A stretch of 64,000 nt of DNA from the NCBI RefSeq assembly GCF_009932335.1, contig NZ_BLJF01000001.1, positions 124,001-188,000 on the forward strand. The letters run 5' to 3'. Within the stretch, counting starts at the first letter, position 1. Each line of letters begins with the position of its first letter. The notes below the pieces were generated by a model. The model was given only the letters and a program-made list of their open reading frames with translations, had not been told where the DNA came from and ran no database searches. Positions 1 to 64,000 of the stretch are shown piece after piece. Both the position numbers and the translations under genes were made by a program. Source of the stretch: Pseudomonas asiatica. Lineage in GTDB: Bacteria; Pseudomonadota; Gammaproteobacteria; Pseudomonadales; Pseudomonadaceae.

Positions 1-1396
1 CCTTGAACAGCCGGCCGACCACGCCGCCCATGAACAGCAGCGGGATGAACGCGGCGATCAGCGAGAAACTGATCGACACCACGGTGAAGCCGATTTCCCC
101 GGCGCCCTTGAGCGCTGCCGTGCGGCTGTCGTCGCCGGCCTCCAGGTGACGGTGGATGTTCTCCACCACGACGATGGCATCGTCGACTACGAAGCCCACC
201 GAGATGACGATGGCCACCAGGGTCAGGTTGTTCAGGCTGAAGCCGAAGATGTACATCAGCGCGCAACTGGCGATCAGCGATACGCCAAGCACGCTGGACA
301 CCACCATGGTCGCCGACCACTGGCGCAGGAACAGCGCCATCACCCCGATCACCAAGGCCACGGCGATCATCAGGGTCAGCTCCACTTCATGCAGCGAGGC
401 ACGGATGGTCTGGGTGCGGTCCTGCAGCACCGACACTTCGACCGAGGCTGGCAGCATCTCCTGCAGCTTGGGCAGGGCAGCCAGTACCCGGTCCACGGTA
501 TCGACGATGTTGGCGCCAGGCTGGCGGAAAATCACCAGGTTCAACCCGGGCTGGTCGCCGGACCAGGCTTTGACGTAGGCGTTCTCGGCGCCATTGATCA
601 CCTTTGCCACGTCCCTCAGGAGCACTGGTGCACCGTCACGGTAGGAGACGATCAGCTGGGCGTAGTCGTCGGGATGGAACAACTGGTCGTTGGCGGCGAT
701 GGTCGAAACGCTGTGCTCGCCGTACAGCGCGCCCTTGGCCAGGTTCAGGCTGGTCTGCTGGATGGCCTGGCGCAGGTCGGCCAGGGTCAGGCCGATGGCG
801 GCCAGTTTCTCGGGTTGCGCCTGCACGCGGATCGCCGGGCGCAGTTGCCCGGTGATGTTGATCAGGCCGACCCCGTCGATCTGGCTCAGCTGGCGCGCGA
901 GCAGGGTTTCGGCGTAGTCGCTGAGGTCGTTGCCAGGCATCTGGCTGGAGCTGACCGTCAGCACCAGCACCGGGCTGTCGGCCGGGTTGACCTTGCGCCA
1001 GGTCGGCGGGTTGGGCAGGTCTTGCGGCAAGCGCGCGGTGGCGGTGTTGATGGCCGCCTGCACTTCCTGGGCGGCGGTGTCGATGTTCTTGTCGAGCGTG
1101 AATTGCAGGATCAGGTTGGTCGAGCCCAGTGCGCTGCTGCTGGTCATCTGGGTCATGCCGGGGATGGCGCTGAACTGCACTTCCAGCGGCGTGGCCACCG
1201 ACGAGGCCATGGTTTCCGGGCTGGCGCCGGGCAGCTGGGCGGTGACCTGGATGGTCGGGAAGTCGGCTTCCGGCAGTGGTGCCACCGGCAGGCGCGGGAA
1301 GGCGATGGCCCCCAGCAGCACCAAGGCGAAGGTCAGCAGCAGGGTGGCGATGGGGTGGTCGATGCACCAGGCCGAAACACCGTTGCGCGTGTTCAT
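1..1396 (-). CDS. mdtB: RND multidrug efflux inner-membrane transporter, MdtB/MuxB type (3' part outside the window)
   Basis: Proton-driven drug/proton antiporter subunit of a tripartite RND pump. The reading frame begins with ATG at 1396 (MNTRNGVSAWCIDHPIATLL) and stays open to the window edge, so about 465 N-terminal residues are seen of the ~1,030 usual for the family. Visible are the first transmembrane helix, the porter-domain start (FPTIQVTAQLPGASPETMASS) and the TM4 proton-relay motif VGFVVDDAIVVVENI with its two aspartates. The start overlaps the mdtA stop as ATGA, implying translational coupling. A second RND subunit (MdtC/MuxC) would be expected just outside the window. Confidence 0.9.
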   Translation of the reverse strand, partial: MNTRNGVSAWCIDHPIATLLLTFALVLLGAIAFPRLPVAPLPEADFPTIQVTAQLPGASPETMASSVATPLEVQFSAIPGMTQMTSSSALGSTNLILQFTLDKNIDTAAQEVQAAINTATARLPQDLPNPPTWRKVNPADSPVLVLTVSSSQMPGNDLSDYAETLLARQLSQIDGVGLINITGQLRPAIRVQAQPEKLAAIGLTLADLRQAIQQTSLNLAKGALYGEHSVSTIAANDQLFHPDDYAQLIVSYRDGAPVLLRDVAKVINGAENAYVKAWSGDQPGLNLVIFRQPGANIVDTVDRVLAALPKLQEMLPASVEVSVLQDRTQTIRASLHEVELTLMIAVALVIGVMALFLRQWSATMVVSSVLGVSLIASCALMYIFGFSLNNLTLVAIVISVGFVVDDAIVVVENIHRHLEAGDDSRTAALKGAGEIGFTVVSISFSLIAAFIPLLFMGGVVGRLFK

Positions 1397-2577
1397 GGCT
1401 GGCTCCGGCGGTCGGCCATTTCCGACGGCGCGGGGGCGTCGGGGGCCACCTCGACCCGCGAACCGGGCTTGAGCCGCGACTGGCCATCGAGCACCAGGCG
1501 CTCGCCCGGCTTGACCCCGGCAATGATGTTCAGCCCGCTGTCCTGGTACAGCACCTTGACCGGCACACTGGTGACCTTGTCACCGTCCAGGCGGTAGACA
1601 AAGTGCCCGTCGACGCCGCGCTGTACCACAGGCGGCGGTACCACCAGGGCGTTTTCTTCCACGGCGGTGCGCAGGCGGATGGTGACCAGCTGGCCCGGCC
1701 ACAGGCGGCCGTCCTTGTTGTCGAACTCGGCTTTTACCCGCACGGTGCCGGTGGTGGCGGAGATCTGATTGTCGATCAGTGCCAGGTGGCCTTCACCGAG
1801 CAGGCTGCGTTCGCCGTCGGCATCCATGTAGGCCTGCACCAGTGCCGGGGTGGGCGCCTTGAGCAGGCTTTGCAGGGTTGGCAGCATTTGCTGCGGCAGG
1901 GCGAATTCGACGGCGATCGGGTCGATCTGGGTGACGCTGAACAGGCTGCGGGTATCGCTGGTGCGCACCAGGTTGCCGGGGTCGACGTTGCGAATACCCA
2001 CCCGGCCGGTCACTGGCGAGCGGATCTGCGTGTACGACAGCTGCACCTCGGCATTGGCGATGGCCGCCTGGTTGCCCTTGACCGTGGCTTGCAGGCGGTT
2101 GACCAGGGCCTGCTGCTGGTCGAGGGTCTGCTTCGAAACGCCGTTGTCGGTACTCAGCAGGCGGTAGCGCTGCAGGTCGACGTTGGCTACCTGGATCTGC
2201 GCCTGGCTCTGGCCAAGTTCAGCACGGGCCTGGTCGAGGTTGGCGCGGATGGCGCGGTCGTCGAGGGTGGCCAGCAGGTCACCTTCCTTCACCCACTGGC
2301 CTTCCTTGACCAGCACCTGGGTCAGTACACCCTCCACTTGCGGGCGCACCTCGACGCTGTGCAGCGACAGCACCGAGCCGATGGCGCTGGCATAGCGCGG
2401 CACGTTCTGCTGGACGACGCTGACCACGCGCACCGGGATGGCGGTTTGCGCGCGGGTGGCAGGTGCTGGCTGGCGCTGGCCGAACCAGAGGCCCGCTACC
2501 GCCAGGACCATGAGCGCCAGGGCGGCGAGGATGACAGGGCGGGACGGACGTCGCATCGGTGCGGGCACCTTGGCCAT
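1393..2577 (-). CDS. mdtA: RND efflux periplasmic adaptor subunit (MdtA/MuxA type)
   Basis: Membrane-fusion protein linking the RND transporter to an outer-membrane channel. It is 394 residues, with an N-terminal signal-anchor (VILAALALMVLAVAGLWF, about residues 14-31), a biotinyl-lipoyl-like half (VLTQVLVKEGQWVKEGDLLATL), a coiled-coil hairpin rich in Q and A, and a beta-barrel half (PVTGRVGIRNVDPGNLV). It is first in the operon and overlaps mdtB by ATGA. The ATG at 2577 has no good ribosome binding site. A second ATG at codon 8 is preceded by AAGGTG at suitable spacing and may be the true start. Confidence 0.9.
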   Translation of the reverse strand: MAKVPAPMRRPSRPVILAALALMVLAVAGLWFGQRQPAPATRAQTAIPVRVVSVVQQNVPRYASAIGSVLSLHSVEVRPQVEGVLTQVLVKEGQWVKEGDLLATLDDRAIRANLDQARAELGQSQAQIQVANVDLQRYRLLSTDNGVSKQTLDQQQALVNRLQATVKGNQAAIANAEVQLSYTQIRSPVTGRVGIRNVDPGNLVRTSDTRSLFSVTQIDPIAVEFALPQQMLPTLQSLLKAPTPALVQAYMDADGERSLLGEGHLALIDNQISATTGTVRVKAEFDNKDGRLWPGQLVTIRLRTAVEENALVVPPPVVQRGVDGHFVYRLDGDKVTSVPVKVLYQDSGLNIIAGVKPGERLVLDGQSRLKPGSRVEVAPDAPAPSEMADRRSQP

Positions 2578-2603
2578 AGGGGAGGGAAGTGGCTGTATTC
2601 AAT

Positions 2604-2659
2604 CTTATAGCCCCCCGAACCGGGTCGGCAGCGTGACCGCTGGCTGACAGCGCTGTCAG
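2604..2659 (-). promoter_or_regulatory. Candidate mdtA promoter with palindromic operator
   Basis: Upstream of mdtA lies a perfect 16-bp palindrome, CTGACAGCGCTGTCAG (2644-2659). A TATAAG -10-like hexamer reading toward mdtA is at 2604-2609. There is no good -35 hexamer at normal spacing, which would fit activator dependence. The regulator is not known from this sequence. Confidence 0.4.
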
Positions 2660-2706
2660 AATTGCCTGCGCCTCCATCACACATCTGGCATGCGAACTGC
2701 GACCCC

Positions 2707-2790
2707 TGTGGGAGCGGGCATGCCCGCGAAGAATGCAACGCGGTGGATGGCAACGGCTGTGCCGGTGTTCGCGGGCACGCCCGCTCTCAT
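2707..2790. repeat. REP-type inverted repeat pair
   Basis: Two oppositely oriented copies of a Pseudomonas REP-like element: TGTGGGAGCGGGCATGCCCG at the left and its imperfect inverse ending at 2790. It lies in the 472-bp gap between mdtA and the YkgJ-like gene. Apart from this, the next repeat and the mdtA promoter, I see nothing in that gap. Confidence 0.8.
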
Positions 2791-2825
2791 AGAACAACAC
2801 ATGACTCATTGGTTCGGCGAGGTTC

Positions 2826-2919
2826 TGTAGGAGCAGCCTTGTGCTGCGAAGAGGCCGGTACTGACAAAGCCTGTCTGTTGCTTGTACCGGCCTCTTCGCA
2901 GCACAAGGCTGCTCCTACA
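2826..2919. repeat. Long perfect inverted repeat (36-bp arms), REP-like
   Basis: The arms at 2826-2861 and 2884-2919 are perfect reverse complements around a 22-nt spacer. They start TGTAGGAGCAGCCTTGTGCT. The terminal GCTCCTACA is shared with the other paired repeats in this window. Confidence 0.85.
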
Positions 2920-3049
2920 AAGGCCGCGTCAGACGAGCGATATTTGTTCTCTGCGCGACAGCGCAGCCCAAAAGGGCTGGGTAATCTCCCACAGGGACCG
3001 CGGCAGGCTTTGGTTGCTGTGCAAGGCGGTTGCCCCCGCCGAGGCATAG

Positions 3050-3784
3050 CTAGAAGCTGATGAAAGCGTAATACACCGGGGGCTCATTGGTGGTGCGCAA
3101 ACCATGTTCCTGCAAGCTCGCCACCAGCGCCGCGTCCTCCACGTGCAGGGTCCACTGTGCCAGGCCAGCCTCCGGTACCTGCGCCAGACCCGCGCGGAAG
3201 GCCCCCATGTCAGGCAGGTAGGCAGTAAATCCGTTGCCCTTGAGCGCACTGGTGGTCATGCCCAGCGCCTGGCACACCGCCACCTTGGCGGCGATGTCAT
3301 CGCGGTCGGCCTGGCGCGAGGCCTGCACCAGCGCCTCCAGCCCGGCATCGACCAGTTGCCTGCCGTGAATCAGCTCCGGCCCCTGTTGCCAGGCTTCCGG
3401 CGGGCAGTCCTTGCTGCCTGGCCGCAGCGGGATATGCGGGTTTATTTCCACCGGGTAGATGCGACAGACCAGCGGCCGTTGGTCATAGATGGTGCACAGG
3501 TCGTTGTCGTCGAGGTTGCGGCAGCGCCCGGGGTTGAAGGCGGCAAAGGTCACCGAGACGCGTACCTCGCTGTCGCCGCAGGGTACGGGATGGGAGCGAC
3601 GCAGCACATGATCACGCTGCTCTACCGGCATGCCACGGCCGTCCGCCACGAAGGCTTCGATCAGTACCACCACCTGGCCGTCGTTGTCCGCCCAGCGGCG
3701 CGCTTCGGCCAGGGTCAAGGGCACGTGGTGGCCGGTACAGCACTTGCCGCAGCCGGTACAGGCGAAACGCAGGCTGTCGGTCAC
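3050..3784 (-). CDS. YkgJ family cysteine cluster protein
   Basis: About 244 residues. The N-terminus carries FACTGCGKCCTGHHVPL, the CxxCxxCC metal-binding signature of the YkgJ/UPF0153 family (zinc or iron-sulfur); further cysteines follow in the central part (NPGRCRN, DLCTIYDQRPLVCRIYP). I chose the GTG at 3784 because GGAGG precedes it and it overlaps the upstream stop as GTGA; a longer frame to 3844 would run through the upstream gene. The biochemical role of the family is not established. It is co-transcribed with the small secreted protein upstream. Confidence 0.8.
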   Translation of the reverse strand: MTDSLRFACTGCGKCCTGHHVPLTLAEARRWADNDGQVVVLIEAFVADGRGMPVEQRDHVLRRSHPVPCGDSEVRVSVTFAAFNPGRCRNLDDNDLCTIYDQRPLVCRIYPVEINPHIPLRPGSKDCPPEAWQQGPELIHGRQLVDAGLEALVQASRQADRDDIAAKVAVCQALGMTTSALKGNGFTAYLPDMGAFRAGLAQVPEAGLAQWTLHVEDAALVASLQEHGLRTTNEPPVYYAFISF

Positions 3785-4092
3785 TTGACCTCCGGGCTCC
3801 ACTCGCTGACGAAGGCGCGCTGGTGCTGGCGGTCGTACAGGCACAGCTCGGTGCCGGTACGCTGCTGCATGTGCTTCTGGGGGTAGACGCCTTCGATCAG
3901 CAGGGCACTCATGCCGACCTGGTCATCGAACTCGGCGGGCTTGCTGCGGGCGTGAGCATCCTTGAACTGGCTGGCGGCCAGGCAAGACTTGAGCATCTGC
4001 TGGCGCTGCTCGTTCCAGGCCTGGCTGCTGGAGGCCTGGGCGATACCGCTGAAGAGGGCGAAACTGATCAGGATAGAGCTGAAAAACTTCAT
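3781..4092 (-). CDS. Small secreted protein of unknown function
   Basis: 103 residues with a clear signal peptide (MKFFSSILISFALFSGIAQA, cleavage likely after residue 20). The mature part has two cysteines (KSCLAA and ELCLYD) that could form a disulfide, and is otherwise polar. I do not recognise a domain. The overlap with the YkgJ-like gene suggests one operon. Confidence 0.7.
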   Translation of the reverse strand: MKFFSSILISFALFSGIAQASSSQAWNEQRQQMLKSCLAASQFKDAHARSKPAEFDDQVGMSALLIEGVYPQKHMQQRTGTELCLYDRQHQRAFVSEWSPEVK

Positions 4093-4179
4093 ACGGATTC
4101 CGGCAAGTTACTTGCGAGGGGGGCGAATTATGCCCGACTCGACCCCGACGGCAAGCCGGGGAGTTTGTCTCCGAATATA

Positions 4180-5079
4180 TCAGCGCTCGGCGAACACCAC
4201 GGCGCGCGCCGCCACCACCAGACAATCGGTCAGCTCTGGCGAGGAAAACTTGGTGAGGATGGCATTGGCCCCGGCCTGGGTCGCCTTTTCACTGCTCATC
4301 GCGCTGTCCAGCGAGGTGTGCAGCAGTATGTACAGGTGCTGGAAGTCGGGGGTTTCGCGCAGGGTGCGTGTGAACGCGTAGCCGTCCATTTCGCTCATTT
4401 CGATGTCGGAGACGATCACGTTGATTTCCTGCGCGGTGCCCTGCAGCTCCAGCAACACGTTGATGGCGTCCTTGGCGCTGCGCGCGGTATGGCATTCGAC
4501 GCCGAGGTTGCGCAGGGTGTGCACCGACTGTTGCAGGGCTACCTGGCTGTCGTCCACCACCAGGATATTGGCGGCGGCCAGCAGGCTGGCGTCTTCCTCG
4601 CTCAGGGTGGCGTGATGCGGTTCGGGCACCGGCGGGGCGATGGCGTGGATGACTTTTTCGATGTCCAGCACCTGCACCAGAGTGTTGTCGACCCTGGTCA
4701 CGCCGGTGATGAACGAGCGGCTGCCCGAGCCATAAGGGGGTGGTTTGATGTCGGTGCTCAGGCAATGCACGATGCGGCTGACCGCCTGCACATGCAGGCC
4801 CTGGCGCGAGCGGCTGATCTCGGTGACGATCAGGCAGCCGCCGTCAGGGTCGGCCAGCGGCCGTTCGCCAATGGCGCGGGACAGGTCGATGACCGACAGC
4901 GAATTGCCGCGCAGGGTTGCCACGCCTTTCACGTGGGGGTGCGATTCGGGCAGCTTGGTCAGCGGCGGGCAGGGGATTATCTCGCTGACCTTGAGCAGGT
5001 TGATTGCCATCAACTTGCCGCTGCGCAGGGTGAACAGCAGCAGGGACAGCGAGTCCGCGCGGGCATTTTGCGTGGCCAT
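4180..5079 (-). CDS. cheV: CheV-type chemotaxis coupling protein (CheW + receiver)
   Basis: Couples chemoreceptors to CheA and carries a phosphorylatable receiver. 299 residues: a CheW-like domain (LLLFTLRSGKLMAINLLKVSEI through about residue 140), then a receiver (NILVVDDSQVALQ) with phospho-acceptor aspartate in VIVSDIEMSEMDGY and the conserved lysine in ILTKF. I chose ATG 5079 (MATQNARADSL), preceded by AAGG; a longer open frame to 5175 would begin inside a repeat. Pseudomonads carry several CheV paralogues and this one is not in a chemotaxis cluster, so its receptor partner is unknown. Confidence 0.85.
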   Translation of the reverse strand: MATQNARADSLSLLLFTLRSGKLMAINLLKVSEIIPCPPLTKLPESHPHVKGVATLRGNSLSVIDLSRAIGERPLADPDGGCLIVTEISRSRQGLHVQAVSRIVHCLSTDIKPPPYGSGSRSFITGVTRVDNTLVQVLDIEKVIHAIAPPVPEPHHATLSEEDASLLAAANILVVDDSQVALQQSVHTLRNLGVECHTARSAKDAINVLLELQGTAQEINVIVSDIEMSEMDGYAFTRTLRETPDFQHLYILLHTSLDSAMSSEKATQAGANAILTKFSSPELTDCLVVAARAVVFAER

Positions 5080-5156
5080 GGTGACCTTCGTGGGGAACAG
5101 GGGATAACCGGTTATCGGCCTGGTTTGGTCGGGCTTTAGCGGGTGTGGGGATTGTG

Positions 5157-5257
5157 GGGCTGCTTTGCAGCCCATCGCGACACAAGGCCGCTCCTACAGG
5201 GGGGCGCGGTCCCTTGTAGGAGCGGCCTTGTGTCGCGATGGGGCGCAAAGCGCCCCC
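5157..5257. repeat. REP-type inverted repeat pair
   Basis: Perfect 27-bp arms (5172-5198 and 5215-5241; CCATCGCGACACAAGGCCGC...) flanked by GC-rich hairpin halves (GGGGCTGC and GCGCCCC). It lies between cheV and norR. Confidence 0.85.
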
Positions 5258-5268
5258 AGGATTCCAAC

Positions 5269-6822
5269 TCAGCGCAGCCCCAGCCGACGGGCCAGACGAC
5301 TAAGGTTGGCGCGGTCCAGGCCGAGTTCCCGGGCAGCCGCTGCCCAGTTTTCCTGGTGCCGCTGCAGGCAGGCCTCGATCAGCTGGCGCTGGTAGTCGTC
5401 GACGGCTTCGCGCAGGCCCCCTTCGGGTAGCGGTGTCGCCGGCAAGGGCACAGCAGGGGAGGGCGGGGTGCCGGGCGTTGCGGTTGCGCGCAGGTCCAGG
5501 TCGATGGCTTCCAGGGTGAGGATGCGTGGCCTGTCGGAATGTTGGCCCAGCGCCTTGAGCGCCGAGCGGCCGATCAGATGTTCCAGTTCACGTACGTTGC
5601 CTGGCCAGTCGTAGGCCAGCAGCGCGGCCTGGGCTTCGCTGCTCAGGCGCAGGCTGTTCAGGCCCAGGCGCGAACGGTTCTGTTCGAGGAAGTAGCCAGC
5701 CAATAGCAGCACATCACGCCCACGTTCGCGCAACGGCGGAACTTGCAGCGGGTATACGCTGAGGCGGTGGTAGAAGTCGGCGCGGAAGTTGCCAATACGC
5801 ACCTCTGCTGCCAGGTCGCGGTTGGTGGCTGCGATCAGGCGCACATCCACCCGGTGTTCGCGATCCGAGCCCAGGCGTTGCAACTGGCCGCTCTGCAGTA
5901 CGCGCAACAACTTGGCCTGCACCGTCAGTGGCAGTTCACCGACTTCGTCGAGGAACAGTGTGCCGCCATTGGCGAGCTCGAACTTGCCGCGGCGCTCGCC
6001 ATGGGCGCCGGTGAAGGCTCCGCGTACATGGCCGAACAGTTCGCTTTCCACCAGGGTGTCAGGCAGGGCGGCGCAGTTGAGGCTGACCAACGGCTTGTCA
6101 GCGCGGTTGCTGGCCTGGTGCAGGGCCTGGGCCACCAACTCCTTGCCGACGCCGGTCTCACCGGTTATCAGTACGGTCAGGTCACTGCCACCGACCAGGC
6201 GGATTTCCTCGACCAGGCGCTTGTGCGCGGGGCTCTGGCCAATCAGCTCTTTGTCCTGGCCGCTGGCCTGGCGGTAGATTTCCGCGCGGTGGTGTTCGTC
6301 TTCCGCGCGCAGGGCCAGGTGCTCGATGCGCTCGGCCACGGTTACCGTGGCGGCGGCAAGGCTGGCGAAGGCCTGCAGAGCGCCCAGCTCCAGGCTCTGG
6401 AACTGCCCGGGGGTCAGGGCATCGAGGGTGACCAGGCCCCAAGGGCGCTCGTCGACCATCAACGGGCAACCCATGCAGTCATGTACTTCCAGGTTGGCAT
6501 CAGGGGCGTTGACCAGGCCGTCGTAAGGGTCGGGTAGCTCGGAGTCGCTGGCGAAGCGGGTGGGTTCACGGCTGCTTAGCAGGACCTGGAAGCGTGGGTG
6601 CTCGCTGACTCGGAAGCGCCGGCCCAAGGTATCGGGGCTCAGGCCGTCCACTGCCAGCGGCACCAGCCATTCGCCGTCCAGGCGCAGCAGCGCGGCGGCA
6701 TCGCAGGTCAGCAACCCACGCATGGCCTGCAGCAGGCGGCGATAGCGTTCCTGGTCGGGCAGGTCGCGGGAAAGGTCGCTGACCAGGGGCAGCAGGGTGG
6801 TGAGCAGGGGCTTCGTGGTCAT
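5269..6822 (-). CDS. norR: Nitric-oxide-responsive sigma54 activator (NorR/FhpR)
   Basis: Enhancer-binding protein that activates NO detoxification. 517 residues: N-terminal GAF domain with the PDPYDG segment (D98, D101), matching the mononuclear-iron ligands of E. coli NorR; AAA+ domain with Walker A GETGVGKE (221-228), the sigma54-contacting GAFTGA (268-273) and LFLDEVGEL; C-terminal Fis-type helix-turn-helix (AAARELGLDRANLSRLARRL). ATG 6822 has AGGAG upstream. It is divergent from hmp, as fhpR is from fhp in P. aeruginosa, so flavohaemoglobin is the likely target. Confidence 0.93.
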   Translation of the reverse strand: MTTKPLLTTLLPLVSDLSRDLPDQERYRRLLQAMRGLLTCDAAALLRLDGEWLVPLAVDGLSPDTLGRRFRVSEHPRFQVLLSSREPTRFASDSELPDPYDGLVNAPDANLEVHDCMGCPLMVDERPWGLVTLDALTPGQFQSLELGALQAFASLAAATVTVAERIEHLALRAEDEHHRAEIYRQASGQDKELIGQSPAHKRLVEEIRLVGGSDLTVLITGETGVGKELVAQALHQASNRADKPLVSLNCAALPDTLVESELFGHVRGAFTGAHGERRGKFELANGGTLFLDEVGELPLTVQAKLLRVLQSGQLQRLGSDREHRVDVRLIAATNRDLAAEVRIGNFRADFYHRLSVYPLQVPPLRERGRDVLLLAGYFLEQNRSRLGLNSLRLSSEAQAALLAYDWPGNVRELEHLIGRSALKALGQHSDRPRILTLEAIDLDLRATATPGTPPSPAVPLPATPLPEGGLREAVDDYQRQLIEACLQRHQENWAAAARELGLDRANLSRLARRLGLR

Positions 6823-6868
6823 ATGGACTCCTGTGGGTCGATATGACTATACGTCGAGGTGGGTCGTT

Positions 6869-6930
6869 TTGACATGACCTGTGTCAAGCCCCTGATTTTG
6901 CTGGAGATAAAAGTTGGCATGATTGATGTA
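6869..6930 (+). promoter_or_regulatory. Candidate NorR operator and sigma54 promoter of hmp
   Basis: An inverted repeat TTGACA-N7-TGTCAA lies at 6869-6887. A sigma54-like element TGGCATGATTGATGTA lies at 6915-6930, matching TGGCAYG-N4-nTG with GT instead of the usual GC at -12. It would start transcription about 35 nt before the hmp ATG. The order of enhancer site, -24/-12 element and hmp matches NorR-controlled promoters. No footprint evidence is available here. Confidence 0.5.
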
Positions 6931-6976
6931 ATGGCTCGGGCAGTCATTTGAAGCCACAGGCTCAGGAGTTGTTGCA

Positions 6977-8155
6977 ATGCTCAATGCCGAACAACGTGCA
7001 ATCATCAAGGCCACTGTCCCCCTGCTGGAAAGCGGCGGCGAAGCGCTGACCACCCACTTCTACAAGATGATGCTCAGCGAGTACCCGCAAGTGCGCCCGC
7101 TGTTCAACCAGGCCCACCAGGCCAGCGGTGACCAACCGCGCGCCCTGGCCAACGGGGTATTGATGTATGCCCGCCACATCGACCAGCTGGAGCAGCTTGG
7201 CGGCCTTGTCGGCCAGATCATCAACAAGCACGTTGCCCTGCAGATTCTGCCGGAGCACTACCCGATCGTCGGCAGCTGCCTGCTGCGCGCCATCGAAGAA
7301 GTGCTGGGCAAGGAAATCGCCACACCCGCCGTGATCGACGCCTGGGGCGCGGCCTATGGCCAGTTGGCCGACATCCTGATCGGCGCGGAAGAGAACCTCT
7401 ATAAACAGAAGGAAGAAGCCGAAGGCGGCTGGCGCGGCACCCGCGAATTCCGCCTTGTGCGCCGTGAGCAGGAAAGCAGCGAAATCGTTTCGTTCTACTT
7501 TGCCCCGGTGGATGGCAAACCGGTGCTCAGGGCCGAGCCTGGCCAGTACATCGGCCTGAAGCTGGACATCGACGGCGCCGAGCAGCGCCGCAACTACTCC
7601 CTGTCGGCACTGTGCGACGGCAAGGAATACCGCATCAGCGTCAAGCGCGAAGCGGGTGGCAAGGTCTCCAACTACCTGCACGATGTGCTGGCGGTGGGCG
7701 ATACCCTGCAGCTGTTCCCGCCGGCTGGCGATTTCACCCTGGCGGCGAGCGACAAGCCGCTGGTGCTGATCAGCGGTGGCGTGGGTATTACTCCGACCCT
7801 GCCAATGTTGCAGGCGGCGCTGCAAACCCAGCGTGAGGTGCATTTCATTCACTGCGCCCGTAACGGCGCCGTGCATGCCTTCCGCGCCTGGATCGACGAG
7901 CTGGCCGAGCGTCACCCACAGCTCAAGCGCTTCTACTGCTATGCCGAACCGCATGATGATGCCGCGGCTGATGCCGTGGGCCTGCTGAGCGAGGACTTGC
8001 TGGCCGAGTGGCTGCCGCAAGAGCGAGACGTGGATGCATACTTCCTCGGGCCCAAGGGTTTCATGGCGGCGGTCAAGCGCCAGCTGAAGGGCCTGGGTGT
8101 GCCAGAGCAGCAGAGCCGCTACGAGTTCTTCGGGCCGGCGGCTGCGCTGGAGTGA
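6977..8155 (+). CDS. hmp: Flavohaemoglobin, nitric oxide dioxygenase
   Basis: Oxidises NO with O2 and NAD(P)H to nitrate in the cytoplasm. 392 residues, the normal length. The globin domain has the distal Tyr29 (HFYK) and proximal haem ligand His85 (INKHVALQI). It is followed by an FAD domain (RRNYSLSALCDGKEYRISVKR) and a NAD-binding domain (KPLVLISGGVGITPTL). The divergent NorR-type regulator and the sigma54-like promoter support NO induction. Confidence 0.96.
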   Translation: MLNAEQRAIIKATVPLLESGGEALTTHFYKMMLSEYPQVRPLFNQAHQASGDQPRALANGVLMYARHIDQLEQLGGLVGQIINKHVALQILPEHYPIVGSCLLRAIEEVLGKEIATPAVIDAWGAAYGQLADILIGAEENLYKQKEEAEGGWRGTREFRLVRREQESSEIVSFYFAPVDGKPVLRAEPGQYIGLKLDIDGAEQRRNYSLSALCDGKEYRISVKREAGGKVSNYLHDVLAVGDTLQLFPPAGDFTLAASDKPLVLISGGVGITPTLPMLQAALQTQREVHFIHCARNGAVHAFRAWIDELAERHPQLKRFYCYAEPHDDAAADAVGLLSEDLLAEWLPQERDVDAYFLGPKGFMAAVKRQLKGLGVPEQQSRYEFFGPAAALE

Positions 8156-8166
8156 TGTAGCGCCTG

Positions 8167-8377
8167 CACTGGCCTCTTCGCGGGCTTGCCCGCTCCCACA
8201 GTTACCCCACAGGTTTTGCAGTCTGTGGCGTATCTGTGGCCGGTACAGGCTTACAGCGTATTCATCCCAGCCGCTGGCAAGCCAGCTCCCTTGCAGCACT
8301 GCTCCCGCCCGTGGGTAATCGAGAACGAAACGGTCGATCGCATTCGTCGCCTGGGGGCTGGCTTGCCAGCGGCTGGG
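8167..8377. repeat. REP-like element and a separate 21-bp inverted repeat
   Basis: A single REP half (GCGGGCTTGCCCGCTCCCAC, 8180-8199) follows hmp. A pair of perfect 21-bp inverted arms (8266-8286 and 8357-8377; CCCAGCCGCTGGCAAGCCAG...) follows it. These fill most of the first half of the 536-bp gap between hmp and dsbB. Confidence 0.7.
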
Positions 8378-8404
8378 CCGCACCTCACCTTCCTGCCTAT
8401 ATAT

Positions 8405-8524
8405 AAGGAGAGATGAAAGCGGCTGTGCAGCTTTCATCTTTAATCCTCCTTTAATCACGGTATCCTTCACTCCCGGGTGTCGAGGGGCTTGCCCCTGCGC
8501 GGCACCCGGGCAGCCGCTTTTTTT
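8405..8524 (+). promoter_or_regulatory. Possible leader with mini-ORF, SD-sequestering hairpin and terminator-like structure
   Basis: AAGGAG (8405-8410) precedes a 13-codon frame (8413-8454; MKAAVQLSSLILL). Its first bases form a hairpin (GATGAAAGC 8412-8420 with GCTTTCATC 8430-8438), and AAGGAG can also pair with CTCCTT (8446-8451). Further on, CCCGGGTG/CACCCGGG (8472-8510) competes with a short GCGGC/GCCGC stem (8499-8517) followed by seven Ts. The layout resembles an attenuator, but the SD spacing is tight (2 nt) and the terminator stem is short. Confidence 0.3.
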
Positions 8525-8691
8525 GCCGCACGGCGTTGAACCGACGTCGTTGCGGCCGGTCTCAGCCACACCGGATAGCCCCGCGCAGCGCTATCACGCC
8601 GCTTCCTCGGCACGTCAAAGGCCCTGCCCAGCGTGTAGACTTGCGCCAGGCAGGCAGATCACGCTGCCACTATCCATCGAAGGAACCGGCA

Positions 8692-9198
8692 ATGAACGAA
8701 CAAACATCGCGCCTGAATCGGGAACGGCGCTTTCTGGTACTGTTGGGCCTGATCTGCATTTCGCTGATCGGTGGCGCTCTCTACATGCAGATAGTCCTGG
8801 GCGAGGCACCATGCCCTCTGTGCATCCTGCAACGTTATGCGCTTTTGTTCATCGCCGTGTTCGCCTTCATCGCAGCGGCGATGCCCGGGCGCCGTAGCCT
8901 CACCTTCTTCGAGGTACTGGTGGTGCTCAGCGCCATCGGCGGAATCGTTGCGGCCGGCAACCATGTGTATATACTCGCCAACCCCATGGTCAGTTGTGGC
9001 ATCGACACCCTGCAGCCGATCGTGGACGACCTGCCGCTGGCCAAGCTCTGGCCGCTGGTGTTCCAGGTCGACGGCTTCTGCAGCACGCCATACCCGCCGA
9101 TCCTTGGTCTGTCGCTGGCGCAATGGGCACTGGTGGCGTTCGTCCTGACGGCTGTGCTGGTTCCACTCGGGATCTATCGCAACCGACGCCAGGGTTAG
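8692..9198 (+). CDS. dsbB: Disulfide bond formation protein DsbB
   Basis: Inner-membrane quinone reductase that reoxidises DsbA. 168 residues, four transmembrane helices. The first periplasmic loop carries the CPLC redox pair (EAPCPLCILQRY), the second the other two cysteines (VSCGIDTLQP and DGFCSTPYPP). ATG 8692 follows AAGGAA at good spacing; the frame is open upstream to 8536 but that part is not DsbB-like. It lies directly upstream of the cyo operon on the same strand, separated by 559 bp. Confidence 0.93.
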   Translation: MNEQTSRLNRERRFLVLLGLICISLIGGALYMQIVLGEAPCPLCILQRYALLFIAVFAFIAAAMPGRRSLTFFEVLVVLSAIGGIVAAGNHVYILANPMVSCGIDTLQPIVDDLPLAKLWPLVFQVDGFCSTPYPPILGLSLAQWALVAFVLTAVLVPLGIYRNRRQG

Positions 9199-9263
9199 AC
9201 AAAAGTACCGAATTGCATGGGGTCTTTTACGCCGCATGAGAAGAGGGAAAATTCGCTCACCGC

Positions 9264-9277
9264 TTGATCCAGATCAA
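9264..9277. promoter_or_regulatory. ANR/FNR-type binding site upstream of cyoABCDE
   Basis: TTGATCCAGATCAA is a perfect match to the TTGAT-N4-ATCAA consensus of FNR and its Pseudomonas orthologue ANR. It lies 480 bp before cyoA in the 559-bp dsbB-cyoA gap. A promoter-like TAGTCA-N17-TACAAT is at 9401-9429. The rest of the gap shows no convincing gene. Confidence 0.65.
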
Positions 9278-9757
9278 CTCGGAGGCCTTGCAGAATGCGG
9301 CTTTGGGGGCTATCAAGCGGGGTGCGACAAACTGTCGCGAAGTTGAGTTTTTGAGCAGCATTGTTGCAGATTCTGTAAAAGACTGTTGCTCAATAAGTCA
9401 TAGTCAAGGATTGGCGACCTATCTACAATCGCCCCCAATTTCCGTTCGGCACTGCTTGCGAGTCGCAGGATTGAAGGAAGCCCCAGCGCTCCTTTTTGCT
9501 GACTTCGTCAAGTTTCGCCCAACGGCGATACCGGGCGGATCCCCCTCCGCGTTTTCCCGCACCAAATGGACTTGGTCTGAAGTACAGGCCTGTTGCCTAC
9601 GAAACCATAAGCACCGCTAACCCGCTTGACGCCAAGGTCCTGCAGTCGGACCCCGGGCAGGAGCGAGTACGGGCGCGAAATGCCTCACTTGGCAGGACGA
9701 AGTGCTGGCTACCAAAACACAAATTGCATTGAAGCAAGCTGATCTAGAGGTCGTGAG

Positions 9758-10702
9758 ATGAGTAAAAAGCGTTACCCCAGACTGTTTGGCATATTGCCCT
9801 TTTTAGGCATGCTTTTACTCAGTGGGTGCAACTGGACCCTGCTCGACCCGAAAGGTCAGGTCGGCATTGAGCAAAAGAACCTGATCCTGATCGCTACCGG
9901 TCTGATGCTGCTGGTGGTGATTCCTGTCATTATCATGACCGTGGTTTTCGCCTGGAAGTACCGTGCTTCCAACAAGGCTGCCACCTACACCCCCGACTGG
10001 TCGCACTCGACCAAGATCGAAGCCGCGGTGTGGATCATCCCGATCCTGATCATCATCGCCCTGGGCTACTTCACCTACCACTCCACCCACAAGCTGGACC
10101 CGTACCGTCCGCTGGATTCCGATGTGAAGCCGGTGCAGATCGACGTGGTCGCACTGGACTGGAAATGGCTGTTCATCTACCCGGAGCAGGGCATTGCCAC
10201 GGTCAACAAGATCGTCTTCCCGGCTAACACTCCGGTCAACTTCCGCGTCACTTCCGACGCCGTGATGAACTCGTTCTTCATCCCGGGCCTGGGCGGCCAG
10301 ATCTACGCCATGGCCGGCATGACCACCAAGCTGCACCTGATCGCCAACGAAAACGGCGAGTTCGACGGTATCAGCGCCAACTACAGCGGTGCTGGCTTCA
10401 CCGGCATGAAATTCAAGGCTACTGCCACCTCTCAGGAAGACTTCGACAAGTGGGTCGCCGAGGTCAAGCAGTCGCCGAAGAAGCTGGACAAGGCCGAATA
10501 CGACGCCTTGGCCAAACCAAGCGAAAACAACCCAGTCGCGCTGTATAGCGAGGCTTCGCCTGACCAGTTCCAGCTGATCGTCGACAAGTACGAAGGCATG
10601 AACCGCGGTCGTCCGAGCCACGAAGAAGCAGGCAGCAAAGATCTGGCCACTACCAAGGGTGTGGAATCGAGTATGCAACCAGCTGCCGGTGCAGAGGAGT
10701 AA
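9758..10702 (+). CDS. cyoA: Cytochrome bo3 ubiquinol oxidase subunit II
   Basis: Membrane-anchored subunit II of the proton-pumping quinol oxidase. 314 residues. A lipoprotein signal ends in LLLSGC (lipid-modified Cys about residue 24). Two transmembrane segments follow ([20 protein letters not shown] and a helix near residue 95), then the cupredoxin-like periplasmic domain. As in other quinol oxidases, the CuA cysteine ligands are absent. First gene of cyoABCDE; the start has GAGGT upstream. Confidence 0.96.
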
Positions 10703-10705
10703 GAG

Positions 10706-12724
10706 ATGTTCGGTAAACTAAGCCTGGAGGCGATACCCTATCACGAGCCGATAGTCATGGTGACGCTTGCCATGATCGCGCTCGGTGGTATCGCTGTCGT
10801 CGGTGCTATCACCTACTTCCGCAAGTGGACCTACTTGTGGAGCGAGTGGTTGACGACTGTCGACCACAAGAAAATCGGGGTGATGTACATCATCGTCGCG
10901 ATGGTCATGCTGCTGCGCGGCTTTGCCGACGCCATCATGATGCGTACCCAGCTGGCTGCCGCTACCGGTGGCTCCGAAGGCTACCTGCCGCCTGAACACT
11001 ATGACCAGATCTTCACCGCTCACGGTGTGATCATGATCATCTTCATGGCGATGCCGTTCTTCACCGGCCTGATGAACCTTGCGGTTCCTCTGCAGATCGG
11101 TGCACGTGACGTTGCCTTCCCGTTCCTGAACTCCCTGAGCTTCTACCTGCTGCTGGCAGGCGTGCTGCTGGTCAACATCTCGCTGGGCGTTGGTGAATTC
11201 GCCAAGACCGGCTGGGTTGCCTATCCGCCGCTCGCGGGCATTCAGTACAGCCCTGGGGTGGGTGTCGACTACTACATCTGGGCGCTACAGCTCTCAGGCC
11301 TGGGTACGACGCTTACCGGCGTGAACTTCCTCGTCACCGTGATGAAGATGCGCGCACCTGGCATGAAACTGATGGACATGCCGATCTTCACCTGGACCTG
11401 CACCTGGGCCAACGTGCTGATCGTGGCTTCCTTCCCGATCCTGACCGCTGCACTCGCTCTGCTGACTGTTGACCGTTATCTGGACTTCCACATCTTCACC
11501 AACGAGCTTGGTGGGAACCCGATGATGTACGTCAACCTGTTCTGGGCGTGGGGTCACCCTGAGGTTTACATCCTGATCCTGCCGGCCTTCGGTGTGTTCT
11601 CGGAAGTTACCTCCACCTTCGCAGGCAAGCGTCTGTTCGGCCACCACTCGATGATCTACGCATCGGGCGCCATCGCCGTGCTGGGCTTCGCTGTATGGCT
11701 GCACCACTTCTTCACCATGGGTGCCGGCGCCAGCGTCAACACCTTCTTCGGCCTGGCGACGATGCTGATCTCCATTCCGACCGGTGTGAAGCTGTTCAAC
11801 TGGCTGTTCACCATCTACCAGGGCCGTCTGCGCTTCACCGCGCCGATCATGTGGACCCTGGGCTTCATGATCACCTTCTCCATCGGTGGCATGACTGGTG
11901 TTCTGCTGGCTGTTCCAGGTGCTGACTTCGTGCTGCACAACAGCCTGTTCGTAATTGCTCACTTCCACAACGTGATCATCGGTGGTGCGGTATTCGGCTA
12001 CATCGCCGGCTTCGCCTACTGGTTCCCGAAAGCCTTTGGTTTCACCCTGAACGAGAAGTGGGGCAAGGCTGCCTTCTGGTTCTGGATCTCGGGCTTCTAC
12101 GTAGCGTTCATGCCGCTGTACGCCCTGGGCTTCATGGGCATGACTCGTCGTCTGAACCACTCCGACAACCCACTGTGGGAACCCTACCTGTACGTAGCCG
12201 TTGTCGGCGCCGTGCTGATCCTGTTCGGTATCGCCTGCCAGCTGATCCAGCTGTACGTATCGGTTCGCGACCGCAACCAGAACCTGGACGTGACCGGCGA
12301 CCCATGGGGCGGCCGTACCCTGGAATGGTCGACTTCGTCGCCACCTCCGTTCTACAACTTCGCCCACATGCCTGAGAAGGTTGGTCTGGACGCCTGGCAC
12401 GAAGCCAAGGAAGCCGGTGTTGCCTACAAGCCTGCGGCCAAGTACGAAGCGATCCACATGCCGAGCAACACCTCCACCGGTTTGTTCATGGGCCTGTTCC
12501 TGACCGTCTTCGGCTTCGCCTTCATCTGGCACATCTGGTGGCTGGTTGGCGCGAGCCTGGTTGCAACCATCGCTGTCTTCGTTCGCCACGCTGCGCGTGA
12601 CGACCAGGGCTACATGGTTCCGGCCGAAGAAGTGGCGCGCATCGAAGGCGAGCGCATGAAAGCGCTGGCCAAAGCAGGTGCTCTGCCTGCCGGCGCACGT
12701 GTCGAATCGTTTGAGCGGGTGTAA
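10706..12724 (+). CDS. cyoB: Cytochrome bo3 ubiquinol oxidase subunit I
   Basis: Catalytic haem-copper subunit. 672 residues, usual length, about 15 transmembrane helices. Visible: low-spin haem ligand in [19 protein letters not shown], the CuB/cross-link segment [14 protein letters not shown] with the conserved H-P-E-V-Y, HH in [13 protein letters not shown], and the haem-ligand segment [12 protein letters not shown]. It follows cyoA by three bases. The region around cyoB is known in P. putida as a target of catabolite-repression control, but no such site is claimed from this sequence. Confidence 0.97.
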
Positions 12725-12727
12725 TCA

Positions 12728-13351
12728 ATGTCCAGTCAAGTAATGCACGGTGCTGCTCATGGTCACGACCATGGGCATGACGACCACCACCACGACTCGG
12801 GCCAGATGACCGTACTCGGTTTCTGGCTGTACCTGATGACCGACTGCATCCTGTTTGCGTCGCTCTTCGCCACCTACGCGGTGCTGTCCGGCAGTTTTGC
12901 CGGCGGCCCGTCGGGTCATGACATCTTCCAGCTCGATTTCGTAGCTGTTGAAACGCTGTTCCTGCTGCTGTCCTCGATCACCTTCGGCTTCGCCATGCTG
13001 AAGATGTTCGACGGCAAGAAAGCTGGCGTACTGGGCTGGTTGGCTGTGACCTTCCTGTTCGGTGCAGGCTTCATCGCGATGGAAATCTACGAATTCCATC
13101 ACCTGATCGCCGAGGGCTACGGCCCGAACCGCAGTGGTTTCCTGTCGGGCTTCTTCGCCCTGGTAGGTACCCACGGTCTGCACGTGACCGCCGGCCTGAT
13201 CTGGATGGCAATCATGATGTACCAGATCAACAAGCACGGCATCACGCCGACCGCCAAGACCCGCATGAGCTGCCTGAGCCTGTTCTGGCACTTCCTGGAC
13301 GTGGTCTGGATCTGCGTATTCACCGTCGTCTACCTGCTGGGAGTTCTGTAA
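12728..13351 (+). CDS. cyoC: Cytochrome bo3 ubiquinol oxidase subunit III
   Basis: 207 residues with five transmembrane helices. A histidine-rich cytoplasmic N-terminus ([15 protein letters not shown], about residues 11-25) precedes the first helix. The conserved ending [20 protein letters not shown] is typical of subunit III. The stop overlaps the cyoD start by one base (TAATG), indicating translational coupling. Confidence 0.95.
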
Positions 13352-13683
13352 TGGCTAACGCACACGACACTCATCACGAAGGTAACCACGGCAGCGTCAA
13401 GTCGTACATGATCGGCTTCATCCTGTCGATCATCCTGACTGCGATCCCGTTCGGCCTGGCCATGTCGCCAAGCCTGCCGAAGAACCTGACCGTTCTGATC
13501 ATTGTTGCCATGGCCGTGATCCAGGTAGTAGTGCACCTCGTGTACTTCCTGCACATGGACCGCTCGAAAGAGCAACGCAACAACGTTTCGACGTTCCTGT
13601 TCACCACCCTGGTGATCGCTCTGCTTGTCGGCCTGTCGCTGTGGATCATGTTCAGCATCCACTTCGAAATGTTGGCCAAGTGA
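13351..13683 (+). CDS. cyoD: Cytochrome bo3 ubiquinol oxidase subunit IV
   Basis: 110-residue small subunit with three transmembrane helices (GFILSIILTAIPFGLAM; LIIVAMAVIQVVVHLVYFLH; LFTTLVIALLVGLSLWIMFS). It helps assembly of the CuB site in subunit I. The N-terminus is histidine-rich (ANAHDTHHEGNHG). Confidence 0.95.
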   Translation: MANAHDTHHEGNHGSVKSYMIGFILSIILTAIPFGLAMSPSLPKNLTVLIIVAMAVIQVVVHLVYFLHMDRSKEQRNNVSTFLFTTLVIALLVGLSLWIMFSIHFEMLAK

Positions 13684-13694
13684 GGTAAGACTGC

Positions 13695-14582
13695 ATGTCC
13701 GTTAAGCACTTTATCCAAATCACCAAACCGGGGATCATTTTCGGTAACGTGCTTTCCGTGGCAGGCGGTTTCTTCCTTGCCTCGAAGGGCCATGTGGATT
13801 TCGCCCTGTTCCTGGCGGTGGTGATCGGTACTTCGCTGGTGGTTGCGTCCGGATGCGTGTTCAACAACTGCATCGACCGTGACATCGACCACAAGATGGA
13901 GCGCACCAAGAACCGCGTCATGGTCCAGGGCGGCATGTCGCTGCCCCTCGCGCTGATCTACGCCACCCTGCTCGGGGTGGCGGGTTTCAGCCTGCTGTAT
14001 GTCCAGGCCAACCCGCTGTCGGCGTTCTGTGCGCTGATCGGCTTCATCGTCTACGTCGGTTTCTACAGCCTGTGGCTGAAGCGTAAATCGGTGCACGGCA
14101 CCTTGGTCGGCAGCCTGTCTGGTGCCATGCCTCCGGTGATCGGCTATTGCGCCGTGAGCAACAGCTTCGACCTGGCTGCATTTACCCTGCTGGTGATGTT
14201 CAGCCTGTGGCAGATGCCGCACAGCTTCGCCATCGCGATCTTCCGCTTCAAGGATTACAGCGCTGCCAACATTCCGGTCCTGCCGGTGGCACGTGGCATC
14301 CTCGCGGCGAAGAAGCAGATCGTGCTGTACGTGCTGGCTTTCGTGCTCGCAACCCTGATGCTTACCCTCGGCGGTTACGCCGGCCTCGGCTATCTGGCCG
14401 TGGCAGCAGCCATGGGTCTGTACTGGCTGTACATGGCCTGGGCTGGCTACAAGGCCGAGGACGACAGCAAGTGGGCGCGCAAGGTGTTCGGCTTCTCCAT
14501 CCTCACCGTCACTGCCCTGAGCGTGATGATGGGTGTGGACAGCCAGACCGCTGCGGACGTGCTGATGACATACGCACGCTGA
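13695..14582 (+). CDS. cyoE: Protohaem IX farnesyltransferase (haem O synthase)
   Basis: Adds the farnesyl tail to haem b to make haem o for the bo3 oxidase. 295 residues, a UbiA-type prenyltransferase with about nine transmembrane helices. Signature segments are [18 protein letters not shown] (aspartate-rich Mg-pyrophosphate site) and [17 protein letters not shown]. Last gene of the operon, followed 20 bp later by a strong terminator. Confidence 0.96.
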
Positions 14583-14601
14583 TACTGCTGCCTGTTTCAC
14601 G

Positions 14602-14632
14602 AAAAACCCCGGCCACTGTGCCGGGGTTTTTT
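14602..14632 (+). terminator. Rho-independent terminator after cyoE
   Basis: Hairpin AAAACCCCGG/CCGGGG with a short loop, followed by six Ts, 20 bp after the cyoE stop. Confidence 0.9.
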
Positions 14633-14644
14633 ATGGGCGTTTTT

Positions 14645-14692
14645 CTGTGCCGGCCTTGTTCGCGGGCTCGCCCGCGAACAAGGCCGGCACAG
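14645..14692. repeat. Near-complete palindrome, REP-like
   Basis: A 48-nt palindrome with two perfect 23-bp arms and a 2-nt centre (outer end CTGTGCCGGCCTTGTTCGCG). It sits just after the cyoE terminator, and an AT-rich stretch follows. Confidence 0.9.
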
Positions 14693-14858
14693 CAGAATAT
14701 AAATTTCTTATTTTCAAAAAATACATCTGAAAAGATCTATGAAAACAGGAAATTGTCCTTTACAGGTATCCTGTATCGGCACTATCTTCTGATTCAGGCC
14801 GCCACATCGGCCAGCGTCGCTCGGACGGTTCCGGGCGCTTACGTACTCAGAGGAAGCC

Positions 14859-16067
14859 ATGGCCAACCCAGGTTCGCCGCGCCGCTTTGCGCGCATCGAT
14901 CGTCTGCCCCCTTACGTCTTCAACATCACTGCCGAGCTCAAGATGGCCGCCCGCCGCCGTGGCGAGGACATCATCGACCTGAGCATGGGCAACCCCGATG
15001 GCGCCACCCCGCCGCACATCGTCGAGAAGCTGGTGCAGGTCGCCCAGCGTGAAGATACCCACGGCTACTCCACCTCTCGCGGCATCCCGCGCCTGCGTCG
15101 GGCCATCTCCAACTGGTACAAGGAACGCTACGAGGTCGACATCGACCCGGAAAGCGAAGCCATCGTCACCATCGGCTCGAAGGAAGGCCTGGCGCACCTG
15201 ATGCTGGCTACCCTCGACCAGGGCGACACGGTGCTGGTGCCCAACCCCAGCTACCCGATCCATATCTACGGTGCGGTGATCGCCGGTGCCCAGGTGCGTT
15301 CGGTACCGCTGGTGCCGGGCGTGGACTTTTTCAACGAACTCGAGCGGGCCATCCGCGAGTCGATCCCCAAGCCGAAGATGATGATCCTCGGCTTCCCGTC
15401 CAACCCCACCGCTCAGTGCGTGGAGCTGGACTTCTTCGAGCGCGTGGTGGCCCTGGCCAAGCAGTATGGCGTGCTGGTGGTCCATGACCTGGCCTATGCC
15501 GACATCGTCTACGATGGCTGGAAGGCCCCGTCGATCATGCAGGTGCCGGGGGCCAAGGACATCGCGGTGGAGTTCTTCACCCTGTCCAAGAGCTACAACA
15601 TGGCTGGCTGGCGGATCGGCTTCATGGTCGGCAACCCCGAGTTGGTCAGTGCCTTGGCGCGGATCAAAAGCTACCACGACTACGGCACCTTCACCCCGCT
15701 GCAGGTGGCTGCCATTGCAGCACTGGAAGGCGACCAGCAGTGCGTACGAGACATTGCCGAGCAGTACCGCCAGCGCCGCAACCTGCTGGTGAAAGGGCTG
15801 CACGAGCTGGGCTGGATGGTCGAGAACCCCAAGGCTTCGATGTACGTATGGGCGAAGATCCCGCCGGAGTATGCGCACCTGGGCTCGCTGGAGTTTTCCA
15901 AGAAACTGCTGGCCGAAGCCAAGGTTTGTGTGTCGCCGGGGATCGGTTTTGGTGATTATGGTGATGACCATGTGCGTTTTGCCCTGATCGAGAACCAGGA
16001 TCGTATTCGCCAGGCGATTCGCGGGATCCGGCAGATGTTCCGGGCTGATGGCCTGACTCGTAAGTAA
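14859..16067 (+). CDS. alaC: Alanine transaminase-type PLP aminotransferase (AlaC)
   Basis: Class I/II fold-type I aminotransferase, probably pyruvate/glutamate to alanine/2-oxoglutarate. 402 residues. Recognisable are the N-terminal [15 protein letters not shown], the substrate/PLP region [16 protein letters not shown], and the Schiff-base lysine segment [26 protein letters not shown] precedes the ATG. An AT-rich upstream region (14693-14760) may supply an UP element. Other aminotransferases of this subgroup exist, so substrate specificity is inferred. Confidence 0.87.
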
Positions 16068-16077
16068 GCCCCCATGT

Positions 16078-16121
16078 CTACAGGTACGGCACATGCCGCA
16101 CGGCCTGCGCCGTACCTGTAG
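16078..16121. terminator. Hairpin after alaC
   Basis: Perfect 13-bp arms CTACAGGTACGGC and GCCGTACCTGTAG around 18 nt. No T-tract follows directly, so it may be a repeat relic or stabilise the alaC transcript end. Confidence 0.45.
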
Positions 16122-16198
16122 GAGCACTTTCCTACTGCTCTACAGCTACCCAGATAACTATTTTTCTGCACTCATTTCTCACTTCAGAGACCCGAAAG

Positions 16199-17326
16199 AT
16201 GAGTGTCTTCACCGCCTATTTCTGCGGCACCGGCTCCCACCGCTTCGACGATGCCAACCCCAACTTCTGGAATGGTGAGCTGGTCTCGACCCTGGCCAGC
16301 AATGACCAGGGCCGCGAGTTCGCTCACTGGATTGCCGTTGACGGCCCCGGCAGCGGCAACCTCCAGGATGACAATCTGTTCGTCGAGCCCGGTGGTTATT
16401 TCAACTGGAGCGGCCAGTTGTTCGGCAGCGGCTGGGAAGAGAACGTCAACCATGTGCTGAAGGTGATCAAGGGCGAAAGCAGCTGGCAGCGCACCAAGCT
16501 GAGCGAGGAAGAATACGAGCGGCTGAAGGAGGCCGGGGTTCCGATCCCGGATGCCACCTCTACAGCTTCCTGGTTCTGGCGCACCTATGACTACGGCGAA
16601 CGCCACCCGACGCCACAGGAGCTGCAAGAGCGCATCATCAACCTGTTCCGCAAGCCGCGCTTGCCGACCCAGGTGAACCTGGTGGGTTGGAGCAGGGGAG
16701 GGATCAGTTGCCACATGCTGGCCAACGCCATGGCGCAGGACCCTGTATTGCGGGACATACCCGTGAATATCTTCGCCATCGACCCGGTGCCGGGCATCGG
16801 TAACCTGCAAAGCCAGCGGGTAACCTTGGCGGGCAATGTCCGCGAGTATGTGGGTTTCTATTCGCGGGACGAGCGATCCAAAGGCTTTGCCTGCGTGATC
16901 CCTTCGGTCGAACCGGGTACACGGATATGCATCTACCCGATACCAGGCCGCCACGCCACGCTGGTGGGCAACGCCTCCATCGACGGTGCGAGTGATGGCA
17001 AGGTACTGGCGGAGCCGGGATTGATCGTTCGTCATTTTGCCGAGGTCTGCCTGACCCGCTGGGGTGTGCAACTGGACAGGCGCCTGTTCCTGAGCGACGA
17101 GCAGTTGATGCGATATCACATGGTCATGGCCGCTGCCGAAGGGAGTTACAAGGCCATGCGTAGCGAGTCGTATACCGTACTTACCGAGGGCGAAGATGAC
17201 GACCGCTTGGTGTATTGCGGCGAGACCTGCATTCACTTCAGCAAGGTGTGTGGTGATGGCTATGAGCCGACCGAGGGCCTTGGCCAGCAGCGCTGGGATG
17301 TCAACACCTACAAGGCATTACGCTGA
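16199..17326 (+). CDS. Alpha/beta-hydrolase-like protein with GWSRGG nucleophile motif
   Basis: 375 residues, cytosolic, no signal peptide. The N-terminus TAYFCGTGSHRFDDANPN has the glycine-rich opening seen in DUF2235/Tle-like hydrolases. A lipase-type elbow NLVGWSRGG gives candidate nucleophile Ser165; FAIDPVPG supplies a candidate acid Asp195 and GRHATLVG a candidate His252. This layout resembles bacterial phospholipase effectors of the GxSxG class, but there is no secretion system gene or obvious immunity partner nearby. Substrate unknown. A weak GAG precedes the ATG. Confidence 0.65.
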   Translation: MSVFTAYFCGTGSHRFDDANPNFWNGELVSTLASNDQGREFAHWIAVDGPGSGNLQDDNLFVEPGGYFNWSGQLFGSGWEENVNHVLKVIKGESSWQRTKLSEEEYERLKEAGVPIPDATSTASWFWRTYDYGERHPTPQELQERIINLFRKPRLPTQVNLVGWSRGGISCHMLANAMAQDPVLRDIPVNIFAIDPVPGIGNLQSQRVTLAGNVREYVGFYSRDERSKGFACVIPSVEPGTRICIYPIPGRHATLVGNASIDGASDGKVLAEPGLIVRHFAEVCLTRWGVQLDRRLFLSDEQLMRYHMVMAAAEGSYKAMRSESYTVLTEGEDDDRLVYCGETCIHFSKVCGDGYEPTEGLGQQRWDVNTYKALR

Positions 17327-17485
17327 CTTGAATGGGCGGCCGGGGAAGTCGTTGGTCGCCCGTGTTCAATTGCCGGATCAGCGGCAAATATTTTTTGCAT
17401 TCCCCTCTATCCAGCCGCCCCGGCTTGGATTGAAAATGGCGCCGCGGGCCAGCCCCGATAACAACAACCTTCCCTCCGTGCCATC

Positions 17486-17869
17486 ATGTCCGAATACAAC
17501 CCTTGCCTTGACTGCGGCGCCTGCTGCGGGTACTTCCGTGTGTCCTTTTTCTGGGGCGAATGCCAGTCCGCCGGGGGCCTTGTGCCGGACGACCTGGTGG
17601 TACAGATCAACCCCACCCGTGTTGCCATGATCGGCACCGATGCCAAACCCTGCCGCTGCATCAGCCTGCAGGGCGAGATCGGCCAGGAAGTGGCTTGCAC
17701 CATCTACGCCAACCGTTCCAGCCCCTGCCGCGAGTTCGAGGCGTCGTGGGAGGGTGGGGTGCATAACCCCAGCTGCGACGATGCGCGGGCGGCGTATGGC
17801 CTGCCACCACTGACCCCGCCCGGGGCCAACGAGCCGCATTGGCCGGATGATGGGGCTGAGGTGGCCTGA
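17486..17869 (+). CDS. YkgJ family cysteine cluster protein (second copy)
   Basis: 127 residues with the N-terminal [20 protein letters not shown] (CxxCxxCC plus a further Cys) and later cysteines in [23 protein letters not shown] and NPSCDDAR. It is a short, cysteine-rich member of the same family as the gene at 3050-3784, but clearly different in sequence. A metal-binding role is inferred from the cysteines. No Shine-Dalgarno sequence is evident before the ATG. Confidence 0.75.
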
Positions 17870-17891
17870 TCGTATTTCGTTAGCCTGTACC

Positions 17892-17966
17892 GGCCCTTTC
17901 GCGGGTAAACCCGCTCCTACAGGTATCACCGTACCCTGTAGGAGCGGGTTTACCCGCGAAAGGGCC
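17892..17966. repeat. REP-type inverted repeat, perfect 32-bp arms
   Basis: Arms 17892-17923 and 17935-17966 are perfect reverse complements with an 11-nt loop (outer end GGCCCTTTCGCGGGTAAACC). Confidence 0.9.
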
Positions 17967-18111
17967 ATCAGCTGTAAGAAGATTCTGAACCTGCAACCAA
18001 ATGCTTCAGGTTGCCAGGGATTAGGAATTATCCTACGGCCTAAGTCGGATGCCGTCTGATAGGCAAGTAGCTACCTCAGAGATAACGTTTCGGCGTCGTC
18101 ACAATTGGCGA

Positions 18112-18250
18112 TCGGGTGTGAGAAGCCCGGTGTTTCGAGATGGCTTGCCAGTTATGGCAGCCGTGCGCGTGCAGACTTCGGTCTGGCCGGTGCCTCGGAC
18201 ACTGGTCTTCTCACCTCGCGTACGGCTGCCACCTTATCTGTGAGAAGGAT
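18112..18250 (+). ncRNA. Structured leader RNA with competing folds upstream of DUF6124/DUF3077 genes
   Basis: A long stem pairs GTGAGAAG (18118-18125) with CTTCTCAC (18207-18214), continued inward by 18127-18139 with 18194-18205. It encloses a hairpin GGC-UGCCA-GUUA-UGGCA-GCC (18142-18162) and a C(UUCG)G-capped hairpin (18172-18185). GGCAGCCGTGCGC (18156-18168) is complementary over 13 bp to GCGTACGGCTGCC (18218-18230), outside the stem, so a pseudoknot or an alternative fold is possible. TGTGAGAAG recurs at 18239-18247 and could also claim CTTCTCAC. The DUF6124 start follows about 40 nt later. The function is inferred only from structure and position. Confidence 0.6.
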
Positions 18251-18287
18251 GCGAGTGGTTGCCTCTGAAAATATTTCCGAGATGACT

Positions 18288-18509
18288 ATGAAAAAACTTG
18301 TACCTGATCCACCCGTTACAGACCTTACTTACCAAGCCGCGAAGTCCCAGGCTACCCAGGTCATGGACATTCTCTCCAACACCATCCTCCAATACCTCGA
18401 CGCAGAAGCCCCGGACCTGCGTTCCACCCTTCTCGAAAACATGTCGACGCAAACTGCCCTGTTGCACGCCTTGTTAGCCCACATAAAGGCGCAGGAGGCC
18501 CAGGCATGA
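18288..18509 (+). CDS. DUF6124-like small protein
   Basis: 73 residues, MKKLVPDPPVTDLTYQAAK at the start, then a helical segment. The opening K-x-x-P-D-P-P resembles a Pseudomonas-restricted family I know as DUF6124. I chose ATG 18288 because family members start with MK/MF-x-x-x-P-x-PP. An ATG two codons upstream (18282) is also possible. The stop overlaps the next start as ATGA. Function unknown; the structured leader upstream suggests regulated expression. Confidence 0.7.
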   Translation: MKKLVPDPPVTDLTYQAAKSQATQVMDILSNTILQYLDAEAPDLRSTLLENMSTQTALLHALLAHIKAQEAQA

Positions 18510-18757
18510 GCGACCACCTCAAATCCCGCACCACCGTAGGTGCGGAGAAATTCCTTGAGCTGTACCGGATAGAGCCGGGTGTACCGCTTGATCTGGCATT
18601 CGATGAATTGTCGGTGCTGATCGGCTGTATCAAGCATTTGAACGAAGAGGCCGAGATGGAGGGCGACAAGATCGCTGGCAGCGCGGCGCGCATTCTCAGT
18701 GCCATGGCCAAGGCGCTGATCAATGACATGGAAATGGGCTTGAATCGGGGCGCCTGA
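18506..18757 (+). CDS. DUF3077-like small protein
   Basis: 83 residues. The segment YRIEPGVPLDLAFDELSVLIGC followed by a helical C-terminus (AARILSAMAKALINDMEMGL) matches my memory of the DUF3077 family (FRVRPGVPLEHALEQASVLLGC...). It is translationally coupled to the DUF6124-like gene by ATGA. The two families often lie together in pseudomonads. Role unknown. Confidence 0.7.
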   Translation: MSDHLKSRTTVGAEKFLELYRIEPGVPLDLAFDELSVLIGCIKHLNEEAEMEGDKIAGSAARILSAMAKALINDMEMGLNRGA

Positions 18758-18766
18758 ACGATTTTT

Positions 18767-18887
18767 GGGGCCGCTTTGCGGCCCATCGCCGGCAAGCCAG
18801 GCTCCCACAGGTATAGTGCAAGGCTCCTGGCCTGTGGTGTACCTGTGGGAGCCTGGCTTGCCGGCGATAGGGCTGCGCAGCAGCCCC
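18767..18887. repeat. REP-type inverted repeat pair
   Basis: Perfect 29-bp arms (18785-18813 and 18840-18868; ATCGCCGGCAAGCCAGGCTC...), flanked by GGGGCCGC and GCAGCCCC halves. It follows the DUF3077-like gene. Confidence 0.85.
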
Positions 18888-18953
18888 GGGATGCTTGAAC
18901 CGATCGCTTGACGTTAAACTGTCATCTCCCCAGCAATGGACAGGAGATCCGGC

Positions 18954-19517
18954 GTGACCCCACCCCGCAGTTTCCCCAGTGACCTCTGCCTCGACAGCCC
19001 GCGTCTGCAATTGCGCCCCATGCGCCATGCCGATGCCGCGCAATGGCTGGCGATCATGGCCGACCCCGAGGTCATGCGCTATTGGCACCATGCACCTTGG
19101 CAAGACCTGGCCGAAGCCGAAAGCGCCCTGGCCGCCGACCGCGAAGCCTATGCCAATGGTGACCAGCTCAAGCTTGGCATGTACCGCCGTGACAACGGCG
19201 AACTGATCGGTATGGTCCAGCTGTTCAATATCGACGATGTCTCTCGCCGTGGTGAAATCGGCTACTGCCTGGCCAGCGCGGTGCAGGGCAGGGGTTACAT
19301 GGACGAAGCACTGACCTGCTTCATCGATTACCTCGCCCACACCCTGCACATGCGCCGCCTGGAAGGCGAGATCGACCCGCGCAACCAAGGTTCGGCACGC
19401 ACTCTGGAGCGCCAGGGCTTTGTGCTGGAAGGCACATTGCGTGCGCGTTGGTGCGTTGCCGGCGAGTTGTCCGATTCGGGTATTTATGGCCTTCTGCTAG
19501 AGCCCCCGGTTGCATAG
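18954..19517 (+). CDS. GNAT family N-acetyltransferase (RimJ/RimL type)
   Basis: About 187 residues. LDSPRLQLRPMRHADAAQW opens the fold, GEIGYCLASAVQGRGYMDEA holds the acetyl-CoA-binding Q-x-x-G-x-G/A region, and GEIDPRNQGSARTLERQGF is typical of RimJ/RimL-like acetyltransferases acting on amino groups of proteins, small molecules or antibiotics. I chose GTG 18954, with GGAG seven bases upstream, over ATG 18936, which lies before that site. Substrate unknown. Confidence 0.8.
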   Translation: MTPPRSFPSDLCLDSPRLQLRPMRHADAAQWLAIMADPEVMRYWHHAPWQDLAEAESALAADREAYANGDQLKLGMYRRDNGELIGMVQLFNIDDVSRRGEIGYCLASAVQGRGYMDEALTCFIDYLAHTLHMRRLEGEIDPRNQGSARTLERQGFVLEGTLRARWCVAGELSDSGIYGLLLEPPVA

Positions 19518-19529
19518 GAAGTAAATCTC

Positions 19530-20069
19530 TTGCCAGTTTTCTACCTGAGCGCCAGCCTGCTGCTTTACCTGCTCGCACTGTTCTTCGACGGCGCGCTGAT
19601 GAGTGGTGACCGCCACATGCCGGCCCTGCAGATGCTGTTGTACGGGCCTTGGGGTATGCCCTTCGGGTTGTACCAGTGGTTTGCCAACCCGCTGCTGGCC
19701 CTGGCGGTCCTTGCCCATCGACGCTTTCGCCGGCTGGCATTGCTGGTCGGGCTGGTGGCTGTGTATCTGGCGGCCAGCAGCTTTGGAATTGACCGCCTGC
19801 CGGACAATCAGAGCTATGAGTTCCATGACCTGACCGGTTTTGGTGCCGGTTTCTACCTGTGGCTGGCGGCAATGGTGGTGTTTTGCATGGGCCAGGCCTG
19901 GCATTGCTGGAGGGCACGCAGCGCCGACGACATGCCGGGCTGGAGCTGGCTGGATGTGGTGTTGATCGCGGCGCTTGGCGTGGCGTTGTATGCGGCCACG
20001 CAGATGCCATCGCTGCGCTTCGAGCCGGGCAAGGTGCTGATGCCGCCGGAACAGCCACAGACGCTGTGA
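19530..20069 (+). CDS. Integral membrane protein of unknown function
   Basis: 179 residues with four or five predicted transmembrane helices (FYLSASLLLYLLALFF; PLLALAVLAHRRF; LALLVGLVAVYLAASSF; FYLWLAAMVVFCMG; VVLIAALGVALYAAT). The likely start is a TTG at 19530, preceded by AGGAAG with eight bases spacing; no ATG is well placed. It begins 12 bp after the acetyltransferase and ends 19 bp before the next gene, so all three are probably co-transcribed. Confidence 0.6.
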   Translation: MPVFYLSASLLLYLLALFFDGALMSGDRHMPALQMLLYGPWGMPFGLYQWFANPLLALAVLAHRRFRRLALLVGLVAVYLAASSFGIDRLPDNQSYEFHDLTGFGAGFYLWLAAMVVFCMGQAWHCWRARSADDMPGWSWLDVVLIAALGVALYAATQMPSLRFEPGKVLMPPEQPQTL

Positions 20070-20088
20070 TACCCACAAGGAGGGGTTG

Positions 20089-20475
20089 ATGGCCAAGCAT
20101 TACCTGACGGGCCTGGCAGTGGCCTGTGTGCTGCCGCTGGCCCAGGCGGATGACTACACGCCGGGATACGGGCAGTGCATGGACAAGGCGTCCAGTACCG
20201 TGGCCATGAGCGAGTGCATTCGGGCCGAGACGCAGTTGCAGGACCAGCGTTTGAACCGGGTGTACAAGCAATTGATGGGCAAGCTGGATGCCGGGCAGCA
20301 GAAGAGCCTGCGTGATGTGCAGCGCAAGTGGCTTGCCTACCGCGATGGCAATTGCGGGTTCCATGTGCAGGCCAGTGGCGGGACAATGGCACAGCTGGAA
20401 GGTGGGACCTGTGTGATGGACATGACCCGCGACCGGGCGGCGGAGCTGGAGCGCGTGCTCAGCCCTGGGCAGTGA
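20089..20475 (+). CDS. LprI/DUF1311 family periplasmic protein
   Basis: 128 residues with a signal peptide (KHYLTGLAVACVLPLAQA). The mature part has CMDKASSTVAMSECIRAETQLQDQRLNRVYKQLM and QRKWLAYRDGNCGF, the pattern of the LprI domain, named for a mycobacterial lysozyme inhibitor. Four conserved cysteines could form two disulfides. ATG 20089 follows a strong AAGGAGG. Lysozyme inhibition is only a family-based suggestion. Confidence 0.75.
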   Translation: MAKHYLTGLAVACVLPLAQADDYTPGYGQCMDKASSTVAMSECIRAETQLQDQRLNRVYKQLMGKLDAGQQKSLRDVQRKWLAYRDGNCGFHVQASGGTMAQLEGGTCVMDMTRDRAAELERVLSPGQ

Positions 20476-20486
20476 GGCTGCCAGTA

Positions 20487-20597
20487 CTGGCCCTATCGCC
20501 GGCAAGCCAGCTCCCACAGGGAGCGCATACCCTGTCAGGCAGTGCAATACCTGTGGGAGCTGGCTTGCCGGCGATGGGGCGCGAAGCGGCCCCGTTT
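20487..20597. repeat. REP-type inverted repeat pair with terminator-like end
   Basis: Perfect 26-bp arms (20495-20520 and 20550-20575; ATCGCCGGCAAGCCAGCTCC...). GGGGCGCGAAGCGGCCCC then TTTTT follows (20577-20599). It lies between the convergent lprI-like and selU genes and may terminate the former. Confidence 0.8.
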
Positions 20598-21710
20598 TTA
20601 CTTGCGCGGTTCGCGCAGCGCTCGGGCCTTGAGGTACTCGCGCACTTCCACCGCATCCCCGGCAAACTCGATACGCTCTGCTTTCGCTGCACGCTGGTAG
20701 GCATACATCGGGTCGTAATACTCGCTCAGCAAGCTTTCGATGAAGACCCGGTGCAATTCCACCGAACCACTGCGCTGCTGCTCGTCCAGCGCCTGGCGCA
20801 GGATTTCCGACAGCCGCTGATGGCGCTCGCCGCCGAGGCGCTTTTGAATCCTGCCCATGCTCTGCAGAAGTGTCTCGGCAAATAGCCGCCGGCCATCTTC
20901 TTCACCATGCAGGGTGACGAACTCGGCGCTCAGGTCGATCACGTAGTCGCGCAGGATACGCTCCACGCGGTTGGCCAAACTGTCTTCCAGCCACACCAGC
21001 GGGTATTGCTGCATGCCCTGGTACAACTCCAGCGGTACGGTGCAGCTGCCCACGATTCGGCCTTCGTCTTCCAGCACGAACTGCTCGATGCCCCGGGCGC
21101 GTTTTTTCAACACTTCTATGGCCAGCCTGTTCTCGAAGTCGATCTGCGCTGGCTGAGCAGTGGCGCGCTTGCCAAAGCTGGAACCGCGATGGTTGGCGTA
21201 GCCCTCCAGGTCCAGCGCGTTGTCCAGCAGGTGCAGCACATCGGTCTTGCCGGTGCCGGTCAGGCCGCCCGCGAGCACGAAATCACATTGCGCGACCGCC
21301 TGTTGGGTAGTCTCCAGCAGGAAGTGGCGCATAGCCTTGTAGCCGCCCTCGACGAGGGGGTAGTGGATGCCCTTCTCATCGCGCAGCACTTTCTGCACAA
21401 GATGGGAGCGCAGGCCGCCACGGAAGCAGTACAGGTAGCCTTCCGGGTGATCCTCGGCGAACTTTGCCCAGGCCTCCAGACGTGCCTGCTTGATCTCGCC
21501 GCTGACCAGCTTGTGGCCCAGAACGATGGCTTCAGCCTGGCCTTTCTGCTTGTAGCAGGTGCCGACCTTTTGCCGCTCCTGGTCATTCATCAGCGGCAGG
21601 TTGACGGCGCAGGGGAAGGCGCCCTTGGCAAACTCGACAGGTGCACGCATGTCCATCATCGGCACATCGTCGAGGAACAACTGGCGAAAGTCGGTGCAGT
21701 CGGGGCGCAT
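20598..21710 (-). CDS. selU: tRNA 2-selenouridine synthase
   Basis: Converts 2-thiouridine at tRNA wobble position 34 to 2-selenouridine via a geranylated intermediate, using selenophosphate. 370 residues: N-terminal rhodanese domain with the active-site Cys in [13 protein letters not shown], and a P-loop domain with [11 protein letters not shown]. The start overlaps the selD stop (TGATG), so the pair is coupled. Both are needed for tRNA selenation. Confidence 0.93.
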
Positions 21711-22744
21711 CAGATCACCTCGACCGCGTGGCTCTGTCGCTCGACCAGCTTGCCGATTGGCGCCAGTTGCAGGCCCAGTTCGGCGGCCACCGCCAGGAAC
21801 TCGGCTTCACCCTCCGGGATAACCGCCACCAGCAAGCCGCCACTGGTCTGCGGGTCGCACAGCAGATGCTTCTGGTCGTCGCTCAGGGCGCCGATCTTGT
21901 GGCCATAGCTGTCGAAGTTGCGCAGGGTGCCGCCGGGGATGCAGCCCTCGGCCAGGTAGTGGTCGACGCTGGGCAGGCGCGGGACGGCGGCATAGTCCAA
22001 ATGAGCGGTAAGGCCACTGCCCTCGGCCAGTTCCACCAGGTGGCCGAGCAGGCCGAAACCGGTGACGTCGGTCATGGCCTTGACCCCGTCAAGCTTGCCG
22101 AAGCGGCTGCCTGGCGTGTTGAGGGTGCACATCCAGTCGCGGGCAAGGCCCTGGTCCTGGGGGCGCAGCTTGGCCTTTTTCTCGGCGGTGGTGAGGATGC
22201 CGATACCCAGTGGCTTGGTCAGGTACAAGCGGCAGCCTGCGCTGGCGGTGTCGTTGCGCTTGAGGTGACGCTTGCTGACCACGCCGGTGACGGCCAGGCC
22301 GAAGATCGGCTCGGGGGCGTCGATGGAGTGGCCGCCGGCCAGCGGGATACCGGCTTCGGCGCATACCGCACGGCCGCCGCGGATCACTTCGCGGGCCACT
22401 TCCGGTGGCAGCACGTTGACCGGCCAGCCGAGAATGGCAATGGCCATCAGCGGGTCGCCGCCCATGGCGTAGATGTCGCTGATGGCGTTGGTGGCGGCGA
22501 TACGGCCGAAGTCGTACGGGTCATCGACGATCGGCATGAAGAAGTCGGTGGTCGAGACCACGCCGCGCTCGTCATCCAGCGCGTACACGGCAGCGTCGTC
22601 GCGCGAGGTGTTGCCTACCCAAAGTTTCGGGTCCAGAGCCTGGGTGCCGCTTTCTGCGAGGATCACATCCAGCACCTTGGGGGATATCTTGCAGCCACAG
22701 CCGGCACCATGGCTGTACTGGGTCAGGCGAATCGGCTCGCTCAT
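21710..22744 (-). CDS. selD: Selenide, water dikinase (selenophosphate synthetase)
   Basis: Makes selenophosphate from selenide and ATP. 344 residues. N-terminal [12 protein letters not shown] carries the catalytic Cys (cysteine form, not selenocysteine) and Lys. Substrate/ATP-binding AIR-synthase folds follow ([34 protein letters not shown]). ATG 22744 has GAGG at good spacing. The divergent neighbour is a probable selenium oxyanion transporter. Confidence 0.95.
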
Positions 22745-22809
22745 GTGCACCTCAGGAGGTCAATTTGATGCGCGATTGTAGCAAAGCTGGCCTTTGCGCC
22801 TGCGCCTCT

Positions 22810-22840
22810 TATAATTCCCGTCGTCGGCCTATAGGCCGAC
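22810..22840 (+). promoter_or_regulatory. -10 element and perfect palindrome in the selD / selenate-transporter intergenic region
   Basis: A perfect TATAAT (22810-22815) reads toward the ABC transporter. An 18-bp perfect palindrome, GTCGGCCTATAGGCCGAC (22823-22840), begins at the predicted transcription start. No good -35 is seen at normal spacing. Either an operator or a 5' mRNA hairpin. Confidence 0.5.
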
Positions 22841-22871
22841 ATTTCCCCGCTATTGAACCGGAGAACACCTC

Positions 22872-23726
22872 ATGCTCAAACGCCCTCTGGCGCTCGCCGC
22901 CGGCCTTGTGCTGTCTTGCTGTGCCGTTGTCGCCCAGGCCGCCGACACTCTGCGGGTCAGCGCCATCCCTGACGAAGCACCGACCGAACTGCAGCGCAAG
23001 TTCAAACCGTTGGGCGAGTACCTGGCCAAGCAGTTGGGCATGGAGGTGAAGTTCGTGCCTGTGGCCGATTACCCCGCGGTAGTCGAATCGCTGGCCTCCG
23101 GCCGCCTGGACCTGGCCTGGCTGGGGGGCTTCACCTTCGTACAGGTGCACTTGAAGGACCCTGCCGCCACGCCGCTGGTGCAGCGTGAACAGGATGCGCA
23201 GTTCACTTCCAAATTCATCACCGCCAACCCTGATGTGAAGAGCCTGGCCGACCTCAAGGGCAAGTCGTTTGCCTTCGGTTCCATTTCCTCCACTTCGGGC
23301 AGCCTGATGCCGCGTTACTTCATGCTCAAGCAGGACAACATCAAGCCTGAAGACTACTTCGGTCGCGTTGCCTACTCCGGCGCCCACGATGCCACCGTGG
23401 CCTGGGTGCAGGCCGGCAAGGTCGATGGCGGCGTGCTCAATGCCAGCGTTTGGCAGAAGCTGGTGGATGCCGGCAAGGTCGATACCGCCAAGGTGAAGGT
23501 GTTCGCCACCACCCCGACCTACTTCGACTACAACTGGACCGTGCGCGGCAACATGGACCCGGCGCTGAAAGAGAAGATCAAGAAAGCCTTCCTCGGCCTC
23601 GACCCGGCCAACCCGGAGCACAAGGCGATCCTCGACCTGCAGGCGGCCAGCCGCTTCATCGAGACCAGACCTGAGAACTACGTGGGCACCGAGCAGGCTG
23701 CGCGCGAGGCCGGCCTGCTCAAGTGA
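22872..23726 (+). CDS. Probable selenate ABC transporter substrate-binding protein (PhnD-like)
   Basis: 284 residues with a signal peptide (LALAAGLVLSCCAVVAQA). PhnD-type fold: LRVSAIPDEAPTELQRKF, LAWLGGFTFVQV, FGSISSTSGSLMPRYFM. PhnD binders take phosphonate, phosphite or related oxyanions. Here the location beside selD-selU matches the subfamily annotated as putative selenate ABC transporter, so selenium uptake is the favoured reading, by context only. GGAG precedes the ATG. Confidence 0.8.
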   Translation: MLKRPLALAAGLVLSCCAVVAQAADTLRVSAIPDEAPTELQRKFKPLGEYLAKQLGMEVKFVPVADYPAVVESLASGRLDLAWLGGFTFVQVHLKDPAATPLVQREQDAQFTSKFITANPDVKSLADLKGKSFAFGSISSTSGSLMPRYFMLKQDNIKPEDYFGRVAYSGAHDATVAWVQAGKVDGGVLNASVWQKLVDAGKVDTAKVKVFATTPTYFDYNWTVRGNMDPALKEKIKKAFLGLDPANPEHKAILDLQAASRFIETRPENYVGTEQAAREAGLLK

Positions 23727-24541
23727 TATCGACAGTGGCTTCCAATGTGGCGATCCATCTGCACGAGGCCGGGCTGCGCCATGGCCAGGTGCGTGCGCTC
23801 GATGCCGTGAGCCTGAGTATCGGCCAGGGCGAGCGCGTCGCCATCATAGGCCCGTCGGGGGCGGGCAAGTCCAGCTTGCTGCACCTGATGGCGACCGCCG
23901 TCCAGCCCAGCAGCGGGCGCCTGGAACTGCTCGGCGAGCAGCCATGGGCGTTGTCCTCCAGAGCCCGCCAGCGCCTGCGTGCGCGGGTAGGCCTGGTGCA
24001 TCAGGCACCGCCCTTGCCGCCGCGCCAGCGGGTGGTGACGGCAGTGCTGGCCGGCCGCCTGGGGCAGTGGGGCATGCTGCGTGGCCTGTTCAACCTGCTG
24101 TACCCCTGCGATGTGCCGGGGGCGCGCCAGGCACTGGCCGAGCTGGGGTTGGCCGACAAACTCTTCGTACAGTGCGGGCAATTGTCCGGTGGCCAGTTGC
24201 AGCGTGTGGGCATTGCCCGGGCGCTGTACCAGCGGCCGCAGGTGTTGTTGACCGACGAGCCGGTGTCGGCCATGGACCCGGTGCTGGCTGACCACAGTCT
24301 GGCCTTGCTCAACCGCCACGCACAGGCCAATGGCGTCACTCTGGTGGCGAGCCTGCATGCCGTGGACCTGGCGCTGGCGCACTTCCCGCGGGTGATTGGT
24401 ATCCGCGAAGGGCAGGTGGTGTTCGACTGCCCGGCGCAAGCGGTGACCGAGCAGTTGCTGGATGCGTTGTATGCGAATGAACAACTGGCTTCACCACCGA
24501 GCCAGGGGCCGACCCTGACCGTGCAGATACCGCGATGCTGA
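23723..24541 (+). CDS. Selenate/phosphonate-type ABC transporter ATP-binding protein (PhnC-like)
   Basis: 272 residues with Walker A GPSGAGKSS, signature LSGGQLQRVGIARAL, Walker B VLLTDEP and the switch histidine region. GTG start at 23723 overlaps the preceding stop (GTGA). The stop overlaps the next gene start by 7 bases, giving a tight operon. Confidence 0.85.
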   Translation: MISTVASNVAIHLHEAGLRHGQVRALDAVSLSIGQGERVAIIGPSGAGKSSLLHLMATAVQPSSGRLELLGEQPWALSSRARQRLRARVGLVHQAPPLPPRQRVVTAVLAGRLGQWGMLRGLFNLLYPCDVPGARQALAELGLADKLFVQCGQLSGGQLQRVGIARALYQRPQVLLTDEPVSAMDPVLADHSLALLNRHAQANGVTLVASLHAVDLALAHFPRVIGIREGQVVFDCPAQAVTEQLLDALYANEQLASPPSQGPTLTVQIPRC

Positions 24542-25362
24542 AACTTGATGCCCGCGACCCGGCGCTGTGGCCGCGGTTGCTGCTGACCCTGCTGGCTGTG
24601 GCGGTGCTGTGGCCTGGCGTGCAGCTGAGCGAATTGAACCCGGCGGTCCTGCTGCAAGCGGAGAATCGCCAGCAGATCGCCAGTTTCACCAGTGCCTTCT
24701 GGCCACCAGCACACGATGCCGACTTCCTTTCCCTGCTTTATGAGGCCACCTTGCAGACCCTGGCCGTGGCCACGGCCGGCATGGCGTTGGCGTTGCTGCT
24801 GGCGGTCCCTGCCGGGTTGCTGGCCAGCCGTGCCTTGTCGCTGCGTGCCGCCTCACATGGCGGTCGCGCCGGGTTGTGGTCGCGTCTGCTACGCCTGCCA
24901 GTGCGCTGGTTGCTGATTTTCCTGCGCAGTGTGCCGGAAATCGTCTGGGCGTTGCTGTTCGTGCGGGCCGTGGGGCTGGGGCCGACGGCGGGCGTGCTGG
25001 CTATCGCCATTACCTACAGCGGTATGCTCGGCAAGGTCTATGCCGAGATCTTCGAATCGGTCGACCAGCGCCCGGCGCATGCCTTGCTGCAGGCGGGTAG
25101 TGGCCGCCTGGCTGCGTTTTTCTACGGCATCCTGCCCAGTGCGGTCTCCGAAGTGGTGTCCTACACCGTGTACCGCTGGGAGTGCGCGGTGCGCGCCTCG
25201 GTGGTGATGGGCTTTGTCGGTGCTGGCGGGCTGGGGCAGCAGATCGACCTGTCGATGCGAATGTTCGCGGGAGCGGAAGTGGCAAGCATGCTGCTGACCT
25301 TCCTGGTCCTGGTGATGCTGGCCGACCTGCTCAGCCGCTTCCTGCGCTGGAGGCTTGCATGA
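24535..25362 (+). CDS. ABC transporter permease (PhnE-like), first
   Basis: 275 residues with about six transmembrane helices and the permease EAA-type loop (HALLQAGSGRLAAFFYGILP). It ends over the following start codon as ATGA, so the second permease is coupled. Confidence 0.85.
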   Translation: MLKLDARDPALWPRLLLTLLAVAVLWPGVQLSELNPAVLLQAENRQQIASFTSAFWPPAHDADFLSLLYEATLQTLAVATAGMALALLLAVPAGLLASRALSLRAASHGGRAGLWSRLLRLPVRWLLIFLRSVPEIVWALLFVRAVGLGPTAGVLAIAITYSGMLGKVYAEIFESVDQRPAHALLQAGSGRLAAFFYGILPSAVSEVVSYTVYRWECAVRASVVMGFVGAGGLGQQIDLSMRMFAGAEVASMLLTFLVLVMLADLLSRFLRWRLA

Positions 25363-26126
25363 ACCGGGTCATCAACTGGCTGGTGCTCGGCGCCATCGTG
25401 GCTGCAGTGATGGCCTCGTTCGCATACCTGGAGCTGGACTTGCAGGCGCTGGTCGGCAACGGCGGGCTGGGGCAGATGGGCGAGTATGCCGGGCGTTTTC
25501 TGCACCCGGACCTGTCTGCCGGGCACCTGCGCGCGGTAGCGCATGGGGCGCTGGAAACCTTGGCCATGTCCGGCCTGGGCACCTTGTTGGCCATGCTGCT
25601 GGGCATGCTGTTGGCGCTGCCGGCCGCTGGCCGGTTCGGTTGGCCACTGCAGGCCTGTGCGCGGTTGTTGCTGAATGCCCTGCGGGCCATCCCGGAACTG
25701 GTGTGGGCCGCGCTGACGGTGCTGGCTGCCGGGCTTGGGCCGAATGCCGGTACCCTGGCGTTGGCGCTGCACACCGCTGGCGTGCTGGGGCGGCTGTTTG
25801 CCGAGGCGCTGGAGAACGCACCGCCGGAGCCGGCGGCGGCCATCCGCTTGCAGGGCGGTAGCCAGGTGGCGGCATTCTGCTTTGGCACCTTGCCCAATCT
25901 GTGGCCGCAGTTGCTGGCTTATAGCCTGTATCGGTGGGAGAACAATATCCGCATGGCCAGCGTTCTGGGGTTTGTCGGTGCGGGTGGGTTGGGGCAGATG
26001 CTGTACACCACCTTGAGCCTGTTCCAGGAGGCCCAGGCCAGCACGGTGATCATGGGGATGCTGGTGCTGGTGTTGCTGGTGGACGCGTTGAGTGATGTGT
26101 TGCGCCAGCGCTATGTGCGGGCCTGA
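25359..26126 (+). CDS. ABC transporter permease (PhnE-like), second
   Basis: 255 residues, paralogous to the previous gene (YRWENNIRMASVLGFVGAGGL against YRWECAVRASVVMGFVGAGG). ATG 25359 has GGAGG five bases upstream. The two related permeases are likely to form a heterodimeric channel. Confidence 0.85.
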   Translation: MNRVINWLVLGAIVAAVMASFAYLELDLQALVGNGGLGQMGEYAGRFLHPDLSAGHLRAVAHGALETLAMSGLGTLLAMLLGMLLALPAAGRFGWPLQACARLLLNALRAIPELVWAALTVLAAGLGPNAGTLALALHTAGVLGRLFAEALENAPPEPAAAIRLQGGSQVAAFCFGTLPNLWPQLLAYSLYRWENNIRMASVLGFVGAGGLGQMLYTTLSLFQEAQASTVIMGMLVLVLLVDALSDVLRQRYVRA

Positions 26127-26133
26127 CAGATAG

Positions 26134-26257
26134 CCGGGGCCGCGTTGCGGCCCTATCGCGACACAAGGCCGCTCCTACAGGCAAAGTGCCGCCTTTGATG
26201 CTTGCGCGGCCCCTTGTAGGAGCGGCCTTGTGTCGCGATGGGCTGCAACGCAGCCCC
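26134..26257. repeat. REP-type inverted repeat pair
   Basis: Perfect 25-bp arms (26155-26179 and 26215-26239; ATCGCGACACAAGGCCGCTC...) flanked by GGGGCCGC and GCAGCCCC. It separates the convergent permease and bestrophin genes. Confidence 0.85.
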
Positions 26258-26265
26258 AAAATCCC

Positions 26266-27159
26266 TCAGGCACCCACAACTCCGGCACACTGCGCCTCCC
26301 GCTGCATCGACTCCAGGTTCCGCTCAATCGTCTCGCAAATGCTGTCCATCTGGATCTGGTGTTCACTGAATCTGAACGGGCTCTGCAAATCCGTCCCGAT
26401 CCGCTCGATGGCCAGCAGCATGAAGCCCACCACCGTCGAAGCCAGCGGCGTGAACCAGCCCAGCGACTCCACCAGCCCCACCGGTACGATCAGGCAGAAC
26501 AGGGTGATGAACAGCCGCGGAAAATACACGTAAGGGTAGGGCAGTGGCGTATTGGCGATCCGTTCCATGCCACCTTGGGCATTGGACAGGTCCACCAGCG
26601 TCGATTCCAGCCTTGCCAGGCGAATGCTGTCCAGCCGCCCGGCCTGGTACTCCCGCGCCAGCAACGCCGCCGAACCACTCAGAATGTCGTTGGCGAAATT
26701 GTTCGAACGGTTGCGCCGCTCGAATTCCGCTGGCGGAATGAACGCCATCAGTTCATCCGGGCAGCGCTCGCCCTTCAGGTGCGCCGCCAGGCAGTTCACA
26801 TAGGCGATATGCCGACGCAGCAGGGTAGCCTTGACCGGGTTCAGGCCATCATCCGGGTCATCGATCAGCGTCAGCGCCTGCCGCGCGAAGCTGCGTGAAC
26901 TGTTCACCAACGCCCCCCACAATGTGCGCGCCTCCCACCAGCGGTTGTAGGCGCTGCTGTTGCGAAAGCTCACCAGCACCACCAGCGCCGAGCCAAGCAA
27001 GGTCAGCGGGATCAACGGCAGGGTGAACTTGCTGTTGAAGAACAGCATGAAATCGATGGTGACCAGCACATCCCAGATCAGCAGCCAGAATAGCGACCAG
27101 CCGATGTAGCCGACGGTCTTCACGACCAGGCGGTACTTGCGGGTGATGATGTCTTTCAC
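26266..27159 (-). CDS. Bestrophin family (UPF0187) anion channel protein
   Basis: 297 residues. VKTVGYIGWSLFWLLIWDVL, LPLIPLTLLGSALVVLVSFRNSSAYNRWWEARTLWG and the conserved WEAR segment define the bestrophin fold. These pentameric channels conduct anions, or cations in some bacteria. GTG 27159 with GAGGT upstream gives the family length; the frame remains open upstream (to 27537) but overlaps the toxin gene on the other strand. Confidence 0.8.
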   Translation of the reverse strand: MKDIITRKYRLVVKTVGYIGWSLFWLLIWDVLVTIDFMLFFNSKFTLPLIPLTLLGSALVVLVSFRNSSAYNRWWEARTLWGALVNSSRSFARQALTLIDDPDDGLNPVKATLLRRHIAYVNCLAAHLKGERCPDELMAFIPPAEFERRNRSNNFANDILSGSAALLAREYQAGRLDSIRLARLESTLVDLSNAQGGMERIANTPLPYPYVYFPRLFITLFCLIVPVGLVESLGWFTPLASTVVGFMLLAIERIGTDLQSPFRFSEHQIQMDSICETIERNLESMQREAQCAGVVGA

Positions 27160-27267
27160 GCGGGGTACCTCGAAACGCGGGTGATGCAGGATCGGACGTC
27201 GAGGCGCGGCGAAGGTTCGGGTGTTGAATGTTGCAAGGTTTTTTATGACCGTGAAGAGAAAGGTCTG

Positions 27268-27308
27268 ACCCCTTATATGGGAAATGCCTGAGTTCCCATA
27301 TAAGGGGT
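27268..27308. promoter_or_regulatory. 16-bp inverted repeat between bestrophin and toxin genes
   Basis: ACCCCTTATATGGGAA and TTCCCATATAAGGGGT are perfect reverse complements around a 9-nt spacer. There is no T-tract, so it is not a typical terminator. It could be an operator or a mobile-element relic. Confidence 0.5.
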
Positions 27309-27336
27309 AAGGCGACAGAGTGGGCCGCTTCAACAC

Positions 27337-27365
27337 TTGAATGGGTGTATCCGTACGGATACGAT
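27337..27365 (+). promoter_or_regulatory. Toxin-antitoxin promoter overlapped by a palindromic operator
   Basis: TTGAAT (27337-27342), 17 bp, TACGAT (27360-27365). The perfect 16-bp palindrome GTATCCGTACGGATAC (27347-27362) covers the spacer and the start of the -10, as expected for autorepression. The predicted transcript starts only about 8 nt before the toxin ATG. Confidence 0.55.
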
Positions 27366-27379
27366 TGGGTGACCACTTG

Positions 27380-27673
27380 ATGTATCTCGTTGAACAGACG
27401 GAGAGCTTTGCAGTTTGGCTATCCAGCTTGAGAGATTTGAGGGCCCAGCTTGCGATAGGTCGTAGATTGGAGCGAGCAGCAATGGGGAATCTTGGAGATG
27501 TCAAATGGCTTGGAGGCGGTATCGGTGAGCTTCGCATCGATGTAGCTGCTGGATATCGTGTCTATTTTGCGCAAAAGGGCCAGAGGCTGGTTCTGCTGTT
27601 GGTCGGTGGAGACAAGTCCACCCAGGCCACCGATATCCTCAAAGCCAGAAAACTGCTGAAGGAGATGAAATGA
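27380..27673 (+). CDS. RelE/ParE-superfamily toxin (HigB-like addiction module killer protein)
   Basis: 97 residues. FAVWLSSLRDLRAQLAIGRRLER, GELRIDVAAGYRVYFAQKGQRLVLLL and KARKLLKEM match the PF05973-like RelE-type mRNA interferases. I start at ATG 27380; the frame extends upstream to 27341 through the operator, so that is unlikely. Toxin first, antitoxin second, coupled by ATGA, as in higBA-type systems. Confidence 0.85.
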   Translation: MYLVEQTESFAVWLSSLRDLRAQLAIGRRLERAAMGNLGDVKWLGGGIGELRIDVAAGYRVYFAQKGQRLVLLLVGGDKSTQATDILKARKLLKEMK

Positions 27674-27966
27674 GCGAAAAGTTGATCCCGTTTGATATGG
27701 CGGCCTTGTTGAGTAGTGATGAGGCCATCACTGAGTACCTTAGTCAGGTCCTCGCAGATGGCGATACCGAGGAAATAATTCGGGCACTTGGCCATATCGC
27801 TCGCGCACGGGGAATGACGCGTATCGCCACCGAGAGTGGGTTGGGAAGGGAAAGTCTGTACAAGGCACTCAGTCCAGGCGCAAAACCACGCTTTGACACT
27901 GTGCTGAAAGTCATTCGTGCCTTGGGTGTCGACCTCCTCGTTCAGCCCCATGTGGTTCCCCGCTAG
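27670..27966 (+). CDS. Helix-turn-helix antitoxin of the addiction module
   Basis: 98 residues with an XRE-like HTH (TRIATESGLGRESLYKALSPGAKPRFDTVLKVIRALG). This is the antidote family that partners RelE/HigB-like toxins. It is expected to neutralise the toxin and repress the shared promoter at the palindrome upstream. Confidence 0.85.
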   Translation: MSEKLIPFDMAALLSSDEAITEYLSQVLADGDTEEIIRALGHIARARGMTRIATESGLGRESLYKALSPGAKPRFDTVLKVIRALGVDLLVQPHVVPR

Positions 27967-28119
27967 CAGAACAGGGATTTCGGAGGGCTGAACGGGGCGG
28001 TTGGTCAGCTTCATGGCAGGTCATTCCTGCGCTGGCAACGGGGCGCGGCCGGAGCGGCCGAGGCCATTGCCTCCAGTACTCGGCGAGGCCGTGAGCCAGA
28101 GGGGCTGGTCGTCTGGATG

Positions 28120-29022
28120 CTACTCCACCGGGTCACTCACCGGCTTGGCAAAGATGGCCTTGAGTTCGCTGGTCATCGGGAATTCCAGGTTCAAGCCTTT
28201 GGGCGGAATCGGTTGTTCGAACCAGCGCTGGTAGATCCCGTTGATTTCCCCGGAACTGTACAGCTCGCCCAGCGCCGCGTTCACCAGCGCGAGGAACTGC
28301 GGGTCATCCTTGCGCACCATGCAGCTGTAGATTTCCCGCGACTGCTCTTCCCCGACCACCACCCAGTTGTGCGGATCACGGGCCTTGGCGCGTTCTCCGT
28401 AGAGCAGCGCATCGTCCATGTAGAACGCCGCTGCCCGGCCGGACTGCAACATCTGGAAGGCTTCACCATGGTCCTTGGCGCTGATCACGTACATGTCCAT
28501 CTTGTTATCGACGTTGTAGCTTTTCAGATAGCGTTCGTTGGTGGTGCCGGCGGTGGTCACCACATTCTTGCCGCGCAGGTCGGCGAAACTCTTGATCCCG
28601 CTGTCTTTGGCCGTCAGTAATTGACCTTTGACATAGATGAACCCATAGGAAAACGCCACCTGCTTCTGGCGCTCTGCGGTGACGCCGGTCGAGCCGCACT
28701 CCAGGTCAACGGTACCGTTCTGTACCAGCGGAATGCGGGTTTGCGATGTCACCAGGTTGTACTTCACCTTGAGCTGGGGCAATGCCAGCTTCTGCTGTAC
28801 CCGCTCGACGATCTTGTTCGCCAGGTCTACTGAGTAGCCCATGGGTTGTCCCGAATGATCTCCCACGTAGGAGAACGGCACTGAAGCATCGCGATAGCCC
28901 AGGGTAATGCTGTTGGCTCTGGCAATCTTGCTCAGGGTAGGCCCCAGCGCTGCTTCGTCAGCATGGGCCTGGGTGCCTAGCAACAGGCCAAGGGTGCAGC
29001 CGATCAACGTGATTTTTCGCAT
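28120..29022 (-). CDS. Amino-acid ABC transporter periplasmic binding protein (GltI/DguC-like)
   Basis: 300 residues with a signal peptide (MRKITLIGCTLGLLLGTQAHA). SBP family 3 features: ITLGYRDASVPFSYVGDHSG, MGYSVDLANKIVERV, ECGSTGVTAERQKQVAFS. These are the glutamate/aspartate binders. No membrane or ATPase gene follows. Paired with a D-amino-acid dehydrogenase and a divergent LysR regulator, it resembles DguC of the P. aeruginosa D-glutamate locus. Confidence 0.8.
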   Translation of the reverse strand: MRKITLIGCTLGLLLGTQAHADEAALGPTLSKIARANSITLGYRDASVPFSYVGDHSGQPMGYSVDLANKIVERVQQKLALPQLKVKYNLVTSQTRIPLVQNGTVDLECGSTGVTAERQKQVAFSYGFIYVKGQLLTAKDSGIKSFADLRGKNVVTTAGTTNERYLKSYNVDNKMDMYVISAKDHGEAFQMLQSGRAAAFYMDDALLYGERAKARDPHNWVVVGEEQSREIYSCMVRKDDPQFLALVNAALGELYSSGEINGIYQRWFEQPIPPKGLNLEFPMTSELKAIFAKPVSDPVE

Positions 29023-29049
29023 TGTTATTCTCCGTTGTAGGTGAGGGGA

Positions 29050-30321
29050 TCAGAGACGTGCTGCAGTACGGTTATTTCCACCAGCCGCACGGGCGGTGAA
29101 ACCCTGCAGGTCGATGGAGGGGCGGCGCTGGCCGATCAGTTCACTCAGCAGACGTGCGCTGGCGCAGGCCAGGGTAAAGCCCAGCGCTCCATGGCCAAGG
29201 TTCAGCCACAGATTGCGGTACGCCGTTGCGCCCAGCAGCGGTACGCCGCTGGGGGTCGCCGGCCGCATGCCGGCCCATTCGATGGCGTAGTCGTAGTCAC
29301 CAGCATTGGCGAAGGTTTCGCGGGCCTGGCGTTTTAGCAGGGCCAGGCGCTTGGGGTCCAGCGACGGATCGAAACCGACAATGTCGACCATCGCCGCCAC
29401 CCGCAACTGTTCACCAATCCGGGCGTAGACGATCTTGCGATCGTAGTCGGTGATGCTCAGGTCCGGCGCCTTGTGCTGTGCACCGATCGGTAATGTCAGG
29501 CTATAGCCCTTGAGTGGATACAGCGGCAGGTCGATGCCCGGCAGTGCCAGCAACGCACTGCGATGGCCGGCTGCAACGACCAATTGCTCCACCGGCAGCA
29601 CTTCGTCGTCCAGTTCAATTGCATTCACTACGCCATGCGCATGGCGAATTGCGGACACCGCTTGGCCCAGGCGGAATTTGCAGCGTCCCGACGCCTGCAG
29701 GTGCGCCGCCAGTTGCTGGCAAAAGCTGTGGCAGTCGCCGACTTCTTCATCCGGGGTATAGATGGCGCCGACAAAGGGCGCCTCTGCCAGTGCCGGGTCC
29801 AGACGGGTGCAGTCGGCGTGCGACAGCACCTGTTGTTGCTGGGGCGCGGCAAGGTTCTTGCGCGCATGTTCGAAGCTGCTGGCCTGGCGGAAGGTGACCA
29901 GCTTGCCGTTGCGCCGCCAGTTGAAACCGTCCAGGCCATCCTCTTCTCGCCAAGTTTGCAAGGTCGATTGGCTCAACAGCGCTAGGCGCAACAGGTGGCC
30001 TGCGTTGGCACGGTTGACCGAGGAGCGGCAAGCACCAAGGAATGCTGCCACCCAGCGCCATTGGGCACGATCGAAGCGCGGGCGCAATCGCAGCGGCGAT
30101 TCACCGCGCAGCATCCAGCCAAGGGCCTGCAATGGCACACCTGCGTCGGCCAGGGGCGCCACGTACCGATAGGACAGCTGGCCGCCGTTGGCGAAGCTGG
30201 TTTCACTGCCCAACGAATCGCGAGCCTCGATCAGCGTCACGTCAAAGCCGTCGCGTACCAGTGCATAAGCGGTTGACAGCCCAATGACGCCACCGCCGAT
30301 GATGCATACATGCTGAGCCAT
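29050..30321 (-). CDS. FAD-dependent D-amino-acid dehydrogenase (DguA/DadA-like)
   Basis: Oxidises a D-amino acid to the imine/keto acid, passing electrons to the respiratory chain. 423 residues. Dinucleotide-binding motif CIIGGGVIGLSTAYALVRDG at the N-terminus; C-terminal FAD region GMRPATPSGVPLLGATAYRNLWLNLGHGALGFT. AAGGA lies before the ATG. The binding-protein gene starts 28 bp after its stop, so they form an operon. D-glutamate is suggested by the locus layout; D-alanine-type substrates remain possible. Confidence 0.85.
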   Translation of the reverse strand: MAQHVCIIGGGVIGLSTAYALVRDGFDVTLIEARDSLGSETSFANGGQLSYRYVAPLADAGVPLQALGWMLRGESPLRLRPRFDRAQWRWVAAFLGACRSSVNRANAGHLLRLALLSQSTLQTWREEDGLDGFNWRRNGKLVTFRQASSFEHARKNLAAPQQQQVLSHADCTRLDPALAEAPFVGAIYTPDEEVGDCHSFCQQLAAHLQASGRCKFRLGQAVSAIRHAHGVVNAIELDDEVLPVEQLVVAAGHRSALLALPGIDLPLYPLKGYSLTLPIGAQHKAPDLSITDYDRKIVYARIGEQLRVAAMVDIVGFDPSLDPKRLALLKRQARETFANAGDYDYAIEWAGMRPATPSGVPLLGATAYRNLWLNLGHGALGFTLACASARLLSELIGQRRPSIDLQGFTARAAGGNNRTAARL

Positions 30322-30402
30322 GTCAGTCCTTGTTCTTTGTTGGAACGAGGCTGAGGTTAGGGCCAGGTGACAGGTGGCGAAAAATGAATAAAGATCGCTG
30401 AG

Positions 30403-30421
30403 CCATAAACAAAGGTTATGG
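30403..30421. promoter_or_regulatory. Candidate LysR-family operator
   Basis: CCATAA-N7-TTATGG, a perfect inverted repeat containing T-N11-A. It lies just before the LysR start and 82 bp from the divergent dehydrogenase start. Confidence 0.55.
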
Positions 30422-30428
30422 ACTTGCC

Positions 30429-31334
30429 ATGCGCCTTCGCCATATCGAGATTTTCCAGGCCATCCGCCAGACCGGCTCGGTCAGCGGTGCCGCACAGTTG
30501 CTGCACGTTTCCCAACCTGCCGTGACCAAGGTTCTGCAGCACGCCGAGCAGCAACTGGGCTTCCCGTTGTTCCTGCGGGTGCGCGGCAAGCTGCAGCCCA
30601 CGCCCGAAGCGCTGGAGCTGGAGCGTGAGGTCGACAAGGTAACGGAGAGTCTGCAAGGAGTGCGACGCCTGGCGCAAAGCCTGCGTCGCGCGCCAGGCCA
30701 CAGCCTGCGGATCGGTGCGACCCCGGCACTGGCCCTGTCGCTGCTGCCGCCGGCCATTCATGAATGGACCCAGCGTTATCCGGATATCGCCTGCGAGTTG
30801 TCCAGCGCCCACAGTCGCGAACTGGTGCAGAACCTTTTGATGCGGGAGATCGATGTCGCCCTGACCTTGCAACAGCCAGATCACCCTGCGCTCAAGGCTC
30901 AGGCGCTGGCCAGCGGGGTTTTGGTGGCATTGGCACCGGCAGGTTATTGGCCGCTGGAAGATGAAGGCAAGCCGCTGCCGTTGGCGGCACTGGCCGGTGC
31001 GCCCATGATCGGGCTGTCCAGCGCCGACCCGCTGTCGGTGCGCCTCGAAAGCTACCTCAAGGCGGTGGAGCCGCCGCCACGGGTGAGCATTGCGGTGCAA
31101 ACCTATTCACTGGCCAGGGCGATGGTCGAATCCGGTGCTGGGCTGGCGGTGATCGATCCCTTCACCGCACTTGGCGCGGCGCCTGGGGCGACCGCGATCA
31201 GGCCGCTGGCCCCGGCGCTGCCGATTACCTTGTATGCGGTCACCCGCACTGCCGAACCGTCACCGCATACATTGAGCGAGCTGCTGACGATTTTCAGCAG
31301 CCGTGCCCGGGGGCAGCTGGATCGCTGGCGCTGA
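30429..31334 (+). CDS. LysR family regulator of the D-amino-acid locus (DguR-like)
   Basis: 301 residues. N-terminal HTH ([40 protein letters not shown]) and a type 2 periplasmic-binding effector domain. Divergent from the dehydrogenase with a T-N11-A palindrome between them. It probably senses the D-amino acid and activates the operon. Confidence 0.88.
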
Positions 31335-31344
31335 CCGGACGGGC

Positions 31345-31375
31345 AAAAAAAAACCGACCATAAGGTCGGTTTTTT
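31345..31375. terminator. Bidirectional rho-independent terminator
   Basis: ACCGACC-ATAA-GGTCGGT with an A-run on the left and Ts on the right. It serves the LysR gene (+) and the tRNA transcript (-). Confidence 0.9.
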
Positions 31376-31383
31376 CCGGATCT

Positions 31384-31468
31384 TGGTGCCCCGAGGGAGA
31401 CTCGAACTCCCACTCCTTTCGAAAACGGATTTTGAATCCGCCGCGTCTACCAATTCCGCCATCAGGGC
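31384..31468 (-). tRNA. tRNA-Leu (anticodon CAA)
   Basis: The complement of this interval reads GCCCTGATGGCGGAATTGG... to ...CTCGGGGCACCA with encoded CCA. The acceptor stem pairs fully (one G-U). The anticodon loop is TTCAAAA between GCGGA and TCCGT, giving CAA. A variable arm of class II length and the T-loop GTTCGAGTC are present. Confidence 0.96.
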
Positions 31469-31575
31469 TTGTGGCGCGCAGTATAGAGAGCCACCGCTGG
31501 TCGGTCAATCGGCTTTCATGGTCAATTTTCACACATTGGGCTAAACTTCCCGGCCCTGCCGAACCGAACATCATC

Positions 31576-33755
<2,180 letters not shown>

Positions 33756-33797
33756 CTGTCTGCATCCATTATTAGAAAATTACATTAGGAGTGCCCA

Positions 33798-34133
33798 ATG
33801 AGCTTCTTGATCCCCGCCGCTTACGCGGACGCCGCTGCACCTGCCGCCGGCCCAGCCGGTACCGGCTTCGAGTGGATTTTCCTGGTCGGTTTCCTGGTCA
33901 TCTTCTACCTGATGATCTGGCGCCCGCAGGCCAAGCGTGCAAAAGAGCAGAAGAACCTGCTGAGCAACTTGCAGAAGGGTGACGAAGTTGTCACCAACGG
34001 CGGCATCGCTGGCAAGATCGTCAAGGTTTCCGATGATTTCGTGGTCCTGGAAGTTTCCGACAACGTCGAGCTGAAGTTCCAGAAGGGTGCCATCGCGGCC
34101 ACCCTGCCAAAAGGTACGCTCAAGGCTATCTGA
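33798..34133 (+). CDS. yajC: Preprotein translocase accessory subunit YajC
   Basis: 111 residues. One transmembrane helix (FEWIFLVGFLVIFYLMIW) after an alanine-rich leader, then the conserved QKNLLSNLQKGDEVVTNGGIAGKIV domain. It associates with SecDF. AGGAG precedes the ATG. Confidence 0.95.
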   Translation: MSFLIPAAYADAAAPAAGPAGTGFEWIFLVGFLVIFYLMIWRPQAKRAKEQKNLLSNLQKGDEVVTNGGIAGKIVKVSDDFVVLEVSDNVELKFQKGAIAATLPKGTLKAI

Positions 34134-34156
34134 GTTACCGGTTTCATTTTTCCAGT

Positions 34157-34177
34157 CGGGGCGCGCAAAGCGCCCCG
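34157..34177 (+). other. Intercistronic hairpin between yajC and secD
   Basis: CGGGGCGC-GCAAA-GCGCCCCG, 8-bp perfect stem, without a T-run. It may adjust relative expression inside the operon. Confidence 0.5.
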
Positions 34178-34197
34178 CGTCTTGAACGGGCGGCGTG

Positions 34198-36060
34198 ATG
34201 CTGAACAAATACCCTCTGTGGAAATACGCACTGATCGTGCTGGTACTGGCGATCGGTTTTATTTATTCCGCTCCCAACCTCTACCCGGATGATCCGGCGG
34301 TACAGATCAGTGGTGCCAGCTCGGCGCTGCAGGTGAACCAGGCCGACCTCGACCGCGTCAGCAAGGCGCTGGGCGATGCCAAGATCGCCGTCAAGGGCGT
34401 GAGCCTGGGTGAGAAGGGCAGCGGGCTGATCCGCCTGACCAATCAGGAAGACCAGCTACCAGCCAAGGATGTAGTGCGCAAGGCACTGGGCGATGATTAC
34501 GTCGTGGCCCTGAACCTGGCCCAGACTACCCCGCAATGGCTGCGCAACCTGGGCGCAAGCCCGATGAAGCTGGGCCTGGACCTGTCCGGTGGTGTGCACT
34601 TCCTGCTGGAAGTGGACATGGACAAGGCCATGAACGCCCGCATGAAAGTCTACGAAGGCGAGGTCAAGACCTTGCTGCGCAAAGAGCGCGTCCGCTACCG
34701 CAGCCTGCCTCAACAGGATGGCGGCATCATGCTGGGCTTTGCTGACGATGCTACCCGCGAACAGGCTCGTGTCCTGATCCGCAAGAATTTCAATGACTTC
34801 GACCTGACCACCACCGAGCGCAACGAGCTCGCCGTGCTGCGTCTGGCGCTGACCCAGGCGAAAGTCGCCGAGATCCGCGAATACTCGATCAAGCAGAACC
34901 TCACCACCGTCCGCAACCGGGTCAACGAGCTGGGTGTGGCCGAGCCGCTGGTACAGCGCCAGGGCGCCAACCGCATCGTGGTCGAGCTGCCAGGCGTGCA
35001 GGACACTGCCGAAGCCAAGCGTATCCTGGGTAAAACCGCCAACCTGGAGTTCCGCTTCGGTGCCGAGCCGGGTGCGTCCAAGGCCACTACCGAGGTGTTC
35101 GAGTTCCGTGAAGGCGGCCGCTCCGCCGCGGTCGAGCGCGGCCTGATCATCACTGGTGACCAGGTGACCGACGCCCAGGCCAGCTTCGACGAACAAGGTC
35201 GCCCGCAGGTGAACATCCGCCTGGATGGCCACGGTGGCGAGCTGATGACCCGCGCTACCCGCAGCAACGTCGGCCGCAGCATGGCGGTGATCTTCATCGA
35301 GCAGAAGCCGGTCACCCGCTACGTCAAGCAGACCGTCGACGGCGTCGAGAAGGACGTTGCCGTACAGAGCTTCCAGGAAGAGAAGAAGATCATCAGCCTG
35401 GCGACCATCCAGTCGCCGCTGGGCAGCCAGTTCCGCATCACCGGCCTGAACGGCCAGGGCGAATCGTCCGAACTGGCCCTGCTGCTGCGTGCCGGTGGCC
35501 TGGCTGCGCCGATGTACTTTGCAGAAGAGCGTACCATCGGCCCAAGCCTGGGTGCCGACAACATCACCAAGGGTATCGATGCGTCGCTGTGGGGCATGTT
35601 GTTCGTCTCGCTGTTCATCATCGCCATCTACCGCGCCTTCGGTGTGATCGCCACCATCGCCCTGGCAGGCAACATGGTCCTGCTGCTGGCGCTGATGTCG
35701 CTGTTGGGTGCTACCCTGACCCTGCCGGGTATTGCCGGTATCGTGTTGACCATGGGTATGGCGGTGGACGCCAACGTGCTGATCTTCTCGCGTATCCGCG
35801 AAGAGCTGAACGCCGGCATGTCGGTGCAACGCGCCATTCATGAAGGCTTCAACCGCGCCTACACCGCGATCATCGACGCCAACCTGACCAGCCTGCTGGT
35901 CGGCGGCATCCTGTTCGCCATGGGTACCGGCCCGGTCAAGGGCTTTGCGGTCACCATGTCCCTCGGGATTTTCACCTCGATGTTCACCGCCGTCATGGTG
36001 ACCCGTGCAATGGTCAACCTGACCTGCGGCGGGCGTGACATCAAGAAGCTGTGGGTTTGA
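34198..36060 (+). CDS. secD: Protein translocase subunit SecD
   Basis: 620 residues. N-terminal TM helix, the first periplasmic domain with SPMKLGLDLSGGVHFLLEVDM, and six TM helices overall, with GIAGIVLTMGMAVDANVLIFSRIREEL as the TM4-TM5 proton-relay segment. ATG 34198 chosen (MLNKYPLWKY) over a GTG one codon upstream. Works with SecF to drive late export using the proton gradient. Confidence 0.96.
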   Translation: MLNKYPLWKYALIVLVLAIGFIYSAPNLYPDDPAVQISGASSALQVNQADLDRVSKALGDAKIAVKGVSLGEKGSGLIRLTNQEDQLPAKDVVRKALGDDYVVALNLAQTTPQWLRNLGASPMKLGLDLSGGVHFLLEVDMDKAMNARMKVYEGEVKTLLRKERVRYRSLPQQDGGIMLGFADDATREQARVLIRKNFNDFDLTTTERNELAVLRLALTQAKVAEIREYSIKQNLTTVRNRVNELGVAEPLVQRQGANRIVVELPGVQDTAEAKRILGKTANLEFRFGAEPGASKATTEVFEFREGGRSAAVERGLIITGDQVTDAQASFDEQGRPQVNIRLDGHGGELMTRATRSNVGRSMAVIFIEQKPVTRYVKQTVDGVEKDVAVQSFQEEKKIISLATIQSPLGSQFRITGLNGQGESSELALLLRAGGLAAPMYFAEERTIGPSLGADNITKGIDASLWGMLFVSLFIIAIYRAFGVIATIALAGNMVLLLALMSLLGATLTLPGIAGIVLTMGMAVDANVLIFSRIREELNAGMSVQRAIHEGFNRAYTAIIDANLTSLLVGGILFAMGTGPVKGFAVTMSLGIFTSMFTAVMVTRAMVNLTCGGRDIKKLWV

Positions 36061-36070
36061 GGGAGCTGCG

Positions 36071-36979
36071 ATGAAAACCATCAACTTCATGGGCGTGCGC
36101 AATGTCGCGTTCGCCGTTACCGTGCTCCTCACCGTGCTGGCACTGTTCAGCTGGTGGCAGAAGGGCCTGAACTTCGGCCTGGACTTCACCGGCGGTACGC
36201 TGATCGAGCTGACCTACGAGCGCCCGGCCGACCTCAAGGCGGTGCGTGCCGAGCTTGTCAATTCCGGCTTCCACGAGGCGGTAGTGCAGAGCTTCGGTGC
36301 CACCACCGACCTGCTGGTGCGCATGCCGGGTGATGACCCGCAGTTGGGCAACAAGGTAGCTGAAGCCCTGCAGAAGGCTGGCGGCGACAACCCGGCCAAG
36401 GTCAAGCGTGTCGAGTTCGTTGGTCCGCAGGTGGGTGAAGAGCTGCGCGACCAGGGTGGCATGGGCATGCTTCTGGCCCTGGGCGGCATCCTTATCTACC
36501 TGGCCTTCCGCTTCCAGTGGAAGTTCGCCGTGGGCGCGATCGTCTCGCTGATCCACGACGTGGTGGTGACCCTGGGTATCCTGTCGTTCTTCCAGATCAC
36601 CTTCGACCTGACGGTGCTGGCAGCGGTGCTGGCGATCATCGGCTACTCGCTGAACGACACCATCGTCGTGTTCGACCGGGTGCGCGAGAACTTCCGCGTC
36701 ATGCGCAAGGCCTCGCTGATCGAGAACATCAACGTTTCCACCACCCAGACCCTGCTGCGGACCATCGCCACCTCGGTTTCGACCTTGCTGGCCATTGCCG
36801 CGCTGCTGTTCTTCGGTGGCGACAACCTGTTCGGCTTCTCGCTGGCACTGTTCATCGGCGTCATGGCCGGTACCTATTCGTCGATCTATATCGCCAACGT
36901 GGTACTGATCTGGCTGAACCTGAGCAGTGAAGACCTGATCCCGCCCGCCAAGACCGATGGTGTGGACGACCGTCCATAA
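36071..36979 (+). CDS. secF: Protein translocase subunit SecF
   Basis: 302 residues. QKGLNFGLDFTGGTLIEL motif, and the conserved VLAIIGYSLNDTIVVFDRVRENF (TM4). ATG 36071 has GGGAG upstream; the frame is open farther but overlaps secD. A terminator follows. Confidence 0.96.
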   Translation: MKTINFMGVRNVAFAVTVLLTVLALFSWWQKGLNFGLDFTGGTLIELTYERPADLKAVRAELVNSGFHEAVVQSFGATTDLLVRMPGDDPQLGNKVAEALQKAGGDNPAKVKRVEFVGPQVGEELRDQGGMGMLLALGGILIYLAFRFQWKFAVGAIVSLIHDVVVTLGILSFFQITFDLTVLAAVLAIIGYSLNDTIVVFDRVRENFRVMRKASLIENINVSTTQTLLRTIATSVSTLLAIAALLFFGGDNLFGFSLALFIGVMAGTYSSIYIANVVLIWLNLSSEDLIPPAKTDGVDDRP

Positions 36980-37005
36980 GGCGTGCTCCACGCCGTTTGG
37001 CGGCC

Positions 37006-37042
37006 AAAAAGGCGCGAGTGTTGAACTCGCGCCTTTTTTTTT
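37006..37042 (+). terminator. Rho-independent terminator after secF
   Basis: GGCGCGAGT-GTTGA-ACTCGCGCC followed by nine Ts. Confidence 0.93.
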
Positions 37043-37098
37043 ACTCCAAGGCTGGGAGAAGGCGGGTCGGACCCGCGGGTGATGATCAGGAGGTTCGT

Positions 37099-37641
37099 GT
37101 GAACAAATCAATGCTTGTGGGTGCGGTACTGGGTGCTGTCGGTGTGACTGCCGGAGGTGCTGTCGCGACCTACAGCTTGGTCAACAAGGGGCCTGAATAT
37201 GCACAGGTCACCGACGTGCAACCGATCAAACAACAGGTAAAAACCCCCCGTGAGGTCTGCAAGGACGTCGCCGTGACGCGTCAGGCGCCGGTCAAGGACC
37301 AGCACCAAATCGCCGGTACCGTGGTGGGCGCCATTGCCGGTGGCCTGCTGGGTAACCAGATCGGTGGTGGTAGCGGCAAGAAGATCGCCACCGTTGCCGG
37401 TGCGGTCGGTGGTGGTTATGCCGGTAACAAGGTGCAGGAGGGCATGCAGGAGCGTGACACCTACACCACCACGCAAACCCGCTGCAATACGGTCAACGAT
37501 ATCAGTGAGAAGGTGGTGGGCTACAACGTGAAGTACACCATCGGCGACAAGGTCGGGCAGGTGAAGATGGATCACGAGCCCGGTTCGACCATTCCACTGG
37601 ACAAGAATGGCAAGCTGATCCTGAGCGAAGCCGGGCAGTAA
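37099..37641 (+). CDS. Glycine-zipper 2TM domain protein
   Basis: 180 residues from GTG 37099 with AGGAGG five bases upstream. N-terminal hydrophobic glycine-rich segment (LVGAVLGAVGVTAGGAVATY), then the glycine zipper GTVVGAIAGGLLGNQIGGGSGKK followed by a second (TVAGAVGGGYAGNKV), as in the Rickettsia 17-kDa antigen family. C-terminal part with KVVGYNVKYTIGDKVGQVKMD. Likely envelope-associated; function unknown. Confidence 0.85.
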   Translation: MNKSMLVGAVLGAVGVTAGGAVATYSLVNKGPEYAQVTDVQPIKQQVKTPREVCKDVAVTRQAPVKDQHQIAGTVVGAIAGGLLGNQIGGGSGKKIATVAGAVGGGYAGNKVQEGMQERDTYTTTQTRCNTVNDISEKVVGYNVKYTIGDKVGQVKMDHEPGSTIPLDKNGKLILSEAGQ

Positions 37642-37662
37642 GGCCCGGCGCGGTCTGCTCTT

Positions 37663-37777
37663 TGTAGGAACGGCCTTGTGTCGCGAAAGGGGTGCGAAGC
37701 AGCCCCGACAATCTCTGATAGGTCGCGGATTCTGGGGGCGCTTCGCACCCCTTTCGCGACACAAGGCCGCTCCTACA
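37663..37777. repeat. REP-type inverted repeat, 38-bp arms with one mismatch
   Basis: Arms 37663-37700 and 37740-37777 (TGTAGGAACGGCCTTGTGTC...), just after the glycine-zipper gene. Confidence 0.85.
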
Positions 37778-37814
37778 GGGATCGCGAAAGTCTTGGGATA
37801 TGGTTACAGGCATA

Positions 37815-37842
37815 AAAAAGCACCCCGAGGGGTGCTTTTTTT
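37815..37842. terminator. Bidirectional terminator between glycine-zipper gene and suhB
   Basis: GCACCCC-GA-GGGGTGC with A-run left and T-run right. It serves the convergent transcripts. Confidence 0.9.
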
Positions 37843-37857
37843 GCCAGCAATCCGCGC

Positions 37858-38676
37858 TTAGCGCTTCATGTTCTCTGGCAGGTGCGGCTGGATAGCGGTC
37901 AGCACGGCCTTGAAGCATTTGATGTTGCCCGCAACGATATGGCCCTTCTCGAGGAAGTCATGGCCGCCGTTGAAGTCGCTCACCAGGCCGCCCGCTTCCT
38001 GGATCAGCAGCACGCCGGCCGCCATGTCCCATTCGGACAGGCCCGACTCCCAGAAAGCGTCAAAACGGCCGGCGGCCACGTAGGCCAGGTCCAGGCTGGC
38101 GGAGCCGGCGCGGCGGATACCGGCGGTCTGGCCAGTCAGGGCGCGGAACATGCCCAGGTAGTTGTCCAGGTCGGCCATCTGGCTGTCACGGAACGGGAAG
38201 CCGGTACCCAGCAGCGCGCCTTCCAGGCTGGTGCGCGAGCTGACACGCAGGCGGCGACCATTGAGCTGGGCGCCACGGCCGCGGCTGGCAGTGAATTCTT
38301 CCTGGCGAACCGGGTCGACGATCACGGCGTGCTCAAGGCGGCCACGGTACTTGCAGGCGATGCTGACCGCGAAGTGCGGGATGCCGCGCAGGAAGTTGGT
38401 GGTGCCGTCCAGCGGGTCGATGATCCACAGGTAATCCTTGCCTTCTTCGCCGCTACCCGCGTGCAGGCCGGTTTCCTCGCCCTGGATGGAGTGGTTCGGG
38501 TAGGCCTTGCGCAGGGCGTTGACGATGCTCTGCTCGGCGGCGCGATCGACTTCGGAGACGTAGTCCTTGGCCTCTTTCTCATCGACCTTGATGCTATCCA
38601 GGCGTTCGATGGAGCGGAAAATCAGTTCACTGGCGCTGCGAGCGGCGCGCAGGGCGATATTCAGCATAGGCTGCAT
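37858..38676 (-). CDS. suhB: Inositol-1-monophosphatase SuhB
   Basis: 272 residues. Metal-binding GEETG, WIIDPLDGTTNF and C-terminal WDMAAGVLLIQEAGG signatures. Catalyses inositol phosphate hydrolysis and in enterics has a role in rRNA antitermination and translation. Divergent from trmJ. Confidence 0.95.
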   Translation of the reverse strand: MQPMLNIALRAARSASELIFRSIERLDSIKVDEKEAKDYVSEVDRAAEQSIVNALRKAYPNHSIQGEETGLHAGSGEEGKDYLWIIDPLDGTTNFLRGIPHFAVSIACKYRGRLEHAVIVDPVRQEEFTASRGRGAQLNGRRLRVSSRTSLEGALLGTGFPFRDSQMADLDNYLGMFRALTGQTAGIRRAGSASLDLAYVAAGRFDAFWESGLSEWDMAAGVLLIQEAGGLVSDFNGGHDFLEKGHIVAGNIKCFKAVLTAIQPHLPENMKR

Positions 38677-38827
38677 GGGCGGGTCACCTGGAGATGTTAA
38701 AGAAGAAAGCCGATCATTCTAGCAGAAAACTTTGGCGGCAGAAGTGTCACATTTGCTTTCATGGCGTTACGTCTGTCGGTTCTGTAAGATCGAAGGCCCT
38801 GATTCCTGCATCTGTGAGCACAACACC

Positions 38828-39583
38828 TTGCTGCAAAATATTCGTGTTGTTCTGGTCAATACCAGCCACCCCGGCAACATCGGCGGCGCTGCGCGTGCCA
38901 TGAAAAACATGGGCTTGTCGCGTCTGGTGCTGGTACAGCCGAAAGAGTTCCCCGCCGTGGATGCCAGTGCCCGAGCCTCGGGTGCCGACGATGTGCTGGA
39001 CAATGCCCAAGTGGTCGACAGCCTCGAGCAGGCGTTGGTCGGCTGCAACCTGGTAATGGGCACCAGCGCCCGCGAGCGGAGCATCCCCTGGCCGTTGATC
39101 GGCCCGCGCGAGTGCGGGGCCAAGGCGGTGGAGCATGCCAACGGTGGCGAGGAAATCGCCCTGGTGTTCGGGCGTGAACACGCCGGCCTGACCAACGAAG
39201 AACTGCAGCGATGTCACTTCCACGTGCACATTCCCTCCAACCCCGACTTCAGCTCGCTGAACCTGGCCGCCGCTGTCCAGGTGCTCTCCTACGAGGTGCG
39301 CATGGCCTGGCTTGCCGCCGGTGCAGTGCCGGGCAAAGTCGAGAAGGTTGACGCCAGCGAGCTGGCGACGATGGACGAAATGGAGCTGTTCTACGACCAC
39401 CTGGAGAAGACCCTGGTCGGTATCGGCTTTCTCGACCCCGAAAAGCCCAAGCACCTGATGCCGCGCCTGCGCCGGCTGTATGGGCGGGTGGCGGTCGAAC
39501 GTTCGGAAATGAGCATTTTGCGCGGCATCCTGACCGAGACCCAGAAAGTGGTCCGGGGCGAGCCGCATAAACGGAAGGACTGA
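38828..39583 (+). CDS. trmJ: tRNA (cytidine/uridine-2'-O-)-methyltransferase TrmJ
   Basis: Methylates ribose 32 of tRNA. 251 residues from a TTG start (MLQNIRVVLVNTSHPGN), chosen because it matches the E. coli TrmJ N-terminus; the frame is open to 38732 without homology. SPOUT features: NIGGAARAMKNMG, ALVFGREHAGLTNEEL, HIPSNPDFSSLNLAAAVQVLSYE. Confidence 0.93.
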   Translation: MLQNIRVVLVNTSHPGNIGGAARAMKNMGLSRLVLVQPKEFPAVDASARASGADDVLDNAQVVDSLEQALVGCNLVMGTSARERSIPWPLIGPRECGAKAVEHANGGEEIALVFGREHAGLTNEELQRCHFHVHIPSNPDFSSLNLAAAVQVLSYEVRMAWLAAGAVPGKVEKVDASELATMDEMELFYDHLEKTLVGIGFLDPEKPKHLMPRLRRLYGRVAVERSEMSILRGILTETQKVVRGEPHKRKD

Positions 39584-39586
39584 CAG

Positions 39587-40372
39587 ATGTTCGAACGCCT
39601 GCGTGAAGATATTCAAAGCGTATTCCACCGTGACCCGGCTGCACGCAACGCCTTTGAGGTGCTGACCTGCTACCCAGGCATGCACGCCATCTGGCTGCAC
39701 CGCCTGGGCAATGCCCTGTGGAAGCGTGATTTCAAGTGGCTGGCCCGCCTGGTATCGAACTTCGGCCGCTGGCTGACCGGCATCGAGATCCATCCCGGCG
39801 CCACCATCGGACGGCGCTTCTTCATTGACCACGGTATGGGTATCGTCATCGGTGAAACCGCCGAGATCGGCGATGATGTCACCCTTTATCAGGGCGTGAC
39901 CCTGGGCGGCACCAGCTGGAACAAAGGCAAGCGGCACCCCACCCTGGAAAACGGTGTGGTGGTAGGGGCGGGGGCCAAGGTGCTGGGTCCGTTCACCGTC
40001 GGCGCCGGGGCTAAGATCGGTTCCAATGCGGTGGTGACCAAAGCCGTGCCGGCCGGGGCTACGGCGGTTGGTATCCCCGGGCGAATCATCGTCAAGAGCG
40101 AAGACAACGAGGTCGAGGCCAAGCGTAAGGCCATGGCTGAAAAGATTGGCTTCGATGCCTACGGCGTCAGTGGCGACATGCCCGACCCGGTGGCCCGTGC
40201 CATCGGCCAGATGCTCGACCACCTGCAGGCAGTCGACGAACGGCTGGAGGGCATGTGCGGCGCCCTGACCAAGATGGGCAGTGATTACTGCGCCAAGGAA
40301 CTGCCAGCCCTGCCGGAAGATGACTTCAAGGAAGTTGCCCAGGTGGCTCAGCGCGACACTCAGTCACATTGA
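39587..40372 (+). CDS. cysE: Serine O-acetyltransferase
   Basis: First step of cysteine synthesis. 261 residues; left-handed beta-helix hexapeptide repeats with active-site [30 protein letters not shown] (His, Asp and His), [33 protein letters not shown] precedes the ATG, three bases after trmJ. Lying upstream of isc, it feeds cysteine to the same biosynthetic region. Confidence 0.95.
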
Positions 40373-40481
40373 TTGCGCCGCCCTGAAATCATGGTGACAT
40401 ACGGGGCGTGTGCTCACGCCCCCTGTCTGCTACAATCGCGCCCGCCTCCCCGATGCAAATCCGACTAAAGCACTAGGTCTA

Positions 40482-40514
40482 ATAGTTGACTTAAATGCTC
40501 GGGAATCGCATACT
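40482..40514 (+). promoter_or_regulatory. isc promoter with IscR type-1 site
   Basis: TTGACT (40486-40491), 17 bp, CATACT (40509-40514). The 25-bp ATAGTTGACTTAAATGCTCG... (40482-40506) fits the IscR type-1 consensus (ATASYYGACTRWWWYAGTCRRSTAT) well in the left half and overlaps the -35, consistent with autorepression by [2Fe-2S]-IscR. Confidence 0.65.
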
Positions 40515-40551
40515 CGCTCACATCCTGTAACTCCCGTGGTACCCAATAGCC

Positions 40552-41043
40552 ATGCGACTGACTACCAAAGGCCGATACGCCGTGACCGCCATGCTCGACC
40601 TGGCGTTGCACGCGCAGCATGGGCCGGTGTCTTTGGCCGACATTTCCGAGCGCCAGGGCATTTCCCTCTCTTATCTGGAACAGCTGTTCGCCAAGCTGCG
40701 CCGCAGCAGCCTGGTCTCCAGCGTGCGTGGTCCAGGCGGTGGCTACCAGCTGTCGCGGGGCATGGAAACCATCCAGGTGGCCCAGGTCATCGATGCGGTC
40801 AACGAATCGGTCGATGCCACCCGTTGTCAGGGCCTCGGGGACTGCCATGCCGGTGATACCTGCCTGACCCACCACCTGTGGTGCGACCTCAGCCAGCAGA
40901 TCCATGAATTCCTCAGCGGTATAAGCCTGGCCGACCTCGTCATGCGCCGTGAGGTGCAGGAAGTCGCCCAGCGCCAGGACCTGCGTCGTGTCGCAGGCCG
41001 AACCGCCCAGCTGGACAAGATTGAGACGTCCGCCGTCGATTGA
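40552..41043 (+). CDS. iscR: Fe-S cluster assembly transcription factor IscR
   Basis: 163 residues, Rrf2 family winged helix. Cluster ligands Cys92, Cys98, Cys104 and His107 ([18 protein letters not shown]). First gene of the isc operon; autoregulated by the site upstream. Confidence 0.97.
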
Positions 41044-41089
41044 TCCCACCGGGACGACGAGCGACGCCACCGCCTGATAGGAGAGACAA

Positions 41090-42304
41090 ATGAAGTTGCC
41101 GATCTACCTCGATTACTCCGCGACCACCCCGGTCGACCCACGCGTGGCCCAGAAGATGGCCGACTGCCTGCTGGTCGACGGGAACTTCGGTAACCCGGCT
41201 TCGCGCTCCCACGTCTTTGGCTGGAAAGCCGAGGAAGCGGTCGAGAACGGTCGCCGCCAGGTTGCCGAACTGATCAACGCCGATCCGCGCGAAATCGTCT
41301 GGACCAGCGGTGCCACCGAGTCCGACAACCTCGCACTCAAGGGCGTCGCGCACTTCTATCAGACCAAGGGCAAGCACATCATCACCTCCAAGATCGAGCA
41401 CAAGGCGGTCCTGGATACCGCTCGCCAGCTGGAGCGTGAAGGTTTCGAAGTCACCTACCTCGAGCCAGGCGAAGACGGCATCGTCACCCCGGCCATGGTC
41501 GAGGCGGCGCTGCGCGACGACACCATCCTGGTTTCGCTGATGCACGTGAACAACGAAGTTGGCTCGATCAACGATATCGCCGCCATCGGTGAACTGACCC
41601 GCTCGCGCGGCGTGCTGTTCCATGTTGACGCCGCGCAGTCGGCCGGCAAGGTCGAAATTGACCTGCAAAAGCTGAAGGTCGACCTGATGTCGTTCTCGGC
41701 GCACAAGGTCTACGGCCCGAAAGGCATCGGCGCACTGTACGTCAGCCGCAAGCCTCGTGTACGCCTGGAAGCCATCATTCACGGCGGTGGCCATGAGCGC
41801 GGCATGCGTTCGGGCACCCTGCCGACCCACCAGATTGTCGGCATGGGCGAAGCCTTCGCCATCGCCAAACAGGAAATGGCCGCGGAAAACGTACGCATCA
41901 AGGCCCTGAGCGACCGCTTCTTCAAGCAGGTCTCGGACCTCGAAGAGCTGTACGTCAACGGCAGCAAGACTGCCCGCGTACCGCACAACCTGAACCTGAG
42001 CTTCAACTACGTCGAAGGCGAATCGCTGCTGATGTCGCTGAAGGATATCGCCGTATCGTCCGGTTCGGCCTGCACCTCCGCGTCGCTCGAGCCGTCCTAC
42101 GTATTGCGCGCCCTGGGCCGCAATGACGAGCTGGCGCACAGCTCGATCCGCTTCTCCTTCGGCCGCTTCACCACCGAAGAAGAAGTCGACTACGCCGCGC
42201 AGAAAGTCTGCGAGGCCGTGAACAAACTGCGTGAGCTGTCGCCGCTGTGGGACATGTACAAAGACGGCGTTGACATCTCCAAGATCGAGTGGGCCGCCCA
42301 CTAA
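41090..42304 (+). CDS. iscS: Cysteine desulfurase IscS
   Basis: 404 residues, PLP class V. PLP-lysine region [14 protein letters not shown]; mobile-loop active-site Cys in [17 protein letters not shown]. Supplies persulfide sulfur to IscU and to tRNA thiolation. Confidence 0.97.
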
Positions 42305-42350
42305 GCAGTCGCCGGCAAGAGCGGCTCCCTGATGAGGAAGGAATTGCACC

Positions 42351-42737
42351 ATGGCATACAGTGAAAAGGTCATCGACCACTACGAAAACCCGCGCAACGT
42401 CGGCAAGATGAATGCCGAAGACCCGGACGTCGGTACCGGCATGGTCGGCGCCCCGGCCTGCGGTGACGTGATGCGCCTGCAGATCAAGGTCAACGAGCAG
42501 GGCGTGATCGAAGACGCCAAGTTCAAGACCTACGGCTGCGGTTCGGCCATCGCTTCCAGCTCCCTCGCCACCGAGTGGATGAAGGGCAAGACCCTGGACG
42601 AAGCCGAAACCATCAAGAACACCCAGCTGGCCGAAGAACTGGCGTTGCCGCCGGTCAAGATCCACTGCTCGGTACTCGCCGAAGATGCCATCAAGGCAGC
42701 CGTTCGCGATTACAAGCAGAAGAAAGGCTTGATCTAA
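42351..42737 (+). CDS. iscU: Fe-S scaffold IscU
   Basis: 128 residues with the three scaffold cysteines at 37, 63 and 106 (PACGD, YGCGSA, IHCSVLAED) and the HscA-binding LPPVK (99-103). Confidence 0.97.
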   Translation: MAYSEKVIDHYENPRNVGKMNAEDPDVGTGMVGAPACGDVMRLQIKVNEQGVIEDAKFKTYGCGSAIASSSLATEWMKGKTLDEAETIKNTQLAEELALPPVKIHCSVLAEDAIKAAVRDYKQKKGLI

Positions 42738-42765
42738 GTCGCCTGTTGCGAGGTAAGGAGTCCTG

Positions 42766-43089
42766 ATGGCTATCAGCATGACAGAAGCCGCCGCCAACCA
42801 CGTGCGGCGTTCCCTGGAAGGGCGCGGCAAGGGCGAAGGCATTCGCCTGGGCGTGCGCACCACCGGTTGCTCGGGCCTGGCCTACGTGCTGGAGTTCGTC
42901 GACGAGCTGGCGGACGAGGACCAGGTGTTCGAGAACCATGGCGTCAAGGTGATCATCGATCCCAAGAGCCTGGTCTACCTCGATGGCACCGAACTGGACT
43001 TCGTCAAGGAAGGGTTGAACGAAGGCTTCAAGTTCAACAACCCCAACGTGCGCGGTGAGTGTGGCTGCGGCGAAAGCTTCAACGTTTGA
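42766..43089 (+). CDS. iscA: Fe-S assembly protein IscA
   Basis: 107 residues, A-type carrier with Cys35 (TTGCSGLAY) and the CGC pair in [11 protein letters not shown]. Confidence 0.97.
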
Positions 43090-43097
43090 GGCTGGCT

Positions 43098-43619
43098 GTG
43101 GGTACTCCTTGTCATTTCGCATTGTTTGACCTCCAGCCAAGCTTCCGCCTGGATCTCGACAAGCTGGCCACTCGCTATCGCGAGCTGGCCCGCGAAGTCC
43201 ATCCCGACCGCTTTGCCGACGCCTCCGAGCGCGAGCAGCGCGTGGCGCTGGAAAAGTCCGCGGCCCTCAACGACGCCTACCAGACACTGCGCAGTGCGCC
43301 GCGTCGCGCCCGCTACCTGCTGGCCATCGGCGGCCACGAAGTGCCTCAGGAGGTCACGGTCCACGACCCCGACTTCCTGTTGCAGCAGATGCAGTGGCGT
43401 GAAGAGCTCGAAGAACTGCAGGACGAAGCCGACCTCGATGGCGTGGCCGTGTTCAAGAAGCGCCTGAAGGTCGCCCAGGACACGCTGAACGAGGACTTTG
43501 CCGCCTGCTGGGACGCCCCGGGCGAGCGCGACAAGGCCGAACGCCTGATGCGCCGCATGCAGTTCCTCGACAAGCTCGCCCAAGAAGTGCGCCAACTGGA
43601 AGAGCGCCTCGACGATTAA
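43098..43619 (+). CDS. hscB: Co-chaperone HscB
   Basis: 173 residues from GTG 43098 ([16 protein letters not shown]). J-domain with VHPDRF, then the C-terminal IscU-binding helical region. A frame open upstream to 43059 overlaps iscA and is not HscB-like. Confidence 0.95.
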
Positions 43620-43661
43620 CCCGGTGCTGCCCGTGATAGCACCTAAGGTATTCAGATAAGC

Positions 43662-45524
43662 ATGGCCCTACTGCAGATTGCCGAACCCGGTCAAAGCCCT
43701 CAGCCGCATCAGCGCCGCCTGGCGGTGGGGATCGACCTGGGTACCACCAACTCCCTGGTCGCCGCACTGCGCAGCGGCCGTAGCGAGCCCCTGCCCGACG
43801 CGCAGGGCAATGTCATTCTGCCGTCCGCGGTGCGCTACCTCGAAGGGCGCAACGAAGTGGGGCAGGCTGCACGCGATGCCGCTTCCAGCGACCCGCTGAA
43901 CACCGTGCTGTCGGTCAAGCGCTTGATGGGGCGCGGCCTGGCCGACGTCAAGCAACTGGGCGAGCAGCTGCCGTACCGCTTCGTTGGCGGTGAGTCGCAC
44001 ATGCCGTTCATCGACACCGTGCAGGGGCCGAAAAGCCCGGTGGAAGTGTCCGCCGATATCCTCAAGGTGCTGCGCGAGCGTGCCGAAGCCACCCTCGGTG
44101 GTGAGCTGGTGGGCGCGGTTATCACCGTGCCGGCCTATTTCGACGATGCCCAGCGCCAGGCCACCAAGGACGCTGCGCGCCTGGCCGGCCTGAACGTGCT
44201 GCGCCTGCTCAACGAGCCGACCGCCGCTGCCGTGGCCTATGGCCTGGACCAGAACGCCGAAGGCGTGGTGGCCATCTATGACCTGGGCGGCGGTACCTTC
44301 GACATTTCCATCCTGCGCCTGACTGCCGGCGTATTCGAAGTGCTGGCCACCGGTGGCGATACCGCCTTGGGCGGTGACGACTTCGACCACGCCATCGCTG
44401 GCTGGATCATCGAGCAGGCCGGGCTGTCATCCGACCTGGACCCGGCCACCCAGCGCGCACTGTTGCAGACCGCCTGCGCCGCCAAGGAAGCCCTGACCGA
44501 CGCCGACGTGGTCAGCGTCAGCCATGGCACCTGGCAGGGCGAGTTGAGCCGCGCCGGTTTCGAAGCCATGATCGAGCCCATGGTCGCCCGCAGCCTCAAG
44601 GCCTGCCGCCGCGCCGTGCGTGACAGCGGTATCGAGCTGGAAGAAGTCAGCGCCGTGGTCATGGTCGGTGGTTCGACCCGCGTACCGCGTGTGCGTGAAG
44701 CCGTCGGAGCACTGTTCGGCCGCACCCCGCTGACCTCGATCGACCCCGACCAGGTGGTGGCCATCGGTGCCGCCATCCAGGCCGATACCTTGGCCGGCAA
44801 CCGCCGCGAAGGTGGCGAACTGCTGCTGTTGGATGTCATCCCGCTGTCGCTTGGCCTTGAGACTATGGGCGGGCTGATGGAGAAGGTGATCCCGCGCAAC
44901 ACCACCATCCCGGTGGCGCGTGCCCAGGAGTTCACCACCTATAAAGATGGCCAGTCGGCCATGATGATCCACGTGCTGCAGGGCGAGCGCGAGCTGATCA
45001 GCGATTGCCGCTCGCTGGCGCGCTTCGAGTTGCGTGGCATCCCGGCCATGGCCGCCGGTGCGGCAAAGATCCGCGTCACCTTCCAGGTCGACGCCGACGG
45101 CCTGCTCAGCGTCGCCGCCCGCGAGCTGGGCTCGGGCGTGGAAGCCAGCATTCAGGTCAAGCCGTCCTACGGCCTGACCGACGGCGAAATCGCCCGCATG
45201 CTCAAGGATTCCTTCGAACACGCAGGTTCCGACAAGCAGGCCCGCCAGCTGCGCGAGCACCAGGTGGACGGCGAGCGCCTGCTCGAAGCGGTACAGGGCG
45301 CCCTGGACGCCGACGGCGAACGCCTGCTCAGCAGTGACGAGCGCGACGCCATCGAATTCCAGATGCAAGAACTACGTGATTTGCTGGCCGGCACCGATGG
45401 CGCAGCCATCGAGCAACAGACCAAACGTCTGTCGCAGGTGACCGACGCATTTGCCGCCCGTCGCCTTGATTCGACGGTCAAAGCCGCACTGGCCGGGCGC
45501 AACCTGAATGAGATCGAGGAGTAA
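43662..45524 (+). CDS. hscA: Fe-S chaperone HscA (Hsp70 type)
   Basis: 620 residues. ATPase signatures [27 protein letters not shown] and [17 protein letters not shown]; substrate-binding domain and helical lid at the C-terminus. Works with HscB on IscU. Confidence 0.97.
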
Positions 45525-45527
45525 CCG

Positions 45528-45869
45528 ATGCCGCTGGTGACATTCCTGCCGCACGAGAAGTTCTGCCCCGAAGGGCTGACCGTGGAAGTCGAGACCGGGA
45601 CCAACATCCTGGAGCTGGCCCACGACCATCACATCGAGATGGAAAGCGCCTGCGGCGGCGTCAAGGCCTGCACCACTTGCCACTGCATCGTGCGCAAGGG
45701 CTTCGACTCGCTCGAAGAAGCCGACGAACTGGAAGAGGACATGCTGGACAAGGCCTGGGGCCTGGAGGCTCAATCGCGCCTCGGCTGCCAGGTGGTTGTC
45801 GCTGACCAGGACCTGGTCATCGAGATCCCCAAGTATTCGCTCAACCACGCCGCCGAAGCGCCGCACTGA
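45528..45869 (+). CDS. fdx: [2Fe-2S] ferredoxin of the ISC system
   Basis: 113 residues; cluster cysteines in ESACGGVKACTTCHCIV and RLGCQVVV. Three bases after hscA. Confidence 0.96.
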   Translation: MPLVTFLPHEKFCPEGLTVEVETGTNILELAHDHHIEMESACGGVKACTTCHCIVRKGFDSLEEADELEEDMLDKAWGLEAQSRLGCQVVVADQDLVIEIPKYSLNHAAEAPH

Positions 45870-45879
45870 GGTTTACCCC

Positions 45880-46080
45880 ATGAGCCTGAAATGGATTGAT
45901 GTACTTGAGATCGCCATCCAGCTTGCAGAAAGCAAGCCGGAAGTCGATCCTCGTTATGTGAATTTCGTCGATCTGCACCGCTGGGTGCTGGCCTTGCCAG
46001 AATTCAGCGACGATCCGTCACGCGGCGGTGAGAAAGTGCTCGAGGCCATCCAGGCGGCCTGGATCGAAGAAGCCGACTGA
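45880..46080 (+). CDS. iscX: IscX (YfhJ) small acidic protein
   Basis: 66 residues, MSLKWIDVLEIAIQLAESKP, with the DLHRWVLALPEFSDDP signature. It modulates IscS. Start at 45880; the frame upstream overlaps fdx. Confidence 0.94.
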   Translation: MSLKWIDVLEIAIQLAESKPEVDPRYVNFVDLHRWVLALPEFSDDPSRGGEKVLEAIQAAWIEEAD

Positions 46081-46094
46081 ACGCGTCCTGCAGG

Positions 46095-46141
46095 TTAGGC
46101 AATCCCCTGGAACCCGCGTATAATTCGCGGGTTTAATTTTT
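46095..46141 (+). promoter_or_regulatory. Combined iscX terminator and ndk promoter
   Basis: AACCCGCG-TATAATT-CGCGGGTT followed by T-rich sequence forms a terminator hairpin. Its loop contains a perfect TATAAT (46119-46124) with TTAGGC 18 bp upstream, which would serve ndk 46 bp later. Confidence 0.55.
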
Positions 46142-46169
46142 CGCAACACTCATTTTTCTGGAGTTTTCC

Positions 46170-46601
46170 ATGGCTGTTCAACGTACTTTCTCCATCATCA
46201 AGCCTGACGCCGTTGCCAAGAACGTCATCGGCGAGATCACCACTCGTTTCGAGAAAGCCGGCCTGCGCGTCGTCGCTTCGAAAATGAAGCAACTGTCCAA
46301 AGCCGAAGCCGAAGGCTTCTACGCCGAACACAAAGAGCGCGGCTTCTTCGGTGACCTGGTTGCCTTCATGACTTCCGGCCCGGTCATCGTTCAGGTTCTG
46401 GAAGGCGAAAACGCCGTTCTGGCCAACCGCGAGCTGATGGGCGCCACCAACCCGAAAGAAGCTGCTGCCGGCACCATCCGTGCTGACTTCGCCGTTTCCA
46501 TCGACGAAAACGCTGTTCACGGTTCCGACTCGGAAGCTTCGGCTGCCCGCGAAATCGCTTACTTCTTCTCCGCTACCGAGCTGTGCGACCGCATTCGCTA
46601 A
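46170..46601 (+). CDS. ndk: Nucleoside diphosphate kinase
   Basis: 143 residues. [17 protein letters not shown], and the active-site histidine in [17 protein letters not shown]. Balances NTP pools. Confidence 0.97.
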
Positions 46602-46625
46602 GCGAAGCAGGTCTTGGGTGATTCC

Positions 46626-47771
46626 ATGAGTGACATGACTGGCAAGATCAACCTGTTGGGCCTGACCCTGCAGGAAATGGAAAAATTCTTCGAGTCGATC
46701 GGAGAGAAGCGTTTTCGTGCCGGTCAGGTCATGAAATGGATTCACCACTATGGCGTCGACGATTTCGCCGCCATGACCAATGTCGGCAAGGCCTTGCGCG
46801 AAAAGCTCGAGGCCGTTGCCGAGATTCGGGGCCCGGAAGTGGTCAGTGAAGACATTTCCGCCGACGGTACCCGCAAGTGGGTGGTCCGCGTTGCCTCCGG
46901 CAGCTGCGTCGAGACCGTCTACATCCCCACCGACGATCGCGGCACCCTGTGCGTGTCGTCGCAAGCCGGCTGTGCCCTGGACTGCAGCTTCTGCTCCACC
47001 GGCAAGCAAGGCTTCAACAGCAACCTCACCGCCGCCGAAGTGATCGGCCAGGTGTGGCTTGCCAACAAATCCTTCGGGACCGTTCCGGCCAAGATCGACC
47101 GCGCCATTACCAACGTGGTCATGATGGGCATGGGCGAACCCCTGCTGAATTTCGACAATGTCATCGCCGCCATGAAGATCATGATGGAAGATCTGGGCTA
47201 TGGCATTTCCAAGCGTCGCGTCACCCTGTCCACCTCGGGCGTGGTGCCGATGATCGACGAGCTGGCCAAGCACATCGACGTGTCGCTGGCCCTGTCGCTG
47301 CACGCACCGAACGACGAACTGCGCAACAAGCTGGTACCGATCAACAAGAAGTACCCGCTGAAGATGCTGCTGGAATCGTGCATGGGCTACATGTCCACCC
47401 TGGGTGGCAAGCGCGTGCTGACCATCGAGTACACCCTGCTCAAGGACGTCAACGACCAGCCTGAGCATGCTGCGCAAATGATCGAGCTGCTGCGCGACGT
47501 ACCCTGCAAGATCAACCTGATCCCGTTCAACCCGTTCCCGCACTCGGGCTACGAGCGGCCGAGCAACAACGCCATTCGCCGCTTCCAGGATCTGTTGCAC
47601 CATGGTGGCTTCAACGTCACCACCCGCACCACCCGTGGTGATGACATCGACGCTGCCTGTGGTCAGCTGGTCGGCCAGGTCAACGACCGCACCCGCCGCA
47701 GCGAGCGCTACATCGCTGTGCGCCAGCTGTCCGCGGACGCCGAGCTGCAAGACAGCCCCGTCAGCCACTGA
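46626..47771 (+). CDS. rlmN: 23S rRNA A2503 / tRNA A37 methyltransferase RlmN
   Basis: 381 residues. Radical-SAM CxxxCxxC in [34 protein letters not shown] carries the resolving Cys. ATG 46626 chosen. Confidence 0.96.
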
Positions 47772-47785
47772 CCGGGACCTTGCCC

Positions 47786-48547
47786 ATGAGCCTGCGCGCC
47801 GCGCTGTCGATCCTTGCGCTTTCGCTGCTGGCCGGCTGCGTGTCGGGTGGCGCGGGCGACCCCCTGGCCAGCCGCCAGGGCAGGGCAGAGGCGGGGCGGG
47901 CCTATGTGCAGCTTGGGCTGGGTTATTTGCAACAGGGTTTGACCGAGCAGGCCAAGGCGCCGCTGGGCAAGGCCCTGGCCCTGGATGGTGGTGATGCCGA
48001 TGCGCACGCCGCCCTGGCGCTGGTCTTTCAGGCCGAAGGCGAGCCTGCGCTGGCCGAAACGCACTTCCGCAAGGCGCTGAAGGCACGTACCGGCGACACG
48101 CGAATTCGCAACAATTACGGCAGTTTCCTTTATGCTCAAGGCCGATTTGCCGAGGCCGAGCAGATGTTTCGCCTTGCCAGCGCCGATACCCTGTATCCTG
48201 AGCGCTCACGCGTTTACGAGAACCTGGGCCTGACCGCCCTGAAGCTCGAGCGCCGCGACCAGGCCCATGCGTATCTGCAGAAAGCTCTGCAACTCAACCA
48301 GCGGCAGCCGAAAGCCTTGCTGGAAATGGCTGAGTTGTCCTACGAAAACAGGCATTATGTGCCGGCCCGGGACTACTACGATCGTTTCAGCCAGTTGAGC
48401 GACCACGATGCCCGTAGCCTGCTGCTGGGCAGCCGCCTTGCCAGGGTATTCGACGAGCAAGGCACACTGGCCGAGCTGGGCCAGCAATTACAACGACTTT
48501 ATCCCGGTACGCCGGAATATCAGCAATACCTGTCGGAGCAACGATGA
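47786..48547 (+). CDS. pilF: Type IV pilus biogenesis lipoprotein PilF (PilW)
   Basis: 253 residues; lipobox LLAGC (about residue 15), then TPR repeats. It helps PilQ secretin localisation. The stop overlaps rodZ start (ATGA). Confidence 0.93.
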   Translation: MSLRAALSILALSLLAGCVSGGAGDPLASRQGRAEAGRAYVQLGLGYLQQGLTEQAKAPLGKALALDGGDADAHAALALVFQAEGEPALAETHFRKALKARTGDTRIRNNYGSFLYAQGRFAEAEQMFRLASADTLYPERSRVYENLGLTALKLERRDQAHAYLQKALQLNQRQPKALLEMAELSYENRHYVPARDYYDRFSQLSDHDARSLLLGSRLARVFDEQGTLAELGQQLQRLYPGTPEYQQYLSEQR

Positions 48548-49587
48548 AAGCCGCGCATCCCGAAGTAGCAGTAGCGCCTGGCCAGAACCCCGGTGAGCTT
48601 TTGCGTCAGGCCCGTGAGAACCGGGACTGGTCACAAGCCGAGGTGGCCCGCAAGCTCAACCTCACTGTCAGTTCGTTGAACCACGTGGAAACCGGCGCCT
48701 TCGACAAGCTGCCGGGGCATACCTTCGCCCGTGGTTATATCCGCGCCTATGCCAAGCTGATGGACCTGGACCAGGCTGCCCTGGTGGACGCCTTCGACCG
48801 TTACACCGGCACCCACGCCAAAGGCAGCGACGTGCACTCGCTGGGCCGTATCGAAGAGCCCGTGCGCCTGTCGCACAACATTCTGCGTGGCGTCAGCCTG
48901 CTGCTGCTGGTGGCAGTGGTCGGCGGCGGCTTCGTCTGGTGGCAGGACCAGGGCAGCCTGCGTGGCAAGGAGCTGGCCAAGATTGCCCTGGAGCACGTCG
49001 AAGTCGAAAGCGCCGACGGCACCACCCAGATTCACCCGCTCGATGAGCCTGAAGACCAGGCTGTTTCCGCTGGCCAGCAGCCTGAGAGTGCGCCGCTGCC
49101 GCTTGAGCAGGGCGCAGCCGATCAGCCTGCCGCCGTACCGGCACCGGCAAGCCCGGCACCTGCCGATACCGCTGCCGTAGTACCGACACCGGCCCAGCAG
49201 GCGCCTGTGCCAGCGATCGCCAGCGCACCTGCTGCCGCGCCTGCGCCGGTAGCACCGGTTGCCCCGGCCCCGGCGGCTGTTGCACCTGCTACACCTGTAG
49301 CGGCCGTGGCCGCTGCCGAGCCTGCCGCCGCCGCAGTGCCGGCTGGCAGTGCCAAGGTCGCCATCCAGTTCGTCGCCGATTGCTGGACCCAGGTCACCGA
49401 CGGCAACGGCAAGGTGCTGTTCAGCGCCATCAAGCGCAAGGGGGACAACCTCGAGCTGACCGGCAAGCCGCCGTTCTCGGTACGCCTGGGCTTTGCCCGT
49501 GGCGCCCTGGTCAGCTACAACGGCCAGGCCGTCGATGTTGCCCCGTTCACCAGTGGCGAGACCGCTCGCCTGAAGTTGGGACAGTAA
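48544..49587 (+). CDS. rodZ: Cytoskeletal membrane protein RodZ
   Basis: 347 residues. N-terminal HTH ([31 protein letters not shown]), TM helix ([18 protein letters not shown]), a long Ala/Pro-rich linker (about residues 180-265), and a C-terminal DUF4115-type beta domain. Cell-shape factor with MreB. Confidence 0.92.
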
Positions 49588-49589
49588 TC

Positions 49590-50699
49590 ATGCACGGCGA
49601 ATCTCCGATCAAACGTCGCGAATCCCGCAAAATCTGGGTCGGCAATGTACCGGTGGGTGGTGATGCCCCCATCGCGGTGCAGAGCATGACCAACACCGAC
49701 ACCAACGATGTGGCCGCCACCGTGGCGCAAATCCAGCGCCTGGTCGATGCCGGCGTGGACATCGTGCGCGTCTCGGTGCCGGACATGGACGCTGCAGAGG
49801 CGTTCGGCCGCATCAAGCAGCAGGTCAGCGTGCCGCTGGTTGCCGACATCCACTTCGACTACAAGATCGCCCTGCGCGTGGCCGAACTGGGCGTCGACTG
49901 CCTGCGTATCAACCCGGGCAACATCGGCCGTGAAGACCGTGTACGCGCGGTAGTCGATGCCGCCCGCGATCGGGGCATCCCGATCCGTATCGGCGTCAAC
50001 GCCGGCTCCCTGGAAAAGGACCTGCAGAAGAAGTACGGCGAACCGACCCCGGCGGCGCTGGTCGAGTCGGCCCTGCGCCATGTCGAGCACCTCGACCGCC
50101 TGGACTTCCAGGACTTCAAGGTCAGCGTCAAGGCCTCCGATGTGTTCATGGCCGTCGAAGCCTACCGCCTGCTGGCCAAGCAGATCGTGCAGCCGCTGCA
50201 CCTGGGCATCACCGAAGCCGGTGGCCTGCGTTCGGGGACGGTGAAATCCGCTGTCGGCCTCGGTATGCTGCTGGCCGAAGGCATTGGCGATACCATCCGT
50301 ATCTCGCTGGCGGCCGACCCGGTCGAAGAAGTGAAAGTCGGCTACGACATTCTCAAGTCGCTGCACCTGCGCTCGCGTGGCATCAACTTCATCGCCTGCC
50401 CGAGCTGCTCGCGGCAGAACTTCGATGTGGTCAAGACCATGAACGAGCTGGAAGGGCGCCTGGAAGACCTGCTGGTGCCGCTGGACGTGGCGGTGATCGG
50501 TTGCGTGGTCAACGGCCCGGGCGAAGCCAAGGAGGCCCATGTGGGGCTGACCGGCGGCACGCCGAACCTGGTCTACATCGACGGCAAGCCGGCGCAGAAG
50601 CTGACCAACGACAACCTGGTCGATGAACTGGAAAAGCTCATCCGCCAGAAAGCGGCCGAAAAGGCCGAAGCCGACGCGGCGCTGATCGTCCGTGGCTGA
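49590..50699 (+). CDS. ispG: 4-hydroxy-3-methylbut-2-enyl diphosphate synthase
   Basis: 369 residues, MEP pathway. [4Fe-4S] cysteines in [11 protein letters not shown] and [13 protein letters not shown]. Start ATG 49590, 2 bp after rodZ. Confidence 0.96.
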
Positions 50700-50724
50700 C
50701 ACACAGAATTCGTAAGGACTTTTC

Positions 50725-52014
50725 GTGAGCAAATCGCTGCAAGCCATCCGTGGCATGAACGACATCCTGCCAGAACAGTCGCCACTGTGGCGCTACTTCG
50801 AAGGCACCGTCGCCGGCCTGCTGGATACCTACGGGTACAGCCAGATCCGCACGCCGATCGTCGAGTTCACCGAGCTGTTCAAGCGCTCCATCGGTGAAGT
50901 GACCGACATCGTCGAAAAAGAGATGTACACCTTCGAGGACCGCAACGGCGACTCGCTGACCCTGCGCCCCGAAGGTACTGCCGCCTGCGTGCGTGCCGTA
51001 CTCGAGCATGGCATCACCGGCAACGGCCAGGTGCAGAAACTGTGGTACATCGGCCAGATGTTCCGCCACGAGCGCCCGCAGAAGGGCCGCTACCGCCAGT
51101 TCCACCAGATTGGCGTGGAAGTGTTCAACCTGGATGGCCCGGACATCGACGCCGAGCTGATCATGCTGACCTGGCGCCTGTGGGGCCTGCTGGGCATCCA
51201 GGACGCGGTCAAGCTGGAGCTCAACAGCCTGGGCACCAGCGAAGCACGTGCACGCTACCGTGATGCGCTGGTCGAGTTCCTCTCGGCGCGCCTGGAGCAA
51301 CTGGACGAAGACAGCCAGCGCCGCCTGAAGAGCAACCCGCTGCGCATTCTCGACAGCAAGGACCAGAACACCCAGGCGGTGCTGGTCGGCGCGCCGAAGC
51401 TGGAAGACTACCTGGACGAAGAGTCGCGCGTGCACTTCGAGGGCCTCAAGGCCCGCCTGGACGCTGCCGGCATCCCGTTCGTGATCAACACCAAGCTGGT
51501 GCGTGGCCTGGACTACTACAGCAAGACCGTGTTCGAGTGGGTCACCGACAAGCTCGGCGCCCAGGGCACTGTCTGCGCGGGCGGCCGTTATGACGGCCTG
51601 GTCGAACAGATGGGCGGCAAGCCGACCCCGGGCGTCGGTTTCGCCATGGGCATCGAGCGCCTGATCCTGCTGCTGGAAACCCTGGGCAAGGTGCCCGAGT
51701 CCATCAGCCGCCAGATCGACGTCTACCTGTGCGCCTTTGGCGAACAGGCGGAGCTGGCCGGCCTGCGCCTGTCCGAAAACTTGCGCGACCGCTTACCGGG
51801 CCTGCGCCTGGCAGTCAACGCCGGCGGTGGCAGCTTCAAGAGCCAGTTCAAGAAAGCCGACAAGAGCGGCGCGCTGTTCGCCCTGATCCTCGGTGACGAC
51901 GAACTGGTCAAGCAAGAGATCGGCTTCAAGCCCCTGCGTGGTCAGGGCGAACAACAGAACATTGCCTGGGATGCTCTGGCTGAGCACCTGGAAACCGCGA
52001 TCGCGCAGGCGTAA
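50725..52014 (+). CDS. hisS: Histidyl-tRNA synthetase
   Basis: 429 residues, class II synthetase. Motif 2 [16 protein letters not shown] and histidine motifs [12 protein letters not shown] and GGRYDGL. Confidence 0.97.
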
Positions 52015-52053
52015 CGCGGTTCAACAAGCGAATAGGCGAAAAGGAGTATTGGG

Positions 52054-52692
52054 GTGTCGAGTACCGATGATGAACTGGCAGGGGTCAAGGACTGGTGGAA
52101 CCGCAACGGCAAGCCGCTGCTGACCGGTGCCCTGCTGGCTGGCGTGGTGGTGTTGGGCTGGAATACCTGGCACAAGTACCAGAACAATCAGTCGCAAGGT
52201 GCCTCGCAGCTGTACCAGGCCTTGCTGGAGACCAGCCTGACGCCGACTGGCCAGCCTGACGCGACCAAGGTCGCGGAACTGGCCGGCAAGCTCAAGAGCG
52301 AGTTCGGCGGTACCGCCTACGCCCAGTACGGCAGCCTGTTCGTGGCCAAGGTCGCGGTCGAGACCGGCAAGCTCGACGACGCTGCTGCCGAGTTGAAGAG
52401 CGTGCTGGACAAGCCGGCCGATGCCACCCTGGGCGAGATTTCGCGTCAGCGCCTGGCTCGTGTGCTGGCCGCCCAGAACAAGGCCGAGGATGCCCTCAAG
52501 TTGCTCGACGGCGACGCCGACAAAGCCTTTCTGGCCAGCCGCGAAGAGTTGAAAGGTGACCTGCTGGTGCAACTGGGTCGCGCCGACGACGCGCACAGCG
52601 CTTACGAGAAAGCCAAGGCTGCGTTGTCCGATGAGGCGGCGGTCGGTGGCCTGCAATTGAAGCTGGATGACTTGGCCAAAGGGGACGCGTAA
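52054..52692 (+). CDS. yfgM: YfgM-like periplasmic/TPR ancillary translocon protein
   Basis: 212 residues from GTG 52054 with AAGGAG upstream. One TM helix (PLLTGALLAGVVVLGWNTW), then a TPR-like periplasmic domain. Adjacent to bamB, as in E. coli. Confidence 0.88.
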   Translation: MSSTDDELAGVKDWWNRNGKPLLTGALLAGVVVLGWNTWHKYQNNQSQGASQLYQALLETSLTPTGQPDATKVAELAGKLKSEFGGTAYAQYGSLFVAKVAVETGKLDDAAAELKSVLDKPADATLGEISRQRLARVLAAQNKAEDALKLLDGDADKAFLASREELKGDLLVQLGRADDAHSAYEKAKAALSDEAAVGGLQLKLDDLAKGDA

Positions 52693-53835
52693 GTGATCGG
52701 TTGGAAACATGCAGCAGTGCTGACCCTGGCCGTACTGGCCGCAGGTTGCAGCAGCAACAGCAAGAAGGAACTGCCTCCGGCCGAGCTGACCAAGTTCACC
52801 GAGGAAGTGGTGCTGAAAAAGCAGTGGAGCCGTTCGATCGGTGACGGCCAGGGCGAGACCTACAACACCCTCGTACCTGCCATCGAGAACGACCGTATCT
52901 ACGCCTCCGACGTCAACGGCGAAGTCTTTGCCCTCGACCGTATCACCGGCGACGTGGTGTGGAAGAAGGACCTCGAGCTGCCGGTTTCCGGCGCTGTCGG
53001 CGTGGGCTACGGCCTGGTCATGATCGGTACCCTCAAGGGTGAAGTCATCGCCCTGGACTCCAGCACCGGTGAGGAGCGCTGGCGCTCCCGCGTGACCAGC
53101 GAAGTGCTGGCCCCGCCTGCGAACAACGGTGACGTGGTGGTGGTGCAGACCCAGGACGATCGCCTGATCGGCCTGGATGCCGCCACTGGCGACCGTCGCT
53201 GGATCTACGAAAACACCCCGGCCGTGCTGACCCTGCGTGGCACCGGCGCGCCGATCGCCACCAACCGCCTGGCCGTCGCCGGCCTGTCCACCGGCAAGGT
53301 GGTGGCGGTGGACATCAACAACGGCGTACCGGTGTGGGAAAGCCGTGTGGCGATTCCGCAGGGCCGTTCCGAGCTGGACCGCGTGGTCGATATCGACGGC
53401 GGCCTGCTGCTGTCGGGTGGTACCCTGTACGTCAGCACCTACCAGGGCCGCGTCGCGGGCCTGGACCTGGAAAGCGGCCGCGTGCTGTGGCAGCGTGATG
53501 CCTCCAGCTACGTGGGTGTCGCCCAGGGTTACGGTAACGTCTATGTCAGCGAAGCTTCCGGTACTGTCGAAAGCGTCGACGAGCGCTCGTCCAGCGCCCT
53601 GTGGACCAACGACACCATGGCTCGCCGCCAGCTGACCGCGCCTGAAGTGTTCTCCAGCTACGTGGCGGTGGGCGACTTCGAGGGTTACCTGCACCTGCTG
53701 AGCCAGGTCGATGGCCGCTTCGTCGGCCGTGAGCGTATCGACAGTGATGGCCTGCGCGCCCGCCCACTTGTGGTCGGCGACACCATCTACGTCTTCGGCA
53801 ACAGCGGCAAGCTCGAGGCACTGACCATCCGCTGA
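52693..53835 (+). CDS. bamB: Outer-membrane assembly lipoprotein BamB
   Basis: 380 residues, GTG start directly after the yfgM stop. Lipobox LAAGC (about residue 16); eight-bladed beta-propeller repeats (GEVFALDRITGDVVWKKDLE and similar). Confidence 0.95.
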   Translation: MIGWKHAAVLTLAVLAAGCSSNSKKELPPAELTKFTEEVVLKKQWSRSIGDGQGETYNTLVPAIENDRIYASDVNGEVFALDRITGDVVWKKDLELPVSGAVGVGYGLVMIGTLKGEVIALDSSTGEERWRSRVTSEVLAPPANNGDVVVVQTQDDRLIGLDAATGDRRWIYENTPAVLTLRGTGAPIATNRLAVAGLSTGKVVAVDINNGVPVWESRVAIPQGRSELDRVVDIDGGLLLSGGTLYVSTYQGRVAGLDLESGRVLWQRDASSYVGVAQGYGNVYVSEASGTVESVDERSSSALWTNDTMARRQLTAPEVFSSYVAVGDFEGYLHLLSQVDGRFVGRERIDSDGLRARPLVVGDTIYVFGNSGKLEALTIR

Positions 53836-53841
53836 AGCTAT

Positions 53842-53920
53842 GCTTGAAGCCTTGGCGGGCTTCAAGCCGCGGCGTAGGACACGCCGCCCGAACTCCGGCC
53901 GCTGCCTTGCAGCGGCCTTT
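53842..53920 (+). terminator. Three tandem hairpins between bamB and der
   Basis: Hairpins at 53842-53867 (GCTTGAAGCC/GGCTTCAAGC), 53869-53887 (GCGGCGT/ACGCCGC) and 53897-53917 (GGCCGCTGC/GCAGCGGCC), the last followed by TTTG. All stems are perfect. Probably partial termination or mRNA processing; der has its own SD. Confidence 0.6.
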
Positions 53921-53952
53921 GCATTTTCAAGAATTCAAGAGTGGAGAGCCGA

Positions 53953-55416
53953 ATGGTTCCCGTAATCGCCCTGGTGGGCCGCCCGAACGTCGGCAAATCC
54001 ACCATGTTCAACCGCCTGACCAAGACCCGCGATGCCATCGTCGGTGACCTGTCGGGCCTGACCCGTGACCGCCAGTATGGTGATGCCACCTGGCAGGGTC
54101 GTTCCTTCATCCTGATCGACACCGGCGGTATCACCGGTGACGAAGTGGGCATGGACGAGAAAATGGCCGAGCAGTCGCTCATGGCCATCGAAGAAGCTGA
54201 CTATGTGCTGTTCCTGGTCGATGCCCGTGCCGGCATGACCGCTGCCGATCAGATGATCGCCGAGCACCTGCGCAAGCGGAACAAGGAAGCGATCCTGGTT
54301 GCCAACAAGATCGACAACATCGACGCCGATGTGGCTCGCGCCGAGTTCTCGCCGCTGGGCATGGGCAACGCCATCCCGGTGGCCGGCTCCCAAGGCCGCG
54401 GCATCAATGCGCTGATGGAGGCCGTGCTCGGCCACCTGCCACGCGACCAGGTCGAGGAAGCGCTGGACGCCGAAGTCGCCGAAGGCGAGGAAGCGGTGCG
54501 TATCCCGGGCCCGAGCGAAAAGGATGGCATCAAGATCGCCATCATCGGCCGCCCCAACGTCGGCAAGTCGACGCTGGTCAACCGCATGCTCGGCGAAGAG
54601 CGCGTGGTGGTGTACGACCAGCCGGGCACCACCCGCGACAGTATCTACATCCCGTTCGAGCGCGATGACGAGAAGTACACCTTCATCGACACCGCCGGCG
54701 TGCGCAAGCGCGGCAAGATCCACGAGGAAGTCGAGAAGTTCTCGGTGGTGAAGACGCTGCAGGCGATCAAGGACGCCAACGTGGTGATCTTCGTCATGGA
54801 CGCCCGCGAAGGCGTGGTGGACCACGACCTGAACCTGCTGGGCTTCGCCCTGGAAGCCGGCCGTGCCATCGTCATCGCCCTGAACAAGTGGGACGGCATG
54901 GAGCCGGGCGAGCGTGACTACGTGAAGACCGAGCTGGAGCGCCGGCTGTTCTTCGTCGATTTCGCCGACATCCACTTCATCTCCGCCCTGCACGGCACCG
55001 GCGTGGGCCACCTGTACAAGTCGGTGCAGGCCGCGTTCAAGTCGGCGGTAACCCGTTGGCCGACCAGCCGCCTGACGCAGATCCTCGAAGATGCCGTGAG
55101 CGAGCACCAGCCGCCGCTGGTCAACGGCCGCCGCATCAAGCTGCGCTATGCCCACCTTGGTGGTGCCAACCCGCCGCTGATCGTGATCCACGGCAACCAG
55201 ACCGACAAGATTCCGAAGTCGTACTCGCGTTACCTGGAGAACACCTACCGGCGTGTGCTGAAGCTGGTCGGTACGCCGATCCGCATCGAGTACAAGGGCG
55301 GTGAGAACCCGTACGAGGGCAAGAAGAACACCCTCACTGATCGCCAGGTCAACAAGAAGCGCCGCCTGATGTCGCACCACAAGAAGGCCGAGAAGAAGCG
55401 CCGCGACAAGCGCTGA
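53953..55416 (+). CDS. der: Ribosome biogenesis GTPase Der (EngA)
   Basis: 487 residues, two tandem G domains each with GRPNVGKS (near residue 8 and about 200) and a C-terminal KH-like domain with lysine-rich tail. Start MVPVIALVG chosen (ATG 53953) with GGAG upstream. Confidence 0.96.
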
Positions 55417-55424
55417 CTAACCTT

Positions 55425-55511
55425 TGTGGGAGCGGGCTTGCCCCGCGAAGTAGGCAATGCGATGCATCGCACGGGCTTCGTCCGTGTTCGCGGGGCTAGC
55501 CCGCTCCCACA
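55425..55511. repeat. REP-type inverted repeat pair
   Basis: TGTGGGAGCGGGCTTGCCCCG... (55425-55449) and its near-inverse (55487-55511), just after der. Confidence 0.8.
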
Positions 55512-55520
55512 TGGCTTACT

Positions 55521-55565
55521 GATTCAGCGCAACTCCCCTATTGTTTTAACCTTTTCTGATCGCTT
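55521..55565 (+). repeat. Imperfect direct repeat, left copy
   Basis: GATTCAGCGCAACTCCCCTA... resembles 56728-56774 (GATCCAGCGCAATGGCCCTA...) over about 45 bp including AACCTTTT and CTGA-CGCT. The two copies flank the RHS gene. Confidence 0.6.
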
Positions 55566-55703
55566 GCGTTAGGCGCGGCTTTGCCATGCGCCGTATATGT
55601 ATCATGGTGTGCATCCCCACTGTTGGTTGCCTCGATAACCTGTCATTTCTGCCAGTAGTCTTTTTCGGATGAGTGTGGGAAATTCTTTCGGAAACCACTC
55701 TTT

Positions 55704-56594
55704 ATGGTGCTGGAGCTAATGACTGTGGGCGCAGCGAAATTCTTCTATCAAGAAAATACTTTGATCAGTGTTGTAGCAGGTGAGCGTGGGTCGCGCTATG
55801 TGCGGACGAAAGACGCGATCTTGTGTGAGCGTTCTGATGGAATTTCTCCAGCATCATTGCTCGCCTGTGAGCTTAGCGGGACCGTAAATGTGGCTGCAAG
55901 CTCAAATAAGTTGTGGGGGTTCACGTACACACCTTACGGTCGAAGGTTTGAAACTTCATTGCAAGCAACTCGGTTGAGTTTTAATGGGGAGTATTTGCTT
56001 CCGTGGGTAGAGATATATTTGTTAGGTGGTGGTTATCGTGCATACAGTCCTTGCACTATGCGGTTCATCTCGCCTGATAGTATTTCACCCTTTCATGTTC
56101 TCAATGCTTATAGCTACTGCGGGAGTGATCCGGTCAACAACGCAGATCCTAGTGGTCACATTAGAGAGTCTCATTTACTTAAGTTTAAAGCGAGGTTTAC
56201 AGTTGTAAAGAAAAGCATGGCAGAAATGGTGGCGTATGCTGAGACCGTGCAGAAACTTAGCAGTAAGACGCGACTGAAGGATGCAGAGGTTTTAATGTCG
56301 AATGCCAAACAAGGGATTCAAAGAGCCTATGTACATGCTGCACCTGCCAGGGACTGGTTGGTCGGGAAGGTGGGTAACCCGAAGTATGCGGATAAAGTTA
56401 ATGCGATCGAACAAGTTTTAGATGGCTCGGATAAGTATTATCGAAAGTTGCAAGAGGCACTTGATTCAGCGTTTGCTGTCAGTCAAGCTCGGTGGGCTCT
56501 AAATGAATCAGCGCTTGAGCGTGAAGCTCTTGCAGCTAAGGAGGCAGTAAATCACAGTGAGGCTCTGGATGATCTGAAGCGTATTAGAAGTTGA
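55704..56594 (+). CDS. Orphan RHS-repeat-associated core protein with unknown C-terminal domain
   Basis: 296 residues, AT-rich codon use unlike its neighbours. Core LGGGYRAYSPCTMRFISPDS...LNAYSYCGSDPVNNADPSGH (residues 108-152) is the RHS-associated core. Before it, FYQENTLISVV and TYTPYGRRF correspond to the short N-terminal part seen in orphan Pseudomonas RHS proteins. The final 144 residues are highly charged and helical, with no motif I recognise; by analogy a variable toxin/effector domain. Start 55704 uncertain; ATG 55722 also possible. Confidence 0.7.
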   Translation: MVLELMTVGAAKFFYQENTLISVVAGERGSRYVRTKDAILCERSDGISPASLLACELSGTVNVAASSNKLWGFTYTPYGRRFETSLQATRLSFNGEYLLPWVEIYLLGGGYRAYSPCTMRFISPDSISPFHVLNAYSYCGSDPVNNADPSGHIRESHLLKFKARFTVVKKSMAEMVAYAETVQKLSSKTRLKDAEVLMSNAKQGIQRAYVHAAPARDWLVGKVGNPKYADKVNAIEQVLDGSDKYYRKLQEALDSAFAVSQARWALNESALEREALAAKEAVNHSEALDDLKRIRS

Positions 56595-56727
56595 TGGGTG
56601 TGGTAGATAATGCGGAGTCATGTATTGTGTTAATGCCCAGGTCTAAAAATTGTGGCGTTGATAGGCTTTTTAATCGTTGGCCATGATTAGCTCGGCCGAG
56701 GGCAGCTCTGCGCAAAAGGCACTTTTT

Positions 56728-56774
56728 GATCCAGCGCAATGGCCCTATTAATTCAACCTTTTTCCTGACCGCTC
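56728..56774 (+). repeat. Imperfect direct repeat, right copy
   Basis: Right copy of the sequence at 55521-55565, 58 bp before the aminotransferase start, so it probably marks the native upstream region of that gene. Confidence 0.6.
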
Positions 56775-56831
56775 GATCCGCTATGCTCGGACTCCACCCC
56801 GTGCCGGATACACCCCAGGAAAGAGGGCTCC

Positions 56832-57980
56832 ATGATCCGCAGCAAACTGCCGAATGTCGGCACGACCATCTTTACCACCATGTCCCAGCTCGCCGTGCAG
56901 ACCGGCGCGCTCAACCTGTCGCAAGGCTTCCCCGACTTCAATGGCCCGCAGGCGCTGCTCGATGCAGTCGGCCGGCATGTGGCCGACGGGCATAACCAGT
57001 ATTCGCCGATGACCGGCCTGCCGGCCCTGCGCCAGCAGGTGGCGGCCAAGGTCGCGCGGCTGTATGGCGCGCAGGTGGATGCCGACCAGGAAGTGACCAT
57101 CACCCCTGGCGCCACCGAGGCGATCTTCTGCGCCATCCAGGCTGTGGTGCATGCCGGTGACGAGGTAATCGTCTTCGATCCTTGCTACGACAGCTACGAG
57201 CCGTCCGTGGAACTGGCTGGTGGGCGCTGCGTGCATGTACAGCTGAGCGATGGCGATTTCCGCATCGACTGGCAGAAGTTCAGCGATGCCCTCAGCCCGC
57301 GCACGCGCATGGTCATTCTCAATTCGCCGCACAACCCCAGCGGTGCGCTGATTACCCAAGAAGACCTGGGCCAACTGGCCCGGCTTATCGCTGACCGCGA
57401 TATCTACCTGGTCAGCGACGAGGTCTACGAGCACCTGGTCTATGACGGTGTAGGCCATGCCAGCGTGTTGGCCCACGAGCAACTGTACCAGCGCGCCTTC
57501 GTGGTCAGTTCGTTCGGCAAGACTTATCACGTCACCGGCTGGAAGACCGGCTACGTGGTCGCCCCGCCGGCGCTGAGTGCCGAGCTGCGCAAGGTGCACC
57601 AGTACGTCAACTTCTGCGGTGTGACCCCGCTGCAGTGCGCCTTGGCCGATTTCATGGCCGAGCACCCCGAGCATATCGATGAACTGCCGGCCTTTTACCA
57701 GGCCAAGCGAGACCTGTTCTGCGGCTTGCTGGAGGGCTCGCGGTTCCGCTTCACCCGCACGGCGGGTACCTATTTCCAGCTGGTGGACTATTCGCAGATC
57801 CGCCCGGACCTGAACGATGTCGACATGTCGCTGTGGCTGACCCGTGAGCACGGCGTGGCGACCATCCCGGTGTCGGTGTTCTACCAGCAACCCATCCCCG
57901 AGCAACGCCTGGTCCGCCTGTGCTTTGCCAAACGAGAGGAGACGCTGCGTCAGGCAGCGGAAAAACTATGCGCGATCTGA
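56832..57980 (+). CDS. Methionine/glutamine-type PLP aminotransferase (MtnE/YbdL-like)
   Basis: 382 residues, class I. LNLSQGFPDFNGPQALLDAV, SPHNPSGALITQEDL, and Schiff-base lysine region SSFGKTYHVTGWKTGYVV. This subgroup transaminates methionine, glutamine or 2-oxo-4-methylthiobutyrate. It overlaps the next gene, an omega-amidase-like enzyme; together they can perform glutamine-dependent transamination and removal of 2-oxoglutaramate, as in methionine salvage. Confidence 0.85.
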   Translation: MIRSKLPNVGTTIFTTMSQLAVQTGALNLSQGFPDFNGPQALLDAVGRHVADGHNQYSPMTGLPALRQQVAAKVARLYGAQVDADQEVTITPGATEAIFCAIQAVVHAGDEVIVFDPCYDSYEPSVELAGGRCVHVQLSDGDFRIDWQKFSDALSPRTRMVILNSPHNPSGALITQEDLGQLARLIADRDIYLVSDEVYEHLVYDGVGHASVLAHEQLYQRAFVVSSFGKTYHVTGWKTGYVVAPPALSAELRKVHQYVNFCGVTPLQCALADFMAEHPEHIDELPAFYQAKRDLFCGLLEGSRFRFTRTAGTYFQLVDYSQIRPDLNDVDMSLWLTREHGVATIPVSVFYQQPIPEQRLVRLCFAKREETLRQAAEKLCAI

Positions 57981-58759
57981 GTACACTGCCGAACCTGAAA
58001 GTCGCCCTGGTGCAGACCACCCTGGCCTGGCACGACCGCGAGGCCAACTATGCGCACTTCGAGGTGCTGCTGGAGCAGGTGGGCGAAGTGGACTTGGTGA
58101 TCCTGCCGGAAATGTTCACTACCGGTTTTTCCATGCAATCGGAAAGCCTGTGCGAGCCGGAAAACGGCCCGACCTACAAATGGCTGAAGGCCCAGGCGAA
58201 GAAGTACAACACGGTGATTACCGGCAGCGTGATCATCCAGGCCGCCGATGGCAGCCACCGCAACCGCCTGCTGTGGGCTCGGCCTGATGGCGAGATCCTG
58301 CATTACGACAAGCGCCACCTGTTCCGCATGGCCGGTGAGCACAAGCACTACACCCCGGGCGAGCGCCAGGTGCAGTTCGAGCTCAAGGGCTGGCGTATTC
58401 GCCCGCTGATCTGCTACGACCTGCGCTTCCCGGTGTGGAGCCGCGATGCCCAGGACACCGACCTGTTGCTATACACCGCCAACTGGCCGGCTGCGCGCCG
58501 CCAGCACTGGAACCGCCTGTTGCCGGCGCGGGGTATCGAGAACCTGTGCTATGTGGCGGCGGTGAACCGGGTGGGCACCGACGGCAAGGGCTTTGCCTAT
58601 TCCGGCGACAGCCAGGTGCTGGACTTCCAGGGCGAGAGCCTGCTCAGTGCCGGGGAGGCCGACGGGGTGTTCACCGCGGTGTTGAGTGCGGCGGAACTGG
58701 CGGCCTACCGGGCCAAGTTCCCGGCCAACCTGGATGCTGACACCTTCGAGCTGCACTAG
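57968..58759 (+). CDS. Nitrilase-superfamily omega-amidase (YafV-like)
   Basis: 263 residues from ATG 57968, overlapping the aminotransferase stop. Catalytic Glu in ILPEMFTTGFSM, Lys in HYDKRHLF, Cys in LICYDLRFPVWSR. Deaminates 2-oxoglutaramate. The frame is open upstream to 57920 without homology. Confidence 0.88.
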   Translation: MRDLSTLPNLKVALVQTTLAWHDREANYAHFEVLLEQVGEVDLVILPEMFTTGFSMQSESLCEPENGPTYKWLKAQAKKYNTVITGSVIIQAADGSHRNRLLWARPDGEILHYDKRHLFRMAGEHKHYTPGERQVQFELKGWRIRPLICYDLRFPVWSRDAQDTDLLLYTANWPAARRQHWNRLLPARGIENLCYVAAVNRVGTDGKGFAYSGDSQVLDFQGESLLSAGEADGVFTAVLSAAELAAYRAKFPANLDADTFELH

Positions 58760-58788
58760 GCCGGAACTGTATGGCTTGAATTGGCCCG

Positions 58789-58907
58789 CTGTAGGAGCGG
58801 CCTTGTGTCGCGAAAGGGCCGCAGAGCGGCCCCAGGATCCTGGCAGCGATGCATGAATTGCCGGGGCTGCTACGCAGCCCTTTCGCGACACAAGGCCGCT
58901 CCTACAG
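58789..58907. repeat. REP-type inverted repeat, perfect 30-bp arms
   Basis: Arms 58789-58818 and 58878-58907 (CTGTAGGAGCGGCCTTGTGT...) between convergent genes. Confidence 0.88.
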
Positions 58908-58936
58908 GTACTGCGTTGCTAGCTCAGGCCAGTTTT

Positions 58937-61492
58937 TCAGTAAACATCCCGCCGATACCGCCCATCCTCGATCAGCTGTTGCACAACCGCTTCCCCGAGG
59001 ATGCCGTTGAGCGCCGCATCCACCCCGGCAGCCATGCCTTGAAGGCTGCCGCAGACATACACACAGGCACCATCCGCGACCCAGCGCTTGAGCTCTTCAG
59101 CCTGTTGCAGCAACACATCCTGCACATACACCTTTTCGGCCTGATCCCGCGAAAATGCGAGGTCCAGGCGTGCCAGGTCGCCGTTGTCCAGCCAGCCTTG
59201 CAGCTCGTTGCCGCACAGCAGGTCATGCGCCCGGTTACGCTCGCCGAACAGCAGCCAGTTGCGCTGCTCGCCAGCATTCACCCGCGCGCGTAGCAGGCTG
59301 CGCAGGCCGGCCAGGCCGGTGCCGTTGCCAATCAACACCAGCGGTGCCGCCGTTTCCGGCAGGTGGAAGCTGCTATTGCGCCGCAAACGCAGGCTCAACG
59401 TACCGCCAAGCGGCAGGTACTCGGTCAGCCAGCCGGAACCCAGGCCCAGGTTGCCATCGGCATGGCGTTCCTGGCGCACGATCAGCTCCAGCACGCCATC
59501 GCTGGCGATCGAGGCAATCGAGTATTCGCGGCTGCCGATCGGCACCAGTGCGTCGACCAGCGCCTGCGGCTGCAAACCGACCAGGTGATCGCGACGGGTC
59601 GGCAACTGGCGGCCGGCCAGGGCCTGGGCGAGGGTTTCGGCCAAGCCATTCACTTGCACCTTGGCGCCGCCGTCCAGCGTCATTCCATCGAGGAAGGCGT
59701 CGATCCTCGGCTGGCCGTTGAGCGGCAGGATCTCCACCAGGTCGCCGGCTTCCCAGCTGGCGGGCTGCTCCGGTCGCAGGCCCAGCAGGTACACCGGCTG
59801 GCCCTGGCTGCCCGGGTTGAGCAGTTCGCGGCGCACCAGCGACCAGTTGCCGAAACTCGGCGGTTGCCAGGCGGCCACTGGCTGGGCGCCGGTCAGTTGC
59901 GCCAGTTCCTGCTGCCACTGCTGCAGCGCGGCTTGGTCGGCGTTGTCCACTTCCACCGGGCTGAATGCGCTGCTGGCCCCGCGTTCGCCCAGCCATGCCT
60001 GCAGGCGGCGGGCGAAGCCGCAAAAGTGCGGATACTGGCGGTCACCGAGGGCGAGCAGGGCATAGCTGAGGTTGTCCAGCGCCCAAGGCTGGCCTAGCAC
60101 CTTACGCTCGAAGGCGCGGGCGCTGTCGGGGGCTTCGCCGTCGCCGAAGGTGCTGACCACGAACAGCGCACGGCGGGCCTGGCGCAGGTCGCTTTCACCC
60201 AGTTCTGCCAGGGCGCGTACCTGCACTGGCAGGCCGGCGGCCTGAAGCTGCCCGGCGCTCTGCCAGGCCAGTTGTTCGGCAAGCCCGCTCTGGCTGGCAA
60301 AGCCGATCAGCCAGCTGTCGCCGCTGGCAGTGTTGCTGGTGACGTTGCCACGGGCGGCACGTACCTGGCGCTTCTTGCGACGGCGGTCGAGGTACAGCAG
60401 CCAGCCGGTGACGAAGAACAGCGGCATGGTCAGGCTGGCGATGGTGACGATGATGCGCCCCGGCAGGCCGAAGTATTCGCCCACGTGCAGGGCGTAGACG
60501 CTCTGGAGCAGCTGGGCCTTGAAGGACTTGTCGGTGTAGCGGTCATGTCTTTTCACCTGGCCGCTGGCCGGGTCCAGTACCAGGGTGTTGAAGGCACGTG
60601 GGTGGTCGGCGTTGTCCAGCAGGTAGAACAGGTTGGCCGGCTGGCCGCCTACCGGTGGCAGGCGCAGGTTGTACATGGCCAGGCCCGGGCCGGCAGCGTC
60701 CTTGAGGTTGGCCCAGATTGCGTCGTAGTCGACCACCAGCGGCGGGGCGTTCTTGTCGATTTTCTGCGGCCCGTGGCGGCCACGACCTTCGCCGCGCTTT
60801 TGCTGCTGGCCGGCGGCCGGCGCGTCGGCCAGCAGCTTGTTCAGGCCCTCGCGGTACCACTCGTAGGACCAGAACAGCCCGGTCAGGGCGAACAGCAGGT
60901 AGAACAGCAGGCACCAGGTGCCGGCCACCGCATGCAGGTCCCAGTTGAAGGCGCGGCCTTTCTTGGCCCAGTCGAAGGTCAGCCAGGTGCGCCAGTCCAG
61001 CGCCTTGCGCGGCCAGCGCAGGTACAGGCCGGAGAGGCAGAAGAACACCAGCATCAGGGTGCAGGCACCGGTGATCTGCCGGCCGCTGTCTCCCATGGCC
61101 AGGAAGCGGTGCAGGTTGAGCATGAGGTTGAAGAAGCCTTGCCCGGCCACTTCTCCCTTGAGTTCGCCGGTATACGGGTCGGCATAGCGCAGCTGGCCAC
61201 GGCGCTCGCCTGGCGGTGGGGTAAAGAAGACGCGTGCGGCGTTGCCTTCGCGTACATCGACCCACAGCATCGCCACCTTGTCGTGCTGCTGGGCCTCGAC
61301 CCGCTGGACCAGTTCGGCCGGGGGCAGCACGCCCTCCGGGCGCACCTGGACCTTCAGGACATCGGCATTCAGCGCGCGCAGCAGTTCTTCCTGAAACGAG
61401 TACAAGGCCCCGGTGATACCCATCAAGGCCAGCACCAGGCCAGCGGTGATGCCAAAGAACCAGTGCAATTGGAACAGCGTCTTCTTCACCAC
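58937..61492 (-). CDS. PepSY-TM / flavodoxin / FAD-NADPH reductase fusion, probable ferrisiderophore reductase
   Basis: 851 residues. N-terminal PepSY-TM region with several helices ([64 protein letters not shown]), then a flavodoxin ([20 protein letters not shown]), then CysJ-type FAD/NADPH domains ([41 protein letters not shown]). It resembles sulfite-reductase flavoprotein annotations, but fusion to PepSY-TM beside a siderophore receptor favours reduction of imported ferric siderophore. Confidence 0.88.
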
Positions 61493-61549
61493 ATGATCAC
61501 CTTGTGTTTCTGCCGCACACTACGCGGCGTGCATTATGCCTTGATACGC

Positions 61550-61579
61550 AAAAGCCCCGCTCACGGGAATGAACGGGGC
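61550..61579 (-). terminator. Terminator-like hairpin after the TonB receptor gene
   Basis: On the minus strand a 10-bp stem GCCCCGTTCA/TGAGCGGGGC (one G-U) ends in TTTT. A REP-like element (61611-61656) lies between it and the receptor stop. Confidence 0.65.
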
Positions 61580-61610
61580 AGGGTGGGCTAGTCAGTCAGG
61601 CTTGTGTTGT

Positions 61611-61656
61611 CTGTACCGGCCTCTTCGCGGGTTCACCCGCGAAAGGGCCGGCACAG
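61611..61656. repeat. Single REP-like palindrome
   Basis: CTGTACCGGCCTCTTCGCGG... with its inverse ending GGCCGGCACAG. It is downstream of the receptor gene. Confidence 0.75.
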
Positions 61657-61692
61657 GCGCAGCCCATTCAACAGATCAACCCCATCCCGGCA

Positions 61693-64000
61693 TCAGAAGT
61701 GGACGCTGGTGGTCAACAGAGCCGTCCGCCCCGCCGCCTGGTTGGCGAAGTGGGTAGAGAAGGCCTTGTCGTAGTACACCTCGTTGGTCAGGTTCTGCAC
61801 GTTCAGCTGCAGGTCGATGTTCTTGGTCAGCTTGTAGGCGGCCATAGCGTCGTAGCGTACATAGCTGTCGACCATGGTGGTATTGGCCACGCTGCCATAC
61901 ACGTCATCCACGTAGAAGGCACCGCCACCCACGGTCAGCTTCGGCGTAATGGAGTAGGTGGTCCACAGGCTGGCGCTGTTGTTCGGCGTGTTTGGCAGCT
62001 GGTTGCCGTCGTTGGCCTTGTTCACGGCACCACCGTCTATCTGGCGAGCTTCCATGTAGGTGTAGCCGGCAAATACCTGCCATTTTTCGGTGATCTTGCC
62101 GCTGGCAGACAGTTCGATGCCCTGTACGCGAGTTTCGCCGACGTTCTCGTAGGTAGTGGTGTCAACCTGGACGCGGGCGTTTTCCTTCTCGGTGCGGAAC
62201 AGCGCAGCGGCCAGGGACAGGCGCTGGTCGAGCAGGTCCCACTTGGTGCCGATTTCGTAGTTGGTGGTTTCCTCCGGCTCCAGATCGCTGCTCAGCAAGT
62301 TGCCGGCGCGGTCGGTGGTGTTGCCCAACGGGTTGCCTTCAGTACCTTCGCCCAGCATTGCTCCGGGTGGCGTTGCGGAGGTGGCGTAGGAAACGTAGAT
62401 ACTGCCATTCTCGGCCGGCTTCCATACAAGGCCCAGCTGGCCGGTAACGAACTCGCTTGTATCCTTGCCTTTGGAGACAACGCCCTTGCTGTTCACCACG
62501 GTGGCGCCTGTGGCGTCGTAGGTGCGGTACTGGGTGTCGAAGTGGTCGTAGCGCAGGCCCATGTTCAACAGCCACTCGGGCGTCAGTTCGAGTGTGTCAA
62601 AAACATAAATTGCGCGGGTGTTGCTCTTGGTATCGGTGCCCGCGTAGTTGCGTGCGATGCTGCCGTTCCACGGATCGTCCGGGTTCGGGTTGCTCAGTGA
62701 GGTGCAGTTGTAACCGCTGGTGGCGCCGATCATGCCTGGGGTGCAGTTGGTGTTGGCGGTGCCGCCTGGGACGGTGTCGGTATCGACGGTGTAGCTCGAG
62801 CGCTTGCTCTCTTCTCGGCTCAGCTCGATACCGGTCGAGAAACTGTTCTTCATGCCACCCAGGTAGAACTCACCGAACAGGTCGGTCTGGTTGGTGGTGG
62901 TGGCAGTGTTGCCCACACGGGTGTTGGCGCGGCGCCAGACGCTGCCGTTGTTGACGTTACCCTTGCTGTCGTCAGGCTGGGTCAGGATGTAGTCCTGCAT
63001 GCTGTTGCCATGGCGCAGGGTGTTCTTGATGGTCAGCGAGTCGGTCAAGTCGTGCTCGATGGCAAAGGTGGCAATATCCACGCGGCTTTTGCGGAAGTCA
63101 CGACCGGTCAGGCCATAGAAGTTGTCGCTGTCACCGCCGTCGTACGGCTTGCTCGGATGTGCCGAGGTGCGGGCAGTACTACCAGCGGTCGGGATGGTGT
63201 ACGGGATGCCCGAATCCGGCAGGTCGTCGCTTTCCAGATGGTAGTAGTCGAGGTTCACGCGGGTCGGAGTACCCAGGCCGAAGGCCAGCGATGGGGCGAT
63301 ACCCCAACGGTCGTAGTTGACCTTGTCGCGGCCGGCGACGTTGCTTTCGTGGGTCATCAGGTTCAGGCGCCCGGCAACGGAGTCGCTGAACTGGTAGTTG
63401 CCATCGAAGGTATAGCGCTGGGTCTGGTCGCTGCCCCAGGTCCAGGCGCCATCGAGCGAGTTGCCCAGGTGGGCGCGCTTGCTCACCAGGTTGATGGTGC
63501 CGCCGGCGGCACCACGGCCGCCGATGGCCGAGTTCGGGCCCTTGGCCACTTCCACCGATTCGATGGCGAAGATTTCACGGGTTTGCGCGCCAGTGTCACG
63601 CACGCCGTCCAGGTAGGTGTCGCCTTGGGCGTCGAAGCCGCGGATGAACGGGCGGTCGCCTTGTGGGTTGCCGCCTTCGCCGGCACCAAAGGTGATGCCC
63701 GGCACAGTGCGCAGTGCATCCTGCAGGGTCAGGGCGTTGGTGTCCTTGATCACTTGCTGCGGGATCACGGTTACCGAGCGGGGGGTATCCACCAGCGGCG
63801 CGGTGTACTTCTGCGAGGATGCCTGGTCGACCTTGTAATCGGTGCTGGCCTGTTCAGCCTTGCCGTTGACGCTGGTGGCGTCGAGGGTGATAGCACTGCT
63901 GGCGACCGGGTCGGCGGCGTAGGCCGACGAAGCGCTGAGGGCTACGCCGATGGCAGACACGATCAGGCGTGGTGAACTCACTGCAGATGGTACGTACTGG
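61693..64000 (-). CDS. TonB-dependent siderophore receptor, Fiu/PiuA-like (5' end outside the window)
   Basis: At least 762 residues. Plug domain with VDTPRSVTVIPQQVIKDTNALTLQDALRTVPGI, PFIRGFDAQGDTYLDGVRD and GRGAAGGTINLVSKR; beta-barrel ending YYDKAFSTHFANQAAGRTALLTTSVHF, the terminal aromatic of OM porins, typical of Fiu/PiuA catecholate receptors. A GTG at 63981 (MSSPRLIVSAIG, signal peptide to AYA) is possible, but the frame stays open upstream to the window edge, so the true start may lie outside. Confidence 0.9.
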   Translation of the reverse strand, partial: QYVPSAVSSPRLIVSAIGVALSASSAYAADPVASSAITLDATSVNGKAEQASTDYKVDQASSQKYTAPLVDTPRSVTVIPQQVIKDTNALTLQDALRTVPGITFGAGEGGNPQGDRPFIRGFDAQGDTYLDGVRDTGAQTREIFAIESVEVAKGPNSAIGGRGAAGGTINLVSKRAHLGNSLDGAWTWGSDQTQRYTFDGNYQFSDSVAGRLNLMTHESNVAGRDKVNYDRWGIAPSLAFGLGTPTRVNLDYYHLESDDLPDSGIPYTIPTAGSTARTSAHPSKPYDGGDSDNFYGLTGRDFRKSRVDIATFAIEHDLTDSLTIKNTLRHGNSMQDYILTQPDDSKGNVNNGSVWRRANTRVGNTATTTNQTDLFGEFYLGGMKNSFSTGIELSREESKRSSYTVDTDTVPGGTANTNCTPGMIGATSGYNCTSLSNPNPDDPWNGSIARNYAGTDTKSNTRAIYVFDTLELTPEWLLNMGLRYDHFDTQYRTYDATGATVVNSKGVVSKGKDTSEFVTGQLGLVWKPAENGSIYVSYATSATPPGAMLGEGTEGNPLGNTTDRAGNLLSSDLEPEETTNYEIGTKWDLLDQRLSLAAALFRTEKENARVQVDTTTYENVGETRVQGIELSASGKITEKWQVFAGYTYMEARQIDGGAVNKANDGNQLPNTPNNSASLWTTYSITPKLTVGGGAFYVDDVYGSVANTTMVDSYVRYDAMAAYKLTKNIDLQLNVQNLTNEVYYDKAFSTHFANQAAGRTALLTTSVHF

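Follow-up and report, generated by a model that had tools for sequence, protein, structure and literature searches.

The structured leader described here most likely silences the small gene pair that adjoins it, as a chromosomal copy of C4, a classic of phage immunity. It lies in a 64,000-nt stretch of Pseudomonas asiatica DNA (the window). By its sequence, fold and targets the leader is a C4 RNA, and it would work like one if it is processed. The reading that we favour, at a probability of about 85%, is that it encodes a C4-type antisense RNA that would be cut from a common leader and aimed at its own operon, blocking translation of the first gene, ORF1, and so that of the second, DUF3077. 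This reading builds on features observed in the genomes: the family match, the fold, the covariation, the self-matching "addresses" (loop and tail), the gene linkage, and the presence or absence of the unit at one site.

The Leader Belongs to the C4 Family

In an Rfam scan of the whole window, the C4 model matches the leader over its full length, above the gathering threshold (Table 1). The original prediction, made from the letters of the DNA, had known of no named Rfam family for this element; it has one, RF01695, and the match excludes an unnamed riboswitch. Besides the model score, two further traits of the family are found: compensatory change in stem P1, and a loop and a tail complementary to two flanking target pairs, the upstream loop site being weak in the window copy. 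Among 132 distinct C4 sequences, 97.0% of P1 cells are paired, and 14 of the 17 pairs of this stem have changed on both sides; in the genome of the window the values are 95.7% and 11 of 17, and the fold-covariation count covers P1 alone. The foot of P1 starts with GG in 20 of the 22 copies of this genome, and 18 carry the CCACC end.

Table 1. Leader, linked genes and surrounding block (window coordinates)
Feature	Position	Strand	Basis
Putative upstream target region, c4-a1b1 type	18082..18133	+	RF03163, 28.9 bits, below gathering threshold 46.7, E 4.4e-5
b1, TGTGAGAAG, complement of C4 tail CTTCTCAC	18117..18125	+	
a1, TTCGAG, complement of C4 loop CTCGGA (one G-U)	18134..18139	+	
C4 antisense RNA	18150..18236	+	RF01695, 69.5 bits, cut-off 45, model 1-87 of 87
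P1 stem, 5' strand, pairs with 18215-18231; includes 18156-18168	18155..18171	+	model alignment, covariation
P2 hairpin, C(UUCG)G tetraloop	18172..18185	+	model alignment
P3-loop address, CTCGGA	18194..18199	+	
J3/1 tail address, CTTCTCAC	18207..18214	+	model alignment
P1 stem, 3' strand, GCCA end then CC (NCCA-like)	18215..18231	+	model alignment, covariation
b2, second TGTGAGAAG, downstream target of the tail	18239..18247	+	
a2, TCCGAG, downstream target of the P3 loop	18276..18281	+	
ORF1, start ATG 18282 or (from paralogues) ATG 18288 (MKKLVPDPP)	18282..18509	+	
ORF2, DUF3077 (PF11275), 4-nt overlap with ORF1	18506..18757	+	
Block holding the module, ends set by eye	17870..18905	.	REP-type inverted repeats at ends

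The putative upstream target occupies the same place upstream of C4 as the c4-a1b1 element of Rfam (RF03163); it differs in that the window copy stays below the cut-off, which 10 of the 20 C4 loci of the own genome that were scanned pass. The a2 site lies 12 to 7 nt ahead of the ATG at 18288, abuts the one at 18282, and contains an SD-like GAG. The isrK model (RF01394) gives no match in 17800-18800 at E <= 0.1. Two microRNA-family matches near the leader were rejected, being far below their cut-offs and sitting on a REP-type inverted repeat; those at other loci are likewise below cut-off.

Two Competing Folds

Every pairing of the original prediction is present where it had been placed. The outer stem (18118-18139 with 18194-18214) is complementary save for one mismatch, two wobbles and one bulge, and the 13-bp helix (18156-18168 with 18218-18230) consists of 12 Watson-Crick pairs and one G-U. 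The window has exactly two copies of TGTGAGAAG, at 18117 and 18239, and a single one of CTTCTCAC, at 18207. On the model alignment, the 13-bp "alternative" helix is the predicted stem P1 of C4, and the "outer stem" arises when the C4 arm (P3 loop plus J3/1 tail) pairs with the putative upstream target a1b1.

The leader (18100-18300, 201 nt) has a minimum free energy of -81.8 kcal/mol (z -4.29), better than all 200 dinucleotide shuffles. This free minimum is the outer-stem fold; forcing P1 yields -75.4 kcal/mol, a cost of 6.4 kcal/mol, and the two folds exclude each other as had been proposed. C4 folded alone reaches -47.7 kcal/mol. A 13-bp inverted repeat is by itself commonplace here: perfect 13-mer inverted repeats with loops of up to 60 nt amount to 131 overlapping cases in the window. 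The leader stands above chance because of the covariance-model match, the 21 further C4s of the same genome with matching target sites, and the covariation.

The original prediction read the competing folds as a cis-acting switch or attenuator. In a purely cis mechanism, the precursor would flip between the outer-stem and P1 folds and thereby set access to the ORF1 start, no RNA being released. The two mutually exclusive folds are in line with this, as are the active and inactive conformations reported for the Gifsy-1 isrK leader, of like kind, in the available part of PMC4825925; that the precursor prefers the outer-stem fold by 6.4 kcal/mol weighs against the favoured reading of a released C4. 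The conserved P1 with its GG start and CCACC end, together with the whole-length C4 match, fits an excised RNA instead, and the Acinetobacter C4 part is far more abundant than its own leader (PMC5320573, available part). We consider a purely cis switch unlikely. The known members of RF01695 are trans-acting antisense RNAs; the repeat is therefore better read as a pair of target sites than as part of a cis riboswitch. An attenuator is not supported in the window copy, where no intrinsic terminator lies between the parts.

The predicted pairing of the arm is stronger with a1b1 than with b2a2, both in the window copy (-34.3 vs -25.6) and in the mean of 22 loci (-33.9 vs -27.3). When the whole C4 is co-folded with the downstream mRNA, the expected contact is absent and each partner keeps its own fold. 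Since both stay folded, loop-loop contacts, which lie outside the model of the program, would be needed.

Self-Matching Addresses

At least 22 C4 matches, all above cut-off, are found in the own genome (150 of 2004 first-look candidates scored). Loop and tail were taken by fixed position, a definition picked after two cruder versions, and all three matrices are to be read together. With fixed positions, the pairing of these 22 loci with themselves is better than any of 10000 permutations in all four classes of site. When the four sites are summed, the own leader takes first rank in 19 of the 22 rows and in 21 of the 22 columns (19 and 20 when a 130-nt upstream region is used); the row exceptions are L005, ranked 8th, and L017 and the window's own unit, both 2nd. 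Under the fold-based definition, which is inconsistent between loci, self is first in 6 to 13 of 22, a result reached by 0 of 10000 permutations. Duplex energies of the whole antisense RNA give a blurred matrix (self first in 12/22 upstream and 10/22 downstream); we think that the GC-rich P3 stem inflates the non-self pairs.

Other sets display the same pattern. For the 33 listed of the 42 C4 matches of genome G005, self comes first in 29 rows and as many columns. Among 60 loci from 60 genomes (the best C4 from each of the first 60, which favours high scores), self is first in 46 rows and 58 columns; there are 41 distinct addresses, so that orthologues share some. For 26 loci outside the genus, the figures are 24 rows and 23 columns. 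One of the 60 loci and four of a set of 27 further loci are also among the 33 of G005. In 22/22 own loci, 30/33 in G005, 57/60, 25/27 of the further loci and 21/26 outside the genus, the tail has an exact 7-nt complement on both sides, in the 130 nt upstream and in the 25 nt downstream; the non-self rate is 0.04-0.21 in the first three sets and 0.01-0.21 over all of them. Loop/tail pairs are distinct in all 22 own units, and the 33 G005 units have 32, one being common to a tandem duplicate. In the window copy a2 is just 6 nt long, the upstream loop match is weak (rank 16/22, fold-based), and loop plus tail upstream rank 4th by fixed position.

Counting only loci with a start codon 35-70 nt past C4 and a loop target score >= 14, 15/15 own loci (of 22), 48/50 (of 60) and 20/20 (of 27) have a target that overlaps the interval -14 to -4 relative to the start, a place where paired RNA would block ribosome binding. 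The original prediction was right that the repeated target adjoins the start codon, and a structured leader is indeed kept ahead of homologous genes.

Between homologous loci of the genus, loop and downstream target have changed in step. At L042, where the upstream neighbour gene is 96% and DUF3077 95% identical to those of the window, the loop is ACTCCAA and the downstream target TTGGAGT, against CTCGGA and TCCGAG in the window. Across eight homologous loci (from 30), in a comparison where the C4 start of the window copy was set 14 nt too early and its loop taken too long, loop-to-downstream pairing beats all 20000 permutations, self being first in 5/8. The best-scored match is the expected target in L041, L042, L043, L048 and L062; L046 is weak, and in L044 and L045 a matching loop/target pair is visible by eye only. 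Loop-to-upstream pairing is weaker (118/20000 permutations reach the observed value; self first in 3/8). The compensatory change that the original prediction looked for is thus present in the 13-bp helix (P1) and between loop and downstream target, and weak in the loop part of the outer stem. Two paralogues, L001 and L003, have a common loop and different tails, with both b sites altered to match.

Genes Linked to C4

Of the two labels first given to the gene pair, that of ORF2 holds: it is DUF3077 (PF11275; 41.2 bits, cut-off 21). ORF1 had been taken for DUF6124 (PF19619), a candidate rejected for want of any Pfam match to it at E <= 10; no Pfam family reaches its cut-off on ORF1, and NCBIfam gives no match either. 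ORF2 also matches the phage family phrog_36471, which has no assigned function (E 1.5e-10); among 100 first ORFs, 15 match it too. The predicted DUF3077 structure (mean pLDDT 92.8) shows a short N-terminal strand and a helical hairpin, and when searched against PDB and viral models it gave no hit with an E-value under 1. Profile comparison finds DUF3077 homologous to DUF6124-like proteins (97.4%, E 1.4e-11); comparison with the second ORF of the ALNPSKIR class is unconvincing (21%).

In the own genome, 12 of 14 DUF3077 matches start 70 to 485 nt past a C4 on the same strand; around the other two (L023, L024) there is no C4 even at E <= 1. The sole over-cut-off DUF6124 match (L025) is without C4, and three weaker ones adjoin C4. 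By a profile grown partly from these same loci, C4 is followed on its own strand by an ORF of the DUF3077 superfamily in 18/22 own loci, 38/60, 17/27 and 27/33. Counted as distinct loci, the genus has 97 such cases among 136, and the 26 loci outside it have none. Searching 142 loci (5 counted twice) with the same profile as a control, nothing is found on the other strand, downstream or upstream, and two cases occur upstream on the same strand, the control upstream stretches being partly shorter (137 kb vs 167 kb in total, all sets) and three further loci having been dropped as duplicates. A mobile repeat without a link to genes is excluded, the genus copies being tied to a downstream gene family on one strand. 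Within these samples, the DUF3077 link is a trait of the genus. L022 is without a DUF3077-superfamily gene and L047, by eye, without the gene pair; these C4s are possibly orphans that could still act in trans.

Among the first ORFs of the genus (100 of 109 loci), 27 match DUF3077, 27 DUF6124 and 7 Bro-N at E <= 0.01, in a scan where one protein may count twice and a few picks are visibly wrong (L006, L013, L014). The units led by Bro-N, akin to phage antirepressors (L109, L111, L114, L118, L121), form a possible link between the phage and DUF3077 forms. Outside the genus several C4s precede phage antirepressors; the 25 first ORFs there include Bro-N 2, Rha 2, AntA 1, P22_AR_N 1, SymE 1 and CsrA 2 (five checked singly). 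The SymE case (L090, 1635-1832) is a C4 unit ahead of a SymE toxin-family gene (48.8 bits, cut-off 29).

At 18288-18314, and in many paralogous first ORFs, otherwise different proteins start with M-x-K-x-V-P-D-P-P, in codons that are nearly the same by eye. These common codons hint at a role of the RNA rather than of the protein.

The Surrounding Block and Phage Context

The module comes and goes as a block. Seven relatives that possess the upstream neighbour (L220-L226) have no C4 or gene pair there. In three of them (L220, L222 and L225, from G045, G003 and G007), the same two neighbour genes adjoin each other and the module is absent, the genes of G045 being 97.6% and 96.8% identical; in the remaining four, the downstream neighbour is different or not seen. 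The block is also present in G071 (L042) after the same upstream neighbour, on a stretch that ends before any GNAT gene. The module is bounded by inverted repeats, which we take to be of the REP type, at about 17892-17966 and 18765-18873. Fifteen of the 22 own units have a REP core after them, a count made without a control for the usual REP density after genes.

The two flanking neighbours that were scanned, a CxxCxxCC protein and a GNAT acetyltransferase, are not phage genes. Against 50,697 phage records, blastn of the leader finds nothing at E <= 1e-5, and tblastn of two DUF3077 proteins finds nothing either; DUF3077 matches phrog_36471 although close relatives are absent from these records. 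The unit has no match in 72,556 plasmids. Relatives of the L102 protein occur on four viral contigs, always in the first 1.4 kb, an edge position that may be host flank; for the window's own protein none was found there.

A decayed prophage remnant without function could be suspected, C4 being known from phages, ORF2 and 15/100 first ORFs matching phrog_36471, and L022 and L047 lacking their genes. The joint change of loop and downstream target at this very site, neighbours that are not phage genes, and 22 C4 matches here and up to 42 elsewhere leave it hardly credible.

C4 might also serve mainly as an immunity RNA against antirepressor operons of incoming phages, the adjoining genes being incidental. 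This is its known role in P1 and P7 (PMC5320573, available part), and Weiss et al. offer it there as one option for Acinetobacter; C4 also precedes AntA, Bro-N, Rha and P22_AR_N genes outside the genus, and 7/100 first ORFs within it are Bro-N. The addresses, however, fit the unit's own leader on both sides, and the window leader is without a similar stretch in the phage records at the threshold given above. The phage antirepressor control that marks immI of P1/P7 is not found here either, ORF2 being DUF3077 and ORF1 matching no family. Immunity as the main role is highly unlikely.

Somewhat less doubtful, and compatible with self-silencing by C4, is a toxin-antitoxin-like cassette in which DUF3077 or ORF1 would be harmful and C4 the antitoxin. 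A small gene under antisense control, a unit present or missing as a whole block, and the SymE-family gene after C4 in L090 would suit such a cassette. In usual type I toxin-antitoxin systems, antitoxin and target do not come from one transcript, whereas C4 and its target would, and the helical hairpin of the DUF3077 model has no informative structural match. On balance we do not expect it to hold.

Proposed Mode of Action

Under the preferred reading, self-silencing by a C4 antisense RNA, a single transcript would carry, in order, b1-a1, C4, b2-a2, ORF1 and DUF3077; no sigma-70-like promoter was found in 17850-18960. Once P1, P2 and P3 have folded, C4 would be excised, probably by RNase P at the foot of P1; an NCCA-like end is tied to RNase P substrates. 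The P3 loop CTCGGA and the tail CTTCTCAC would then pair with a2 and b2, on the same or another copy of the mRNA, covering the start region of ORF1 and silencing it, and DUF3077 would be kept off via translational coupling through the 4-nt overlap. The b1-a1 site is predicted to pair with the same arm, more strongly on average. Since the uncut precursor would take that fold, the upstream copy is expected to act as a built-in decoy that delays or titrates C4. With a private address for nearly every unit, the units should be insulated from one another in the cell.

Relation to Known Systems

The unit resembles the C4 system of P1/P7 (immI: c4, icd, ant; RF01695) in the fold of the RNA, in two flanking target pairs, and in having a target where the first ORF of a two-gene unit starts. 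It differs in being chromosomal, in its 22 matches in one genome, and in preceding ORF1 and DUF3077, where the phage RNA precedes icd and ant. The c4 RNA of P1 acts in trans (PMC8546580), on ant expression in phage immunity (PMC8201110, PMC8546580), according to the available parts of these articles.

The Group 1 sRNAs of Acinetobacter baumannii (Weiss et al. 2016, PMC5320573) are likewise multi-copy chromosomal C4-like RNAs with a variable loop. In the available part of that article, strain AB5075 has 21 of them, 15 of which are full-length; the RNAs are apparently processed, and their targets are left open, phage or bacterial transcripts being proposed. In Pseudomonas, by comparison, the addresses fit the leader of their own unit, and the RNAs come with a linked gene family. 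Targets of chromosomal C4s, open for Acinetobacter in that source, are here readable from the sequence, in the RNA's own neighbourhood.

The Salmonella Gifsy-1 arrangement IsrK - STnc1160 - orf45 - anrP (PMC4825925) shares a leader, a processed complementary RNA, and a small ORF coupled to a second gene. In the available part of this article, the processed RNA STnc1160 is complementary to IsrK, and the term C4 RNA does not appear; we infer that STnc1160 would be a C4. The Gifsy-1 IsrK leader looks like a relative, judging by the isrK model, which nearly matches upstream of C4 in L001 (44.5 bits) and L003 (49.3 bits; cut-off 50). The window copy, unlike Gifsy-1 IsrK, has neither an isrK match nor a terminator between a1b1 and C4.

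Other loci do carry, in that same place, a hairpin with a T run that resembles an intrinsic terminator: 3/22 own loci (L001, L002, L003), 28/60, 10/27, 2/33 in G005 and 15/26 outside the genus. Where present, it suggests an added layer of attenuation, and Gifsy-1 IsrK would be such a terminated leader.

In the open-access literature, no link of C4 RNA to DUF3077 or DUF6124 was found among the matches listed, most subscription papers being outside this scope. DUF3077 is named in the available part of PMC9630843, and no mention of DUF6124 was found in the open-access literature searched. In the literature searched we came upon neither the DUF3077 link nor self-matching addresses nor an expansion across the genus.

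Distribution in the Genus and Beyond

C4 is found in at least 138 of 149 sampled Pseudomonas genomes, the own one included, and above cut-off in 137 (up to 27 candidates scored per genome). When 150 candidates were scored in each of six genus genomes, they yielded at least 42, 36, 28, 27, 24 and 21 C4 matches. In a class-wide sample, at least 17 of 273 other genomes have C4, with one to six matches each (up to 15 candidates scored). DUF3077 is present in 116 of the 149 genus genomes and in none of the 11 without a C4 match; under independence, this co-absence would arise about once in 10^8, by a hand calculation that ignores relatedness. The C4 link is a first handle on DUF3077, a family without known function in those 116 genomes, and genomes with 21 to 42 C4 matches are a natural test of how many RNA-RNA addresses may live side by side without crosstalk.

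We advance as a tentative possibility that Pseudomonas genomes hold up to about 40 mutually insulated C4 cassettes controlling DUF3077-superfamily proteins. These would come and go as blocks, and their addresses would be driven apart since a newcomer with a resident address would be silenced, turning a phage immunity code into a chromosomal self/non-self system. Such exclusion of newcomers by address would be akin to plasmid incompatibility and to P1/P7 immunity.

Two minor observations concern the surroundings and density of the units. The motif TCCTACG (either strand), for which no tie to any regulator was found, stands upstream in 11 of the 22 own loci, where shuffles predict 0.4, and TCCTAC lies between -112 and -121 in 10 own loci. 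G409, a genome of 1.5 Mb, has six C4 matches (among them L079, L088 and L093), four of them within 1.4 kb of one contig.
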